NCBI GenBank assembly: GCA_903839675.1
Contig: CAIMDB010000008.1
Coordinates: forward strand, 62,001-126,000
DNA: 64,000 nucleotides
Direction: 5' to 3'
Source: an uncultured Sphingomonadales bacterium
GTDB lineage: Bacteria > Pseudomonadota > Alphaproteobacteria > Sphingomonadales > Sphingomonadaceae
This document shows positions 1 to 64,000 of this stretch, in pieces. Every line of letters begins with the position of its first letter. The first letter of the stretch is position 1. The notes beneath the pieces are model-generated. The model searched no databases and was not told where the DNA came from. It was given only the letters and a program-made list of their open reading frames with translations. The position numbers and the translations under genes were made by a program.

Positions 1-70
1 TCGATGCAGACGGCGCGGCCACGGTCAACGTGATGGGCGATCCGCCTGCGGCCTTTGGGTAAAGAAAGGT

Positions 71-166
71 CCCCCTCCCGCACGCGGGAGGGGTTAGGGG
101 TGGGCCTGCCCAGCGTTAGACAGGCCCATTTCCCACCCCCGTCCCCTCCCGCACGCGGGAGGGGGG
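71..166. repeat. Composite extragenic palindromic repeat: two copies of CCCCTCCCGC-AC-GCGGGAGGGG
   Basis: Perfect 10-bp-arm palindromes at 72-93 and 143-164, separated by further GGGGTGGG/CCCACCCC and GGGCCTG/CAGGCCC complementary segments; lies just after the TonB receptor stop. Confidence 0.8.
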
Positions 167-177
167 ATTCTCTAAGC

Positions 178-2511
178 TTAGAACTTCACGCCGAAGGTTG
201 CGCCATAGGTGCGCGGATCGGGGAAGTAGCCGAGCGTCAGGCCGCCAAAGCCTGCGCCAAAGTCAATGAAGTTGGCCGGCCGGTCTTCCTTGGTCAGGTT
301 GCGGACCCAGAAGGACAGCTCCGTCCGCGCGCCACCAACGTTGAAGTCGGAAATGCGCGCGGCGACGTTCACAATGTCACGCCCCGGAGAACGCGTGTTG
401 CTCGCCACATTCGCCACTGCGCGGTTGCCAGTGAGTGCGAATGGGAAGGTGTAATAGCCTGACACGTGGTTGTAATCGCCGGTCAGGTTGAGCTTACCCC
501 AATCCCCTTGCATCACGCGCCAATCAAAGCCGAGTGCGGCCGTTGCCTTGGGTGTGTGCGGGAAGGCGCGATTGTTCGCCACGTCCACGCCGCCATCGAT
601 GAAGCTCTTATAGTCCGCATCGAGCACCGCGAACGATCCGTTGATCGTGAGGCTGGGGATGGGCCTTGCGACGGCTTCAAATTCCAGACCACGGATGCGT
701 GCGGCAGCCGCATTGAGCACGACTGAGGCGGCGGCGCCCTGTGCGGTGAACACGGACAGCTGAATGTCCTTATGTTCATCCCAGAAACCGGCGACGTTGA
801 AGATCAGCTTGCCATCGGCGAGCTTGGTCTTGAGGCCGAGTTCATAGCTGTCGACCTTTTCAGGGCGATAGGGGTTGCAAAGCTCACTTCCATTGCCGGG
901 GGCCGAGGTGCAGTTGAACGGCTGGCCAATCAGGCCTGCGACATCCGTCTCACCATTGAAGCCGCCGGACTTGTAACCGCGCGCCCAGCGGGCATAGACG
1001 TTGACGTTATCGCTGGCTTCATAGCTGAGCGTGGCCGTTGGGCTGAAGTTGTTGAACTTCGCATCGGGCACACCGCCATAAGGCACATCGAACAGCACCG
1101 TGCGCGGCGTGCCAACGGCAAAGCGGCGGCGGATGTCCTTCACCTCATTGGTGTAGCGCGCGCCCAGTGTCATCTTCAGCGCCTCGGTCAACCGGTAATC
1201 GAGCTGCGCATAAAGCGCCCAAGCTTTGGTGTGCGATCCATAATCCGATTGGAGATCCGCCGCACCCGGCGCACCAACCTGATTGAGGAAGCTGAAGAAG
1301 CGCTGTGGCCCAAGCGTTTCGGCCTTTTCCCGATAGGCGAAGGCACCGACCACATAGTTCAGGCGATTGTCCATCGCGTCGCCCGTCAGCTGGAGCTCCT
1401 GGCTGTAGGCATGGAAGCTCGTGTCACGCTGCGTGTTCGCGATGTCGAGCGGAGAACCGTCAAGGTCCGCCGCATCCTGCCAGCGCAGATTGCGGTAAGA
1501 GCTGATCGACTTGAGCGTCGAGGCCCCCATGTCGAGCGCGAGGGTCAGGCTGTGGCCATAGGTGCGCGTCTTTTCATAGAGCGGATTGGCGTCGACGCTG
1601 GCCGTGCTCTGGCGGTTCGGATTGGCATAGAGGCCGAGCGGCGCGATGGCCGCGAGGATTGCCGGATCCGTGAACAGGCTGTTCGGCAACACACTCACCA
1701 GCTGCGAGAAATCGGTCCGCTGGTTGTAGCGGCTATAATCAAACTGATAGTCCGCCGTGAAATTGCCTTCCGGCTTCAGCCGCAGCTGGATCATGCCCGA
1801 CTTGCCATTCAGATTGCCCAGATCGGACACCGAGTTCGGCCGTGCGAGGAACGCCTGTGGGAACGGGTTTGGCCCGACCTTCACAAAACCGTCGCGCTTC
1901 TGGATCTGGCCGGAGACCTTCATGGACAGTGCGCCCATGGCCGGCAGATTCAGGATCGCCTTGCCCTTCCAATAATCATAATTGCCATAGCTGATTTCAG
2001 CCGAGCCACCCGCTTCGCCTGTTGGCTTCTTGGTGACGAGGTTGACAGCACCGGCCAGCGCGTTGCGGCCATAGAGCGTGCCCTGCGGCCCGCGCAGCAC
2101 TTCCACACGCTCAAGATCCGCCACGTCAAAGATCGAGCCCTGCGCCTTGGCAATGTAAACGCCATCAAGGTAGAGGCCGACCGCCGGTTCCCAAGTGACA
2201 GCAGGGTTGATCGTAACCGAACCACGAATGGCGATCTGCGAGATCGTCTTGTTCGACGGCGCACGCTCAATCTTCACGTTCGGCGCGATCGAGCCGAGGC
2301 GGTCAATCGAGCTGATGTCGCGCGCTTCCAGATATTCGCTGCTGACCGCCGAAATGGCGAGCGGAACATCCTGGACGTTTTCCGCACGCTTTTGCGCGGT
2401 CACGACGATGTCACCAATGCCGTCTGAGTCCTGCGCTGCCGTCTCCTGCGCGATGGCGGGCATGGCCAAGGCCGTGCTGGCGAGTAGAGTTGCTAAACGA
2501 AGAGCCTTCAT
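178..2511 (-). CDS. TonB-dependent receptor
   Basis: Signal peptide MKALRLATLLASTALAMPAIAQ, TonB-box-like DIVVTAQKRAENVQDVP, plug motif VEVLRGPQGTLYGRNALAGAVN, C-terminal ...GATFGVKF. Start placed at the internal Met rather than the 2670 ORF start. Confidence 0.95.
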   Translation of the reverse strand: MKALRLATLLASTALAMPAIAQETAAQDSDGIGDIVVTAQKRAENVQDVPLAISAVSSEYLEARDISSIDRLGSIAPNVKIERAPSNKTISQIAIRGSVTINPAVTWEPAVGLYLDGVYIAKAQGSIFDVADLERVEVLRGPQGTLYGRNALAGAVNLVTKKPTGEAGGSAEISYGNYDYWKGKAILNLPAMGALSMKVSGQIQKRDGFVKVGPNPFPQAFLARPNSVSDLGNLNGKSGMIQLRLKPEGNFTADYQFDYSRYNQRTDFSQLVSVLPNSLFTDPAILAAIAPLGLYANPNRQSTASVDANPLYEKTRTYGHSLTLALDMGASTLKSISSYRNLRWQDAADLDGSPLDIANTQRDTSFHAYSQELQLTGDAMDNRLNYVVGAFAYREKAETLGPQRFFSFLNQVGAPGAADLQSDYGSHTKAWALYAQLDYRLTEALKMTLGARYTNEVKDIRRRFAVGTPRTVLFDVPYGGVPDAKFNNFSPTATLSYEASDNVNVYARWARGYKSGGFNGETDVAGLIGQPFNCTSAPGNGSELCNPYRPEKVDSYELGLKTKLADGKLIFNVAGFWDEHKDIQLSVFTAQGAAASVVLNAAAARIRGLEFEAVARPIPSLTINGSFAVLDADYKSFIDGGVDVANNRAFPHTPKATAALGFDWRVMQGDWGKLNLTGDYNHVSGYYTFPFALTGNRAVANVASNTRSPGRDIVNVAARISDFNVGGARTELSFWVRNLTKEDRPANFIDFGAGFGGLTLGYFPDPRTYGATFGVKF

Positions 2512-2746
2512 ATCGACCTCCCTATAAGTTTCACATTTGCAAACGATTGGCATATGCGTATTTATTCCGCGCAATATGCTACGTATATCGACGCTACACA
2601 ACAAAAATTGCATTGATAGCGTAACCGAAAAGCCACGTAACTGCGCATCAAGAGGGCAAATCGCTCTCACTGACCCAAGGTGCTAGGGTCCAATTTCTGG
2701 CCAAGGCTGTGGCCGCGCAATGACGCCCGATAGGAGACAAGCCGGA

Positions 2747-3385
2747 ATGACCTCTCTTGAAGCCCGCATCGACCGGCTGGAATCGCTCGATGCGATCCGC
2801 CAGCTGCCGGCCAAATATGCGCTCGCGCTCGACATGCGCGATATGGACGCGATGGTCTCGCTCTTCCACGCCGATGTCCGCGTCGGCAAGGACGCCTCGG
2901 GGCGCGCGGCCCTGCGGGCTTATATGGACCGCACCCTGCGCTCCCCCTTCATGGGCACGTCGCACCATATCGGCGGGCATGTGATTGAATTTGACGACGC
3001 AGACCACGCGCACGGCGTCGTCTATTCCAAGAATGAGCATGAAACGCCGGTCGAAGGCGGGGCGGATGAATGGGTCATCATGCAGATGATGTATGTCGAC
3101 GACTATGTGCGGCAGGATGGGCGCTGGCATTTCGCCCGCCGCCTGCCACTCTATTGGTATGCGACCGACCTCAACAAGCCGCCCGTCGGCCCCAACAAGA
3201 TGCGCTGGCCGGGCACAGACTGGGTGGAAGGGAACTTCCACAAGCTGTTCCCCAGCTATGCCGAATATTGGTCCCGCGAGGGTGACCATGGCGGCCCCGT
3301 CGCCGAACCTGCCCCGCTGGAGGGCTTCCTCAACGCCATGCGCCGGGGGGCGGCGGCTCCCAAGGTGAAGGTGCGGGCGGACTGA
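2747..3385 (+). CDS. SnoaL/NTF2-like family protein
   Basis: MTSLEARIDRLESLDAIRQLPAKYALALDMRDMDAMVSLFHADV, typical SnoaL-like N-terminus; start could also be 2720. Confidence 0.75.
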   Translation: MTSLEARIDRLESLDAIRQLPAKYALALDMRDMDAMVSLFHADVRVGKDASGRAALRAYMDRTLRSPFMGTSHHIGGHVIEFDDADHAHGVVYSKNEHETPVEGGADEWVIMQMMYVDDYVRQDGRWHFARRLPLYWYATDLNKPPVGPNKMRWPGTDWVEGNFHKLFPSYAEYWSREGDHGGPVAEPAPLEGFLNAMRRGAAAPKVKVRAD

Positions 3386-4953
3386 TGCGCAAAACGAGCA
3401 TCGGGCTCCTGATAGCGGCAGCCATCGGGGCAGCCGGCGTCGGCCTTTGGACAAATGCCAATCGTGAAATCGCAGAACCACGGCCGATCGACGGTGCAAC
3501 CCTAGCGCAAATCAGTTGGACGAAGGACTTCACACCGGCGCCCATTGCCGGCAGCTTCAACACAAATCCCTATCTCGCAGCCGGTGCAAATGGCACCATG
3601 CATGGCGACGGAGGACAATCCGACACGCATCCAGCCGCGGGACCTTTTGGCGCCAACCTTGAGGTCCGCAGCCGCCGCGCAGGCAACGGGCTTCCCCGCC
3701 AATGCTCCACCTTTGTGTATCGGTCGGATGGCAAGCCTGTGGTGATGTGCGGCGGTCTGACAGGATTTCGCATGGTGCTTCTCGACCCGAAAACATTGGA
3801 AGCCCTTGCCCATTTTGATTTGCCGATCCGGCCAAGTTCCTTTGAAGCCTTGGTAAAGCGCGACATGGGCATCATGATGGGCGACAGTTCCGGCGGGGCC
3901 TATATGTTCCTCGACAATAAGGACCGTCTGGTCTTCGCGAATAGCGAGTGGGTTGTTCAGCGACTGGACGCGACACAGACAGACGGAAAATGGGCGTTCA
4001 AGGTCGACAAGGAATGGGACCTTAAGCCCTATGTGCCGACCCACTGCCTCAGCTGGAATAACTGGTTCCCTAAAGGGGAATGCGACAAGATAACAACGGT
4101 GATGCCCGACCACCAAGGTCGCTATTGGTGGACAACGCGCAACGGGCGGCTTGGCACGCTCGACCCGAACACGGGCAAAGTTGCCGTCATCAAACTGAAG
4201 AATGAGGAAATTCAAAACGCCCTCGCCATGGACAGTCGCGCTGTCTACGTGCTGTCGGACCATGCGCAATATGCTTTCACAGCAGATGCAGCTGGCCGCC
4301 CGATGCAATTATGGCGCGCTGCCTATGATCGGGGGACAGCGCGCAAGATCGGATCGATAAACCAAGGCAGTGGCACAACCCCTACCCTGTTGGGCAATCA
4401 ATGGATCACCTTTGCCGACAACGCCGATAGTCGCATCAACATCGTCGTCCTGAAGCGTGGAGATGGCAGCCGCGTCTGCACCGTTCCGGTCTTTTCTGAA
4501 ACGGCCAGTGCCACAGACAACAGCATGATTGGCTGGGGCAAGTCTATCATTCTTGAAAACAATGCCGGTTTCAAAAGCGCGCATGAACAGACCGACTGGG
4601 GGGCAATTGCGGGCGGCGTCGTCCGTGTTGATGTCCGGGCAGATGAAAGCGGATGTGACACAGTCTGGACCTCACCGCTCAAAGTACCCTCCGTGGTCCC
4701 CAAATTATCGGCGGCCAGCGGGATTGCCTATTTCTACAGCTTTGATCTTGTGAAGGATGCTGATGGCCATCCAACGCAGCAATGGTCCATCGTTGGCCTC
4801 GATTTCAAAACCGGGAAGCAGGTCGTCAAAATCCCAACCGGCATTGGCAGGCAGTTTGATAACAATTGGGCATCCATGTCCATCGCCCCGAACGGAGACT
4901 TTTATGCGGGGATGCTGGGAGGACTGGTGCAGGTTCGCTCCGCTCAGAAGTAG
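3385..4953 (+). CDS. Exported protein, probable beta-propeller (quinoprotein/lactonase-like fold), function unknown
   Basis: N-terminal hydrophobic segment; repeated blade-like segments (GRLGTLDPNTGKVAVIKL, GLDFKTGKQVVKIPTG). Confidence 0.6.
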   Translation: MRKTSIGLLIAAAIGAAGVGLWTNANREIAEPRPIDGATLAQISWTKDFTPAPIAGSFNTNPYLAAGANGTMHGDGGQSDTHPAAGPFGANLEVRSRRAGNGLPRQCSTFVYRSDGKPVVMCGGLTGFRMVLLDPKTLEALAHFDLPIRPSSFEALVKRDMGIMMGDSSGGAYMFLDNKDRLVFANSEWVVQRLDATQTDGKWAFKVDKEWDLKPYVPTHCLSWNNWFPKGECDKITTVMPDHQGRYWWTTRNGRLGTLDPNTGKVAVIKLKNEEIQNALAMDSRAVYVLSDHAQYAFTADAAGRPMQLWRAAYDRGTARKIGSINQGSGTTPTLLGNQWITFADNADSRINIVVLKRGDGSRVCTVPVFSETASATDNSMIGWGKSIILENNAGFKSAHEQTDWGAIAGGVVRVDVRADESGCDTVWTSPLKVPSVVPKLSAASGIAYFYSFDLVKDADGHPTQQWSIVGLDFKTGKQVVKIPTGIGRQFDNNWASMSIAPNGDFYAGMLGGLVQVRSAQK

Positions 4954-5753
4954 TAACTCGCCCCGTTGGCGACGAGCACCGATCCGTTGACGAAGCTCGC
5001 ATCGTCGCTCGCCAGATAGGCGACGGCGGCGGCAATCTCACTGGGGTTCGCCATGCGGCCAAGCGGGATGCTGGCCTCCATCGACTTGATCCATTCATCG
5101 GGAATGCCCGCCATGACCGGCGTATTGGTCGGCCCCGGTGCGACAGCGTTGACCCGGATTTTGCGTGGTGCGAGTTCACGCGCCAACTGCCGCGTCAGAC
5201 CGATGATCGCAGCCTTGGACGTCACATAATGCGGGGAACCTTCGCCCGATTGGGCGCTTGTCGAGCTGATGTTGATGATCGACCCGGCATTGCCATCCTC
5301 CGCCAACACACGGGCGAATTCACGGGACACATAGAATGGCCCATTGATGTTGACGGCCATGACGGCGGCCCAGCCGTCATCTTCCATATGGATGAGCTGA
5401 TCGACGATCACGTCGGACTGGCCGGTGGCAGCCAGTTCCTCATTCCTTTTGGCCATGGCGCCGTAAAACTGCTCGGATCCGTCCTTGGCCGCCTGCCCGA
5501 TCCCCGCATTGTTGACCGCAATATCGAGCCTGCCAAATTCGGCCCGCGCGGCGCGGACAGCGGCGATGACAGACGTGGAGTCCGCGACATTGCACGGGAG
5601 CGCGAGGGCGGCCCCGCTGGCCTTGGCTTCATCGACGTTCATATCGAGGGCGGCAACCTTGGCGCCATCGGCCGTCAGGCGCTCCACGATCGCGCGGCCA
5701 ATGCCGCGACCCGCACCTGTGACAATTGCAGCCTTGCCGTCAAAACGACCCAT
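4944..5753 (-). CDS. Short-chain dehydrogenase/reductase (SDR)
   Basis: AIVTGAGRGIGRA, NNAG, YVTSK motifs. Confidence 0.93.
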   Translation of the reverse strand: MGRFDGKAAIVTGAGRGIGRAIVERLTADGAKVAALDMNVDEAKASGAALALPCNVADSTSVIAAVRAARAEFGRLDIAVNNAGIGQAAKDGSEQFYGAMAKRNEELAATGQSDVIVDQLIHMEDDGWAAVMAVNINGPFYVSREFARVLAEDGNAGSIINISSTSAQSGEGSPHYVTSKAAIIGLTRQLARELAPRKIRVNAVAPGPTNTPVMAGIPDEWIKSMEASIPLGRMANPSEIAAAVAYLASDDASFVNGSVLVANGASYYF

Positions 5754-7444
5754 CAGTCATTCGCTCCTGTCATGTGGCGCGCCGCGATATAGCCAAAGGT
5801 CATCGCTGGCCCGATGGTGACACCGGCTCCCGGATAGCTTTCCCCCATCGCCGAAGCCGCATTGTTGCCCACAGCATAGAGCCCGGAGATCGGCTTACCC
5901 TTGGCATCCAGCACGCGGGCCTTGTCATCGGTCAGCAAGCCGCCATTGGTGCCAATGTCACCCGGATAGATCGGCATCGCGTAGAACGGACCCTTGGCAA
6001 GGGGCGCAAGGCACGGGTTCGGGCCGACGCGCGGATCGCCGTACATCTTGTCATACGCCGCTTCCCCACGGTGAAAATCAGGGTCTTCCCCCTTCACCGC
6101 ATTTTCGTTGAAGCGGGAGACGGTGGACGCGAGCGTATCGACCGGCACGCCCATATTGGCGGCCAGTTCTTCAATCGTCCGACCCTTCTTCAAAATGCCA
6201 CGCACTTCGCCACGCTGCATCCAATCAGGCATGATCGGATAGAGCGGGCCGACCGGATAATTGTGCCGGTACTTATGGTCAAAGACGAACCAAGTGGGGT
6301 TCGCATCGCAATGTTCCGCCGCGCGACGGGCCATTTGCTGGCCAACGATGTGATAGGACGCTGCTTCGTTCAGATACCGCTCGCCCTTCTGGTTGACCAT
6401 CATGCAGCCGGGAAGCGCACGTTCAATCGTGCACAGCCGCCCGCGATCCTCGCCAGGAACATAAAAGACAGGAGCGGCCCAGGCGGACTGCATGTTGAGC
6501 GTATCGGCACCAATCGCTGTGCCCGCGCGGATGCTGTCGCCGGTGTTGCCGCCTGTTCCTCCCGAATAAGTGGCATTGCGGTAAAGCGGCGCATTCTCAT
6601 CGCGCATCATCTGGTTCTTGTCGAAACCACCCGCGGCGAGAACAATGCCCTTCTTCGCCCGGACACGCAGGCTCTTGCCCTCATGCCGGACGATAGCGCC
6701 AGTCACCTTGCCCTTCTCTGTGATCAGCTCTTCCAGAGGGCTTTCCAGCCAGAGGGGGACCTTCTTTTCATTGATCGCCAGACGCAGCCCGCCCAGCAAA
6801 GCATTGCCTAGAGTCAGCCGACGGTCTTTGCGCGATTTGAAGCGGAACGGCCAATCGAACCAATAACGGGCAAGGCTCTTGGTTAGATGCCACCACCAGC
6901 CCGGCGCGCGGAACAGGATGATATAGGTTTCATCAAAGTGCCAGTTCAAATAGCCGAACAGGCTAGCGGCTGGCGACGCAAAGCGAAGATTTTCAACATC
7001 TTTACCCAGCTTCCTACCATCAATTGGCAAAGGCATATGGGTGCGATAACCGGTCGGGCTACCGCCGGGATTTTCGGCATGATAATCCGGATAAGGAAAG
7101 GCCTGATAGCTGATTTCAGTATTGTTCGTGACCCAGCGGAGCATGGGTGAGGCATTTTCCACGAACGCCCGGATGTTGGCATCCGGCACATTTTCCTTGG
7201 ACAGGGCGCGAACATATTTGAACGCGTCGTCCACATTGTCTTCAAAGCCTGCGGCGCGCGCCTGATCACTATTGGGGATCCAGATGCCCGCGCCCGAGGT
7301 CGCAGAGGTGCCTCCCCATTGCGCTTCCTTTTCGATCACGAGCACATCGGCATGATTGTCCGCCGCGACGAGCGCAGAGAGCAGCCCACCTGCCCCAGAC
7401 CCCACAACCAGCGTGTCGACTTCCTTGTCCCAAATCTGTGTCAT
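5753..7444 (-). CDS. FAD-dependent dehydrogenase of the 3-oxosteroid 1-dehydrogenase (KstD)-like family
   Basis: DTLVVGSGAGGLLSALVAADNHADVLVIEKEAQWGGTSATSGAGIWIPNS and C-terminal YPGAGVTIGPAMTFGYIAARH. Confidence 0.85.
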   Translation of the reverse strand: MTQIWDKEVDTLVVGSGAGGLLSALVAADNHADVLVIEKEAQWGGTSATSGAGIWIPNSDQARAAGFEDNVDDAFKYVRALSKENVPDANIRAFVENASPMLRWVTNNTEISYQAFPYPDYHAENPGGSPTGYRTHMPLPIDGRKLGKDVENLRFASPAASLFGYLNWHFDETYIILFRAPGWWWHLTKSLARYWFDWPFRFKSRKDRRLTLGNALLGGLRLAINEKKVPLWLESPLEELITEKGKVTGAIVRHEGKSLRVRAKKGIVLAAGGFDKNQMMRDENAPLYRNATYSGGTGGNTGDSIRAGTAIGADTLNMQSAWAAPVFYVPGEDRGRLCTIERALPGCMMVNQKGERYLNEAASYHIVGQQMARRAAEHCDANPTWFVFDHKYRHNYPVGPLYPIMPDWMQRGEVRGILKKGRTIEELAANMGVPVDTLASTVSRFNENAVKGEDPDFHRGEAAYDKMYGDPRVGPNPCLAPLAKGPFYAMPIYPGDIGTNGGLLTDDKARVLDAKGKPISGLYAVGNNAASAMGESYPGAGVTIGPAMTFGYIAARHMTGAND

Positions 7445-8238
7445 ACGTCATCACCTGTCAGGTAAAATTGTGGCGGCTGGCGCGATGTGATGCGGGCATT
7501 GCGCGCGGCAAACCCATCGTCCAGCGCTTCGGGTTGTGGAATGATCCAATAATCGCCCCGCGCCACCGCATCGAGCACCAATGGCGCAAATTCATCAGGT
7601 GTCAGCCCGTTTTCTTCAAGCATCCCGACCATCGCATCGTGAAAGCCTTTAGACGCGGCGCTGGGCGCTTCGCGGAAAATGTCTGACTTCACGGGGCCCG
7701 GTGCGAGCAGCGACACCTGAACCTTGCTGTTGAGAATCGCCAGTTCCCCCGCGAGCGACTCCGTGAGCGCGACAGTCGCAAATTTGGTCGCCGAATAGGG
7801 TGCCATCAGCGGCGCGGGCAGGAAACCGCCCACCGACGCTGTATTGATGATGCGCGCCGGCCGGTCTGCCGCGAGCAGGCGGGGCACAAAGGCCCTAAGG
7901 CCATTTACTATACCGCCGATATTGACGTCGAGCGATGTCTGCCAAGCCTTGGCGCTGATCTCCCAACTAAAGCCGGTCGAGAGCACGCCTGCATTGTTGA
8001 ACAGCAAACCAACCTGCCCGTGCGCAGCATAAGCCGCCTCCGCCAGCGCCTCGAGCGCGGCGGGGTCCGTCACATCAGTTGGCACGGCTAGTGCTGCGTC
8101 TCCAATAGCGTCCGCAACGGCCTTAAGCTGTGCCGCATCCCGGTCGGCAAGCACGACCTTCATGCCCCGGCGCGCAGCTTCCCGCGCAAGTCCGGCGCCG
8201 ATCCCGCTGGCCGCACCCGTGATGACGGCAACGCTCAT
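7441..8238 (-). CDS. SDR family oxidoreductase
   Basis: AVITGAASGIGAG, NNAG, YSATK. Confidence 0.92.
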   Translation of the reverse strand: MSVAVITGAASGIGAGLAREAARRGMKVVLADRDAAQLKAVADAIGDAALAVPTDVTDPAALEALAEAAYAAHGQVGLLFNNAGVLSTGFSWEISAKAWQTSLDVNIGGIVNGLRAFVPRLLAADRPARIINTASVGGFLPAPLMAPYSATKFATVALTESLAGELAILNSKVQVSLLAPGPVKSDIFREAPSAASKGFHDAMVGMLEENGLTPDEFAPLVLDAVARGDYWIIPQPEALDDGFAARNARITSRQPPQFYLTGDDV

Positions 8239-9137
8239 GTGCGGAACTGCGCCGCCACGTCGGCCACGGCATTGGCAACATCATGACGCCTATAGCCAAG
8301 CAGCGCGACTTCTGCCGGATCTGGATTGACGCGCACCCAATTGCCGCGCCCCTGCGGGATGGCGATATCGGGAAGGAGCGGATTTTCCTCATCCCGCTCT
8401 TCCACTGTCACGTCAGACCCGACGGCATCGAAGAACAGCTGGAAATATTGGGTGAAGGTCAAATTCTCATCCCCCACCAGATAGGCCTTGCCGCTCTCCC
8501 CCCGCTCCAGCGCACCCTCAATCGCTTCAGAGAGCGACAGGAACGACATGAAGTTTGTGCCGCCTGCCGGACCGAAATGCGGAATGGGGATCTTGCCCTG
8601 CGCCCATTGGACATAGGGGTCAAAGATCATGCTGGGCAGGCCTGGGACGCTGCCGACCATGAAGGGGGCATTGACGCTGATGGCAGCGAAGCCCGGCGCC
8701 GCCTGTGCCCGCGCGCCTTCGCACGCTGCCTTGCGGGACCGGATATAGCCATTGCCTTCAAGAAGCTCGGGGGCCGCCTGATGATAATAGCTGCCCAGCT
8801 GAATGGCGCGCTTCACGCCCGCTGTGCGACAGGCGGCGAAAAAGGCGGGCACAGCTTCATGATTGGCCTTGATCAGGAACTCTGCAAAGTCTGCACCCTG
8901 TGGCACGTGGCGTGGATCATTGCCGGCGGCGAAAACCACCCAGTCAAATCCTGCCAGCTTCTCAGGCGTGTAATCGCCCGCAACATAATCACCCTGCACG
9001 AATGGCATCGCGGCCATCGGCGTTGCCGGATTAGCGGGGTTCCGCCCGCCCACTGAGACGTCATGTCCCTTAGAAGTGAGATGAATGGCGCAATGGCCGC
9101 CTAGCGCGCCTGTGCCGCCGACAACGAGTATCTTCAT
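8235..9137 (-). CDS. NAD-dependent epimerase/dehydratase-like protein
   Basis: MKILVVGGTGALGGHCAIHLTSKGHDVSVGGR N-terminal Rossmann motif. Confidence 0.85.
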   Translation of the reverse strand: MKILVVGGTGALGGHCAIHLTSKGHDVSVGGRNPANPATPMAAMPFVQGDYVAGDYTPEKLAGFDWVVFAAGNDPRHVPQGADFAEFLIKANHEAVPAFFAACRTAGVKRAIQLGSYYHQAAPELLEGNGYIRSRKAACEGARAQAAPGFAAISVNAPFMVGSVPGLPSMIFDPYVQWAQGKIPIPHFGPAGGTNFMSFLSLSEAIEGALERGESGKAYLVGDENLTFTQYFQLFFDAVGSDVTVEERDEENPLLPDIAIPQGRGNWVRVNPDPAEVALLGYRRHDVANAVADVAAQFRT

Positions 9138-9595
9138 GATGTTTTACCCTCTCCTGCGCTTGCGGCGTCCTTCACCGTTACAGCGCGAGTTTCTTCCCAT
9201 TCAACGATCAGCTTGCGATGGGTGAAGCGCCATTGGCCATCCTCCCGCCGCCAGCGATCAAGATAGCGGATCGTCCAGACGAGCAAGCTGTCCGTATCGT
9301 TGAGCAAATGGTCTGCGGTGCAATAGGTCTCGCCTGTCGCCTCGTCGCCGGTGACGGTTGCAACCTGATTGTGGACCCGGTGGACCGTCGCGCGGAACAT
9401 CTGGCCCAGCGCATCAATGGAGCCGAGATTAGCCGCACGTCCTTCTATGGTGAAGCCGGGGCCTTCAATCACGCAATCGTCAGCAAGAACATCTTCCCAG
9501 AGCGACTTGTCCCGCCGGTCAGCCCCCTGCGCATAGAGGTCTGCCGTGCGGCGCAACGCGGCCAGATCCAAGAGGTCTGCTGCGGTCATGGTCAT
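9134..9595 (-). CDS. SnoaL/NTF2-like family protein
   Basis: MTMTAADLLDLAALRRTADLYAQGADRRDKSLWEDVLADDCVIEGPG; internal start chosen (4-nt overlap with the upstream gene) instead of the 9802 ORF start. Confidence 0.8.
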   Translation of the reverse strand: MTMTAADLLDLAALRRTADLYAQGADRRDKSLWEDVLADDCVIEGPGFTIEGRAANLGSIDALGQMFRATVHRVHNQVATVTGDEATGETYCTADHLLNDTDSLLVWTIRYLDRWRREDGQWRFTHRKLIVEWEETRAVTVKDAASAGEGKTS

Positions 9596-10440
9596 CGCCC
9601 CGGTATTTTCAGGCCATTGCCTGTCACCATCGGGACAACGGTCCATTCCCCCGTGGGCGTCCGTGTCCAGCCGGCCGCAGCCAAGGCCCCGCCGTCCACA
9701 TGGATGGCCGTGCCCGTAACCCAAGCCGCAAGCGGGCTGGCGAGATAGAGCGCGGCCCCGGCGCAGTCGTCCGGCGTGCCAAAGCGACCGAGCGGGATCC
9801 ACTTGTCCATGTTTGCGCGGTTTTCGGGTGGGATCATGACGTCAAGCGCGACTTGCGGCGTATCGGTTGTCTCCGGCGCGATGTCGTTCACGCGGATGCC
9901 TTCCGGCGCGAGTTCCAGCGCAAGGCTTTTGGTGAAGCCAGCAATGCCTGCCTTCGCGGCGGCATAGACGCTGCAATAGGGAATGCCGCGATAGGCCTCA
10001 ATCGAGGTGACGTTGATGACGCACGAGCCGGGTGCTGCCGCCCGCAGCATCGGCAGCATCATGCTCGTCATGCGCAGCAACTGTCCGATATTGACGTCAA
10101 GGATCTCATCGATCTGATCCCCGCCCAGCATATCGAATGGCAAGGCGTGCACGAAGTGGCCGACATTGTTGACGAGCACGTCGAGCTTGCCGGACACCGC
10201 CTTCACCTTCTCGACAAGCAAGGCGGGCGTTGCGCGATCTAGAACATCGCAGACCACGACATGCGCATCAGGCAAGCCCGTCTGCACGTCGGCCGCCCGT
10301 TCTGCGTCGATCTCCGCAATGATGAGCGTTGCACCTGCATTGGCAAAGGCTCCAGCAATGCCGCGCCCAATGCCCACCCCACCACCGGTCACGAGAATTG
10401 TTTTCCCGCTATAATCCAATGGGTTCGACGGGAGTGTCAT
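9592..10440 (-). CDS. SDR family oxidoreductase
   Basis: ILVTGGGVGIGRG, NNVGH, YAAAK. Confidence 0.92.
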   Translation of the reverse strand: MTLPSNPLDYSGKTILVTGGGVGIGRGIAGAFANAGATLIIAEIDAERAADVQTGLPDAHVVVCDVLDRATPALLVEKVKAVSGKLDVLVNNVGHFVHALPFDMLGGDQIDEILDVNIGQLLRMTSMMLPMLRAAAPGSCVINVTSIEAYRGIPYCSVYAAAKAGIAGFTKSLALELAPEGIRVNDIAPETTDTPQVALDVMIPPENRANMDKWIPLGRFGTPDDCAGAALYLASPLAAWVTGTAIHVDGGALAAAGWTRTPTGEWTVVPMVTGNGLKIPGR

Positions 10441-11210
10441 GACGGGATGTAAAGTTGGGCAGATTTGCCACCATCAACCGGCAGCGCAACGCCTGTGATG
10501 TAGCTCGCCGCGTCGGACAGCATGAAGGCGATCGCTTCGGCCAGTTCTTCCGGCTTGCCCCCACGACCCATGGGGATGGCGCCCGCCGTCTTCGCCGCCA
10601 GTTCCGGGGCCTTCAGCGCGAAATCTGCGGTGGCCGCTGTATTGACCTGCCCCGGCACGATGGCGTTCACCCGGATGCCCTGCAAGGCGCCTTCCATGGC
10701 GGCGACCGCAGTAAACTGAATGAGCGCCGCCTTTGAGGCTGAATAGCTCGCATAATTGGCCATGGCACGAATGCCCGTCGTCGAGGAGATGTTGACGATG
10801 GAGCCTTTGCCCTGCTTCGCCATCACCGCCATCGCCGCCTTGGTGCCCACGAAGACAGCTTCGGTATTGACGGCAAAGTCCTTGCGCCAATGATCGAGCG
10901 TCAGCTTGCTGATCGGCGCATAGTGGACCGACATGGCGTTGTTGACGAGCATATCGAGCCGACCATGGCGGGCGGCGACCTCCTGAATCAGTCCCTCAAA
11001 GGCCGGAAAGTCGGTCACATCGAGTTGGACCGCCTCAACCTTGCCGCCCTCAGCCTCAATATGCGCGCTGGCAATATCGAGTTGCTCCTGACGACGCCCG
11101 CAAATCACGACTGTTGCCCCGCGACGGACAAGCAAAGCTGCCGTGGCCAAGCCAATTCCATCGCTGCCGCCGGTCACAATCGCGACCTGGCCCGTCAAAT
11201 CCTGAGTCAT
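10437..11210 (-). CDS. SDR family oxidoreductase
   Basis: AIVTGGSDGIGLA, NNAM, YSASK. Confidence 0.92.
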   Translation of the reverse strand: MTQDLTGQVAIVTGGSDGIGLATAALLVRRGATVVICGRRQEQLDIASAHIEAEGGKVEAVQLDVTDFPAFEGLIQEVAARHGRLDMLVNNAMSVHYAPISKLTLDHWRKDFAVNTEAVFVGTKAAMAVMAKQGKGSIVNISSTTGIRAMANYASYSASKAALIQFTAVAAMEGALQGIRVNAIVPGQVNTAATADFALKAPELAAKTAGAIPMGRGGKPEELAEAIAFMLSDAASYITGVALPVDGGKSAQLYIPS

Positions 11211-11321
11211 TCAAGCACCTCTCACTCCAATTTCCACGCATTTGATGTTTTACCTAGCCTTGTGTCAACATGATGCGTAAATTCTGTGAAACAAAATTAC
11301 GAAAATGAGGATTCGAGAGGC

Positions 11322-12083
11322 ATGGTTGATCTGACAGGCAAAGTTGCCCTGATTACGGGGGCAGGACAAGGCGTGGGACAGGGCATCGCGCTCGCCATGT
11401 CTGCCTCAGGTGCGAAGGTCGCCGTAACCGGCCGGACCCTCGAAAAACTCGAGAAAACTGTCGCCATGATCGCAGAGCGCGGTGGCGAAGCGATTGCACT
11501 GCCCTGCAACGTGAAATCGGCAGACGATCTGACACGTATCGTAGATGAGACCGTCGCGCGCCTCGGCAGCGTCGACATCCTCGTCAACAATGCGCAGGAA
11601 GTGCCCATCGGCAATCTGCTCGACGTCACCGATGACGCCTTCATGGCCGGGTTTGAGTCTGGCCCCCTTGCCTCTTTTCGCCTCATGAAGCTGGTGCACC
11701 CGCATATGGTGGCACGCGGCGGTGGCACGATCTTCAACCTTGCCTCCTCAGCGGGCATCCGTTGGGATATGAGCAGCTATGGCGCTTATGGTGCAGTCAA
11801 ACAGGCGACGCGCGCCCTCACCCGTGCAGGCGCCGCCGAATGGGGACGCCAAGGCATCCGTGTTCTCACCATCGCCCCGCATGCGGAATCACCGGGCCTC
11901 AAATGGTGGATTGAAAACAATCCCGAAGAAGCCACGGCATTCTTCAAAACCATCCCACTGGGCCGGATCGGCAAGTTGGAGGAAGATATCGGCCGCGCCG
12001 TCGTCACGCTGTGCGGGCCGGACATGGGCTATCTGACGGGCACGACCATTCCGCTCGACGGTGGCCAAGCCAACTTCGACTGA
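11322..12083 (+). CDS. SDR family oxidoreductase
   Basis: MVDLTGKVALITGAGQGVGQG, NNAQ, YGAVK. Confidence 0.92.
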   Translation: MVDLTGKVALITGAGQGVGQGIALAMSASGAKVAVTGRTLEKLEKTVAMIAERGGEAIALPCNVKSADDLTRIVDETVARLGSVDILVNNAQEVPIGNLLDVTDDAFMAGFESGPLASFRLMKLVHPHMVARGGGTIFNLASSAGIRWDMSSYGAYGAVKQATRALTRAGAAEWGRQGIRVLTIAPHAESPGLKWWIENNPEEATAFFKTIPLGRIGKLEEDIGRAVVTLCGPDMGYLTGTTIPLDGGQANFD

Positions 12084-12111
12084 GGCGCATTTCAGGGAGG
12101 ATCAGCATCTC

Positions 12112-12813
12112 ATGGAAAAAGTCATCTGCGCGCTCTGGAAGCCCGAAGCCGAAGACCGCGACGCGTTCAACGCCCGCATTCTGAGCGACTTGCCGGCCCA
12201 GCTTGAAACCGCAGGCGCATCCGGCGTGCGGATCAATTTGGAAGATGCCGTCACCGACGCAGGGGCAGCCCTCCGCCAGACACGCGGCGCACCACAACAT
12301 CATGCGACGATCCAGTTCTGGATGCCGTCCGCCAATGCAATATTTCGCGGAGATGTTGATGCGGTTCTGTCTGCCGCTGGGGAACGCTTCGCCGCTTGGC
12401 TGGTGCTGGAATCCACCATCCTGCCCAATAAGGATCACACGCCGGACAAAGGAACCCGCAATTGGGGATGGGCACAAATGGCCTTCCTCACCCGCCCGGA
12501 CCGGCTGACCTTCGATCAATGGCTCGCCATCTGGCAGGACCATCACACCCGCGTCGCCATCGAGACCCAGTCCAACTTTGAATATGTGCAGAACATCGTC
12601 ATCCGCGCACTAACGCCAGACGCCCCGCCTTATGCGGCCATCGTCGAGGAATGCTTCCCCGAAAGCGCGCTGAGCGATCCCTTCGTCTTCTTTGATGCGG
12701 TGGGCAATCCGGACAAGTTCAACGCCAATCTCGCGACAATGATGGACAGTTGTGACCGCTTCATTGATCGCGGGACCATCGACGTCATTCCCACCAGCCA
12801 ATATAATTTCTGA
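12112..12813 (+). CDS. EthD-domain-like protein
   Basis: MEKVICALWKPEAEDRDAFNARILSDLP...; two-repeat ferredoxin-like layout with FLTRPDRLTFDQWLAIWQDHHTRVAIETQSNFEYVQN. Confidence 0.7.
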   Translation: MEKVICALWKPEAEDRDAFNARILSDLPAQLETAGASGVRINLEDAVTDAGAALRQTRGAPQHHATIQFWMPSANAIFRGDVDAVLSAAGERFAAWLVLESTILPNKDHTPDKGTRNWGWAQMAFLTRPDRLTFDQWLAIWQDHHTRVAIETQSNFEYVQNIVIRALTPDAPPYAAIVEECFPESALSDPFVFFDAVGNPDKFNANLATMMDSCDRFIDRGTIDVIPTSQYNF

Positions 12814-12825
12814 CAGGACCCCATC

Positions 12826-14514
12826 ATGAAAACAGTCCGCATCGGCGGCGGCAGCGCCTTCTTCATCGATAGCGCCATGGCCGTGCCGCAGCTGTTGAAG
12901 GCCGGGGTCGACTACATCATCCTCGATTATCTGGCCGAAGGCGCGATGGGGTTGCTCGGGCGGGCGAAGCTGGCCGACCCCAAAGCGGGCTTTCCGTCCG
13001 ATTTCATGGATGTGCATATCGGGCCATTCCTCAGCCAGATCGCGGCATCGGGCACGCGGATTGCGGCCAATGCGGGCGGCGTCAATCCATTGGCGCTGGC
13101 GGAAAAGCTGCGCGCGCGAATATCAGAGCTTGGCCTCGATATCCCGGTGTCGGTCATCCATGGCGATGACCTGATGGACCGGTTGGGCGACCTTGCCGAC
13201 ACGCGCGACATGTTCACCGGCACACCCTTCCCGCAACAGGGCGTCACCAGTTGCAATGCCTATCTAGGCGCCTTCCCGATTGCCGCGGCCTTTGCCAAGG
13301 GCGCGCAGATTGTCATCACGGGGAGGGTTGTCGATTCCGCTTTGGCCCTTGGGGCGTTAATCCACGAATTTGGCTGGAAGGCCAATGACCTGGATAAGCT
13401 TTCCGCAGGCACATTGGTCGGCCATTTGATTGAATGTGGGCCTCAGGTCACCGGCGGCACCTTCACCGATTGGCGCGAGGTGGACGGCTGGGCGACCATC
13501 GGCGCACCGATTGCCGAATGTCACGCCGATGGCAGTTGCATCATCACCAAGCCGGAGGGAACGGGTGGGCTCGTTTCGGTTGGCACGGTTGCGGAACAGA
13601 TGCTCTATGAAGTCAGCGACCCGCAGGCCTATTTCGTGCCAGATGTGGCGTGCGACTTTTCCGCGGTCCGGATTAAACAGGCAGGCGAGAACCGCGTCCA
13701 TGTGTCGGGTGCGGTCGGCAATCCGCCGCCTGCGACATTAAAAGCCTGTGTCACATGGGATGATGGCTGGCGCGCCGTCGCCTATCAGCCGGTCATCGGC
13801 CCTGCTGCGCGCGAACGGGCGACCAAGCAGGCAGCTGCTCTGTTTGAACGTGGGTCGCTGATGCTGCGCGGCCGAAACATGGCGGACTGGCGGCGGACAG
13901 AGGCTGTTCTGATCGGCAGCGAAGAGGAAGTGATCGTCAAGCTTGTTGTCGAGCATGACGAGATGCTGGCCGTCCAGATGTTCTTGCGCGAACAATTCGC
14001 TGCGATCTCGGCCATGTCTCCGGGGACGAGCGTCGCCTTTGGGCCGTCGGTTGGGCCGATGATGAACCTCGTCTCGTTCACCGTGGAGCGCAGCATGGCT
14101 GTGCCGCAGGTCGATGGCGCGCCCTGCCCTGATACGATCAACACCGCCTTTTCACCCGACATGATTGTGCGCCCTGCGGCGCCTGAGACAGCACCGGCGG
14201 GCGGTGTCGCCACGCTGGAGGAACTGGCCTTTGCCCGCAGCGGAGAGAAGGGAGAGACCATCAATGTCGGCGTTATTGCCCGCAAACCGGAGAGCCTGGG
14301 TGCCCTTCGCGCCGCGATGACACAGGCAGCTTTGCGCGACTGGTTGCCGGATCTCGGCGATTTCCGCGTGTCGGTTTACGATGTCCCCGGCTGTTACGCC
14401 TTCAACATTGTGATGGAGGAGGCTCTGCCCGGCGGGCTGAATGCAAGCCAGCGGCTAGACCCTGCCGCCAAGAGCATTGCCCAGCGGCTGATGCGCTTTC
14501 CGGTAAGCCTCTAA
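12826..14514 (+). CDS. AtuA family (DUF1446) acyclic terpene utilization-like protein
   Basis: VRIGGGSAFFIDSAMAVPQLLKAGVDYIILDYLAEGAMGLLGRAKLADP and GDDL...ANAGGVNP.. typical of the AtuA family. Confidence 0.8.
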   Translation: MKTVRIGGGSAFFIDSAMAVPQLLKAGVDYIILDYLAEGAMGLLGRAKLADPKAGFPSDFMDVHIGPFLSQIAASGTRIAANAGGVNPLALAEKLRARISELGLDIPVSVIHGDDLMDRLGDLADTRDMFTGTPFPQQGVTSCNAYLGAFPIAAAFAKGAQIVITGRVVDSALALGALIHEFGWKANDLDKLSAGTLVGHLIECGPQVTGGTFTDWREVDGWATIGAPIAECHADGSCIITKPEGTGGLVSVGTVAEQMLYEVSDPQAYFVPDVACDFSAVRIKQAGENRVHVSGAVGNPPPATLKACVTWDDGWRAVAYQPVIGPAARERATKQAAALFERGSLMLRGRNMADWRRTEAVLIGSEEEVIVKLVVEHDEMLAVQMFLREQFAAISAMSPGTSVAFGPSVGPMMNLVSFTVERSMAVPQVDGAPCPDTINTAFSPDMIVRPAAPETAPAGGVATLEELAFARSGEKGETINVGVIARKPESLGALRAAMTQAALRDWLPDLGDFRVSVYDVPGCYAFNIVMEEALPGGLNASQRLDPAAKSIAQRLMRFPVSL

Positions 14515-14524
14515 CGCCTTGAGC

Positions 14525-15352
14525 TTAAAGGGTCTTGCGTAGGCCCATCCAGAAGTCACCTTCCTTCTGGGTTTCAAGATCAACCGCGCCGCGAATGCCA
14601 AGCTTGGCCCGTGCCTCTTCCAGCGGCGTGTGCCAGACGTCTTCCATCTTCGCCATCCAGAACGGGTCGGACTCGCGCCCGATGCGGATGCCCTGCTGGA
14701 TGCAATCAAGCGCCGTTTCCCAGATTTGGGGATAATGCAGCATCGTGCGGATGACGTAGCGCATTGTCCCGAAGATGGAGAGCACCGACATTTCGCCCGC
14801 CAGCTCCTTATTCTGGATATGGGTGTGGATCGTGGCGAGGCGGAACCAATAGGGGATGAGCTCCCCCATATAGTTGAAGCCGCCGCCGGTCAGAATGTGC
14901 TCATAATCATGCGTCTGGCCGGACCGTAGCGAATAGAACTGCCACTGTGTCTTCGGCTTATAATCGGGGACGATCTGGATGTCGTAATTCCCCTCGGTCG
15001 CGGTCTTGTAATAGATGCCACCCACTGTACCGGGCGCGCAATCCTTGAGGTCTTCGACCTTATAGTTGGAAACATACCATTCGTTGAACCATGCATCGAA
15101 GCGCGGATTCACCTTGCGCTCCTCCGTGATCATATGTTCGATATGATCAAAGTCGCGCAGCTCATCAATGAAGGTCAGCAGCTGATGCATTTCCGCTGCT
15201 GGCGGGAAATCGGTGCCATTCTTCTTGAGCGCGATGAAGGCGATCCATTCCCGAAGTTTCGGATGGTTGAGATATTTGGAGGAGGAGACCAGAACACTCG
15301 AGTCCGTACCGAGTAAATTCACGCCGCGTGCGAGATAGGGAATGTCATCCAT
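14525..15352 (-). CDS. Coq4-like protein (paralog 1)
   Basis: Contains HDYEHILTGGGFNYMGE = HDxxHx11E, the Coq4 zinc motif; aligns by eye with the 33344-34222 product (SSVLVSSSKYLN / SSVLISSSKYLN; KDCAPGT). Confidence 0.75.
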   Translation of the reverse strand: MDDIPYLARGVNLLGTDSSVLVSSSKYLNHPKLREWIAFIALKKNGTDFPPAAEMHQLLTFIDELRDFDHIEHMITEERKVNPRFDAWFNEWYVSNYKVEDLKDCAPGTVGGIYYKTATEGNYDIQIVPDYKPKTQWQFYSLRSGQTHDYEHILTGGGFNYMGELIPYWFRLATIHTHIQNKELAGEMSVLSIFGTMRYVIRTMLHYPQIWETALDCIQQGIRIGRESDPFWMAKMEDVWHTPLEEARAKLGIRGAVDLETQKEGDFWMGLRKTL

Positions 15353-15460
15353 AATGCGTCTCTCTCCTGATTTTGCGTAAAATATACCTCTTTTCAATTC
15401 GCAAATCTAGGGTAATTGATGGGATGAGAGACGAAGTGCGTCGAATCGGAGAGGGTTGAG

Positions 15461-16333
15461 ATGGCAGACAGTAAAGTAGCTCTCGTCACGGGCGGAAGCC
15501 GTGGCGCCGGTGCTGGTGTTGCACGTGGATTGGGTGAGCTTGGCTACACCGTTTATGTGACGGGCCGCTCGGTTGAATCCAGCGCGGCCAAGGGCTGGGA
15601 TGGATCCCCCCTACCCGGCACAATCGGCGAAACAGCCGCCCTGATCACGGAACGCGGCGGCAAGGGCATCGCCGTTGCCTGCGACCATGCCGATGACGCA
15701 CAAGTCGCCCGCGTCTTTGAACAGATTGCGGATGAACAGGGTCGCCTCGACATCCTCGTCAACAATGCGGCGTACATGCACCCGCAGTTGATTGAGAAAA
15801 AACCCTTCTGGGAAAAGGAATTGGCCGCACAATACATCCTCGATGTGGGCTTGCGCTCTTCCTATGTGTCCAGCTGGCATGCTGCCCGGATGATGGTGCC
15901 GCAGGGTTCCGGCCTCATCGCCTTCACCTCCTCCTTCGGCGCCTCCTGCTATATGCATGGCCCCGCTTATGGCGCGCAAAAGGCCGGCATCGACAAGCTG
16001 GCGCATGACATGGAACATGATCTGCGTGGCTCTGGCGTGGTCGCGGTGTCGATCTGGCTTGGTCCACAAATCACGGAGCGCGCGCTGATCGCCAAGGAAG
16101 TGAATCCGGAACAATATGAAGGCTTCATGTCGGTGGCTGAGAACCCGGAATTCACCGGCCATATTCTCGACGCGATCAGCAAGGCCCCGAACCGTGATGA
16201 ACTGTCCGGCGAAACCCTGATCGGCGCTGAAATCGCCAAGTCACTGGGTGTAACTGATCGTGGTCAGGATCGTCCGTCTTATCGCGATATGTTGGGCAGC
16301 CCGCGCACGAAGAATGCCGCCGCGGTGTACTGA
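15461..16333 (+). CDS. SDR family oxidoreductase (DHRS1-like)
   Basis: ALVTGGSRGAGAG, NNAAY, YGAQK. Confidence 0.9.
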   Translation: MADSKVALVTGGSRGAGAGVARGLGELGYTVYVTGRSVESSAAKGWDGSPLPGTIGETAALITERGGKGIAVACDHADDAQVARVFEQIADEQGRLDILVNNAAYMHPQLIEKKPFWEKELAAQYILDVGLRSSYVSSWHAARMMVPQGSGLIAFTSSFGASCYMHGPAYGAQKAGIDKLAHDMEHDLRGSGVVAVSIWLGPQITERALIAKEVNPEQYEGFMSVAENPEFTGHILDAISKAPNRDELSGETLIGAEIAKSLGVTDRGQDRPSYRDMLGSPRTKNAAAVY

Positions 16334-16338
16334 TCGCC

Positions 16339-17925
16339 ATGGCCAAGCAGTTTCATCTCGCCGACCTGTTTGAAACCGTGGCCGCCACGGTGCCGGACCG
16401 CATTGCCATCCGCGCGGCCAGCGCCACGTTGACCTATGCCGAGCTCAATGACAGGGCGGAGCGGTTGGCCGCAGGTCTTGCCGCGCAAGGCGTGACGCGA
16501 GGGGATACGGTCGGGCTATACCTGATGAATGGGCCAGCGTTTCTGGAGGGCTTTATCGCCGCCGTAAAGCTTGGTGCGGTGCCGTATAACGTCAACTACC
16601 GGTACCGCGCGGAGGAACTGCGCTACCTTTTTGCCAATGCCGAAAGTGCAGCAATCCTCCACGGTGCCGAGTTTTCAGACGTGGTGCGCGACGTGCGCGG
16701 CGATGTCCCGACGTTGAAGGTCAGCGTGGCCGTTGACGATGGATCGGGCGCCGATATCTCTGGCTCGCTGGCCTATGAGGACCTGCTGAAGACGGACCCC
16801 GCAGGCCCCTATGACCGAGATGAGGAGGATATCCTTCTCACCTATACCGGCGGCACGACGGGCATGCCTAAAGGCGTCATGTGGCCGCACCGTGCCTTCC
16901 TGTTCGCCTGTGCCGGTGGCGCAGGCTATTTCAATCCGGCAGGTCCGGTTGTGGTTCCGGAAGACATCGCGGACCGCGCCGCCAATGGGTATCCATTGAA
17001 GATGATGCCGCTGGCACCGTTGATGCACGGTGCTGCCATTTGGGCGACATGGTCTGCGGTCCTCAATGGACTGACGATCATCCTCGATGAGAACAAGACC
17101 TTCAACCCCGAACATATCTTCGACATGGCAGAGCGTGAAGGCGCGAACCTGCTGCAATTCGTCGGCGATGCCATGGCGATCCCATTGCGGGATACTCTGA
17201 CGGCCAACCCCGGCCGCTGGAATTTGCAGTCCGTCGTCAACCTGGGGTCAGGCGGGGCCGTCTTCTCACAGCATGTGAAGGATGATCTGAAAGCGCTTGT
17301 TCCGTCGGCTTCCATCACAGACGGCATGGGCACATCGGAAACCGGCATATCCGGCATGGCCGAACCCAGCGCGGAAGGCGTGATGCGCCTACCCGCGACC
17401 GACAGCCAGAAGGTCGTTCTCGACGACCGCTTTGCCGAGGTTGGCGAGACGGGCCTCATTGCGCGCACGGGCAACACGCCTGTCGGTTATTTTGGCGATC
17501 CGGTGAAGACGGCTGAAACCTTCAAGATGATCGACGGCAAACTCTGGGCGGTCAGCGGTGACAGCGGCCGTCTGGATGGCGATGAGAAGATCACCATGTT
17601 CGGGCGCGGGTCGACTTGCATCAACACAGGTGGTGAGAAGGTCTTCCCTGAAGAAGTGGAAGAAGTGCTGCGCGCGCACCCGGCTATCTTGGATGCCGTG
17701 GTGGCCGGACAAAAGGACGACCGCTGGGGCGAACGTGTGATTGGCATCGTCTCCCTGCGCGCAGGACAGCACAAGCCAGATGATATTGCGTTGAAAGCCT
17801 TTCTGACTGAGCGACTGGCCGGGTATAAGGTGCCCAAGGCTGTGATCTGGGTCGATGCCGTCAAGCGCTCGCCTGCAGGTAAGCAGGATTATCGTTGGGC
17901 CAAGGAGGTTGCGGCAAAGGCATGA
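16339..17925 (+). CDS. AMP-dependent acyl-CoA synthetase/ligase
   Basis: LTYTGGTTGMPKGVMW, TDGMGTSETG, STCINTGGEKVFPEEVEE, KRSPAGKQDYRWAKE. Confidence 0.93.
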   Translation: MAKQFHLADLFETVAATVPDRIAIRAASATLTYAELNDRAERLAAGLAAQGVTRGDTVGLYLMNGPAFLEGFIAAVKLGAVPYNVNYRYRAEELRYLFANAESAAILHGAEFSDVVRDVRGDVPTLKVSVAVDDGSGADISGSLAYEDLLKTDPAGPYDRDEEDILLTYTGGTTGMPKGVMWPHRAFLFACAGGAGYFNPAGPVVVPEDIADRAANGYPLKMMPLAPLMHGAAIWATWSAVLNGLTIILDENKTFNPEHIFDMAEREGANLLQFVGDAMAIPLRDTLTANPGRWNLQSVVNLGSGGAVFSQHVKDDLKALVPSASITDGMGTSETGISGMAEPSAEGVMRLPATDSQKVVLDDRFAEVGETGLIARTGNTPVGYFGDPVKTAETFKMIDGKLWAVSGDSGRLDGDEKITMFGRGSTCINTGGEKVFPEEVEEVLRAHPAILDAVVAGQKDDRWGERVIGIVSLRAGQHKPDDIALKAFLTERLAGYKVPKAVIWVDAVKRSPAGKQDYRWAKEVAAKA

Positions 17926-19643
17926 GCGTCATCGACCCCGTCTTTGCGAAAGTCACCGCCCCCGGCTCCCCCTTTGAGATTGGCGAGCGCGATGGCCTGC
18001 GCCAGTTTGTCGCCGCACCCGCTGATCTGAGCGCGCTCATCGATGCCGCGCGCCGCCATGGCGACAAGACCTTCATCGTAGAAGACGACCGGCGGTTGAC
18101 CTTCGAACAAGTCTTCCAGTGGCGCGACCGGCTGGTGCCCCTGCTCGGCATCCAACGCGGCGACCGCGTCGCCATCTGCATGCGCAACCGCACGGAATGG
18201 ATCATCGCTTACATGGCGGCGGTGAAGGCCGGAGGCGTCCCGGCCCTGCTCAACTCGCGCGGATCGCCAGCTGAGCTGGTCGCCATGATCGACGAAGTTA
18301 CGCCCACGCTGGTCCTGGCCGACAGCGAACGGGCGGCGCTGATCCGCGATGGAGGGTATGCAGGGCGGATGCTGGATTTGACCTCCCCATCGACTATCGA
18401 TTTGGAGGGGGACCACCAGAAGGACGGTGGAGGGGCAAACGATGGTGCCATGGCCCCTCCGTCAGTCGCTGGTGCGACTGCCACCTCTCCATCGCAAGTC
18501 GATGGGGAGAACAACGGCGCCCATCCCGACGACCCAGCTTCCATCCTCTTCACCTCCGGCACGACCGGCCGCGTCAAAGGTGCCGTGCTCTCCCACCGCA
18601 ACTTGACGACGGGCCTGCTCTCGATGCAGCTTTCAGGCGTCATGGTGCTGCACCATATGGCGGCGAAATATGGTATGGAGCCGGAAGCGCTGATGGCCGC
18701 CGCGCCGCCGCAGGCGGTGCTGCTCGTCTATCCGCTGTTCCACATTTCCGGACTTGGTTCGGCGTTTCTGTCTCCGCTGTTTTCGGGCACCAAGATTGTC
18801 ATCATGCGCCGCTGGGATGCGCAGGAGGCCATTCGCCTGATCAAGGACGAAGGCATCACCATGTTCACCGGCGTGCCCACCATGTTGTGGGATGTGCTGA
18901 ACAACGCGAAGGTCTCTGCGGCGGACCTCTCTGGTCTGCGCAATGTGGCCAGCGGCGGACAGGCCCTGCCCGTCAATCTGCTCGAGGAAATCCGCGCGGT
19001 TTGTCCGCAGGCGGCGATGGGCACGGGCTATGGCATGACCGAATGCTCCGGCGCGATTGCGCAGGCGGTGGGCGATGATTTCACCCGCCAGCCCTCTTCT
19101 GCAGGGCGCGTCCTCCCGCTTGTCGATGTCCGCATCGAGGCACCGGATGGCAGCATCCTGCCGGAGGGCGAAACAGGCGAGATCGTCGTGCGCGGCGCGC
19201 AGATCATGCAGGGCTATTGGAACCGGCCGGAAGATACCGCCGTCGTCCTTTCCGCTGATGGCTGGCTGAAGACCGGCGACGTCGGCTATGTGGATGAAGA
19301 AGGCTACGTCTTCATCGTGGACCGCAAAAAGGACATGGTCATTTCCGGCGGCGAAAACATCTATTGCGCTGAAGTCGAGCGCGCGATGGGCGAAATTGCC
19401 GGTATCACGGAATGCGCGGCGTTTGGCATCGCGGACGAGCGGCTTGGCGAACTGCTGGTCGCGGTTGTCGTCGCGAATGGTTTGACCGAAGAGGCGATTT
19501 GCGGGGATGTCGGCGAAAGGCTTGCCCGTTACAAGGCACCGGGCCGCGTTGCCTTTTCACCTGATCCCCTGCCCCGCAATGCGGTGGGCAAGGTCGATAA
19601 GATTAAGCTCAAGGCCCTGTGGCCCACCCTGATCGGAGACTGA
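17922..19643 (+). CDS. AMP-dependent acyl-CoA synthetase/ligase with an internal insertion
   Basis: ILFTSGTTGRVKGAVLSH, GTGYGMTECSG, DRKKDMVISGGENIYCAEVE; ATGA overlap with the upstream gene. Confidence 0.93.
   Translation: MSVIDPVFAKVTAPGSPFEIGERDGLRQFVAAPADLSALIDAARRHGDKTFIVEDDRRLTFEQVFQWRDRLVPLLGIQRGDRVAICMRNRTEWIIAYMAAVKAGGVPALLNSRGSPAELVAMIDEVTPTLVLADSERAALIRDGGYAGRMLDLTSPSTIDLEGDHQKDGGGANDGAMAPPSVAGATATSPSQVDGENNGAHPDDPASILFTSGTTGRVKGAVLSHRNLTTGLLSMQLSGVMVLHHMAAKYGMEPEALMAAAPPQAVLLVYPLFHISGLGSAFLSPLFSGTKIVIMRRWDAQEAIRLIKDEGITMFTGVPTMLWDVLNNAKVSAADLSGLRNVASGGQALPVNLLEEIRAVCPQAAMGTGYGMTECSGAIAQAVGDDFTRQPSSAGRVLPLVDVRIEAPDGSILPEGETGEIVVRGAQIMQGYWNRPEDTAVVLSADGWLKTGDVGYVDEEGYVFIVDRKKDMVISGGENIYCAEVERAMGEIAGITECAAFGIADERLGELLVAVVVANGLTEEAICGDVGERLARYKAPGRVAFSPDPLPRNAVGKVDKIKLKALWPTLIGD
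18383..18509. repeat. Palindromic repeat element inside a coding sequence
   Basis: Terminal inverted repeats CTCCCCATCGACT (18383-18395) and AGTCGATGGGGAG (18497-18509); nested hairpin CAGTCGC-TGGT-GCGACTG (18463-18480). Confidence 0.85.
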
Positions 19644-19647
19644 CACC

Positions 19648-20514
19648 ATGGCCTACCCCACCGACATCAAGATCATCGACTGTATGCTCGGCATTCCAGA
19701 AGCGGAGGACCGGTCGGACTGGTTCACCAGTTTCCGGCCTCTGATCAAGGATGCGCAGACGCTCGAGCAGTTTTCGATGCCCGCGCAGTACATGTTCAAG
19801 GATGTGCCGCAGACAGGCCATGCCGATGACTATGTGAAGTGGACCGTCGATCAGATGGACCGGTTCAATATCGACAAAGCGCTGATCGGCTGGAACGACA
19901 ATGACACGTCACGCCGCGCCAAGGAAATGTATGGCGACCGCTTCTTCTTTGACGTGCCGTGCGACCCGAACAAGGGCGTGGACGAAGTCCGCCGCATCAA
20001 GAAGCTGCACAGCGAAGTCGGCATTTCCGCCATCAGCGTCTTCCCCTCGGGCACGCTGCCGCAGGTGGCGATCAACCATAAGTATATGTTCCCGCTCTAC
20101 ACCTGTGCGGCGGAACTCGGCATTCCCATCCTGCTGAACGTCGGCATCCCCGGCCCGCGCATCCCGATGGAGACGCAGAAGGTGGAGCATCTCGACGAGG
20201 TCTGCTGGTTCTTCCCGGACCTGAAGATCGTGATGCGCCATGGGGCGGAGCCATGGGAAGCACTTGCGGTCAAGCTGATGCTGAAATGGCCGAACCTCTA
20301 TTATTCGACGAGCGCCTTTGCCCCGAAGCACTATCCCAAAGCGATCATCGATTATGCAAACACCCGTGGGGCCGACAAGATCATCTATGCCGGTTATTTC
20401 CCCATGGGATTGAGCCTTGATCGCATCTTCAGCGACATGCAGAATGTGCCTTTCAAGGATGAAGTCTGGCCGAAGTTCCTGCGCGAAAACGCAGTGAAGG
20501 TTTTCGGTCTGTGA
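19648..20514 (+). CDS. Amidohydrolase family 2 protein (ACMSD/decarboxylase-like)
   Basis: KIIDCMLGIPEAEDRSDW..., VMRHGAEPWEALAVKLMLKWPNLYYSTSAFAPKHYPKAIIDYANTRGADKIIYAGYFP. Confidence 0.8.
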   Translation: MAYPTDIKIIDCMLGIPEAEDRSDWFTSFRPLIKDAQTLEQFSMPAQYMFKDVPQTGHADDYVKWTVDQMDRFNIDKALIGWNDNDTSRRAKEMYGDRFFFDVPCDPNKGVDEVRRIKKLHSEVGISAISVFPSGTLPQVAINHKYMFPLYTCAAELGIPILLNVGIPGPRIPMETQKVEHLDEVCWFFPDLKIVMRHGAEPWEALAVKLMLKWPNLYYSTSAFAPKHYPKAIIDYANTRGADKIIYAGYFPMGLSLDRIFSDMQNVPFKDEVWPKFLRENAVKVFGL

Positions 20515-20621
20515 TGTGAGGGGAGCCGGGAAGTCTGCTCCCATTTCAACAGTGCCAGACGGTGAGACAACCCCGCTGTCCGGTCCGCCTTCCAAGCGAA
20601 GGCCCATGAAGGAGACACATC

Positions 20622-21755
20622 ATGTCTGATGCAGAAAATAGCGCCGCAAGCGATGCCCGCACCGCGCCCGTCGCTGTCTGGCAGATCCTTGATAAGTTGC
20701 GCGGTCAGGACCTCATTGACTGGCGTCTGGCGGAAACAAAGGGTCGCGCCTCCATTGAGGAACGCAATTTAGATATCGGCTTTCCGTTTGGCTGGTACCC
20801 CGTTGTCCTGTCCAAGGATCTGGCGGTCGGCGAAGTGAAGCCATTGCGCTACTTCTCCACTGATCTTGCCATCTGGCGCGGCGAGGACGGGCAGGTCCGC
20901 ATGGTCGATGCCTATTGCAAGCATCTGGGCGCGCATATGGGCCATGGCGGCAAGGTGCACGGCAATCTTCTGGAATGCCCGTTCCACGCCTGGCGCTATG
21001 ACGGCGAAGAAGGCGTGGTGAAGGAAATCCCTTATGCCAAGGCAATCCCGCCGCAGGTAAAGCGCAAATGCACCCGCACCTGGCATGTGGTGGAAGCCAA
21101 TCGCTGGGTTTGGATGTGGTATCACCCACAGGACGTGGCTCCATTGTTCGAAGTCGAGCATCTACCGGAAGCGACTGACCCAGAGTGGACGGACTATGAC
21201 GTCCATGAATGGAATGTCTGGGGCTCCATCCAGAACATGGCCGAAAACGGCGTCGATGTGGCGCACTTCAAATATATCCACGGCACCGCGAACGTCCCGC
21301 TTGGCGATCTGCGCTGGGGCGACTGGGGTCGCGGCGCCGATGTGAAAGCGAAGATGGGCACACCCTGGGGCGAGGTCGATGGCTGCATCAGCTATGACAC
21401 GATGGGCCCGGGGCAGAGCTGGACGCGCTTTACCGGCATTTCGGAAACGCTGCTTGTGGCGTGCATCATCCCGGTGGAACTGGACCATGTCCATGCCCGC
21501 TTCTGCTTCACCCAGCCTAAGGCACAGGCCGAAGGCGAGCGTGCGGGTGTGGCCAAGGCGATCATCCGCGACATCTGCAAGCAGTTTGATCAGGACAAGG
21601 TCGTTTGGGACCGGCAGCGATATCAGGCCAACCCCATCATCTGCGATGGCGACGGTCCTATTCCGCAGTTCCGCAAATATTATGCGCGCTATTACGCAAC
21701 GCCGAACGTGACGCCCGAAGGCGACAATGTCAGTCCGATCCGGGCCGCTGGATAA
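20622..21755 (+). CDS. Rieske [2Fe-2S] oxygenase, KshA-like
   Basis: CKHLGAHMG...CPFHAWRY Rieske ligands and NGVDVAHFKYIH mononuclear iron motif. Confidence 0.88.
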   Translation: MSDAENSAASDARTAPVAVWQILDKLRGQDLIDWRLAETKGRASIEERNLDIGFPFGWYPVVLSKDLAVGEVKPLRYFSTDLAIWRGEDGQVRMVDAYCKHLGAHMGHGGKVHGNLLECPFHAWRYDGEEGVVKEIPYAKAIPPQVKRKCTRTWHVVEANRWVWMWYHPQDVAPLFEVEHLPEATDPEWTDYDVHEWNVWGSIQNMAENGVDVAHFKYIHGTANVPLGDLRWGDWGRGADVKAKMGTPWGEVDGCISYDTMGPGQSWTRFTGISETLLVACIIPVELDHVHARFCFTQPKAQAEGERAGVAKAIIRDICKQFDQDKVVWDRQRYQANPIICDGDGPIPQFRKYYARYYATPNVTPEGDNVSPIRAAG

Positions 21756-21804
21756 GCACAGCCGACTGCGATAGGTCAGGCGAAAATCAGAACAGGGAGA
21801 GACC

Positions 21805-23475
21805 ATGAAACGCCTGACCATATTACTCGCCTGCACCGCGTCCGGTGCGCTGGCGGCACCCGCCGAGCGCGCTACCATCTGGAGCGGTGGGCCGATCATC
21901 ACGATGGCTGGCGACACGGCAGAGAGTGCCGAAGCCATTGCCGTGCGGGATGGAAAGATCATCGCGGTCGGCTCCCTTGTCTCCGTGCGCAAGGCTGCGG
22001 GCAAGAAGGCGGATATGGTCGATCTTAAGGGACGCACCCTCTTGCCCGGCTTTATCGATGCGCATGGACATGTTGGCTCGGTCGGACAGGTGGCAGCCCT
22101 CGCCCAGCTCGCCCCGCCGCCCGTTGGTAAGGTGGACAGCATCGCCGCACTGCAAGAGGCATTGCGGGCCTACACCCCTCCGACCGGCATGCCATTCATC
22201 ATCGGCAATGGGTATGATGACTCGCAATTGGCGGAACGGCGCCACCCCAACCGGCATGACCTTGATGCCGTCTATCCGGACAAGCCCACTATCATCATCC
22301 ATGCGAGCGGGCATTTTGCCGTGATGAATTCCGCAATGCTGAAGCTGACCGGCATTTCCGCAGACACACCCAATCCGGCGGGCGGCATCATACGGCGCGA
22401 AGCCGACGGCAAAACCCCGGACGGCGTGCTTGAAGAAACTGCGTTCTTCGTGCCTGCCATGCGCATCCTGCCTCCGAGCCTTGAAGGCGGCGTGGCATCG
22501 CTGGTTGCAGGTTTGAAGATCTACGCGGCGAATGGTATCACCACCGCGCAAGACGGTCGCGTCATGCCGGAATCCTGGGCCTCGCTGGCGGCTGCATCCA
22601 AACGCGGCGTGCTGCCCATCGATACAGTTGCCCTCGTTTCTTTTGAACGGGATTGGCCTGCCGATGTTCGCGCGCAGATCGGCAAGCCGTATGAAGGCCG
22701 GATGCGCATTGGCGGCGTTAAGCTGACGATTGATGGCAGTCCGCAGGGGCGCACCGCTTGGCTGCATGATCCCGTCACCGTGCCACCTGAAGGTAAGGAC
22801 GCCAGCTATCGCGGCTATCCCGCCATCGACCTCAAGCTGTTCAACGCCAAGCTCTCCGACGCCGCAGCGAACAACTGGCAGGTGTTCGTCCATGTGAACG
22901 GCGATGAGGCGATGCAAGCGCTAATCGACGGTGTTTGGAAGAACGGTCTATCCGGCAAGCGCACCGTTGCCATCCACAGCCAGGTTGTCCGGCGGGACCA
23001 GCTGGAGGACATGAAAAAGCTCGACATTCAGCCGAGCTTCTTTGCCAACCACACCTGGTATTGGGGCGACTGGCACCGCGACGTTGCCCTTGGGCCAAAG
23101 CGGGCAGACTTCATCTCCCCGCAGGCGACCGCTTGGGACATTGGCCTGCGTCCCACCGCACATAATGACTCCCCCGTTGTCCCGCCCGATATGATGCGGC
23201 TCATCTGGTCATCGGTGAACAGGCGCACACAATCCGGCGATATCCTCGGGCCACTTGAGCGCATCCCCGTCTATCGCGCGCTGCAACAGGTGACGATCAA
23301 CGCCGCCTGGCAAATCCATGAGGATGCCGACAAGGGCAGCCTCGCGCCCGGAAAGCGTGCCGATCTTGTCGTGCTGGATGCCAATCCCCTGACGATTGCA
23401 CCCGACAAGCTCAACACAATCCGCGTTGTTGCGACAATCAAGGATGGCCGGACCATCTACGGCACAACGAACTAG
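21805..23475 (+). CDS. Amidohydrolase family protein (YtcJ-like), exported
   Basis: Signal peptide; DLKGRTLLPGFIDAHGHVGSVGQVA; C-terminal AWQIHEDADKGSLAPGKRADLVVLDANPL. Confidence 0.88.
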   Translation: MKRLTILLACTASGALAAPAERATIWSGGPIITMAGDTAESAEAIAVRDGKIIAVGSLVSVRKAAGKKADMVDLKGRTLLPGFIDAHGHVGSVGQVAALAQLAPPPVGKVDSIAALQEALRAYTPPTGMPFIIGNGYDDSQLAERRHPNRHDLDAVYPDKPTIIIHASGHFAVMNSAMLKLTGISADTPNPAGGIIRREADGKTPDGVLEETAFFVPAMRILPPSLEGGVASLVAGLKIYAANGITTAQDGRVMPESWASLAAASKRGVLPIDTVALVSFERDWPADVRAQIGKPYEGRMRIGGVKLTIDGSPQGRTAWLHDPVTVPPEGKDASYRGYPAIDLKLFNAKLSDAAANNWQVFVHVNGDEAMQALIDGVWKNGLSGKRTVAIHSQVVRRDQLEDMKKLDIQPSFFANHTWYWGDWHRDVALGPKRADFISPQATAWDIGLRPTAHNDSPVVPPDMMRLIWSSVNRRTQSGDILGPLERIPVYRALQQVTINAAWQIHEDADKGSLAPGKRADLVVLDANPLTIAPDKLNTIRVVATIKDGRTIYGTTN

Positions 23476-23483
23476 GGGGGATT

Positions 23484-23774
23484 ATGCTAGACACTTTGAC
23501 ACCATTTGCGGGCATCATTGGCCTGATCGGCTTTGCAGGGCTTGCAGGATTGCGCACACCTGTGGGCAAAGCGCGCAAGGGGGCGGGCATCCGCCTCCTC
23601 GGTCTATTGGGCTTCTTCGGGTTGGCCGGCATCTGGATTCCGGGTGCCGGTGCCGTCGGTGCTGCAGGCGCGCTGGGATTATGGAACCACCAGAACCCCA
23701 AGCTTGCCTTTTGGGGCAAGCTTGGATGGCTCTGGCTCGCAGGTCTCCCGTTCCTGTTACCTGCCCTTTTCTAA
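23484..23774 (+). CDS. Small glycine/leucine-rich membrane protein, unknown function
   Basis: 96-aa ORF with hydrophobic segments, located between the convergent amidohydrolase and TonB receptor genes. Confidence 0.55.
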   Translation: MLDTLTPFAGIIGLIGFAGLAGLRTPVGKARKGAGIRLLGLLGFFGLAGIWIPGAGAVGAAGALGLWNHQNPKLAFWGKLGWLWLAGLPFLLPALF

Positions 23775-23775
23775 G

Positions 23776-26217
23776 TTAGTAGCGGAAGGACATGGTGACG
23801 CCGTAAGTCCGGGGTTCACCGAACTCCGACACGGTCGTCGCGCCGGTGAAGGCGAACGAACCGAATGTCACCGTTTCATATTCCTTATCGAAGATGTTCT
23901 TGCCCCAGAAGCGGAGCGAGAATTCCCGATCCCCACCCAAACGACGGGTCAGGCTGATGCTCGCATCGGTGATGGCCTTGCTGCCGATGGGGCGGTTGTC
24001 GAGCACGTTACTCGATGTCTCAATGCTGCTCTGATAGCTGACATTGGCATGGAAGCCTGCTGCCCAATCGTTTGAGATGTCCCGGTTATAATCGACATAG
24101 ACATTGCCGGATGATTTCGGCGCCGATGTTTGGTCCGCAATGAAGTTTTGAACCTGCACCTGGCCAGTATCAAGCAGGACGCTCGCCGACCGCTCGCCCA
24201 ACTTGGCGCTGAGGAGAGCGCCCGACACACCGACACGCAGCTCGCGCGACAAAGCAGCGTTGAGATCAAACTCGACGCCGTAAATGTCGTTGCCGTCAAT
24301 GCCGATAAAGTCGCGGTCCCCTGCTGTCGCGCCGGTCTGCACGCTTGCCTGATAATTGTTCATGCGCATGAAGAACCCGGCCACCGAATAGCTGAGCTTG
24401 CGGTCGAGCGCATTGCCCTTGATGCCCGCTTCAAACGAGTTGACCGTTTCCGGCTCAAACCCGGCTGCAAAGTTGATCGGGTTGGCAGAGCGTTGAGAGG
24501 TGCCGCCCGTTTTATAGCCACGCACAAATTTCGCGTAGAGGTTCAGGTCATTGCTGACCTTGTAAGCCACGGTCAGCGAAGGCGAGAAGTTATTGAACTT
24601 ACCTGAATAGCTGGCCCCAGCTATGGCACCTGTAGGCGTGCAGGTCTGCCCGAGCGCCGCAAAGGTCAGCGCGAAGAAGCCGCAATTTTCAGGAGTAAAT
24701 CCGCCCAGCGCTGCAAAGGAAAAGGAGCGTTCATTGATCCGCGTCGCTGTCCGCTTGTCGTGGGAATAGCGCGCGCCCAACGTGATGCTCAGCTTCTCGT
24801 CTGCGCCCGGCCGAACGGTCACTTCGCCAAAGCCCGCATAGGATTTGTTGGCGATGCCCGTAAGGTTCTTAAGAATGAGCGGACCCGAGCCAATGGCACC
24901 GCCCAGAACATCGAGTGTCGCCTTATCCTCATAATAATAGCCGCCCAGCACATATTCGAGGCTACCGGCCATGAAGCCTGTATTGCCGAGCAACTGGATT
25001 TCCTCTGACGTGCTGCGGAACTTCGTACTCTCCGAGGTCGAGGCAACACCATTCGGCCCGATCACATTGAGCACGGTTCCAACGGGCAGGGTCGGAATAA
25101 CTGAAGTGAGCACCGTCGTGACAATGCTGGCCCCATGCGTCGGCAAATTGTCCGAATATTGGCTGTTGTTGATCCGTCGATGCCCAGTGATCGACCGCAA
25201 TGTCAGATTGTCGCTGGCTTCCCATTCGATGGTCAAATTGTGGCCCGTCACCTTCCCGTCATTGGGGAGCATGGCCCGCACCGCGGCCGCGCTGTCCGGG
25301 CGGCGATTCACGAAGGGCGATGTATCTGTGAAGGTATTGACCATGCTGGTAATGCCCGTCGCCAGCCCAAAGGTGCCAGGAATTGCGAAGGGCGCCGCCA
25401 CCGGGAAGCTGGCAGGTGCACCTGCGACGGGCACGGTGAGCGTGCCGGTATCCTTGTTGCGCGAATAATCGAACGCATAGTCGATGGTTAGAGCCTCACT
25501 CGGCATGACGCGAACGGCACCCCGGAAAGCGGTGTGGTTCTGCCGCCCGAAATCAAGCCCGAGCCCAGTGTTCTCCTGCAGTCCGTCGCGCTTGGAGCGG
25601 AGTCCGGTCAGGCGGATCGCTGCCGCCTCACCCAATGGCACGTTAAGCGTGGCCAGTCCGCGCTTGGCATCATAATTGCCATAGCTGACCGATCCCTTGG
25701 CGCGGAATTCACCCAAGACCGGCTTGGCCGAAATGACATTGATCGCACCACCGGTCGCGTTGCGGCCGTAAAGTGTACCCTGAGGCCCGCGCAGCACTTC
25801 AATGCGTTCAAGGTCTTCGGTTTCAAAGCCGCCGCCGACCGTGGTGCCCACGTAAACACCATCGACGTAAAGCGCGACTGACGGATCTTGCGTCAGCGTC
25901 ACGTCATTCTGGCCGACGCCGCGGATGAAGAGACGGACCGTATCTGACCGCCCGTTGAAGTTGTTGACGAAGAGGTTGGGCACCTGCCCCACAAAATCGC
26001 GGAGCTCGGAAATCTGGTTGTTTTCCAGCGCCTCATTGTTGAAGGCGGAGAGGGAAATCGGCACATCCACGAGTGCCTGTTCCCGCTTTTGCGCGGTGAC
26101 GATGATATCGCCGGGTGAAATGTTTTCGGCGTCTGCTTCGGCGGCCAATGCAGGCGACGCCGACCATGCCAGCGCAACAGCCACAGCTGCTACGCCCGCG
26201 TTGAGGGCACTCTTCAT
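23776..26217 (-). CDS. TonB-dependent receptor
   Basis: Signal peptide MKSALNAGVAAVAVALAWSASPALA, DIIVTAQKREQALVDVP, IEVLRGPQGTLYGRNATGGAINV, C-terminal GVTMSFRY. Confidence 0.95.
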   Translation of the reverse strand: MKSALNAGVAAVAVALAWSASPALAAEADAENISPGDIIVTAQKREQALVDVPISLSAFNNEALENNQISELRDFVGQVPNLFVNNFNGRSDTVRLFIRGVGQNDVTLTQDPSVALYVDGVYVGTTVGGGFETEDLERIEVLRGPQGTLYGRNATGGAINVISAKPVLGEFRAKGSVSYGNYDAKRGLATLNVPLGEAAAIRLTGLRSKRDGLQENTGLGLDFGRQNHTAFRGAVRVMPSEALTIDYAFDYSRNKDTGTLTVPVAGAPASFPVAAPFAIPGTFGLATGITSMVNTFTDTSPFVNRRPDSAAAVRAMLPNDGKVTGHNLTIEWEASDNLTLRSITGHRRINNSQYSDNLPTHGASIVTTVLTSVIPTLPVGTVLNVIGPNGVASTSESTKFRSTSEEIQLLGNTGFMAGSLEYVLGGYYYEDKATLDVLGGAIGSGPLILKNLTGIANKSYAGFGEVTVRPGADEKLSITLGARYSHDKRTATRINERSFSFAALGGFTPENCGFFALTFAALGQTCTPTGAIAGASYSGKFNNFSPSLTVAYKVSNDLNLYAKFVRGYKTGGTSQRSANPINFAAGFEPETVNSFEAGIKGNALDRKLSYSVAGFFMRMNNYQASVQTGATAGDRDFIGIDGNDIYGVEFDLNAALSRELRVGVSGALLSAKLGERSASVLLDTGQVQVQNFIADQTSAPKSSGNVYVDYNRDISNDWAAGFHANVSYQSSIETSSNVLDNRPIGSKAITDASISLTRRLGGDREFSLRFWGKNIFDKEYETVTFGSFAFTGATTVSEFGEPRTYGVTMSFRY

Positions 26218-26405
26218 TCTTCCTCTCCTCCCAGTCACGTTTTACACGTTTACGCACTACTAGAACGCGTTCTGGACGGGGCCGCTGGTTACGCGTGCTC
26301 CCTATTTAAGATAAAGACTGTCATGATATGCGTAGGCTCGCAAGCCCAAACTATGCGGACTGCTTCAGGCTGGGCGGAGCGCGAAAATACGTGGCAAACG
26401 GCGCT

Positions 26406-28025
26406 TCAACGGAAGCGGATCTTCGCCTTTGGCGGATATTTGGCCATCGTTGCGCCATGCACAGCGATGAGCTGGCCGAGCGCATAGGACGGCGCCCATG
26501 CCTTTTCGATCAGCACAGATTTGCGCTCTTTGGGATCGAGATAGAGATTGTACATCCAACCGTTGAGCGGCGTCATGACTTGTGCGTTGTCGAGCCCGCC
26601 CATGTCCCGCACATTGCCCGAGCCGATCTGAATTTCAGAGGTCGCCATCTTGTAATAGCGCCAACGCACGGCTGAAAAGAGATCCACATTCCAAAGGAAC
26701 ACCGCTTCGCGCGCGGACTCGCCATTGTCGGCAAGGAGGAAGGATGTCTGGTCGATACCGTCAATATAGCGATCGGCGGGCACAGCCTTCCCCGCATCAA
26801 CACCCGCCACTGCAAGGCTGGTATTGAACATGTCGGTCATGTCGAACAGGCCGTCAGACACCCGCCCCGGTTTGATCATGCCTGGCCACCAGAAGATACC
26901 CGGCACACGCACGCCACCTTCCAGTGTGGTGCCCTTCGCACCGCGGAAGGGCGTCGTGCCGCTTTCGGGGTAGCTGTCTTCTTCCGGCCCATTGTCCGAT
27001 GTAAAGAAGACGATGGTGTTGTCGGCGATCTTTAAATCTTCGAGCAGCTTGGTCAGGCGGCCGACAATATCGTCCACTTCAATCACGCTGTCGCGATACA
27101 CATCCTTGGTTGCGGACTTCCCGACAAACGCTTTGCTGGGCTGATTGAAATAATGGACCTTCGTGAAATTGTGGCTGAGGTAAAAGGGCTTGCCGGACTT
27201 AGCCGAGCGACGAATGAAATCTTCCGAAAACGCGGCAAACTTCTGGTCAAGGGTGGCATCATTGCTCCAGTTGATCTGGCCGAGTGACTTACCGCCACCT
27301 TCCTTGGTCGCAGACCAGAGGTCCCGACTGCCCGGCATGGAGCGCAACTGGGCGAGCAACTCAGGATCATTCGCGACGTCCGACGCGGACGGATGCTCTT
27401 CCTGATAAGCGTTAGAGACGCCTAAGAAACCGGTGAATTCATCAAAGCCGACCTGCCAGGGACGGGAGCCTTCCTTCTCGCCCAAATGCCATTTGCCTGA
27501 AAGCGCGGTGCGATAACCGGCACCAGACAGGATTTTGGCGGCGAGAAGTTCGCTGGAAATGTCTGCGTTGTCGTTCAAAAGCTTCGGTGAGGTGAGGCCG
27601 GACCGAACCGGCAAACGCCCGGTATTAAGAGCGGCGCGCGTGGGCGTGCAACTGGGCTGCGCATAGGTGGACGTGAGCTTCAGCCCTTCGCGGGCCAGCC
27701 GGTCGATGTGCGGCGTGGGGGCACCCAGTGACTCCCCGCCGCCATAGGCCCCGACATCGCCATAGCCGAGGTCATCAACAACGAAGATGAGAATGTTGGG
27801 TCGCTTGCCGGTGCGCTTGTAGATCGCGTCGAGCTTGGCCTGCGCTGCGCGGGCCTGATTTGGGCGCAGCAAAGCAGGTTCAAAATTGTCGCGCTGGCGC
27901 TCTGCCTTGAGGACGGGCGAGACGCGGGACATGGACCCGACTGAAAGACCTGCCGGAACCGACATCTGCTGAGCAGACGCCCCAGCCCCTGCACACAGCA
28001 ATGCAGCGATAAACGCGCGCTTCAT
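26406..28025 (-). CDS. Sulfatase (arylsulfatase family), exported
   Basis: PNILIFVVDDLGYGDVGAYGG and CTPTRAALNTGR (C-x-P-x-R formylglycine motif); signal peptide MKRAFIAALLCAGAGASAQ. Confidence 0.93.
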   Translation of the reverse strand: MKRAFIAALLCAGAGASAQQMSVPAGLSVGSMSRVSPVLKAERQRDNFEPALLRPNQARAAQAKLDAIYKRTGKRPNILIFVVDDLGYGDVGAYGGGESLGAPTPHIDRLAREGLKLTSTYAQPSCTPTRAALNTGRLPVRSGLTSPKLLNDNADISSELLAAKILSGAGYRTALSGKWHLGEKEGSRPWQVGFDEFTGFLGVSNAYQEEHPSASDVANDPELLAQLRSMPGSRDLWSATKEGGGKSLGQINWSNDATLDQKFAAFSEDFIRRSAKSGKPFYLSHNFTKVHYFNQPSKAFVGKSATKDVYRDSVIEVDDIVGRLTKLLEDLKIADNTIVFFTSDNGPEEDSYPESGTTPFRGAKGTTLEGGVRVPGIFWWPGMIKPGRVSDGLFDMTDMFNTSLAVAGVDAGKAVPADRYIDGIDQTSFLLADNGESAREAVFLWNVDLFSAVRWRYYKMATSEIQIGSGNVRDMGGLDNAQVMTPLNGWMYNLYLDPKERKSVLIEKAWAPSYALGQLIAVHGATMAKYPPKAKIRFR

Positions 28026-28128
28026 GACATCCTCTTTCGCAGTTCTAGCTTTAATTTGCGCTGAGATTACCGAATGCGTATCGATGCGCAATAGGATTTA
28101 CGCAAACAACCAAGACCTAGGAGAGAAA

Positions 28129-29571
28129 ATGCGTTTCGGCATCATCATGGCGCTGTTCGCGTCCGCACCTGCATTAGCAAGCGGCTTTACGCCCTCGCCC
28201 GATGATCTCGTTGTCCAAAAGGGCCGCGCACTGATCGCGCAGGAGCATCCGGACATTGTGAAGCACATGGCGCGGCAGGATGGCTTTGGCGGCCCCAAAT
28301 CGGCGCTCATCGCCCGCGCGATGCTCTCCACCGCGCCCGAGGTTGTGGCCGAAGCCCGCGCCAAGATGACGATAGAGCCGCATGGCAATAGCATGTGGCT
28401 GATCCGCTTTCCCTATGTGAACGTCGCACTCATCGAAACCCGCGACAGCCTCGTCCTCTTCGATTCCGGCTATGCCTCTATCGGCGTCGTCCTGAAGGAC
28501 GTCATCCCGACGCTGAGCAAGAAACCGCTCAAGACCATCTTCCTGTCTCACACCCATGTCGACCACAGCTATGGCGCGCGTGAACTGGTGAAGCTGCCCT
28601 CCCGCCCCCGCGTGATTGCCAGCGCGCAGATGCTGAAAGCCATCGACACCGACCTGCGGCTCGGCGGCTCCATCGGACGTTACAACAATCAACCGCTATC
28701 GCTCCAGCCTTCGACCAAGGCCGATGTTGTCGTGCCGGATGAGACGTTCGAGGGCCGCAAAACCTACAAGATCGGCGGAGAGACCTTCGTCGTAACGCAC
28801 GCACCAGGCGAGACCGAGGACCAGATCTGGCTCTCCATTCCCGGCCGCAAGACCATCGTGACGGCTGACTATTATCAGGGCTTCCTCCCCAATGCGGGCA
28901 ATGGCAAGCGGCTGCAGCGCTATGTCGAGGAATGGACGGCGGCCTATCGCGAGATGGCCGCGCTAAAGCCGGAGATCATGCTGCCAATGCACGGCGCGGC
29001 TATTGAGGGCGCGGACAAGATCGTGCCCACGCTCACCACCTATGCCGATGCGTTTGACCATATTCTGACGCAGGTCGTGAACCGCCTCAACGCAGGCGAA
29101 CGCAAGGACGTGATCGCGGCGACCATCGACTGGCCGGAACGGTTCGCGAAGAACCCGCTGCTGGAGGCCCAGTATAACCGCCCCGCCGATATCGCGCGCA
29201 TGATCATGAAGCGCTGGACCGGCTGGTGGGACGATGTGCCGTCACACTTTGCCGCGATGACCTTCGACGCCGAAGCGCGTGAGGTACTGCGATTGGCGGG
29301 AGGCCTAGACGCGGTCGAGAAGCGCGCCCGCGCGGTGCTGCCGACCGACCCGATGCTCGCCGCACGCCTCGCCGACTGGGCCTATTTCGGCGCGCCCGAT
29401 GATCCCAAGGCCCTCCAACTCGCCATAGACGTCTACCTCGCCCGCATCGCCGAGCCGGACATGCCGGTGCAGGAAGGGCTCATCTATCTGGATGTGGCCG
29501 CAAAGGCGCGGGCTAGGTTGGCGGAGTTGGTGGACAACAATCTAATCAGAAACTCTGGCATCTCAAAGTAA
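28129..29571 (+). CDS. MBL-fold alkylsulfatase-like hydrolase (SdsA/BDS1-type), exported
   Basis: Signal peptide; SHTHVDHSYGA metal motif; C-terminal RWTGWWDDVPSHFAAMTFDAEAREVLRLAGG as in the alkylsulfatase dimerisation domain. Confidence 0.8.
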   Translation: MRFGIIMALFASAPALASGFTPSPDDLVVQKGRALIAQEHPDIVKHMARQDGFGGPKSALIARAMLSTAPEVVAEARAKMTIEPHGNSMWLIRFPYVNVALIETRDSLVLFDSGYASIGVVLKDVIPTLSKKPLKTIFLSHTHVDHSYGARELVKLPSRPRVIASAQMLKAIDTDLRLGGSIGRYNNQPLSLQPSTKADVVVPDETFEGRKTYKIGGETFVVTHAPGETEDQIWLSIPGRKTIVTADYYQGFLPNAGNGKRLQRYVEEWTAAYREMAALKPEIMLPMHGAAIEGADKIVPTLTTYADAFDHILTQVVNRLNAGERKDVIAATIDWPERFAKNPLLEAQYNRPADIARMIMKRWTGWWDDVPSHFAAMTFDAEAREVLRLAGGLDAVEKRARAVLPTDPMLAARLADWAYFGAPDDPKALQLAIDVYLARIAEPDMPVQEGLIYLDVAAKARARLAELVDNNLIRNSGISK

Positions 29572-29649
29572 TCGTGCGCAATCATAATCTTCTATCCAAT
29601 TTTCATAAACGAGCTTGATCAAAATCACTACGCTAGCCATATTCGGAAG

Positions 29650-29892
29650 ATGATCTACGCTTTGATTTTCATCGCTTTCGGCTTTTATTCGTTCATTCGA
29701 GCAAGCGTGATAGCCGAAAAGGAAAAGAAGCGGCATAGTGATCGATTGACGCAACTGATTGCAGGCGAACCAGAAATTTATTTTGAAGAACGCCGATCTT
29801 TGGAGGCATATCCGCCGAGGTCTGTTGGACGACTTCAGCTATTTGGGCTGCTGGCTGTTGTTCTAGGCGTGCTCATCGCATTTCGAAGCTAG
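29650..29892 (+). CDS. Small membrane protein, unknown
   Basis: 80-aa ORF with two hydrophobic segments in a locally AT-rich stretch. Confidence 0.45.
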   Translation: MIYALIFIAFGFYSFIRASVIAEKEKKRHSDRLTQLIAGEPEIYFEERRSLEAYPPRSVGRLQLFGLLAVVLGVLIAFRS

Positions 29893-29946
29893 CTTTGCGG
29901 CATAGGAACAGTTCACAGAACACGTTCTCCCAGTCGCAACCCTGCC

Positions 29947-30729
29947 CTAATCCTCAAACGCCGGTGCCCACGCCACGCCGTTGATGTGCCCGCCGCCATC
30001 CGCATAGATGGTGTTGCCCGTCACATAGCGGCAATCGTCACTGGCGAGAAACAAAGCGACGCCGGCAATGTCCGCCTCCGGATCGCCGAGGCGCCCCATC
30101 GGGTTGGCGGCATTGATCTGCCCGATCATTTCGGGCTGCATTTCCGCCATGCGGCGGGATGAGGCAGACCATGCCGCCGGACAGATGACGTTGCAGCAAA
30201 TGCCAAAGGGTGCCCATTCGCGCGCGGCGGTGCGGGTATAGGCGCGCAAGGCCTCCTTTGAGGCGTTGTAGTCCGCGCTACCCATATGTGCGTTGACACC
30301 GTTCAACGACCCCATGTTGATGACGCGGCCCCAGCCTTGCGCTTTCATGTGCGGGAGCGCGGCTTCCATCGCCCATTTGACGCCCCACAGGTTCATGCCG
30401 AGCGCAGAGAGGAAATCCTCGTCCGATTTCTTCTCGATCCGCGCGACACCATTGCCGCGATAGGCGTTGTTGACGAGGATATCGACCGGCGCGGAGGCAG
30501 CCATCATGGTGGCGACGGCGCCCTTGTCGGTGACGTCGACGAAAACCGCTTCTGCCGAATGGCCTGCATCCGTCAGCGCGCGGGCCTCCGCGACAGCCTT
30601 TTCATGATCGAAATCGGCCATCACCACGTGCGCCCCTTCTGCGGCGAACCGGCGGGCGATGCCAAGGCCAATGCCATCCGCTGCCCCCGTGATGAGCGCG
30701 CGGCGCCCTTCTAGTCGTCCGTCGGTCAA
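29947..30729 (-). CDS. SDR family oxidoreductase
   Basis: ALITGAADGIGLG, NNAY, YNASK. Confidence 0.92.
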   Translation of the reverse strand: MTDGRLEGRRALITGAADGIGLGIARRFAAEGAHVVMADFDHEKAVAEARALTDAGHSAEAVFVDVTDKGAVATMMAASAPVDILVNNAYRGNGVARIEKKSDEDFLSALGMNLWGVKWAMEAALPHMKAQGWGRVINMGSLNGVNAHMGSADYNASKEALRAYTRTAAREWAPFGICCNVICPAAWSASSRRMAEMQPEMIGQINAANPMGRLGDPEADIAGVALFLASDDCRYVTGNTIYADGGGHINGVAWAPAFED

Positions 30730-31466
30730 TTCTTCTCTCCCTCAAAGGCATCCAGCCCCGACACATCGAGTGGGCGGGCAGCGCAAAGCATCCCGTGCCA
30801 TGCCCGCGGCAGATGCGCCATATCCCGGTCCCGCTCAGCAAGTGCCTGCACGTCGCGCCTGTGTTTCTCGATCAGCTCGGCGAGCGTGGCGGCACCCTGT
30901 GCCGATAGCTTCATCACTTCCGACGCATAGACCGCGCGCTCATCGGCAAAGTCCATCGCCAAAAACTGCGCCTTCATCTGGTCTTCAAACATCGCGCGCA
31001 TCGGCGTCTTGCGCCAGACGATAGCCCGATCCACCAAGGGGCGAACGCGCCAACCGGGGCGGCGGTCGATGAGCGCCAGCCGCTCCAGCCGCAATAGCGC
31101 CGCCTCCATCTGGCGCGGGGTCACATCGAAATCCTTGGCCACTTCGGTCGGCGTATATCCGCCCAATATGACGATGAAGAGGAAGGACAAGAACGCATCC
31201 TGGCTGAGCGCACGTTCCTGCGCGAGGGTGAGTTCCTGCGCCAGCCCTTCAGCGGCCCCTTCTGCCAATCGCGAAAGCTCAGCGATGTCGGTACCGGCAA
31301 TGTCCGCAAGCCGATCCAGCCCGTCGAGCGTCAGGCCCCGGCCGGCAAGCCAGCGTTTGGCCGTTGCCTCTCCCACGCCCAGTTTTTCGGCCAAGCGGGG
31401 TGCCGTCCACCCTCCGGCACGGAGCATTTGCCGCAGTGGCGGCAGAAGAGCATGAGATCGTTTCAC
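30726..31466 (-). CDS. HTH (XRE-type N-terminus) transcriptional regulator
   Basis: APRLAEKLGVGEATAKRWLAGRGLTLDGLDRLADIAG helix-turn-helix; GTG start. Confidence 0.75.
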   Translation of the reverse strand: MKRSHALLPPLRQMLRAGGWTAPRLAEKLGVGEATAKRWLAGRGLTLDGLDRLADIAGTDIAELSRLAEGAAEGLAQELTLAQERALSQDAFLSFLFIVILGGYTPTEVAKDFDVTPRQMEAALLRLERLALIDRRPGWRVRPLVDRAIVWRKTPMRAMFEDQMKAQFLAMDFADERAVYASEVMKLSAQGAATLAELIEKHRRDVQALAERDRDMAHLPRAWHGMLCAARPLDVSGLDAFEGEKN

Positions 31467-31492
31467 GATACGAAATAGATCATCTTATGATC
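31457..31492. promoter_or_regulatory. Candidate operator dyads ATCG-TTTCA-CGAT and GATCAT-CTT-ATGATC
   Basis: Perfect inverted repeats at 31457-31469 and 31478-31492 between the divergent HTH regulator and the amidohydrolase. Confidence 0.55.
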
Positions 31493-31595
31493 TTGTTTGC
31501 AAGTCCTAGGATGGACGCCCGACCCGGTTCGAGTCAAACTCTGCTCCAGAATCATCAAGGCCTCAAAGGCCAAAAACGAGGAAATGGAGCAGAGG

Positions 31596-33338
31596 ATGAA
31601 CGATATCCTGATCAAGAACGGCACCGTCGTCGATGGAACAGGCGCCGCCGCGTTTGCCGCAGATGTGCGCATTAAGAATGGTGTGATCGCCGAAGTCGGG
31701 CAGAACCTTACCGCCGGTGGTGAGCGCGTGTTTGACGCCGATGGCTGCATCGTTTCCCCCGGCTTTATCGAAAGCCACACCCATTATGATGCATCGATGT
31801 GGTGGCAGCCGGATCTCGATCCGCTCCCCGGCTATGGCGCGACGACGATGATCCTCGGCAATTGCGGATTCTCAATGGCCCCGCTGCACCCGTCCAAGCA
31901 GGCGCGCGATGAAGTTATGGGCATCTTCTCCTTCTTCGAAGATATCCCCATTGGCCCATTCCAGCAGAATGTGCCTTGGGATTGGACGACATGGTCCGAG
32001 TATCGCAAGTCCTTCGAAGCGAACGTCAAGGTTCCGCTGAACTATGCCAGCTATGTCGGGCACATCCCCCTGCGGCTCGCCGCGATGGGCATGGACGCTT
32101 GGGATCGCGCCGCAACGCCTGCTGAAATCGCAAGGATGGCAGAACTGCTCGACGACGCGCTGGCCGCAGGCGCGCTTGGCCTGTCGGACAATATGCACGA
32201 CCATGACGGCGATAACCGCCCTGTGCCGTCGCTTCTGGCCGACGATGCCGAATTCTCCGCGCTGTTCGACGTCATGGATCGCTATCCCAGCACTTGTTAC
32301 CAGATCATCGTCGACACCTTCATGCGGATGAACGGTCCGGCCAATCTCAAGCGGCTGGAAGGTCTGCTCGCGGGCCGCAAGATCCGTGTTCAGATTGCAG
32401 GGGGCATCCCGACGCTTTGGTTCCAGGCCGGAATCCTGCCCGAAATGCAGAAGACGATCAACGAGATGCGCGCAGCGGGCGTCGATGTATGGCCGGGCTT
32501 TGCGCACGTTTCGCCCACCTCTGTGCTCTCGATCACAAAGTCGCTGATCTTCGCGCAGTCGAACGACTATGTCTGGCATGAGGTCGTGCTCGCCGAAACC
32601 CATGCGGAAAAGGAACGCCTGCTGCGTGATCCGGACTGGCGCGCTCGGGCACGTGAAAGCTGGGACACGCAGGCTTGGGATCACTCCCCGCTAAAGAACC
32701 CGCAGGAACTGCTGATGCTCGACAGCGAAAACGGTGTGGGGCCAGTTGGCGGCACGCTCAAGGAATTCGCAGACAGCCGTGGCATCCACCGTTCTGACGC
32801 AATGGCCGACTGGATTTTGGAAAACGGTCTGCTCTCGACCGTCCACATGGCGCCCTTCCCCAAGGACGAAGCGCTGACGGTGGAGTTGATGAAGGACCCC
32901 AAGACAGTCGGCAACATCTCCGATGCTGGCGCGCACCTTCAGATGCTGTGCGGTGGCGGTGAGAATGCACTCCTCCTGACCAAATATGTGCAGGAAGAAA
33001 AGTCACTGACGCTGGAAGAGGCCATCCATGTGATGACCGGCAAGCTGGCCGAACACTTCTTCCTGCCGGATCGTGGCGTGATCTCACCGGGCAAGCGCGC
33101 GGACATCGCCGTGTTCCACATGGATGAAGTCGGCTACCGCCAGTTTGAAAAGGCTTGGGATGTGCCCGATGGAAAGGGCGGCACCACCTGGCGCTTCACC
33201 CGTCCGCCATTGCCGACACGTCTGACTCTGGTCAACGGCGTGCCAACCTTCGAGAACGGCGCCTATACAGGTGCTAAGCCGGGCCAGTTCCTGAGCCCTG
33301 CAAATGATGTAGACCAAGCTTTGGAAGCAGCGGAGTAA
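31596..33338 (+). CDS. Amidohydrolase family protein (N-acyl-D-amino-acid deacylase-like)
   Basis: MNDILIKNGTVVDGTGAAAFAADVRIKNGVIAEVG, GFIESHTHYDASMWWQPDLDPLPGYGATTMILGNCGF. Confidence 0.88.
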   Translation: MNDILIKNGTVVDGTGAAAFAADVRIKNGVIAEVGQNLTAGGERVFDADGCIVSPGFIESHTHYDASMWWQPDLDPLPGYGATTMILGNCGFSMAPLHPSKQARDEVMGIFSFFEDIPIGPFQQNVPWDWTTWSEYRKSFEANVKVPLNYASYVGHIPLRLAAMGMDAWDRAATPAEIARMAELLDDALAAGALGLSDNMHDHDGDNRPVPSLLADDAEFSALFDVMDRYPSTCYQIIVDTFMRMNGPANLKRLEGLLAGRKIRVQIAGGIPTLWFQAGILPEMQKTINEMRAAGVDVWPGFAHVSPTSVLSITKSLIFAQSNDYVWHEVVLAETHAEKERLLRDPDWRARARESWDTQAWDHSPLKNPQELLMLDSENGVGPVGGTLKEFADSRGIHRSDAMADWILENGLLSTVHMAPFPKDEALTVELMKDPKTVGNISDAGAHLQMLCGGGENALLLTKYVQEEKSLTLEEAIHVMTGKLAEHFFLPDRGVISPGKRADIAVFHMDEVGYRQFEKAWDVPDGKGGTTWRFTRPPLPTRLTLVNGVPTFENGAYTGAKPGQFLSPANDVDQALEAAE

Positions 33339-33343
33339 GCCCC

Positions 33344-34222
33344 ATGGAAGTTAAAGTTGGCGAAGGCGAACGCGCCTATTTCAATGGCGGTATCCGTCAG
33401 GTGGAGACCGAAAGCTCGGTTCTCATCAGTTCCTCCAAATATCTCAACAACGCAGAACTGCGGAACCTGATCGCGCAGGAAATGCTGCGCCGCAACGGGC
33501 CGGACCTGCCCAACACGGCCTTCATTCCCGAAGTCGCGCAGATCCTGATGATGAGTGAGGATTTCGGCCGGATCATGCAGCTGTTTGAAGAAGAGAAGGC
33601 CCGCCTTCCCCGCTTCAAGGACTGGTGCGACAAAAGGGCACTCGCCGATTTCAAGAAGGATGAAGTGAAGGATTGCGCACCGGGCACGCTCGGTGCTGCG
33701 CTCTACGACTTCATGGTCAACTCAGGCTATGAGCTCGACATCTTCTACCGTGAAATCCAGGTGGTGAATGATCTTACCTTCTACCTGCGCCAGACCGCAT
33801 TGACGCACGACATCGAACATATCGTCTCGGGCTTCGGGCCCAATCATGGTGGCGAAGTGGCTCTGCTCAATGCAAACATGCATGCAAAGGCGCGCTATTT
33901 CCACCCAGAGCTGTCCGCGTTCCTCAGCCGCGTTGCGACCTATTTGAAGGCCAAGACGATCATGAAGGACGGGCTGCACTATGCGGAAGCCATGACGCTC
34001 AATCTGGAAGCAGAATATCAGGGTGCCGTGCAGGGCCGGAACTGGAAGTACCCGATGATGCTCGCTGACTGGCGCGCCATGACGGATTGGAAAATTGCCG
34101 ATATCCGCGAGGAACTTGGCATTACTCCAGTTCCACCAGAAGGTCTGTGGGAAGACACCAACCGCCTGTGCAATGAGGATGACCCGCATTATGGTCAGCC
34201 TTTGGCAGAGGCCGCTGAATAG
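33344..34222 (+). CDS. Coq4-like protein (paralog 2)
   Basis: HDIEHIVSGFGPNHGGE = HDxxHx11E; shares SSVLISSSKYLN and KDCAPGT with the 14525-15352 product. Confidence 0.78.
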   Translation: MEVKVGEGERAYFNGGIRQVETESSVLISSSKYLNNAELRNLIAQEMLRRNGPDLPNTAFIPEVAQILMMSEDFGRIMQLFEEEKARLPRFKDWCDKRALADFKKDEVKDCAPGTLGAALYDFMVNSGYELDIFYREIQVVNDLTFYLRQTALTHDIEHIVSGFGPNHGGEVALLNANMHAKARYFHPELSAFLSRVATYLKAKTIMKDGLHYAEAMTLNLEAEYQGAVQGRNWKYPMMLADWRAMTDWKIADIREELGITPVPPEGLWEDTNRLCNEDDPHYGQPLAEAAE

Positions 34223-34271
34223 CCAAAAATCAGCTTAAAAGCTGCAAATTTGAATTGAAACACCCACTCAA

Positions 34272-34317
34272 CCCAGATATGCGTAATCCAATAACAAATT
34301 GATTACGCATATCTGGG
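34272..34317. promoter_or_regulatory. Perfect 17-bp inverted repeat CCCAGATATGCGTAATC-N12-GATTACGCATATCTGGG
   Basis: Read directly from sequence; ends 10 nt before the GTG start of the SDR at 34328. Confidence 0.9.
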
Positions 34318-34327
34318 AGAGTGAAGC

Positions 34328-35086
34328 GTGCGCGGACTTTCAGGCAAGGTAGGCATTCTCGCCGGCGGTGGTCGCGGCATTGGTGCGGCAACTGCAAAGC
34401 GTCTTGCCAGTGAAGGGGCCGCAATCGTCATCGGCGATCTGATGGGCGACTGGGCCCGCGAAGTGGCCGACGCCATCAACGCATCTGGCGGCAAGGCCAT
34501 CGGCGTGGACCTTGATGGCACCAGCGCAGAGTCTCAGGCGGCGATTGTCGCTGCAGCCAAGGCTGAATTTGGCGGGCTCGATTTCTACCATTCCAACCTC
34601 GCTGGCGGCACCGAAGGCGATATAGACGCCCTGAACTGCCCGGTCGAGGTTCTGGAAAAGAGCTTCGCGATCAACACGAAGAGCCACTTCCTCGCAACCC
34701 AAGCCGCCCTGCCCGCCATCATTGAGCGCGGCGGTGGCGCCATGATCTACACCTCATCCGGCGCAGCGTCCGGTGGCGCGCCTTGGCAGGTCGCCTATCC
34801 GATGACGAAGAATGCGATCCATGCCCTCGCCCGTCACGTCGCTGCCAAGTACGGCAAGCAAGGCATCCGCGCGAACGTGATTTGTCCCGGGCTGGTGCTG
34901 ACCGAAGCCGTGAAGCAGCATTTGACCGACGAATATGTCGAGCGCGGCCTGAAAGCCATTCCTCACACCCGCTTGGGCCAGCCGGAGGATATTGCGGCAG
35001 CCGTGACGTTCCTCGCCTCTGACGATGGTGCCTGGGTCAACGGACAGGTCTGGCACGTCAATGGCGGCGCGCAGATGCGCGATTGA
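34328..35086 (+). CDS. SDR family oxidoreductase
   Basis: GILAGGGRGIGAA, YPMTK; GTG start. Confidence 0.9.
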   Translation: MRGLSGKVGILAGGGRGIGAATAKRLASEGAAIVIGDLMGDWAREVADAINASGGKAIGVDLDGTSAESQAAIVAAAKAEFGGLDFYHSNLAGGTEGDIDALNCPVEVLEKSFAINTKSHFLATQAALPAIIERGGGAMIYTSSGAASGGAPWQVAYPMTKNAIHALARHVAAKYGKQGIRANVICPGLVLTEAVKQHLTDEYVERGLKAIPHTRLGQPEDIAAAVTFLASDDGAWVNGQVWHVNGGAQMRD

Positions 35087-36378
35087 CCCAGACCATGGCA
35101 ACTACACAAAGCGCTCCCCTCGATCAGCCGAGGTTGACCAACAAATGGGTTGTTCTGGCTCTCCTGCTCGGCGTCGCGCTGGTCAACTATGGCGACCGAT
35201 ATTTGCTGGCCGGATTGGTCGAGCCGATCAAGGCAGAATTTGGCGTATCCGATGGGTTTATGGGCCTTTTGATGGGCCCAGCCTTTGCGCTGCTTTATTC
35301 CCTGCTGGCGATCCCGATCGCACGCTATGCTGATCGTGTCTCACGCGTCGCCATTTTATGCACGGGATGCATTGTATGGAGTGGCTTTACGATCCTTTCA
35401 GGCTTTGCCAATGATCCTTGGATGCTCGCGCTCGCTCGTGTCGGCGTGGGTGTTGGAGAGGCGTCATTCCAAGCCCCCGCTTACTCCCTTCTCGCGGCCT
35501 ATTTTGCCGCTGAACAGCGCGGGCGCGCCTTTGCTGTCATGACGCTTGCTGTCTATTTCGGCCAGTATCTGGGCTATCGCGCAGGGCCTGAAATTGCGGC
35601 CGCTTATGATTGGCGCACGGCTTTTGAAGTGATGGGGCTCGTCGGCATTGCGATTGCAATTGTGACATTCATCGTCGTGCGGGAACCACCGCGCGCGCCG
35701 ACACTTGCCAGTGACCACCCGAAACTGCTTCCGCTTTTCTCCATCCTTTGGAAAACGCCCAGCTTTCGCTGCATGGCGCTCGGCATGGCCTTTGCGACCT
35801 TGTCCGGCCTGTCCTTTGGCATGTGGGGACCGGCCTTGTTCGCTCGCGCATATGATCTGCCCACGACAGAAGCGAACGCCATCTTCGGCCTCGCTTTTGG
35901 CCTGCCCGGGCTTATCGGGACGCTGATTTTCGGCGTTCTGGCAGACCGCCTCACCAAGCGAGGGCCGCATTGGCTGCTCTATTTGGCAGCAGGGGCCACA
36001 ACCGCAGCGACGCTCCTCATTCTGATTGTGACATGGGCACCCACCGTCGCCACCGCACAGCTGCTGGCCATTCCATCAGGCCTGTTGGGCGGCGGATGGT
36101 CCGTCGGGATCATGTCTGCCCTGCAATATCTGATGCCGGACCGCTTCCGCGCCACGGGCACGGCGCTGGCGCTGCTCTTGATCAACCTGATCGGCTATGT
36201 GCTCGGGCCGTTGATTGCCGGGAACGTCAGCGACCTTATCTCCGGCGACCCCGCATACAGCCTGCGGGTCGGGCTCAGCGTCCTCATCCCGGTTGGGTTT
36301 CTGGGCGCTTGGTTGATGTGGCGGGGTGCTGCGTCTTTGGCCGCTGACCGTGACCGTCTGGCGACAGTCACGGTCTGA
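35083..36378 (+). CDS. MFS transporter
   Basis: About 12 hydrophobic segments; LVNYGDRYLLAGLVEPIKAEFGVSDGFMGLLMGPAFALLYSLLAIPIARYADR. Start may be 35095-35098. Confidence 0.9.
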   Translation: MTQTMATTQSAPLDQPRLTNKWVVLALLLGVALVNYGDRYLLAGLVEPIKAEFGVSDGFMGLLMGPAFALLYSLLAIPIARYADRVSRVAILCTGCIVWSGFTILSGFANDPWMLALARVGVGVGEASFQAPAYSLLAAYFAAEQRGRAFAVMTLAVYFGQYLGYRAGPEIAAAYDWRTAFEVMGLVGIAIAIVTFIVVREPPRAPTLASDHPKLLPLFSILWKTPSFRCMALGMAFATLSGLSFGMWGPALFARAYDLPTTEANAIFGLAFGLPGLIGTLIFGVLADRLTKRGPHWLLYLAAGATTAATLLILIVTWAPTVATAQLLAIPSGLLGGGWSVGIMSALQYLMPDRFRATGTALALLLINLIGYVLGPLIAGNVSDLISGDPAYSLRVGLSVLIPVGFLGAWLMWRGAASLAADRDRLATVTV

Positions 36379-36384
36379 CGCGCC

Positions 36385-37173
36385 TTACTTGTTAGGGTCT
36401 TTGGGGGCGCCCGGCATGGCCATGTAATAGTGCCCTGCGTTAAGACCGCCATCGACCGACAATTCGGTACCCATGCAATAGAGCGCGTCATCCGATGCGA
36501 GATAGGCAGCCGCCGCGCCAATATCTGAAGGGGTGCCCGACTTCTGGGCAGGATAGATCCAGAATCCGCGGTCATATTGCTCACGCGGGATGTTGGTCGG
36601 GTTGGACAAGGGTGTCAGGATGCCGCCCGGGTGGATGGAATTCACGCGGATCTTGCGCGGCCCAAGTTCCAGCGCCAGCGCCTTGGTGAACCCGCGCACG
36701 CCGAATTTGGACGCGCAATAAGCCGTCAAGGAATTCGCGCCGGAAATGCCGTCGGCCGAGCTCATGTTGACGATGCTGCCACCGCCTGCGCGCTCCAGCG
36801 CGGGGATTGCTGCCTGACAGCCGAACATCGTGCCAAGCAAGTTCACGTCGATGATGCGGCGGATATCCGCCTCGGTCAGGTCGTCGAGCCGCTTGAAGGC
36901 GATGACGCCGGCATTGTTCACAAGGCAATCGAGACGGCCGAACTTGGTTTCCGCAGCCGCAATGGCCTCCTGCCAAGAGGACGTCGACGTCACATCGTGA
37001 CGGACGAAGGCGGTTGCCTCCCCCAGTTCAGCGGCGAGCGCCTCCCCTTCTTCGGACAGCACGTCGGTGATCAAAACCTGCGCGCCTTCTTCAACGAAGC
37101 GGCGGACTATACCTTCGCCAATCCCGCGTGCACCACCTGTGACCAGTGCGACCTTGCCTGTAAGCCTTTGCAT
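36385..37173 (-). CDS. SDR family oxidoreductase
   Basis: ALVTGGARGIGEG, NNAGV, YCASK. Confidence 0.92.
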   Translation of the reverse strand: MQRLTGKVALVTGGARGIGEGIVRRFVEEGAQVLITDVLSEEGEALAAELGEATAFVRHDVTSTSSWQEAIAAAETKFGRLDCLVNNAGVIAFKRLDDLTEADIRRIIDVNLLGTMFGCQAAIPALERAGGGSIVNMSSADGISGANSLTAYCASKFGVRGFTKALALELGPRKIRVNSIHPGGILTPLSNPTNIPREQYDRGFWIYPAQKSGTPSDIGAAAAYLASDDALYCMGTELSVDGGLNAGHYYMAMPGAPKDPNK

Positions 37174-37282
37174 CGAATCTCTCTCCTGTTTGTGATTGTT
37201 GAATAAGCGCTGGATTCAGCCTTCACAATGCGCAATCATGAAGTGGATGCGGGGATACGCCGCAAAACGCGAAGGAGTGAGG

Positions 37283-38050
37283 ATGTCCGACAACGCATTA
37301 TTCCCGAAAGGGGCTGCCCTCGTCTTGGGAGCCAGCGGCGGGATCGGCGGCAAGGTCGCAGAAGTCCTCGCGCGGGATGGCGCGGATCTGGCGCTTGTCT
37401 ATAATCGAAAGGCAGATGCCGCCCAAGCCATTGCCAGCGCCTGCCCGACGCGCACGACAACTCACAAATGCGACATCACCGATGCGGCGAGCATCAAGGA
37501 TTTGATCGACACAGTCGTCAGCGACCATGGGCGCATCCACACGCTCGTTTGGGCCGCGGGGCCTCTGGTTGAGCAGCACCTTCTTTCAGAGACACCCATG
37601 GAGGCCTGGCGCAAGGCGTTTGAGGTCGAAGTCCACGGTCTGTTCGGCCTCGTCTCCGCGCTCCTGCCCCATATGCGGGAACAGGGCGGCGGCTCCATCG
37701 TCCATCTGGGGTCTGCCGGACATCTGCGCTGGCCAGACCGTGACGGGCTTTCCGTGGCGCCAAAGGCCGCCAACGAAAGCTGGCTGAAGGGGATCGCTCG
37801 GGAGGAAGGCCGCCACGGCATCCGCGCCAATTCCGTTCTCGTCGGCGTCATCGATGCGGGCATGTTCCATGAACTGATGGCCAAGGGCGCCTTTCCGCCG
37901 ACTTGGGTAGAAGAGACGCAGAAGATGCTCTCCGTCAAACGCTGGGGTCAGCCGGAAGAAATTGGCTATGCCGTCAGTTGGCTCGCCTCCGCGCGCGCCG
38001 CTTATGTGACCGGGCAGCAGATCAACGTATCCGGTGGTTTCGGACTTTAA
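37283..38050 (+). CDS. SDR-fold protein with non-canonical active site
   Basis: ALVLGASGGIGGKVAEVLARDGADLALVYNR; the expected YxxxK position reads SVAPK. Confidence 0.85.
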   Translation: MSDNALFPKGAALVLGASGGIGGKVAEVLARDGADLALVYNRKADAAQAIASACPTRTTTHKCDITDAASIKDLIDTVVSDHGRIHTLVWAAGPLVEQHLLSETPMEAWRKAFEVEVHGLFGLVSALLPHMREQGGGSIVHLGSAGHLRWPDRDGLSVAPKAANESWLKGIAREEGRHGIRANSVLVGVIDAGMFHELMAKGAFPPTWVEETQKMLSVKRWGQPEEIGYAVSWLASARAAYVTGQQINVSGGFGL

Positions 38051-38067
38051 ATCAGGAGAGATAGATT

Positions 38068-39000
38068 ATGACCGTCAACCCCGCACTGGTTCCCGTTCTT
38101 CAGGCATTTGCCGCCTTCGCAAATACCGATTGGTCGCAAATGCCCGTGGATGTCGCACGGACCATGATGGACGCGCCGCTTGCTGAAGGTGAGCCTCTTG
38201 CCATGGCCAAGGTCGAGAACCTGACCCTTGATCTTCCGGGCCGCAATATTGGTGCCCGCTTCTATGTACCGGAAGATGCCAGCGAGACGCCGCCGGTCGT
38301 GATGTTCTTCCACGGGGGTGGCTGGGTCTTGGGCAGCCTTGATACGCATGACGGCACCTGCCGCGAGCTGGCCCGCGCCAGCGGCGCGGCTGTCCTGTCA
38401 GTCGACTATCGCCTCGCCCCGGAAGCACGCTATCCGGCCGCGGCTGAGGACTGTTATGACGCGTGTATCTGGGCAGAAGCCAATGCTGACCAGCTTGGCA
38501 TCGATGCGAGCCGCATGGCTGTTGCCGGTGACAGCGCGGGGGGCAATCTGGCCGCCGCCGTTTCGCTCATGGCCCGCGATCGCGGCGGCCCCGCGCTGCG
38601 CCATCAGATGCTGATCTATCCAGTCACGGACACCAATTTTGAAACAACGTCCTATGTCAGCAATGGCGGCGGAGAGTATTTTCTCTCCACCGGGTCGATG
38701 AAGTGGTTCTGGGGTCATTACCTCGGCGAAACGAGCCCGGTCGATGCCGGCCTTGCCCGCGTCCTGCACGTCGAAGATTTGACTGGCCTGCCGTCAGCCA
38801 CCGTCATCACCGCCCAATATGATCCGCTCAAGGATGAAGGCGATGCCTATGCCAAGCGCCTGACCGATGCGGGCATTGCGACCGACCACCAAGTGGCCGA
38901 CGGCATGATCCATGGCTTCTTCGGTATGACGCCTGCCGTTCCCGATGCAATGAAGTGGGTCAACCATGCCGGAGCCAATCTGCGTAAGGCGCTGGCGTAA
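38068..39000 (+). CDS. Alpha/beta hydrolase (HSL-type esterase/lipase)
   Basis: FFHGGGWVLGSLDTHD and GDSAGGNLAA. Confidence 0.93.
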   Translation: MTVNPALVPVLQAFAAFANTDWSQMPVDVARTMMDAPLAEGEPLAMAKVENLTLDLPGRNIGARFYVPEDASETPPVVMFFHGGGWVLGSLDTHDGTCRELARASGAAVLSVDYRLAPEARYPAAAEDCYDACIWAEANADQLGIDASRMAVAGDSAGGNLAAAVSLMARDRGGPALRHQMLIYPVTDTNFETTSYVSNGGGEYFLSTGSMKWFWGHYLGETSPVDAGLARVLHVEDLTGLPSATVITAQYDPLKDEGDAYAKRLTDAGIATDHQVADGMIHGFFGMTPAVPDAMKWVNHAGANLRKALA

Positions 39001-39467
39001 TGTCGGCCTATTGCGCGCCGCAAGAATTGCATGATCTGGCCTTTCGCTATGCGCAGGCGGTGGACCGGCGCGATGCGGACAAGCTGCTCTCGGTCTTCAC
39101 AGATGACGGCGCCGTGATGGGCTTTGGTGAAAACCCGATCAGCTTCCGCGCGGAAGCGGGTTTGAGGGACATGACCGATAAGCTCGCCGCCTTCCGCATG
39201 ACTATGCACAATGTGTTCAATCAAACGTTTGAGGCAGATGCATCGGGCAACATCTCTGGCGAAACATACTGCATTGCCAGCCACATCCTGCCGGGCGAGG
39301 ACTGGCGGGTGATGGACATGGCGATCCGCTATCACAACAGCTACCGCGACACGGCCCAAGGCTGGCGCTTCCATGAACGCAGGCTGGAAGTGCTATGGGT
39401 GGAAACGCGCGCCGTTTCTCCGTTCGTTGCCAGCATGATGAAAGAAGATCTGGGAGATTTCGTGTGA
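39000..39467 (+). CDS. SnoaL/NTF2-like family protein
   Basis: ELHDLAFRYAQAVDRRDADKLLSVFTDDGAVMGFG; 1-nt overlap with the upstream gene. Confidence 0.78.
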   Translation: MSAYCAPQELHDLAFRYAQAVDRRDADKLLSVFTDDGAVMGFGENPISFRAEAGLRDMTDKLAAFRMTMHNVFNQTFEADASGNISGETYCIASHILPGEDWRVMDMAIRYHNSYRDTAQGWRFHERRLEVLWVETRAVSPFVASMMKEDLGDFV

Positions 39468-40207
39468 CGGGCAAGCTAACCGACAAAGTCATCTTCATCA
39501 CCGGCGCCGCCTCCGGCATCGGCAAGGCAACTGCAGACGCCGTCCGCGCCGAAGGTGGGGTTGTGGCGGCCGCCGATATTGGCCCGATCGAAGGGCTCGG
39601 CAACAGGGACACCAGCTACAGTCTGGACGTAACCGACGAAGCCGCAACGAAGCAGGCGGTCGCTGCCGCCTTGAAACATTATGGCCGCATCGACGGCCTG
39701 ATGACGTGCGCGGGCATCTCCATTTCCGGAACCGTCACCCATTTCGACCTTGCGGACTGGGACCATGCTCTGGCTGTCAACCTGACAGGCACCATGCTCT
39801 CCGTTCGTACGGTCATGCCCCACATGGTTGCCGCAGGGCGGGGGTCAATCGTGACGGTATCGAGCATCTACGGCATCACCGGCTGCCAAGGAAACACGCC
39901 TTATAACGTGACCAAGGGCGCGGTTCTCCAGCTCACGCGCAGCCTCGCTGCCGATTATGGCGCCGCAGGCGTGCGCGTAAACGCGGTCAGCCCCGGCTTC
40001 ATAGAAACGCCGATGACCGAAATGTTGCAGCACGAAAGCCCGGTGCGCACCGCGTTCATCAATATGCATCTTCTGAAGCGCCCTGGACGTCCGGAAGAAG
40101 TCGCAAAAGTCGCCGCATTTTTGCTGTCAGATGAGGCGTCGTTTGTTACGGGTGCAAACATTCCTGTTGACGGAGGCTTTTCTGCCGCGCAGGTCATCTT
40201 GCCTTGA
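39464..40207 (+). CDS. SDR family oxidoreductase
   Basis: GTG start (GTGA overlap) VTGKLTDKVIFITGAASGIGKA; YNVTK. Confidence 0.92.
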   Translation: MTGKLTDKVIFITGAASGIGKATADAVRAEGGVVAAADIGPIEGLGNRDTSYSLDVTDEAATKQAVAAALKHYGRIDGLMTCAGISISGTVTHFDLADWDHALAVNLTGTMLSVRTVMPHMVAAGRGSIVTVSSIYGITGCQGNTPYNVTKGAVLQLTRSLAADYGAAGVRVNAVSPGFIETPMTEMLQHESPVRTAFINMHLLKRPGRPEEVAKVAAFLLSDEASFVTGANIPVDGGFSAAQVILP

Positions 40208-40716
40208 GTGGTGCACAGGGAGCCCCGTCAAAGAACATGACATCAGATTTCGTCGTCGACGATATTGACCGCAGTATTGTTGATCAGCTGCGCATCAACG
40301 GTCGGGCAACCAACCAGCAGATTGCCGACCATCTTGGCCTGACGGCAACGACTGTCTCGTCGCGCATCCGGCGGATGGAAGACGCGAACCAGCTTCGCGT
40401 CGTCGCCGTTTCCGACTTTTCGGCGCATGGCTATAATGTATTGATGGAAGTGGCCATCGAAGTGGACGGGCGCGCTGCATCTGATGTGGCCGCCGATCTT
40501 GCGAAGTTCCCCGAAGTCTTTGCGGCGCACGTCGTGACGGGGCGCTACGACATCGACATGCTCGTCGTGCTGCGCGATTTTGATGAACTGCCGGGTCTCC
40601 TTCTCGACAAATTCTCGCAGGTCGCCGGTATCCGGTCGATGATGCCAGCGATTGCCGTGGACGTGATCAAGTATAAATTCGACGTCGCTCCGATTGAAGA
40701 ACAGGTCCCCGCATGA
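40204..40716 (+). CDS. Lrp/AsnC family transcriptional regulator
   Basis: DDIDRSIVDQLRINGRATNQQIADHLGLTATTVSSRIRRME; start TTG 40204 or ATG 40237. Confidence 0.9.
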   Translation: MSGAQGAPSKNMTSDFVVDDIDRSIVDQLRINGRATNQQIADHLGLTATTVSSRIRRMEDANQLRVVAVSDFSAHGYNVLMEVAIEVDGRAASDVAADLAKFPEVFAAHVVTGRYDIDMLVVLRDFDELPGLLLDKFSQVAGIRSMMPAIAVDVIKYKFDVAPIEEQVPA

Positions 40717-41204
40717 CAGCGCCACAGCTTGATGATCTGGACCGCCAGTTGATTGACATCCTGTCCAAGGATGCCCGCGTCTCCAATCGGAAGATCGCGG
40801 CGGACCTTGGCGTGACTGAAGGGACAGTGCGGGGCCGCATCAAGCGTCTCCAGCAGGATGGCTTGATCGCCTTTACCGCCATCACCGGCTTCAGCCTCAG
40901 CAACCACGCAAAGCTCGCTTTCATCGGCGTGCAGGCGGAAGTGGGTCGCGTGCGCGATGTCGCGCGTCAGATCGCGGAGATGCCGCTGGTCACAGGCGTC
41001 ATGATCACGATGGGGCAGTTTAACATCCTCGCCATCTGCGTTTTTGACGAACTTGAGAATCTGGTTGAGCAAGCCTCCGACCCCATTTTGTCGATCTCCG
41101 GCGTCCATCATGTGGAAACGTCAATCGCGGTCAAAACGCTCAAATATAATCCGCGCGTGGTACGGATCACCGAGAAGGACCGTGTGATCGACAACGGTGA
41201 TTGA
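40713..41204 (+). CDS. Lrp/AsnC family transcriptional regulator
   Basis: DDLDRQLIDILSKDARVSNRKIAADLGVTEGTVRGRIKRLQ; 4-nt overlap with the preceding regulator. Confidence 0.9.
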   Translation: MTAPQLDDLDRQLIDILSKDARVSNRKIAADLGVTEGTVRGRIKRLQQDGLIAFTAITGFSLSNHAKLAFIGVQAEVGRVRDVARQIAEMPLVTGVMITMGQFNILAICVFDELENLVEQASDPILSISGVHHVETSIAVKTLKYNPRVVRITEKDRVIDNGD

Positions 41205-41348
41205 GGGACTTCGCGTAATTCAACTCGGCCAATTTTACGCAAAACAGGATTAGCGTGTTCGTTTTTGTCACAAACACAAAAGCGGTGTTGCACTAAGGCT
41301 ACGTTTTGAGTTATCTCCTTCGTCAACGAGAGTTTGAGGAGAACCATC

Positions 41349-42428
41349 ATGGCAAAGACAGCCGATTACGGCCTGGGCGAACATACCTTTCCCCGTGGCT
41401 GGTTCATGGTGGCAACCTCAGATGAAGTGACGACGACTCCTGTGGCCGTCCGCTATTTTGGCGAAGAGATGGTGCTCTATCGCGGCGGCTCAGGCCGGGT
41501 GTTTCTCGTGGAAGCCTTCTGCCCGCATATGGGCACGCATCTTGCCAAGAACACATCCTCTTATGTCGTTGTCGATAAGGAACATGTCGAAGGCGACAAT
41601 ATCCGCTGCCCCTATCATGGCTGGCGTTTCGGCCCAGATGGCCGCTGCAATGACATTCCTTATTCGCCTGCGCCCATCCCCAAGGCGGCCTGCCTCAAAA
41701 GCTGGAAGGTATTGGAACGTGCCGGCTGCATCTGGGCTTGGCACGATGCCGAGGGCGGCGAGCCGGACTATGATGTGCCCCCGTTTGTACAATGGGACCA
41801 GCCAAGCTGGGTAAACTGGTCTGTCGAACCGCTCGGCGAACTCGCCTGCCACCCGCAGGAGGTTCTCGACAACATGACGGACAAGGGCCACCTGCAACCG
41901 GTCCACGGCTCCATCGATATGGTCAAGTTCGAGAACGAGTTTGACGGCCATGTCTGCCGCCAGATCCTGACTGCCGGACACAAAACGCTGGCAGGCGAAG
42001 GCGTAGAGCCAATGACCAACGACACTTGGTATACAGGCCCAGGCATCCTTCAGTCCGTCATGATCGGTGAATATCCATCGCACATGCTGATCACCCACAC
42101 CCCGGTGGACGATGGTGTGATCAAGGTTTGGTATGGCCTGTTCGTGAAGGTGAAGAACGACGTTCCGACGGCCGCGGATATTGAATTGGCCAAGGGCTAT
42201 GAAAAGGCGGGCGTCGCCGCCTTTTCGCAGGACTTTGAGATATGGGCCCATAAGCGCCCCTGCCTCAACCCGATGATGGTCAAGGGCGATGGCCCGTTCG
42301 ACAAACTGCGCATCTGGTACAAGCAGTTCTACAATGACCGCGCCCGCGCAGGTGAATTCCAGGCGCGCGCAAACGGCCACTATGTGACGCGTGGTACGCT
42401 GGATGCACCTTGGGATCAGGTCGCCTGA
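41349..42428 (+). CDS. Rieske [2Fe-2S] oxygenase, KshA-like
   Basis: CPHMGTHL...CPYHGWRF and NMTDKGHLQPVH. Confidence 0.88.
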   Translation: MAKTADYGLGEHTFPRGWFMVATSDEVTTTPVAVRYFGEEMVLYRGGSGRVFLVEAFCPHMGTHLAKNTSSYVVVDKEHVEGDNIRCPYHGWRFGPDGRCNDIPYSPAPIPKAACLKSWKVLERAGCIWAWHDAEGGEPDYDVPPFVQWDQPSWVNWSVEPLGELACHPQEVLDNMTDKGHLQPVHGSIDMVKFENEFDGHVCRQILTAGHKTLAGEGVEPMTNDTWYTGPGILQSVMIGEYPSHMLITHTPVDDGVIKVWYGLFVKVKNDVPTAADIELAKGYEKAGVAAFSQDFEIWAHKRPCLNPMMVKGDGPFDKLRIWYKQFYNDRARAGEFQARANGHYVTRGTLDAPWDQVA

Positions 42429-42437
42429 CATCCGTGA

Positions 42438-42464
42438 CATTTGCGCATCACAAATGCGCAAATG
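42438..42464. promoter_or_regulatory. Inverted repeat CATTTGCGCAT-CACAA-ATGCGCAAATG
   Basis: Perfect 11-bp arms directly after the Rieske stop, no T-tract; upstream of the third TonB receptor. Confidence 0.7.
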
Positions 42465-42605
42465 CCGCACATGAACCCACGAAGTTCAATTGATGCGTAA
42501 TTTGAATTGACATTTTCTACGCCATTTGAGATTCAGTCCTCCGTATAGAGAATCTTGGCCAGATGAGCGGAACACCCGCCATCGCCAACGAGGGGAGGAC
42601 CGAAG

Positions 42606-45176
42606 GTGAAGACTTTCAATCGTGTATTTGGTGCAACTTTGTTTGCGGGCGTTAGCGCGCTCAGCATGTCAACGCAGGCTCTTGCGCAAGCCGCAGAAGA
42701 TGCCAGCTCAGGCGGTCTCGACGAAATCATCGTGACGGCACAGAAGCGCGGCGAAAACCTGCAGAAGACGCCTTTGGCGATTTCCGCCATTTCTTCGGAG
42801 CAGCTTGATCTCCAGCAGATCGCAGAAGCCAAAGATCTTGGCGCGCTTGCTCCGAACGTCTCGGTCGTCGGCGCAACAACCAACGCAACGGCAATGGTTC
42901 TCACCATCCGCGGCATCCCAACAGCAGCTGACGAAACGCAAGGCTATGACTCTCCCATCGGCATCTATGTCGACGGTGTCTACATGGCCCGTTCGTCCGC
43001 TTCGACCTTCGAAGTTGCTGACGTGGAGCGCGTTGAAGTGTTGCGCGGTCCGCAGGGCACCCTCTTTGGTCGCAACACGACCGGTGGTGCTGTCAACTTC
43101 ATCACGCGTCTGCCCGATGATGAAGGCAGCATGGCGATCCGTGTCGGCGGCGGCAATTATGGCCAGCTTGTCGGCCGCGCCATTCTGAACTCAGGCGATC
43201 TCGGCGGCATCAAGATGTCGCTTGGCGGCCTCTATAAGAAGCGCAACGGCGTCGTTGACAACATCCTTGAGCCGCGGAAAAGTCGTGACCCGGGTGCGCA
43301 GAGCACAACGGCAGTGCGCTTTGCAGCGACCGCCGATCTGGCCGACAACATTACGCTCACCAACATCTTCGATTGGTCGAAGATCAATGGTCTGGCGGGC
43401 TACAACCAGCTTGCCGCCGTCGGCACCGGTGCGTTTCTTCCTAACTACACCATCGGTGGCAGCACGTTTGCCGCGGTCCAGCCGGCGAATGTCCTTGGAT
43501 ATCTGAACTCGGCGACATCGCTCGAAGCGGGTTGTGGCACGCCTGTGTCGCAGATTTCTTCGACACGCCGTGACACGGTGTGCAGCAACACCTCCGGCCT
43601 TTCGACCGATAAGCTGTGGGGCAATATGACCCGCCTGACGGCTGAATTTGATGGCGTCACGGTGCGTTCCACGACGGCATTCCGCCACTGGACCAACCTG
43701 ATCCGTGGCAACGACATCGATGGCATGGGCACGATCAGCGGCCCCGCCTTCTCGAACACGACAGTGTTGAATGGTTTTCCAGTTGGCGTATTGAGCCTCT
43801 TCCAACCCCCAGGGACCGCTGCATTCCTCGCGTCGCAGTCCGTGCCGCGCACGTCGCAGGACTTGTTCAACTCGGCCAATGACCGCAGGCAGAAGCAGTT
43901 CAGCCAGGAAGTTGAAATCCTGTCGAACAATGACGGCCCGTTCCAGTGGGTTGTCGGTGGCTTCTACTTTAAGGAAAGCGGCCACGAGCGGAACAACCAG
44001 AACTTCCTGTTCGTGCTCGACACCAATCAGGCCGTGTTCACGCCAACGTCATTCGGACCGCTTGCACCGACACTCCAGGCGGCAAACCCGGCCCGCTATC
44101 GCGGTTTGGCACAGGCAACCGTTCTTGATTATAACGCCTCGGGTGAATCCTACGCCGTTTACGGTCAGGGCACGTATCGCTTTGGCGAAGAAGAGCAGTT
44201 CGGGGTAACCTTCGGCATGCGTTACAGCTGGGACAGCAAGACGTTCCAGATCAATCAGAATGGCGCCGCGCCCTTCACGATCCCGGCACAAATTGCGATC
44301 AACGGCGGCGCAAAGAAGTTCAACGCGCCAACGGGCAACCTGACGTTTGACTATCGCGCCAATGAGGACATCAACCTCTACGCCCGCGTCGCACGTGGCT
44401 ATCGCTCAGGCGGTTTCAACGCGCGTCAGACGGTCACCTTCAATGCGGCCGACGCTACCAAAAACTTCCCGCTGACACCGTTTAATGAAGAAACGATCGA
44501 CGCCTATGAAGTTGGCTTCAAGACCGAATTCAACCGTCGCATCCGTTTGAACGGCTCGCTGTTCTACAATGTCTACAAGGATCAGCTGGTGACCCTGCCA
44601 ATCCCGATCACCGGTGGCGGCAGCTTCGGCAACGCAGTGGTCAACGCCGGTAAGACAAACTATTACGGCCTAGAACTGGAAGGACGCTTTGCCGTCACGG
44701 ACAATTTCTCGCTGGATGGTGCATTCGGTTACGTGAAGGTCGATCCGGTTGATTTCCCACAGGCTACGACGACACCTGGTGTCACCGCGAACACCGCGGA
44801 CGTGTTCAAGCCAGGCTATGCGCCGAAGTACACAGCCAATGTCGGCGCTACGTACGTTCAGGAAATCGGAGCCTCTAAGCTGACAGCTCGCGTCGGGTAC
44901 AACTACACGTCTGAGTTCTACATGTTCGGCAACCCGATCACGTCGCCTTTCTCAGAACAGACCAAGGGCGATGCCCGCGGTCTGGTTGATGGCCAGATCC
45001 GTGTCGACAACGTTCTGGGCAGTGCCGCTGAAGGCCTGAACCTGACATTGTGGGGTAAGAACCTGACCAACAAGGAATATGTCGTCCGTTCGATTGACTT
45101 CGGCGCCTTGGGTTACGCAACCACCATCTACGGTGATCCGCGCACCTATGGCCTGACGCTCGACATGAAGTTCTAA
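42606..45176 (+). CDS. TonB-dependent receptor
   Basis: GTG start; signal peptide; EIIVTAQKRGENLQKTP, VEVLRGPQGTLFGRNTTGGAVNF, C-terminal YGLTLDMKF. Confidence 0.95.
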   Translation: MKTFNRVFGATLFAGVSALSMSTQALAQAAEDASSGGLDEIIVTAQKRGENLQKTPLAISAISSEQLDLQQIAEAKDLGALAPNVSVVGATTNATAMVLTIRGIPTAADETQGYDSPIGIYVDGVYMARSSASTFEVADVERVEVLRGPQGTLFGRNTTGGAVNFITRLPDDEGSMAIRVGGGNYGQLVGRAILNSGDLGGIKMSLGGLYKKRNGVVDNILEPRKSRDPGAQSTTAVRFAATADLADNITLTNIFDWSKINGLAGYNQLAAVGTGAFLPNYTIGGSTFAAVQPANVLGYLNSATSLEAGCGTPVSQISSTRRDTVCSNTSGLSTDKLWGNMTRLTAEFDGVTVRSTTAFRHWTNLIRGNDIDGMGTISGPAFSNTTVLNGFPVGVLSLFQPPGTAAFLASQSVPRTSQDLFNSANDRRQKQFSQEVEILSNNDGPFQWVVGGFYFKESGHERNNQNFLFVLDTNQAVFTPTSFGPLAPTLQAANPARYRGLAQATVLDYNASGESYAVYGQGTYRFGEEEQFGVTFGMRYSWDSKTFQINQNGAAPFTIPAQIAINGGAKKFNAPTGNLTFDYRANEDINLYARVARGYRSGGFNARQTVTFNAADATKNFPLTPFNEETIDAYEVGFKTEFNRRIRLNGSLFYNVYKDQLVTLPIPITGGGSFGNAVVNAGKTNYYGLELEGRFAVTDNFSLDGAFGYVKVDPVDFPQATTTPGVTANTADVFKPGYAPKYTANVGATYVQEIGASKLTARVGYNYTSEFYMFGNPITSPFSEQTKGDARGLVDGQIRVDNVLGSAAEGLNLTLWGKNLTNKEYVVRSIDFGALGYATTIYGDPRTYGLTLDMKF

Positions 45177-45194
45177 ACACTTCAGCGACAGCAC

Positions 45195-45231
45195 AAAAAA
45201 AGGGGCCGGGAGGAAACTCCCGGCCCTTTTT
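45195..45231. terminator. Rho-independent terminator (possibly bidirectional)
   Basis: AAAAAAA-G-GGGCCGGGAG-GAAA-CTCCCGGCCC-TTTTT between convergent genes; perfect 10-bp stem 45203-45212/45217-45226. Confidence 0.95.
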
Positions 45232-45255
45232 CATTGTGCGGTGAACCGGCGGAGG

Positions 45256-46008
45256 TCAGTCCGCTGTCGCGCCGCCATCAACCACCAGCGGGTGGCCGGT
45301 CACGAAGCTCGCCTGATCTGAACAGAGCCACATCACGGCAGAGGCAATCTCCTCCGCCTTCCCCATCCGACCCATCGGCGTCATGCCGTCGAGGATCTTC
45401 TTCATCTCAGGATTGGCGGTCAGCGGCGCAGTCATCGGTGTTTCGATGACGCCGGGGCAAACGCAGTTGACGCGGATGCCCGCCTGTGCCCAGCGGAGCG
45501 CGCCATGGCGGGTCAGACCGACCACACCATGCTTGGACGCGGTATAACCCGGCTGCGCACCATTGCCGACAAGGCCGTTGATCGACGCGGTGTTCACGAT
45601 CGCGCCCTTGCCCTGCGCCATCATGACTTCGGCTTCTTCGCGCATGCACATCATCACGCCGGTCAGGTTGATGCCCATGCTGCGCGCCCAAACGTCATCG
45701 TCATACTCGTTCGAACCGAGATTGTTGATGCCTGCATTGTTGAGCGCAAAGTCGAGGCGGCCATATTCAGAGACAGCGCGCGCAACGAGGGCTTTCACGT
45801 CAGCACCGCTGGACACGTCACAGCGCTGGAACACGGCCTTGCCACCTGCCGCAGCGATGAGAGCAACAGTTTCTTCTCCGCCCGCTTCATTGACGTCTGA
45901 AACAACCACGGAAGCCCCCGATGCCGCAAAGGCCAATGCGCTGGCCCGTCCGATGCCTCCGCTTGCGCCGGTCACGAGCGCGAATTTCCCCTCAAATCCG
46001 TAATTCAT
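45256..46008 (-). CDS. SDR family oxidoreductase
   Basis: MNYGFEGKFALVTGASGGIGRA, NNAGI, YTASK. Confidence 0.92.
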   Translation of the reverse strand: MNYGFEGKFALVTGASGGIGRASALAFAASGASVVVSDVNEAGGEETVALIAAAGGKAVFQRCDVSSGADVKALVARAVSEYGRLDFALNNAGINNLGSNEYDDDVWARSMGINLTGVMMCMREEAEVMMAQGKGAIVNTASINGLVGNGAQPGYTASKHGVVGLTRHGALRWAQAGIRVNCVCPGVIETPMTAPLTANPEMKKILDGMTPMGRMGKAEEIASAVMWLCSDQASFVTGHPLVVDGGATAD

Positions 46009-46025
46009 CAGACATCCTTTCTTGC

Positions 46026-46059
46026 TTTGCGTAATCTGACGCATAAGATGTAACGCAAA
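46026..46059. promoter_or_regulatory. TGCGTAA-class dyad between divergent SDR and OYE genes
   Basis: TTTGCGTAATCTGACGCATAAGATGTAACGCAAA; inner TGCGT-N6-ACGCA and outer TTTGCGT/ACGCAAA. Confidence 0.6.
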
Positions 46060-46095
46060 TCATGGTCAATCACTGATTGGCGCGAGAGGATTCGA

Positions 46096-47172
46096 ATGAG
46101 CGACCCCCTTTTCACCCCTATTACCCTTGGTGCGCTCAAGCTGTCCAACCGCATCGCCATGTCCCCCATGACGCGCGACCGGGCGGGGCCCGACGACGTG
46201 CCCAACGACATGATGGTGGAGTATTACCGGCAGCGGGCCTCCGCTGGCCTCATCGTCACGGAAGGCGTTCAACCGAGCGCGGTCGGCAAGGGATATTGGC
46301 GCACACCGGGCATTTATTCAAAAGCCCAGATCGACGGATGGGCGCGCGTTGCCGAGGCCGTTCATGCCGAAGGCGGGCAGATCGTGATGCAGATCATGCA
46401 TTGCGGCCGTGTCGTGGTCGCTGCCAATCGCGGCTATGAGGCGGACGTCATCGCGCCGTCTGCTTTGCCCTGTCCGGACAAGGTTCCGGGGCCAGATGGG
46501 GTCCCTGCCGAAACAGCGATGCCGCGCGCGCTTGCAGCCGGCGAGCTTCCCGCCCTTGCCGAGGAATTTGCGACCGCCGCCCGCAACGCCCGCGCGGCGG
46601 GGATCGATGGCATCGAACTTCATGCCTCCAGCGGCTATCTCATCAACCAGTTCCTCAACCCCGCCAGCAATCACCGCACCGATGACTTTGGCGGATCGCC
46701 TGAAAACCGCATCCGCTTCCCGGTGATGGTCCTAAAGGCACTGTCGGATGCCATTGGTGCGGACCGCGTCGGCCTGCGCTTTTCGCCGGGAAATCCCTAT
46801 AATGGCATGGATGTTTCTGACCCGGCGGCCACCTTCATCCCGCTCCTTAAAGCCACTGCGCCGCTCAATTTGGCCTATCTCCATGTGCTCGACATGGGGC
46901 TGGCCGATCTCGACACACTGGCCATGGTGCGGGACCACAGCACCACACCCATCATCGTCAACAACATGCTGACGGCGGAGGCAGGCCGTGCGCTGATCGA
47001 TGCTGGACGGGCCGACGCGGTTAGCTTTGGTCGGCCCTTTATCGCCAACCCCGATCTTGTCGCACGCCTCCAGGTGGGCGCGCCGCTGGCGAAACCGGAT
47101 TATACCAAACTCTATACCGGCGAAGCGCAAGGCTACACCGATTACCCCGCGCTGGATGCCACGGCTGGATAA
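46096..47172 (+). CDS. NADH:flavin oxidoreductase / Old Yellow Enzyme family
   Basis: SDPLFTPITLGALKLSNRIAMSPMTRDRAG, QIMHCGRV, GIDGIELHASSGYLINQFLNPASNHRTDDFGGSPENR. Confidence 0.94.
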   Translation: MSDPLFTPITLGALKLSNRIAMSPMTRDRAGPDDVPNDMMVEYYRQRASAGLIVTEGVQPSAVGKGYWRTPGIYSKAQIDGWARVAEAVHAEGGQIVMQIMHCGRVVVAANRGYEADVIAPSALPCPDKVPGPDGVPAETAMPRALAAGELPALAEEFATAARNARAAGIDGIELHASSGYLINQFLNPASNHRTDDFGGSPENRIRFPVMVLKALSDAIGADRVGLRFSPGNPYNGMDVSDPAATFIPLLKATAPLNLAYLHVLDMGLADLDTLAMVRDHSTTPIIVNNMLTAEAGRALIDAGRADAVSFGRPFIANPDLVARLQVGAPLAKPDYTKLYTGEAQGYTDYPALDATAG

Positions 47173-47219
47173 CGGGACCAACGTCGGCCAACAAAACAAC
47201 AAAAGAGAGGAATGCTGCC

Positions 47220-47750
47220 ATGACCTTCACACTTCAGCAGCTGTCTGATCTGGAAGAGATCCGTCAGCTGAAACACAAGTATTTCCGCTGCATTGATACC
47301 GGTAATGAAACAGAACTAGCGGAAGTGTTCGCCGATGATGTGTCCATCGATTTGCGCGGCGGCGGATACCGGCTGCAGGTCTCCGGCAAGGAGAACATGA
47401 TCAATTTCATCGCCTCCAGCTTCAATTCAGATGTGATTGCCATGCACCATGGCCATACGCCGGAAATCCGCTTTACCGGCCCTGATACAGCCGAAGGCAC
47501 CTGGTATCTGGAAGACCGTTTCATCAGCCTGGAACGGATGGATGATACCGTCGGGGCGGCTCTCTATCATGACCGCTATGTGCGGACAGAGGCGGGCTGG
47601 AAAGTGCAGTATAGCGAATATGACCGGGTCTATGAAATTGTCCGGCCCATCGACCCCAAGGAAGACATTCGCGCCCATATGCTGGCCAAGACGGGCCGCA
47701 AGCCTGAAGCCCGTGTTGATACGACGCAGTGGCTTGAATGGTTTGAGTAA
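47220..47750 (+). CDS. SnoaL/NTF2-like family protein
   Basis: LQQLSDLEEIRQLKHKYFRCIDTGNETELAEVFADDVSIDL. Confidence 0.82.
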   Translation: MTFTLQQLSDLEEIRQLKHKYFRCIDTGNETELAEVFADDVSIDLRGGGYRLQVSGKENMINFIASSFNSDVIAMHHGHTPEIRFTGPDTAEGTWYLEDRFISLERMDDTVGAALYHDRYVRTEAGWKVQYSEYDRVYEIVRPIDPKEDIRAHMLAKTGRKPEARVDTTQWLEWFE

Positions 47751-47794
47751 GAAGCCGGTGCAGGTGAGGCCGATATTGCCTGTCTAGTGCTGTG

Positions 47795-48703
47795 TTAGCC
47801 GTCCCGGCCCGAACCAAATCGCTGGATCAGCCAGCTTCTGAATACTGCGATGACAGGATCAGACAGGTCATCCGCGTGGAGCTTGAGATAATAGCCGTAG
47901 CCGTCTTCCATGACGGTATCGAACGGCATGATCAAACGGCCCTGCGCAATTTCCCCTGCAAACATGTCGACGTCCCCCAGCAGGACGCCGCTGGCTGCCA
48001 TCGCATATTGGGCCGCAGCAATCGCCGTATCGAACGCAACGCCGTTTGACGTGTTGATCTGCGCGCCGATCTGGTGCGCGTAAGAGGACCAGAGCAAGTC
48101 GCGCGGCTGACCGTCCAGCTTGATGTGCAAAAGCTCATGCTTATCGAGAAAGTCTGCCTGCGATTGGCCGTCCACCGCTTTCGCCGTCTCGGGAGAGCAA
48201 AGCGGCGCCACGCGCACCATCCGCAACAGGTCCGTCACCTGATCATCGACATTGGGCCGGTCATAGACAATTGCCATGTCCAGCGCGGTCGCCGGAAGAC
48301 CGGTGACGTTGGAGCTTGATACATCCACGCGGATATCCGGATATTCGAGGCGAAAATCCCGCAAAATCGGCAAAAACTGCTGCTGGAGCAAGGACGGCGG
48401 AATGTGAATGCGGACGGTCCGCTGGGCCATGCGGTCATCGCGGATAGCGTTGATCGTCTGTTCGATACGGTCCAGGCTCTTCGTCACAACGGGAAGCAAT
48501 TCCGCACCAGCCGCCGTTAAAACGAGGCCGGAGGCTTCGCGTTCAAACAACTGTTTGCCGAGCAGTTCTTCAAGCCCGCTGACATGTCTGCTCATCGCGC
48601 TTTGCGAAACAGATAGCGCGGCCGCCCCCACCGTGAAGCTGTTGTTCTGCCCTACGGCCTCAAACGCCCGCAGCGCATTGAGCGGGAGCCACCGACGGTT
48701 AAT
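47795..48703 (-). CDS. LysR family transcriptional regulator, apparently with a non-canonical start codon
   Basis: NRRWLPLNALRAFEAVGQNNSFTVGAAALSVSQSAMSRHVSGLEELLGKQLFERE; the in-frame extension past the called GTG (48631) contains the rest of the HTH but no ATG/GTG/TTG; ATT at 48703 proposed. Confidence 0.75.
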   Translation of the reverse strand: MNRRWLPLNALRAFEAVGQNNSFTVGAAALSVSQSAMSRHVSGLEELLGKQLFEREASGLVLTAAGAELLPVVTKSLDRIEQTINAIRDDRMAQRTVRIHIPPSLLQQQFLPILRDFRLEYPDIRVDVSSSNVTGLPATALDMAIVYDRPNVDDQVTDLLRMVRVAPLCSPETAKAVDGQSQADFLDKHELLHIKLDGQPRDLLWSSYAHQIGAQINTSNGVAFDTAIAAAQYAMAASGVLLGDVDMFAGEIAQGRLIMPFDTVMEDGYGYYLKLHADDLSDPVIAVFRSWLIQRFGSGRDG

Positions 48704-48789
48704 TGTGCCCTTGTTCTGAATGGGATGGCCCTTCGGGGAATGAGAGGTTTCTGGACACGATCAATAGACCGACATTTTGTTATGAGGCC

Positions 48790-48814
48790 ATGCGAAAATA
48801 ACATTTTATCGCAT
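48790..48814. promoter_or_regulatory. Candidate LysR-type operator ATGCGA-N13-TCGCAT
   Basis: Perfect 6-bp arms in the divergent LysR/Rieske intergenic region. Confidence 0.45.
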
Positions 48815-48866
48815 TGCCCTGTTGGTTCAAGCCGAAGCTCAATCAAATTGGGGGGAGCGCTCGGCC

Positions 48867-50075
48867 GTGGATATGAAGCATATTGATGCGCTGTTTCGCG
48901 AGCGCAGAACCGGCCACACCCTGCCCCGCGATCTGTACATTAGCCAGGACGCCTTCGATTTCGATCTGACGGCTATTTACGGGCAAAGCTGGCTGATGGC
49001 CGGCATGGAATGTGAACTCCCCAAAGCGGGCAGCTACATCTCGATGATGGTCGGCAAATGGCCGGTTCTCATCGTCCGCGACAAGCAAGGCGACATCCGC
49101 GCATTCCACAACAGCTGCCGCCACCGCGGTTCCGTCATCTGCCCGGTCGGCCACGGCACAGCGCCAAAGCTGGTGTGCCCCTATCATCGCTGGACCTACG
49201 ATCTGGACGGCTCCCTTTTCGCCGCAGGCCGCATGGATGACGATTTCGACAAGGCCGAGCATGGCCTGAAGCCGATTGCCATCGAAATCATCGCAGGCGC
49301 CGTCTACATCTGCCTTGCCGACAATCCTTTGCCGATCGACGACTTCCGCGAGAAGTTTTCGGCCTATGCCGGTCCGCTCAACTTCAAGGATTTGAAGCTG
49401 GCGCATGAAAGCGTGCTGGTGGAAAACGCCAACTGGAAGCTGGTCATGGAAAATGGCCGCGAATGCTACCATTGCGCGACGGGCCATCCGGAACTGGCCA
49501 AGACCTTCCCCGTCGGCATGTCCAAGCATTTCGACGCGCATGAAGACACGCGCGCCGAAGCCTTTGCCGCCGCGATGGATGCCGCCGGCCTGCCGCACGT
49601 TCCTGTTGAAGGCCATTGGTGGCAGGTTGCCCGCTTCGCGCTCAACGAAGGCTGCACCTCCATTTCGATGGACGGACAGCCCGTCGTGAAGAAGCCGTTG
49701 CTGACAGCCAATGGCGGCGATGTCGGCTCAATGCGCTGGGCGATTGATCCGCACCTCTTCTGCCACGCAACGTCTGACCATGTCTTCATGTTCAGCTGCA
49801 TGCCGGTCAGCCCCACCGAAACGCATGTCTACAGCAAGTGGTTCGTGCATAAGGATGCCGTGGAAGGCGTTGATTATGATATTGAAAGCCTGACGCAGCT
49901 TTGGACGGTCACAAACGGCCAGGACAAAGCTCTGGCTGAAAACAACCACGCCGGAATCAATAGCCCCGGTTACACGCCGGGCCCCTATTCCAACGACGCA
50001 GAGATGCTCGCCCGCCGGTTTACCGACTGGTATTGTGATGTCTCGCGGGCTTATATTGACGCCCATGTCAAATAA
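48867..50075 (+). CDS. Rieske oxygenase, GbcA/stachydrine-demethylase-like
   Basis: CRHRGSVI...CPYHRWTYDLDGSL; ENGRECYHCATGHPEL mononuclear iron site; GTG 48867 or ATG 48873 start. Confidence 0.88.
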   Translation: MDMKHIDALFRERRTGHTLPRDLYISQDAFDFDLTAIYGQSWLMAGMECELPKAGSYISMMVGKWPVLIVRDKQGDIRAFHNSCRHRGSVICPVGHGTAPKLVCPYHRWTYDLDGSLFAAGRMDDDFDKAEHGLKPIAIEIIAGAVYICLADNPLPIDDFREKFSAYAGPLNFKDLKLAHESVLVENANWKLVMENGRECYHCATGHPELAKTFPVGMSKHFDAHEDTRAEAFAAAMDAAGLPHVPVEGHWWQVARFALNEGCTSISMDGQPVVKKPLLTANGGDVGSMRWAIDPHLFCHATSDHVFMFSCMPVSPTETHVYSKWFVHKDAVEGVDYDIESLTQLWTVTNGQDKALAENNHAGINSPGYTPGPYSNDAEMLARRFTDWYCDVSRAYIDAHVK

Positions 50076-51324
50076 ACGGCCCGGGGATTTCCGCCCCGAA
50101 ACACTCGCAGTCGCCTACGGATACGATCCGCAATTGGGAATGGGTGCGGCCAAGCCGCCCATCTTCATGACGTCGACCTTTGTGTATCCGTCCGCACAGC
50201 ATGCCAAATATGTGCATGAAGCCTATTTTGAAGGCACCGGGCCGCTGGTTGGGGAGACCAACCATATCTATTCGCGACTGGGCCACCCCGGGCTCGACTT
50301 TCTGGAAGCCCGCCTCGCTGCGATTGATGGCGCGGAGGATGCTGTCGCCTATTGCAGCGGCATGGCCGCACATTCGAGCATCGCGCTTGCTTATCTGCGC
50401 GGCGGCGACAGCGTATTGCACGGTCGCCCGATCTATGGCGGCGTCGATTTTCTCTACAACACCATGATGCCGCAATTCGGCACGCATCCAGCCGCCTATC
50501 TGGACGGGACAGACGAAGATGGCGTGCGGGCAGCCGCCGAAGAGGCCATGGCCAAAGGCCCGCTGAAGCTCATCATCGCCGAAACGCCTGCCAACCCGAC
50601 AGCCGCTATTGTCGATCTCGACCTCATGGTGCGCATCGCCGATGAAGTTGGCGCCAAGCAGGGCCACCGCCCGCTCGTTGTGGTCGATAACACGCTGCTC
50701 GGCCCCTTTTCCCAGCGGCCGATTTCGCACGGGGTCGATCTGTGCATGACCTCGCTCACCAAATATTGCGGCGGGCATAGCGATCTTCTGGCGGGCGGGA
50801 TCTCCGGCCGCAAGGAGCTGATCGATCAGCTGAAATTGCAGCGCACGACATGGGGCAATCATCTTGACCCCTATACGTCTTGGCTCGTGCTCCGGTCGCT
50901 TGAGTCCGTTGCGGTGCGCACCGAACGCGCCATGAGCAATGCGCGCGGGGTCGCCGAGTTTCTGCGCGATCACCCCAAGGTCGCTGGCGTCACTTATCTA
51001 GGTTTTCTGGAAGAAGGCACACGCGGCCGCGCAGTGTACGACAAACAGTGCAAAGCGGCGGGCTCTACCTTCTCCTTCCATCTACATGGGGGCGAGGCCG
51101 AAGCCTTCCGCATGCTCGACCAGCTTCAGTTGATGAAGCTGGCTGTCAGCCTTGGCGGATCAGAGACGCTGATCTGCCATTCCGCCAGCACAACGCACTA
51201 TGCCGTGCCAAGTGAGCAGCGACTGGCAGGCGGAATTACCGATGGCACCATCCGCCTTTCGGTTGGGCTGGAACATATTGACGACCTGATCGCCGATTTG
51301 GCGCAGGCATTGGAGGCAGTGTAA
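50065..51324 (+). CDS. Cystathionine gamma-synthase/methionine gamma-lyase family PLP enzyme
   Basis: YSRLGHPGLDFLEARLAAIDGAEDAVAYCSGMAAHSS; PLP lysine motif SLTKYCGGHSDLLAGG. Confidence 0.9.
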   Translation: MSNKRPGDFRPETLAVAYGYDPQLGMGAAKPPIFMTSTFVYPSAQHAKYVHEAYFEGTGPLVGETNHIYSRLGHPGLDFLEARLAAIDGAEDAVAYCSGMAAHSSIALAYLRGGDSVLHGRPIYGGVDFLYNTMMPQFGTHPAAYLDGTDEDGVRAAAEEAMAKGPLKLIIAETPANPTAAIVDLDLMVRIADEVGAKQGHRPLVVVDNTLLGPFSQRPISHGVDLCMTSLTKYCGGHSDLLAGGISGRKELIDQLKLQRTTWGNHLDPYTSWLVLRSLESVAVRTERAMSNARGVAEFLRDHPKVAGVTYLGFLEEGTRGRAVYDKQCKAAGSTFSFHLHGGEAEAFRMLDQLQLMKLAVSLGGSETLICHSASTTHYAVPSEQRLAGGITDGTIRLSVGLEHIDDLIADLAQALEAV

Positions 51325-52787
51325 TGGAACTGAACTTTACAGGTACCGATATCTGTGCCGTCAACGGCACCAGAAGCGCTCCCGAAGCCCGCTACGATGT
51401 CGTCGTGGTTGGTGCAGGGCCCAGCGGCATTGCCGCCGCCGTTGAACATGCAACGGCGGGCAAGTCTGTCCTGCTGGTCGATGAGAACCCCGTGTCCGGC
51501 GCTTTGATGGGCAATGACACGCCGCTCTATTTCGGCGGACGGATGACAGCTGCCACCCAGAATAGTGAGCGGATGCTCGAAGCGATCTTCATGAGCATGC
51601 CCGACCTTGAAAAGGCGATGGACGCGGGCGCGGAACTGTTGCTGGGCACCACAGCCTGGGGCGTTTACCGCAATGGCCCCGGCGTCGCGAGCTTGCCCGA
51701 TCAGGTCGTTGGCCTTGCCGATGCTGAGCGCTCTTGGATGATTGGCTTTGGCACGATTGTGCTGGCAACCGGCGCCCGTGATCTGGCGATGGCCTTCCCC
51801 GGCTGGAACCAGCCCGGCGTGATGGGCGCTGCCGCTTTGCAGATGTTGCTGACCCGTTACGATGCCTTTGCTGGGCGCCGCGTGCTGGTGCTCGGCTCAC
51901 ATGATCTGGCGCTGGAGACGGCCTTGGTCGCGCATGCCCGTGGCATTGAGGTCGCTGGCCTCATCGAAGTGCGCGATGCGCCGCAGGGTAGCGCTGATCT
52001 GGTCGCCCAAGTCATAGCTGCCGGCATCTCCATCTCGTGTGGCCAGACCATCGCGTCGGCCAGGGGCGGGATCGACGGCGTTGAATCTGCGACGCTGACG
52101 TCTGGTGAGACCATCACCTGCGACACAATCTGCGTCGCTATCGGCCTTGTGCCGTCGATCGAACTGGTCGACGCCATGCACGGCCCGCGCACGCTTAACC
52201 CAACACGCGGCGGTTATATTCCCGCAGGAGAAGCCAGCGTGATCGCTGTCGGCGATTGTGCGGGGCTCACCGATAGCGGCTTTGACCATATCGCCTACCG
52301 GATGGATTGGATGCGCGCGCTAACCGCCGTCACGACCAATGACACCATCATTTGTCAGTGCGAGGAAGTCACACGGGCGGATCTGATCGGTATCCAACCG
52401 CCAAACTATCTGCCCCGCCCCGCTGCCATGTGCGCGCGTTCACTCGAAACACTGCTGAAGGATGGCCCCGCCAACCCAGACCAGATCAAGCGCCTCACCC
52501 GCTCGGGCATGGGCGTGTGCCAAGGCCGCCGCTGCCGCGATCAGGTGGCGATGCTGCTGGCGCTGGAATCCGGCACGCCCTACGGCACCATTCCGCTGGC
52601 CAGCCACCGCGCGCCAGTCCGCCCGCTTCCGCTCAAGATTTTGGCCGAATGGGACGAGCCGGCCGAAATGGAAGCGGCCTGGGACGTCTGGTTCGGCATT
52701 CCAACACAATGGGTGCCCGTCGAAGATATCGGCACGCCTTATCAGGATGAGCACCGCGAGATGCTCTACACGGGGATGTACAAATGA
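51324..52787 (+). CDS. FAD/NAD(P)-binding oxidoreductase with [2Fe-2S] BFD-like domain (HcnB/opine oxidase subunit A-like)
   Basis: YDVVVVGAGPSGIAAA; CQCEEVTRADLIG...GMGVCQGRRCRDQV. Confidence 0.85.
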   Translation: MELNFTGTDICAVNGTRSAPEARYDVVVVGAGPSGIAAAVEHATAGKSVLLVDENPVSGALMGNDTPLYFGGRMTAATQNSERMLEAIFMSMPDLEKAMDAGAELLLGTTAWGVYRNGPGVASLPDQVVGLADAERSWMIGFGTIVLATGARDLAMAFPGWNQPGVMGAAALQMLLTRYDAFAGRRVLVLGSHDLALETALVAHARGIEVAGLIEVRDAPQGSADLVAQVIAAGISISCGQTIASARGGIDGVESATLTSGETITCDTICVAIGLVPSIELVDAMHGPRTLNPTRGGYIPAGEASVIAVGDCAGLTDSGFDHIAYRMDWMRALTAVTTNDTIICQCEEVTRADLIGIQPPNYLPRPAAMCARSLETLLKDGPANPDQIKRLTRSGMGVCQGRRCRDQVAMLLALESGTPYGTIPLASHRAPVRPLPLKILAEWDEPAEMEAAWDVWFGIPTQWVPVEDIGTPYQDEHREMLYTGMYK

Positions 52788-53920
52788 GCGGGTCAGAAGT
52801 TGTCATCGTTGGCGGTGGCGTCACTGGCCTGAGCGCCGGTTGGTGGCTCGCGCGGTCGGGCGTGAAGGTCACTGTGCTCGACAAATTCATTGTCGGCTGG
52901 GAAGCCTCGGGCCGCAATGGCGGCGGCGCATCGCACTATGCGAGCCCGCTCTTCGACGAAGAACAGCGCCTTTGGCCGCAGATGGATGAACTGCTCGGCT
53001 ATCCGACCGAGCACCGCAAGGGCCGCATCCTGATTGCCATGACGGAGCGCCAGTGGGAGCAATATCGCTTCATCGCAGAACGCCACAAGCGGCTCGACCA
53101 CCCGGTTGAACTGCTCGACGTGAAGCAGATTCAGGAAGCGGTGCCGCTGGCCGGAGACAATTCCTTTGGCGGCATCCACTATAAGTTCGGTGGCCATGCC
53201 AACCCCCAGCGCAGTGTGCAGGCCTATGCCTGGGCGCTGCAGGATCTGGGCGGCAAGATCATCCAGCACAGCCCTGTGACTGGCTTTGAAACGGCAGGCG
53301 GCAAGGTGACGGCAGTGAAGACGGCCAATGCCACTTATGGTTGTGACTCCGTGGTCGTGGCCGCAGGGCCGCAAATCCCGCAGCTGATGGCGCAGTTGGG
53401 CGTGGATGTGCCGCTGGCCGCTGCGCGCGCGGAAATGATCATCACAGAGCCTGCGCCGATGATGCCGCTCGGCGGTGTCGATGGCCATAAAATCTATGGT
53501 CGGCAGACGCTGCGCGGTAACCTTGCTTATGGTGGTGGCCCGCATGAATGGCTGGATGTGGATGCAACTGGCCCTGCCGCGCGTCCCTCCACACCGCTGG
53601 CCCGCAATCTGGCAAAGCGTCTTGCCGAGATGCTGCCAAAGGCCGCGCATCTCAACGTTATCCGCAGCTGGGCGGGCGTGATTGAAAACTCGCCTGATGG
53701 CCGTCCGATCATCGACCAGCTGACCAGCCCGGACAATGTCGTCGTCGCCTCTATGTCGAGCGTGGGCTTTGGCCTGTCGCCTGCATCGGGCCATGCGATC
53801 CGCGACCTTGTGATCGACGGAAAATGCTCCTTTGCGGACATTGATCTCCTGAAGCTGTCGCGCTTTGACGGGTTGGAAAAAGACTGGCGTGAAAAGCGCG
53901 GGTGGATGCCCATTTCATGA
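52784..53920 (+). CDS. FAD-dependent oxidoreductase (DAO family, HcnC/opine oxidase subunit B-like)
   Basis: EVVIVGGGVTGLSAGWWLARSGVKVTVLDKF; EASGRNGGGASHYASP. Confidence 0.85.
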   Translation: MSGSEVVIVGGGVTGLSAGWWLARSGVKVTVLDKFIVGWEASGRNGGGASHYASPLFDEEQRLWPQMDELLGYPTEHRKGRILIAMTERQWEQYRFIAERHKRLDHPVELLDVKQIQEAVPLAGDNSFGGIHYKFGGHANPQRSVQAYAWALQDLGGKIIQHSPVTGFETAGGKVTAVKTANATYGCDSVVVAAGPQIPQLMAQLGVDVPLAAARAEMIITEPAPMMPLGGVDGHKIYGRQTLRGNLAYGGGPHEWLDVDATGPAARPSTPLARNLAKRLAEMLPKAAHLNVIRSWAGVIENSPDGRPIIDQLTSPDNVVVASMSSVGFGLSPASGHAIRDLVIDGKCSFADIDLLKLSRFDGLEKDWREKRGWMPIS

Positions 53921-55173
53921 GCCGATATTCGGCGCTTGGATTGCTGCGCGGTGCCCTGAACGGGCAAAAGCATTGGCAACCCGCTTGGCGCGATCCGGAA
54001 CCCAAGTCCCATTACGACATCATCATTATCGGTGGTGGCGGGCATGGCTTGGCGACCGCTTATTATCTGGCCAAGGTCCATGGACTGCGCAACATTGCAG
54101 TGCTGGAAAAAGGCTGGATCGGCGGCGGCAATACCGGACGCAACACAACGATTGTGCGCTCCAATTACCGATTGGAGCCTCTGCATAACCTGTTCGAATT
54201 CGGCCTGAAGCTCTGGCATGGGATGAGCGATGAGCTGAACTACAACGTCATGTTCAGCCCGCGTGGGGCGATGTTCCTCGGCCATAGCGATGCGGACATG
54301 GTCAAGCTGGCAGAACGCGGCGACGCCATGCGCTGCGACGGCATTGATGCAGATCTGATGACGCGCGATGAAGTCGCCAAGCTGGAGCCGCTGCTCGATA
54401 TGTCGCGCGATGCCCGCTTCCCCATTCAGGGCGGCCTGATCCAGCGGCGCGGCGGCTCTGCGCGGCATGATGCCGTTGCCTGGGGCTATGCGCGCGGGGC
54501 GGACAGCTTTGGCGTCGACATTATCCAGAAGTGCGAAGTCACAGGCTTTGTGCGTGATGGCAATGCTGTGGTCGGCGTGGAAACGACGCGTGGCCGCATT
54601 GGTGCCGGACGCGTCGGCATTTGCGTGGCCGGTCATAGCGGCCATGTCGCGGCCATGGCGGGGCTGAAACTGCCCGTTGAATCCCAGACCCTGCAGGCGA
54701 TGGTGACCGAAGGCGTGAAGCCGATGATCAACAGCGTGATCATGTCGCAATCGCTGCATTGCTATATCAGCCAGTCAGACAAGGGCGGCATCGTCTTTGG
54801 CGGCGACCCTGACAATTGGCCCAGCTATGCCCAGCGCGGCCACCCCATGGTGATGGAAGGCGCCGTCGCGCAGGGCCTCGCCCTTGTGCCCGCCCTCTCC
54901 CGCCTGCGGATGGTCCGCACCTGGAGCGGCGTGACCGATATGAGCTTTGATGGCGCGCCCATCATCGGCGAAACGCCCGTGCCCAACCTCTATATCAATG
55001 GCGGCTGGTGCTATGGTGGCTTTAAGGCGACGCCCGCCTCCGGCTGGACCTATGCCCACACATTGGCGACGGGCAAGCCACACCCGCTCAACGCCCCCTT
55101 CTCGCTCGACCGGTTTGAACGCGGCGCAACCATTGATGAAACGGGGAGCGGCCCGATGCCGAATAGCCGCTAA
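53917..55173 (+). CDS. soxB: Sarcosine oxidase subunit beta
   Basis: MSRYSALGLLRGALNGQKHWQPAWRDPEPKSHYDIIIIGGGGHGLATAYYLAK...GRNTTIVRSNYRL; followed by soxD, soxA, soxG. Confidence 0.93.
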   Translation: MSRYSALGLLRGALNGQKHWQPAWRDPEPKSHYDIIIIGGGGHGLATAYYLAKVHGLRNIAVLEKGWIGGGNTGRNTTIVRSNYRLEPLHNLFEFGLKLWHGMSDELNYNVMFSPRGAMFLGHSDADMVKLAERGDAMRCDGIDADLMTRDEVAKLEPLLDMSRDARFPIQGGLIQRRGGSARHDAVAWGYARGADSFGVDIIQKCEVTGFVRDGNAVVGVETTRGRIGAGRVGICVAGHSGHVAAMAGLKLPVESQTLQAMVTEGVKPMINSVIMSQSLHCYISQSDKGGIVFGGDPDNWPSYAQRGHPMVMEGAVAQGLALVPALSRLRMVRTWSGVTDMSFDGAPIIGETPVPNLYINGGWCYGGFKATPASGWTYAHTLATGKPHPLNAPFSLDRFERGATIDETGSGPMPNSR

Positions 55174-55436
55174 TGATGCAGATCACGTGCCCGCATTGCG
55201 GCCCAAGGGCGCAATCCGAATTCATCTATGAGCGTACGGTCGATTCCGTGGTGCCGCTGGACGCAGCGCCCGAGCAGGCGATGGCTGCCCTGTTCTCTCG
55301 CACCAACCCGCGCGGCGTGGATGAGGAAATCTGGCGCCACACTTATGGCTGCCGGGCTTGGCTGGTCATGACCCGCCACCGCGTCACCAATGAGATTTCG
55401 GCCACACGGGCTGTCGGACCGGAGGCCCTGCCATGA
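55173..55436 (+). CDS. soxD: Sarcosine oxidase subunit delta
   Basis: QITCPHCGPRAQSEFIYE...HTYGCRAWLVMTRHRVTNEI. Confidence 0.93.
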   Translation: MMQITCPHCGPRAQSEFIYERTVDSVVPLDAAPEQAMAALFSRTNPRGVDEEIWRHTYGCRAWLVMTRHRVTNEISATRAVGPEALP

Positions 55437-58216
55437 GCGGCCCCACGCGCGACCCAAAAGGCGCGACCATTAGCTTCAGCTTTGACGGCAAGACCTACAA
55501 AGCACGCGCCGGCGATACGCTGGCAGCCGCGTTGCTGGCCAATGGCGTCGGCCTAGTCGGGCGCAGCTTTAAATATCACCGCCCCCGCGGCATCATGACG
55601 GCGGGCATTGAAGAGCCAAACGCGCTCGTCACGGTCGGCGAAGGCGGACGGGCAGAGCCTAATACCCGGGCGACTGATGTGTTTGTCTATGATGGGCTCA
55701 TCGCCCGCAGCCAGAACCGCTGGCCCAATCTGAGCTTTGACGTGGGGGCCGTCTTCAGCCTTGCAGCGCCAATGCTTGGCGCCGGTTTTTACTACAAAAC
55801 CTTTTTTGGCTCAGCCAAGCGGTGGATGTTCTACGAGTATTTCATCCGCAAGGCGGCCGGGCTCGGCAATGCGCCAACCAAGGCTGACCCGGACAGGTTC
55901 AGCCAGCGCGCGGCATTTTGCGATGTCCTTGTCGTCGGCGCAGGCCCCGCAGGATTGCAGGCCGCGCTGGAACAAGCGGAAGCTGGCAAGCGCGTCATCC
56001 TTGTCGAACAGGACAGCATCCTCGGCGCCTCGCTGATCCGCGACCCGCAGGAACTCGACACCGCTTGGGCTGATAGCGCCGCCGCCCGCATCCGTGCAGC
56101 CGGTGGTCGCATCCTCACCCGCACAACCGCGTCAGGCTATTGGGAGCATGATCTCGTCACGCTGACGCAGCGCTTGGCTGAACCCGGTGAAGTTCCAACC
56201 AACGGCGTGACCCAGCGGCTCTGGCACGTCCGGGCTCGTCAGGTCATTCTGGCAACGGGAAGCATCGAACGCCCCATTGCCTTTGCGCATAATGACCGCC
56301 CCGGCGTCATGCTGTCACAGGCGGCACGCACCTATGTCCGCCGCTTTGGCGTTCTGCCCGGCAAGCGCGTTGTGATCGCGACCAACAATGACGACGCCTA
56401 TAAAACAGTTCAGGCCCTTAAAGAGGTGGGCGCCGAAATTGTGGCCATCCTCGATGCGCGGCCCCAGTTTTCGGCTGCCGCTGCGGGCGCTGAGTCCGCT
56501 GGCCTTCCGGTCTGGACGAACGCCGTCCCTTCCATCGTAACCGGCGCACGCCATTGCCTGTCCGGCGTGACTGCAATTGTCGACGGACAATCGAAAAACT
56601 GGAAGGCTGATCTCATCGCAGTCTCCGGCGGGTTCACACCTGTCGTCCATCTGCACATGCAGGCGGGCGGCACGCTGGACTGGAACGAAGCCGCACAGGC
56701 CTTCGTCGCCGCTGCCTCGCGCCAGAACGTCACCACGATCGGTGGTGCGGCGAACCCGGATCCCGTTTTCCCGGTCACGCCGGTTTCCAACCCGAAGAAG
56801 AGCTTCATCGATTTCCAGAACGATGTGTCGCTCGCCGATGTCGATCTGGCATGGGCCGAAGGGTACCGGTCGGTCGAGCACCTGAAGCGCTACACGACGC
56901 TCGGCATGGCGACCGATCAGGGCAAGCTCAGCAACATGGCCGCCTTGGGTCGCCTTGCAGAAAAGCAGGGCGTCTCCATTCCTGAAGCAGGCCTAACGAC
57001 CTTCCGCCCACCGTATACGCCGGTGAGCATGGGCCTTATCGCAGGGGCTGGTGCCAAGAATGCGGGCGCGCACGTCCGCCGCTTGGCGCTGTACGATGTC
57101 CACGCCGCCAAAAACCCGATCTGGCAGCCGCTTGGCTATTGGTTCCGCCCGCGCGCTTACCCCCAAGGTCAGGAGACTTTGGCACAGGCAGCCCTTCGTG
57201 AGGCAAAGGAAGTCCGAACCGGCGTCGGGATGACCGACGTGTCGACCCTCGCCAAATTTGAGGTGAGCGGCCCCGATGCCGCCGCATTCCTTGAGCTCAT
57301 CTGCGCAACGACGGTCAGCAAGCTTGCTGTCGGGCGTGGCCGATACACCTTCATGCTGCGCGAAGACGGCATCGCGTTTGACGACGGCACGGTCTGGCGT
57401 CTGGACGAGAACCGCTATCTGTTGACCAGTTCAACCGGCGGCGCAGACCGGATGGCCACGCACATCTCCTATGTCCGCCAATATCTGTGCCCGCAGTTGA
57501 AGGTTTCGGCCGTCAATGTGCAGGAACATCATGCTGGGATCGCCATTGCAGGCCCCAAGGCAAAGGCGGTGATGGATGCGCTGATCAAGGCGGACAGCCC
57601 GCGCCATATGTCCACCGTTCCGGCCGAAATCGCTGGCGTTCCGGTGATCGTCCTAGCCGCGAGCTATAGCGGCGAACGCGCCTTTGAAGTCTATGTTGAG
57701 GCAAGTCACGCGGCGTCCGTCTGGGCGGCCTGTGAAGCAGAAGTGACCGCACAGGGCGGCAGTCTCTATGGCCTTGAAGCGATGGAATTCCTGCGCATTG
57801 AAAAGGGCCATCTGGTCGTCGGTGGCGAAGTGGACGGTCGCATGACCCCCATGGACTTGGCGCTGGACAAGATGCTCAACAAGGCGGGCGGATATATCGG
57901 TGCCACTGGCCTGTCCCGCCCTGCTTTGGCTGAACCCGGCCGTCGCCAGTTGGTCGGACTGGAGGCGATTGAGGGAGATATTCCCGAGGGCGCCATGCTG
58001 ATTACGCACAAGGGTGGCTCACCCCACGGCCATGTCAGCGCGGCAGCCTTCAAGATTTTGGAGGGCGGGTCTGTCGCTCTTGGCCAGTTGAAGGACGGTT
58101 TTAGCCGCCACGGGGAAGAGCTGATCGCCTCCTCCCCCACGCGCGGCCAAGAAGCCCGTGTTCGCGTGGTCCATCCGCACTTTTATGACACCGCAGGAGA
58201 GCGTTACCGTGACTGA
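55433..58216 (+). CDS. soxA: Sarcosine oxidase subunit alpha
   Basis: FDGKTYKARAGDTLAAALLANGVGLVGRSFKYHRPRGI; FAD domain; C-terminal GcvT-like domain. Confidence 0.94.
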   Translation: MSGPTRDPKGATISFSFDGKTYKARAGDTLAAALLANGVGLVGRSFKYHRPRGIMTAGIEEPNALVTVGEGGRAEPNTRATDVFVYDGLIARSQNRWPNLSFDVGAVFSLAAPMLGAGFYYKTFFGSAKRWMFYEYFIRKAAGLGNAPTKADPDRFSQRAAFCDVLVVGAGPAGLQAALEQAEAGKRVILVEQDSILGASLIRDPQELDTAWADSAAARIRAAGGRILTRTTASGYWEHDLVTLTQRLAEPGEVPTNGVTQRLWHVRARQVILATGSIERPIAFAHNDRPGVMLSQAARTYVRRFGVLPGKRVVIATNNDDAYKTVQALKEVGAEIVAILDARPQFSAAAAGAESAGLPVWTNAVPSIVTGARHCLSGVTAIVDGQSKNWKADLIAVSGGFTPVVHLHMQAGGTLDWNEAAQAFVAAASRQNVTTIGGAANPDPVFPVTPVSNPKKSFIDFQNDVSLADVDLAWAEGYRSVEHLKRYTTLGMATDQGKLSNMAALGRLAEKQGVSIPEAGLTTFRPPYTPVSMGLIAGAGAKNAGAHVRRLALYDVHAAKNPIWQPLGYWFRPRAYPQGQETLAQAALREAKEVRTGVGMTDVSTLAKFEVSGPDAAAFLELICATTVSKLAVGRGRYTFMLREDGIAFDDGTVWRLDENRYLLTSSTGGADRMATHISYVRQYLCPQLKVSAVNVQEHHAGIAIAGPKAKAVMDALIKADSPRHMSTVPAEIAGVPVIVLAASYSGERAFEVYVEASHAASVWAACEAEVTAQGGSLYGLEAMEFLRIEKGHLVVGGEVDGRMTPMDLALDKMLNKAGGYIGATGLSRPALAEPGRRQLVGLEAIEGDIPEGAMLITHKGGSPHGHVSAAAFKILEGGSVALGQLKDGFSRHGEELIASSPTRGQEARVRVVHPHFYDTAGERYRD

Positions 58217-58712
58217 TGTAACAATGACGCTCCTGCCCGCAGCGCCGCTCCACGTGTTTGAGATTTGGAGCAACCCTGCATCTGTCGCCAAGCGTTTCAA
58301 GGCAGCGACCGGCTTTGAACTCCCTGCGACCGGCACATCCGGCGGCAGCGACGCACTCCGCTTGATCCGCTTCGAACCCACCGTGTGGCTCGTTGAAGGC
58401 GATATCAGCGCGCTAAGCGACATTCTGGCCGACGACGGCGCACTGACCGCTATTGGCGGCGGCACGGTCCGCATACGCCTGACAGGGCCCGGCTGGCGAA
58501 CCCTGCTGATGGAAGGCGGGGTCTTCAATGCGGAAGACCCGGCATTCAGCGCCGGATGCAGCGCGGCCACCATCATCGATCACGTCAATGTGCGCCTACA
58601 TGTCGTCAGTGACGACGTGTGCGACGCTTATGTCCCATTGAGCTTCAGCGCCGACCTCCTCCACTTCTGGAAAGAGGCGGCACTCAGTCTGTTTGAGGGC
58701 ATCGCGCCCTGA
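58209..58712 (+). CDS. soxG: Sarcosine oxidase subunit gamma-like
   Basis: Position after soxA with GTG/TGA overlap; FEPTVWLVEGDI...GPGWRTLLMEGGVFNAEDPAFSAGC. Confidence 0.75.
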   Translation: MTDVTMTLLPAAPLHVFEIWSNPASVAKRFKAATGFELPATGTSGGSDALRLIRFEPTVWLVEGDISALSDILADDGALTAIGGGTVRIRLTGPGWRTLLMEGGVFNAEDPAFSAGCSAATIIDHVNVRLHVVSDDVCDAYVPLSFSADLLHFWKEAALSLFEGIAP

Positions 58713-58729
58713 CGCAGCCGCTCGGCGGC

Positions 58730-60058
58730 TTACTCCGCCTTTTGCGGGGCGGCGGCCGGTAGATGCTGGAAGATCAGGCCACGCGCACGGCCCTGCTGGA
58801 ATCCCTTCCATAGCGTGACGTCTGGCCCACCGGGGCTATAAGCGCCCCAAGACGTGCCTGGTGGTGCTTTCCAAGTGCCGACATCGGAGTCTTCGTTCGG
58901 AACGTCGAGAAAGGCCTGCTTGTCGCGCGCTCCGCGCAGATGGACGTCAAGAAATGCGGTTATGAAGTGCAGGCTGATCGCGTTGATGCGGTCTTTCCGC
59001 CAGATCGCGTCTTCAAACCAATCAATGTCCCACAACGTCGCGCGCATCCCCTCAGGCGCAGGGTTGAGCCCGATGGCATGGCCAGCCTGCTTTAAGGTCA
59101 GCAGATACCTGTCGCTGTTTATCGTTTGCGCAAAGAAGGACTTCGCGGCCTTTTGATAGCCCACCGTAGGGTCCTGATCGCCTGCAATAAGGAGCATCGG
59201 CGCCTTAATTTCCGCCAGCCCCTCATTCCCCCAGATGCTTTTTTCACCGCCGCCGGCAGGCGCCAGCGCGACAATAGCTTTCACCCCGGGCACTTTGGCA
59301 GAGGACGCGTCAGCAGCGCCCCGCGCAATCTTGTTCAGCCAACCATCGGGCACAAAATTCATAAACGGATGTGTGGGGTCTAGGCTCGCGCCACCCGCTG
59401 TGAGCACGCCAAAGCCACCCTGTGAATAGCCGATTAGCGCCACGTTCTCCGGGTCGATCTGCGACCCTAAATTGGCCCGCAATTGCGCAGCCACAAAGCT
59501 GATGTCGACCGGTCGGTTATAGGTCGGCGCCGAACTGATTACAGGGGCCACAACATAGCGGTTTGGATCGACATGGTGGATCGCAGCGACAACATATCCC
59601 TTTGACGCCAGATTTTCGGTCAGCCAGGTCATCAAGCGCGGATCATTGCCATAGCCGTGCGACAGGATCACCAATGGATGCCCGCGCCCAACAGGCTTTG
59701 CATTGGGGGCGGCCAACCCGGGTTGCGTAAAGGCGACCGGCGGAAGGGGTGGCTCACCCCATAAGGCGCCGCGATAGGTCATGCGTGCCTGCCCTTTGCG
59801 GACCTCAGCCGGATACCAGATATCCACCTTTAAGGATCGGTCGTGCAGCGCGACGGCGCCCGATTTTGGATCAGGATGCTCCAGATCCGGCTGGGCCTTA
59901 TGAACAAAAGTCACAGAGCGGAACCCGACGCCATCTTTCCCCAAAGGCGCAAGCTCTGGCGCATCGACGCCGATGTCGGCTGGGCCCTGAAGGACCTGTC
60001 CTGCTAATGCCGGCGCAGCCAGCCCCAGCATCAGGCCCAAAAGGATGTTACGCTTCAT
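58730..60058 (-). CDS. Secreted alpha/beta hydrolase
   Basis: Signal peptide MKRNILLGLMLGLAAPALA; LVILSHGYGNDPR; ALIGYSQGGFGVLTAGG (GxSxGG). Confidence 0.85.
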   Translation of the reverse strand: MKRNILLGLMLGLAAPALAGQVLQGPADIGVDAPELAPLGKDGVGFRSVTFVHKAQPDLEHPDPKSGAVALHDRSLKVDIWYPAEVRKGQARMTYRGALWGEPPLPPVAFTQPGLAAPNAKPVGRGHPLVILSHGYGNDPRLMTWLTENLASKGYVVAAIHHVDPNRYVVAPVISSAPTYNRPVDISFVAAQLRANLGSQIDPENVALIGYSQGGFGVLTAGGASLDPTHPFMNFVPDGWLNKIARGAADASSAKVPGVKAIVALAPAGGGEKSIWGNEGLAEIKAPMLLIAGDQDPTVGYQKAAKSFFAQTINSDRYLLTLKQAGHAIGLNPAPEGMRATLWDIDWFEDAIWRKDRINAISLHFITAFLDVHLRGARDKQAFLDVPNEDSDVGTWKAPPGTSWGAYSPGGPDVTLWKGFQQGRARGLIFQHLPAAAPQKAE

Positions 60059-61031
60059 CGCTGCTCACCGATGCACTTGGCCATCTCAATTGTTCCTCAA
60101 TCCATGGATATTCTGATGTGACGCTCGCAAACGTCTTTTCGCGCAGCACCCGCTGGCAGACGGACGCTGTCAGCTTCGGGATGTCGCCCAATTCCCCTGC
60201 CCGTGCAACGACTTGTACCTGCCTTGCGAACCGCCCGCGCGTCATCGGTTCCGGCCGCAGATGGGGGAGCAATTCGGGCACGGCGGCAAGGCATACCGGC
60301 GTCGTAATTGTCCAGCCGAGACCTGCCGCGACCAACCCCAGTTGCTGGTGCGAGGATTCCACCTCAATCAGATGAGGCACCTTCATCTTCATGCGGACAA
60401 TCTGGCGCTCAATCTGCTGGCCGGTGCCTGTCAGCCGCGAAAAGCGGATGAGTGGCAGCGAGACCTTTTCGTCCGTGATGTCGATCGACCCTTGGTATCT
60501 GGCTGGGAAAACAAGGATGAAGCTCTCTTCGATGACAGGATGAAGCTCAAGCGCACCGCGGTGTTCCAGATTGAAGCTACCGGTGATGAGCAGATCAATG
60601 TCGCGCGCGAGAAACTCAGCCTGATGCTCCATTGAGATGCCGGAGCGGATGTTCCAGCGGTCGGCACGGCCACTCAGTTCGCTCAGGATCGGTGTCGTCA
60701 GTTCATTGGCCAGACTGAATGACATGGCCACTGTGATGCTTGAAATAGGGAGGTTCGCGCCTTCCCGAACCTCATCATAGGTTGCTCTCGCCTGCGCGAT
60801 GAGCGACTGGCCCCGCGCGAACAACGACTTGCCACTTGCCGTCAGCCCCATGGGCCGCATCGTCCTGTCGAACAAGGGCGCGCCAATTCCCGATTCCAGC
60901 TTGGCAATGGTCTGGGAAACAGCCGACTGCGTCACCTGCAAATGCGTCGCGCATTGCGACATGCCGCCCAATTCTACAGTCATGACGAACACTTCAAGCG
61001 CGTGAAGGTCAAACTCTTGAGGCAATTTCAT
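60048..61031 (-). CDS. LysR family transcriptional regulator
   Basis: FDLHALEVFVMTVELGGMSQCATHLQVTQSAVSQTIAKLESGIGAPLFDR. Confidence 0.94.
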   Translation of the reverse strand: MKLPQEFDLHALEVFVMTVELGGMSQCATHLQVTQSAVSQTIAKLESGIGAPLFDRTMRPMGLTASGKSLFARGQSLIAQARATYDEVREGANLPISSITVAMSFSLANELTTPILSELSGRADRWNIRSGISMEHQAEFLARDIDLLITGSFNLEHRGALELHPVIEESFILVFPARYQGSIDITDEKVSLPLIRFSRLTGTGQQIERQIVRMKMKVPHLIEVESSHQQLGLVAAGLGWTITTPVCLAAVPELLPHLRPEPMTRGRFARQVQVVARAGELGDIPKLTASVCQRVLREKTFASVTSEYPWIEEQLRWPSASVSSDEA

Positions 61032-61062
61032 CCGTGCGTGCCCTGACCCGTTTCCAAAGGGA

Positions 61063-61083
61063 ACTATTACTCGCGCTAATAGT
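61063..61083. promoter_or_regulatory. Candidate LysR operator ACTATTA-CTCGCGC-TAATAGT
   Basis: Perfect 7-bp arms, 31 nt upstream of the LysR start. Confidence 0.6.
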
Positions 61084-61164
61084 AGCGCAGGTCAGGTGCA
61101 GGGCGGTTATGCTTTTTCGTCATCCCGCCTTGCAAAATCTCAGGCGTTGCAAAGATGCATCGGT

Positions 61165-62730
61165 TCAGCCCTGCCGATGCAAAGCCATCAACCCCTTGAA
61201 CGTACCAACCGCCAGAAACAGCAGCACCGCCGCAAGCGGAAGCCCGGCCGCAATCGACCCGGCTTGAAGGGAGCTGAGCCCTCCGCTCAACAGTAGCACG
61301 ACGCCAATGCCGCCCACGGCCAAAAGCCAGATGACCTTCTGGCGCAGCGGCGTATCGGTGCGGCCACCGGCTGTCATGGTATCAATCACCAGCGTGCCGG
61401 AATCCCAGCCGGTCACGAAAAAGATCATGATCAGGCAGACCGACACGAAGGACGTGATCTGCGCCCAAGGCAGGGTCCCAAGCAGCACGAACAATTGTTG
61501 GTCGAGCGAAGCTTTGGTAAGCCCACCCGCATCTCCAGCCACGATGTGCGCGATGCTGGCATCCCCGAAGATGGTCAGCCAGAGGATCCCCAAAAGCGTG
61601 GGGGCAAGCAGCGCGCCTGCCATAAACTCACGCACTGTGCGGCCGAGTGAAATGCGGGCCATAAACATGCCGACAAAGGGCGACCAGCTGATCCACCAGG
61701 CCCAGTAATAGACCGTCCAGTCATGGTAGAAGCCGGCATCTCCGCGCGCGACGGGGTTGGACAAGGCGGGCAGATATTTCAGATAGGCTGCGATATTGGC
61801 GCCGAGATCTCCCAGAAGCGTCAACGTCGCGCCCGTCGCCAGAATGAACAGCAGCAAGGCAAAGGCGACCCACATGTTGAGCTCGCTTAAAATCCGGATG
61901 CCTCGATCAATCCCGCCCCACACCGACAGGAACGTGACGAACGCCATGATCGCGATGAGCCCGACAATGGAGAGCGCGGAACTTGGGATATCATAAAGAT
62001 AGGTGATCCCAGCCATCGCCTGCTGCGCACCAAGGCCAAGCGATGTTGCTAGACCGAAGATCGTCGCGAGGACGGCCAAAATCTCTATCCCATCCCCCGC
62101 CCGACCCCAGACCGACTTTCCCAGCAAAGGATAAAAGGCAGACCGTATCGAGAGCGGCAGATTGAAATCATAGGCAAAGACCGCAAGCGCAAGACCCACC
62201 ATGGCGAAGATGGCCCAAGGGTGGAGCGCCCAATCAAAGATCGTCGCGGCCATGGCGAGGCTGCGCGCCTCTGCCACATTCCCTGCCGCGCCACCGAGTG
62301 GCGCCGCTGTTCCTCCTGCCATGGAAGACATAAAGTGGGACACCGGTTCTCCCACGCCGTAAAAGACAAGGCCAATGCCCATGCCTGCGCCAAACAGCAT
62401 CGAAAACCATGACAGGCGAGAATAATCGGGCGACGCGCCCTTCCCGCCCAGCCGGATCTTCCCCAGCGGAGAGATCGCAACGGCAATGCAGAACAAGAGC
62501 ACAATGTTGCCGACCGACATGAAGAACCAGTCGAAATAGGTCACAGCACCTACCCGCATGCCGGAAAACAAATCGGCGGACGCTTGTGGGGCGATCAGGC
62601 TGAACAGGATGACGGAGAGAGACAGGATGGCGGTGGGCACGAACACCGCCGGATTGACGATCATCCCCCCCCAGTTGCGGTTGGAGGCGCCATATTCCCC
62701 ACGATCAATATCGCGCGTCCAATCGGTCAA
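61165..62730 (-). CDS. BCCT family (betaine/carnitine/choline) transporter
   Basis: WFSMLFGAGMGIGLVFYGVGEPVSHF; YYWAWWISWSPFVGMFMARISLGRTVREF. Confidence 0.95.
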   Translation of the reverse strand: MTDWTRDIDRGEYGASNRNWGGMIVNPAVFVPTAILSLSVILFSLIAPQASADLFSGMRVGAVTYFDWFFMSVGNIVLLFCIAVAISPLGKIRLGGKGASPDYSRLSWFSMLFGAGMGIGLVFYGVGEPVSHFMSSMAGGTAAPLGGAAGNVAEARSLAMAATIFDWALHPWAIFAMVGLALAVFAYDFNLPLSIRSAFYPLLGKSVWGRAGDGIEILAVLATIFGLATSLGLGAQQAMAGITYLYDIPSSALSIVGLIAIMAFVTFLSVWGGIDRGIRILSELNMWVAFALLLFILATGATLTLLGDLGANIAAYLKYLPALSNPVARGDAGFYHDWTVYYWAWWISWSPFVGMFMARISLGRTVREFMAGALLAPTLLGILWLTIFGDASIAHIVAGDAGGLTKASLDQQLFVLLGTLPWAQITSFVSVCLIMIFFVTGWDSGTLVIDTMTAGGRTDTPLRQKVIWLLAVGGIGVVLLLSGGLSSLQAGSIAAGLPLAAVLLFLAVGTFKGLMALHRQG

Positions 62731-62745
62731 ATGAATTCCCCCGCC

Positions 62746-63252
62746 TTATTGGGCTGCGACTGTCACAAACGCCGTCCACAACCATGGCGCAAAGCTGCGC
62801 CAAACCTCAACATGAAACCGCTCCGCTGCTTCGCGCACAACGATGATCTCAACCGTTTCAAAGATGGTGCGCGTGGCGCGACCAACCTCAAAATGATCAA
62901 AATCAAGCGCGCAGCCTGCTGCCAGAACCGCCACCGCGCGCGGACCTTCAAGAAGGATGGCGACGTTCCGGTCGCTCACCTCTGTCACGGCGAGTGACAA
63001 GCCTGAACCATCGGCAATCTTGGTGCCGTGCGGGGCCAGCATCAGCCATTCATCAGGGCCAAGGCACATCACCCCATTTTGCATCGTGCCAATCTTTTGC
63101 GGCACGGAAACGCCGAGCAGCTTTTCCAGATCAGTGGCCTTGCGCGCCCGCAGCGAAAAGCGGGCCATCGGCGGGGCGGATGTGACCGTTACACCGTTGC
63201 CCGCAAACGGAACAGCAGGTGTTGGCTCAATTCGGGCGAGAAGCTCAGACAT
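62746..63252 (-). CDS. soxG: Sarcosine oxidase subunit gamma-like (second locus)
   Basis: Directly follows a soxA-like gene; LGPDEWLMLAPHG, GPRAVAVLAAGCALDFDHF. Confidence 0.85.
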   Translation of the reverse strand: MSELLARIEPTPAVPFAGNGVTVTSAPPMARFSLRARKATDLEKLLGVSVPQKIGTMQNGVMCLGPDEWLMLAPHGTKIADGSGLSLAVTEVSDRNVAILLEGPRAVAVLAAGCALDFDHFEVGRATRTIFETVEIIVVREAAERFHVEVWRSFAPWLWTAFVTVAAQ

Positions 63253-64000
63253 TGAGACGTGCCCCTTCTGCGTCATAAAACATCATCGAGCTGACCTTTG
63301 CGACATGGGTCTTGCCCGGCATGGGAACGAAAATGTCCTGCCCCATCTTGCTATGTCCGCCTTCAACCAGCGCCATCGCGATCGACCGGCCGAGCGTTTC
63401 GCTCCAGTAGGACGAGGTCACATGGCCGATCATTTTCATCGGCACCGGCTGGTTGGGGTCAGCGACAATCTGCGCGCCTTCTTCCAGCACCATGTTCGGA
63501 TCATCGGTCAACAAGCCGACGAGCTGCTTACGGCCCGGCGCAACAATGTCCGGACGTGCGAGCGAGCGCTTGCCGACGAAATCCGCCTTCTTCTTGCCAA
63601 CAGCCCAATCGAGACCTGCATCGAACGGCGTCACCGTGCCATCGGTATCCTGCCCGACGATGATGAACCCCTTTTCGGCGCGCAGTACGTGCATCGTCTC
63701 TGTGCCATAAGGCGTGATGTCATAGCGCGCGCCTTCCGCCATGATCCGCTCCCACAGAGTGCGGCCATAAGCAGAGGGCACGTTGATCTCGTACCCGAGT
63801 TCGCCTGTGAAGCTCACCCGGAACAGGCGGGTCGGGATGCCGCAAATCGTGCCTTCGCGGATCGCCATGTGCGGGAAGGCTTCGGCAGACAGGTCAATGC
63901 CTTCGACGAGGGGCTCCAGAACCTTGCGGGCATTTGGCCCCTGCAGCGCGATCACGGCATAGTGCTCGCTCGTGCTGGTCAGCCACACGTTCAGGTCCGG
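63245..64000 (-). CDS. soxA: Sarcosine oxidase subunit alpha, C-terminal part (second locus, truncated by window edge)
   Basis: HYAVIALQGPNARKVLEPL, RVSFTGELGYEINVPSAYGRTLWE, HVLRAEKGFIIVGQDTDGTVTPFDAGL; frame open to the window end. Confidence 0.9.
   Translation of the reverse strand, partial: PDLNVWLTSTSEHYAVIALQGPNARKVLEPLVEGIDLSAEAFPHMAIREGTICGIPTRLFRVSFTGELGYEINVPSAYGRTLWERIMAEGARYDITPYGTETMHVLRAEKGFIIVGQDTDGTVTPFDAGLDWAVGKKKADFVGKRSLARPDIVAPGRKQLVGLLTDDPNMVLEEGAQIVADPNQPVPMKMIGHVTSSYWSETLGRSIAMALVEGGHSKMGQDIFVPMPGKTHVAKVSSMMFYDAEGARLNV

Follow-up and report, generated by a model that had tools for sequence, protein, structure and literature searches.

A REP-like palindromic dimer lying in frame within an acyl-CoA synthetase gene of a sphingomonad

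We analyzed a 64,000-nucleotide stretch of DNA from an uncultured Sphingomonadales bacterium (hereafter the window), in which an intact acyl-CoA synthetase (AMP-binding) gene contains a 127-bp palindromic element (Table 1). An earlier note, made from the sequence alone, had described this element with the same boundaries, 13-bp terminal repeats and nested hairpins, in frame ahead of the P-loop. Results agreed: the host ORF stays open throughout the element and gives a product of 573 aa, the terminal arms (CTCCCCATCGACT and AGTCGATGGGGAG) are an exact inverted match, and RNA folding of the element strand gave -74.1 kcal/mol (z = -6.8), a stability reached by 0 of 200 shuffles. Relatives of the host enzyme in the PDB are FadD5, FadD13, and 4CL. 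The gene lies in a same-strand run (window 16339-21755) made of two AMP-binding synthetases, the ATG of the host gene overlapping the stop of the upstream one by 4 bp, and then of two ORFs (19648-20514 and 20622-21755) that read as amidohydrolase-like and Rieske-type oxygenase-like. The nearest named relative in our searches was Chakrabartia godavariana (L114), which has a loop identical to the one in its congener G009, and we accordingly treat the genus as Chakrabartia or a near neighbor.

Table 1. Host gene and parts of the element (window positions), and other in-frame copies of the family (locus positions).
Feature	Position	Strand	Remarks
Acyl-CoA synthetase (AMP-binding) host gene	17922..19643	+	ORF; Pfam AMP-binding 2.1e-80, AMP-binding_C 7.4e-12
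REP-like dimer, 127 bp, in frame	18383..18509	+	Encodes SPSTIDLEGDHQKDGGGANDGAMAPPSVAGATATSPSQVDGE, residues 155-196
Left outer hairpin	18383..18407	+	Family consensus CTCCCCATCGNCTTGCGATGGGGAG; 2 mismatches in window copy
Left inner hairpin	18412..18428	+	Family consensus ACCATCC...GGATGGT; left REP-like unit, degenerate tag
GGAGGGG...CCCCTCC stem	18429..18460	+	Around variable spacer between both units
Right inner hairpin, CGTC-tagged REP-like unit	18459..18483	+	CCGTC-AGTCGC-TGGT-GCGACT-GCCA; compared with text of PMC3733652
Right outer hairpin	18485..18509	+	CTCTCCATCG-CAAGT-CGATGGGGAG
AMP-binding P-loop motif TSGTTGRVKG	18552..18581	+	Shortly downstream of insert
dnaE2	L044:1999-2125 (G010), L061:1999-2129 (G011)		In frame, same site in both congeners
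Aminoacyl-tRNA synthetases	L063:1999-2117, L235:2014-2123, L239:2012-2124, L283:2001-2042		In-frame copies or variants
2-Oxoacid dehydrogenase E2 linker	L057:1999-2126 (G010)		In-frame copy
truB	L074:2000-2026 (G005)		In frame, one hairpin only
DNA methylase/Mrr fusion and nuoF	L231:3440-3550 and L234:2011-2121 (G010)		In-frame copies

In structure, two ~57-bp units, each containing two hairpins, face each other head to head across a variable spacer of ~20 nt, and the left and right halves of the element are inverted relatives of one another. Half-units were also found on their own. The copies share one plan, consisting of an outer hairpin, an inner hairpin, GGAGGGG, the ~20-base spacer, CCCCTCC, the CCGTC...GCCA inner hairpin, and a second outer hairpin. 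Among the copies, the fold made of local hairpins had 96.4% of cells paired, 13 pairs with double-sided changes and a covariation score of 0.160, against 93.5%, 9 pairs, and 0.113 when the outer arms were paired end to end; the two end-to-end helices proper hold only 2 double-sided pairs. Compensatory changes maintain the local hairpins, while support for pairing of the 13-bp terminal repeats is weaker, and an end-to-end cruciform was rejected as the conserved fold for this reason. As the local hairpins covary better, the exact terminal repeats are a by-product of two inverted units. Of the single palindrome with terminal inverted repeats first proposed, the exact arms are retained, but the whole is a dimer of REP-like units.

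We also looked for further copies, as the earlier note had advised, and found them both in the window's genome (G000, 2.9 Mb) and in congeners. The second full copy of G000 (81% identity, E = 4.5e-27) sits between two genes that converge on it, grpE and one of MaoC type, both named from reading their translations, and a third place in the same genome gave a weaker match. The same-genus genome G010 yielded 23 BLAST matches and 17 full copies that could be aligned (L043-L060), far above other congeners. A covariance model built from 25 full copies had matches in 9 further genomes of the genus and, beyond it, in two more genera of the family, with up to 50 matches per genome counting both strands, hence about half as many places; these counts are possible underestimates, at most 137 candidates having been scored per genome. 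Presence of the element is lineage-specific: the grpE/MaoC copy is missing from the corresponding region of G002, G005, G006, G007, and G008, an intergenic region whose fast change prevents the empty site from being delimited precisely. Across 13 congeneric genomes, a search for RAYT-type genes (PF01797, Y1_Tnp) gave no match, control genomes being positive, and a RAYT partner for the element was therefore rejected. The copy number of G010 suggests a lineage-specific expansion that proceeded without a RAYT gene.

Considering these results, the feature is very probably a dispersed non-autonomous repeat, a head-to-head REP-like dimer most similar to the CGTC-tagged REPs, that occupies a tolerant linker of the acyl-CoA synthetase. 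As described in the text of Di Nocera, De Gregorio and Rocco 2013 (PMC3733652), CGTC-tagged REPs are mostly alpha-proteobacterial and mostly arranged as head-to-head dimers, carry CGTC at one end of a palindrome with a stem of 8-9 bp opening with A-T pairs and a loop of 4-5 nt, end in a short unpaired tail that is usually CCA, and have no dedicated transposase. The same text reports that some lie within genes, among them dnaE2, aminoacyl-tRNA synthetase and truB genes, partly in sphingomonads. In our family, the right unit carries the CCGTC tag in 22 of the 25 aligned copies, that of the window included, followed after the stem by a GCCA tail, and the tag ends face the spacer in all 25. The right stem is of ~6-7 bp with a loop of 3-5 nt, and most copies begin it with AT, the window copy with AG. 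Differences from the published description concern the left tag, which is degenerate (CACC), the inner stems, shorter than 8-9 bp, and an additional pair of outer 10-bp hairpins within which the dimer is nested; an acyl-CoA synthetase host is also absent from the main text of that article. Tag, tail, dimer form, sphingomonad hosts, lack of a dedicated transposase (here, of PF01797) and the three kinds of host gene all fit, so we regard the family as a new example of a described kind of repeat and not as a new system. The element likely belongs to the CGTC class, as judged against the textual description of the class in PMC3733652.

The parallel with Rickettsia palindromic elements that had been drawn from the sequence is apt, as PMC3733652 counts two families of R. 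conorii, RPE-4 and RPE-6, among the CGTC REPs, RPE-1 being a longer, separate family according to its text. As in Rickettsia, palindromic repeats are found here in frame within functional coding genes, to which they add tens of residues; on the other hand, the host is different and the link to RPE families is an indirect one, through the classification of PMC3733652. REPINs and BIMEs associated with RAYT resemble the element in that they consist of a pair of inverted REP units separated by a spacer, are dispersed and are mostly intergenic, but the GTAG tag and the cognate RAYT that define RAYT-REPs and REPINs are both missing from what we found: the element has no GTAG tag, and the 13 genomes of the genus have no Y1_Tnp gene.

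A non-autonomous element of ~127 bp with inverted ends and dispersed copies could also be a MITE, a kind of miniature transposon that is bounded by terminal inverted repeats and mobilized by a DDE transposase acting in trans. We consider this unlikely, since the local hairpins covary more than the end-to-end pairing, half-units are found alone, and 22 copies gave no convincing target-site duplication (2.59 versus 2.24 +/- 0.22 bp). For the REP-like dimer, spreading would instead involve a hairpin-forming, probably single-stranded intermediate, with a mobilizing enzyme presumably encoded elsewhere than beside the element.

We then considered what the insertion does to the protein. Same-genus orthologues (n = 8) are 544-551 aa long and the closest six 549-551 aa, compared to 573 aa in the window, and the interval from DLT to ILFTSGTTG counts 53 residues instead of the 29-31 of close relatives. 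The element itself encodes ~42 residues, but the net gain is ~23 residues and not the ~40 initially claimed, or 69 bp over the closest length class from a 127-bp element, because the element occupies a pre-existing linker, upstream of the P-loop, that varies in length and sequence across all orthologues. The ~58 bp of old linker may have been lost either with the insertion or at another time. In the AlphaFold model (mean pLDDT 81.6), residues 162-196 fall below 50 between well-folded strands, and the insert is therefore predicted to be a disordered loop. Leaving the loop out, the window and its closest orthologue G005 differ by dN 0.014 and dS 0.317; for the window branch alone, with G002 as outgroup, arithmetic on the three pairwise values gives dN ~0.004 and dS ~0.135. 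The enzyme carrying the insert is under purifying selection. The copy was probably retained in the gene for being open in frame and forming a hydrophilic, disordered loop right before the P-loop strand, where it would have little effect on catalysis and probably be harmless. Nothing that we found points to a function of the insert itself.

Selection might instead keep the element for regulation, its strong hairpins attenuating translation or transcription. The predicted fold is indeed highly stable (z = -6.8, as above), and REPs elsewhere have been proposed as RNA elements according to the text of PMC3733652, but close orthologues do without the element, the left hairpin of the window copy carries mismatches, and translating ribosomes are expected to open the fold, making this role quite improbable. 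An ordinary low-complexity enzyme loop with palindromes arisen by chance would fit the variability of the linker in all orthologues, but has practically no chance of being correct in view of the 81% match at an unrelated intergenic locus, the tens of family copies and the compensatory changes. An HDV-like (CPEB3) self-cleaving ribozyme, to which Rfam pointed at window 18419-18491 (24.6 bits, E = 0.001 in 1.8 kb), is also extremely improbable: the score falls short of 35, the curated cut-off, and a match absent from all of the 17 other loci searched is not a property of the family, so that we judged this single sub-threshold match to be due to chance.

To return to the REP-like dimer, we compared the insertion site among orthologues. 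The intact palindrome was absent from all those compared; with other copies present in the genome, neither of the two outcomes that the earlier note had named as refuting its reading was observed. The tree of the gene without the loop, (G009,(G008,((window,G005),G002))), was well supported. At the same linker, G009 carries a decayed right half-element (nhmmer E = 4e-7, a match as good being obtained in 0 of 500 shuffles), and C. godavariana a decayed half-element. The linker of G008 is of the type found in G010 and G012, and those of G005 and G002, the two closest orthologues, are of a third type with weak similarity to the element. The family HMM found no match in the loop of these two, and alignments with the element were equaled by 8-34 of 500 shuffles; the reading of their loop as a decayed element was thus set aside as only suggestive. 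Two histories are conceivable: either the site was hit twice, or a single old insertion was replaced in G008 and decayed in G005 and G002.

Other in-frame copies fall within or between known Pfam domains. We retained as intragenic those cases in which a copy is flanked or overlapped by Pfam domains of the ORF that spans it; many long ORFs over other copies matched no Pfam family and, being probably spurious, were left out. In dnaE2, G010 and G011 have ~42 extra residues where other congeners, lacking the element, have almost nothing, a pattern of lengths as expected of a clean insertion, in contrast with the acyl-CoA synthetase. The aminoacyl-tRNA synthetase hosts are glyS in G016, glyS in G010 (at a different site), leuS in G011 and a class I enzyme in G016.

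All five full-length cases (the window copy, both dnaE2 copies, glyS of G016, and E2) have one orientation and one entry frame (SSPS-CDGEGD-...). This frame has the lowest hydropathy of the six and also the smallest number of hydrophobic residues. In 20 other copies, some of them possibly intragenic themselves, 71 of 120 frames were open and 17 of these 71 were the SSPS-CDGEGD frame. The agreement in frame of the four independent cases would then have a probability of ~0.003, a value calculated post hoc on few cases. As a tentative idea, about which we are rather doubtful, REP dimers might repeatedly supply this clade with disordered protein linkers under selection for frame, the full-length intragenic survivors sharing one orientation and the least hydrophobic frame and their remnants outlasting speciation, as the half-element of C. 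godavariana would.

The phenomenon known from Rickettsia, palindromic repeats turned into protein sequence, is extended by these data to a sphingomonad genus of free-living type, and the question of what mobilizes CGTC REPs is kept alive by the present family. Since close orthologues without the repeat exist, this small set of cases would allow both the cost of such inserts and the choice of reading frame to be measured. The tryptic peptide expected from the insert of the window is DGGGANDGAMAPPSVAGATATSPSQVDGENNGAHPDDPASILFTSGTTGR.
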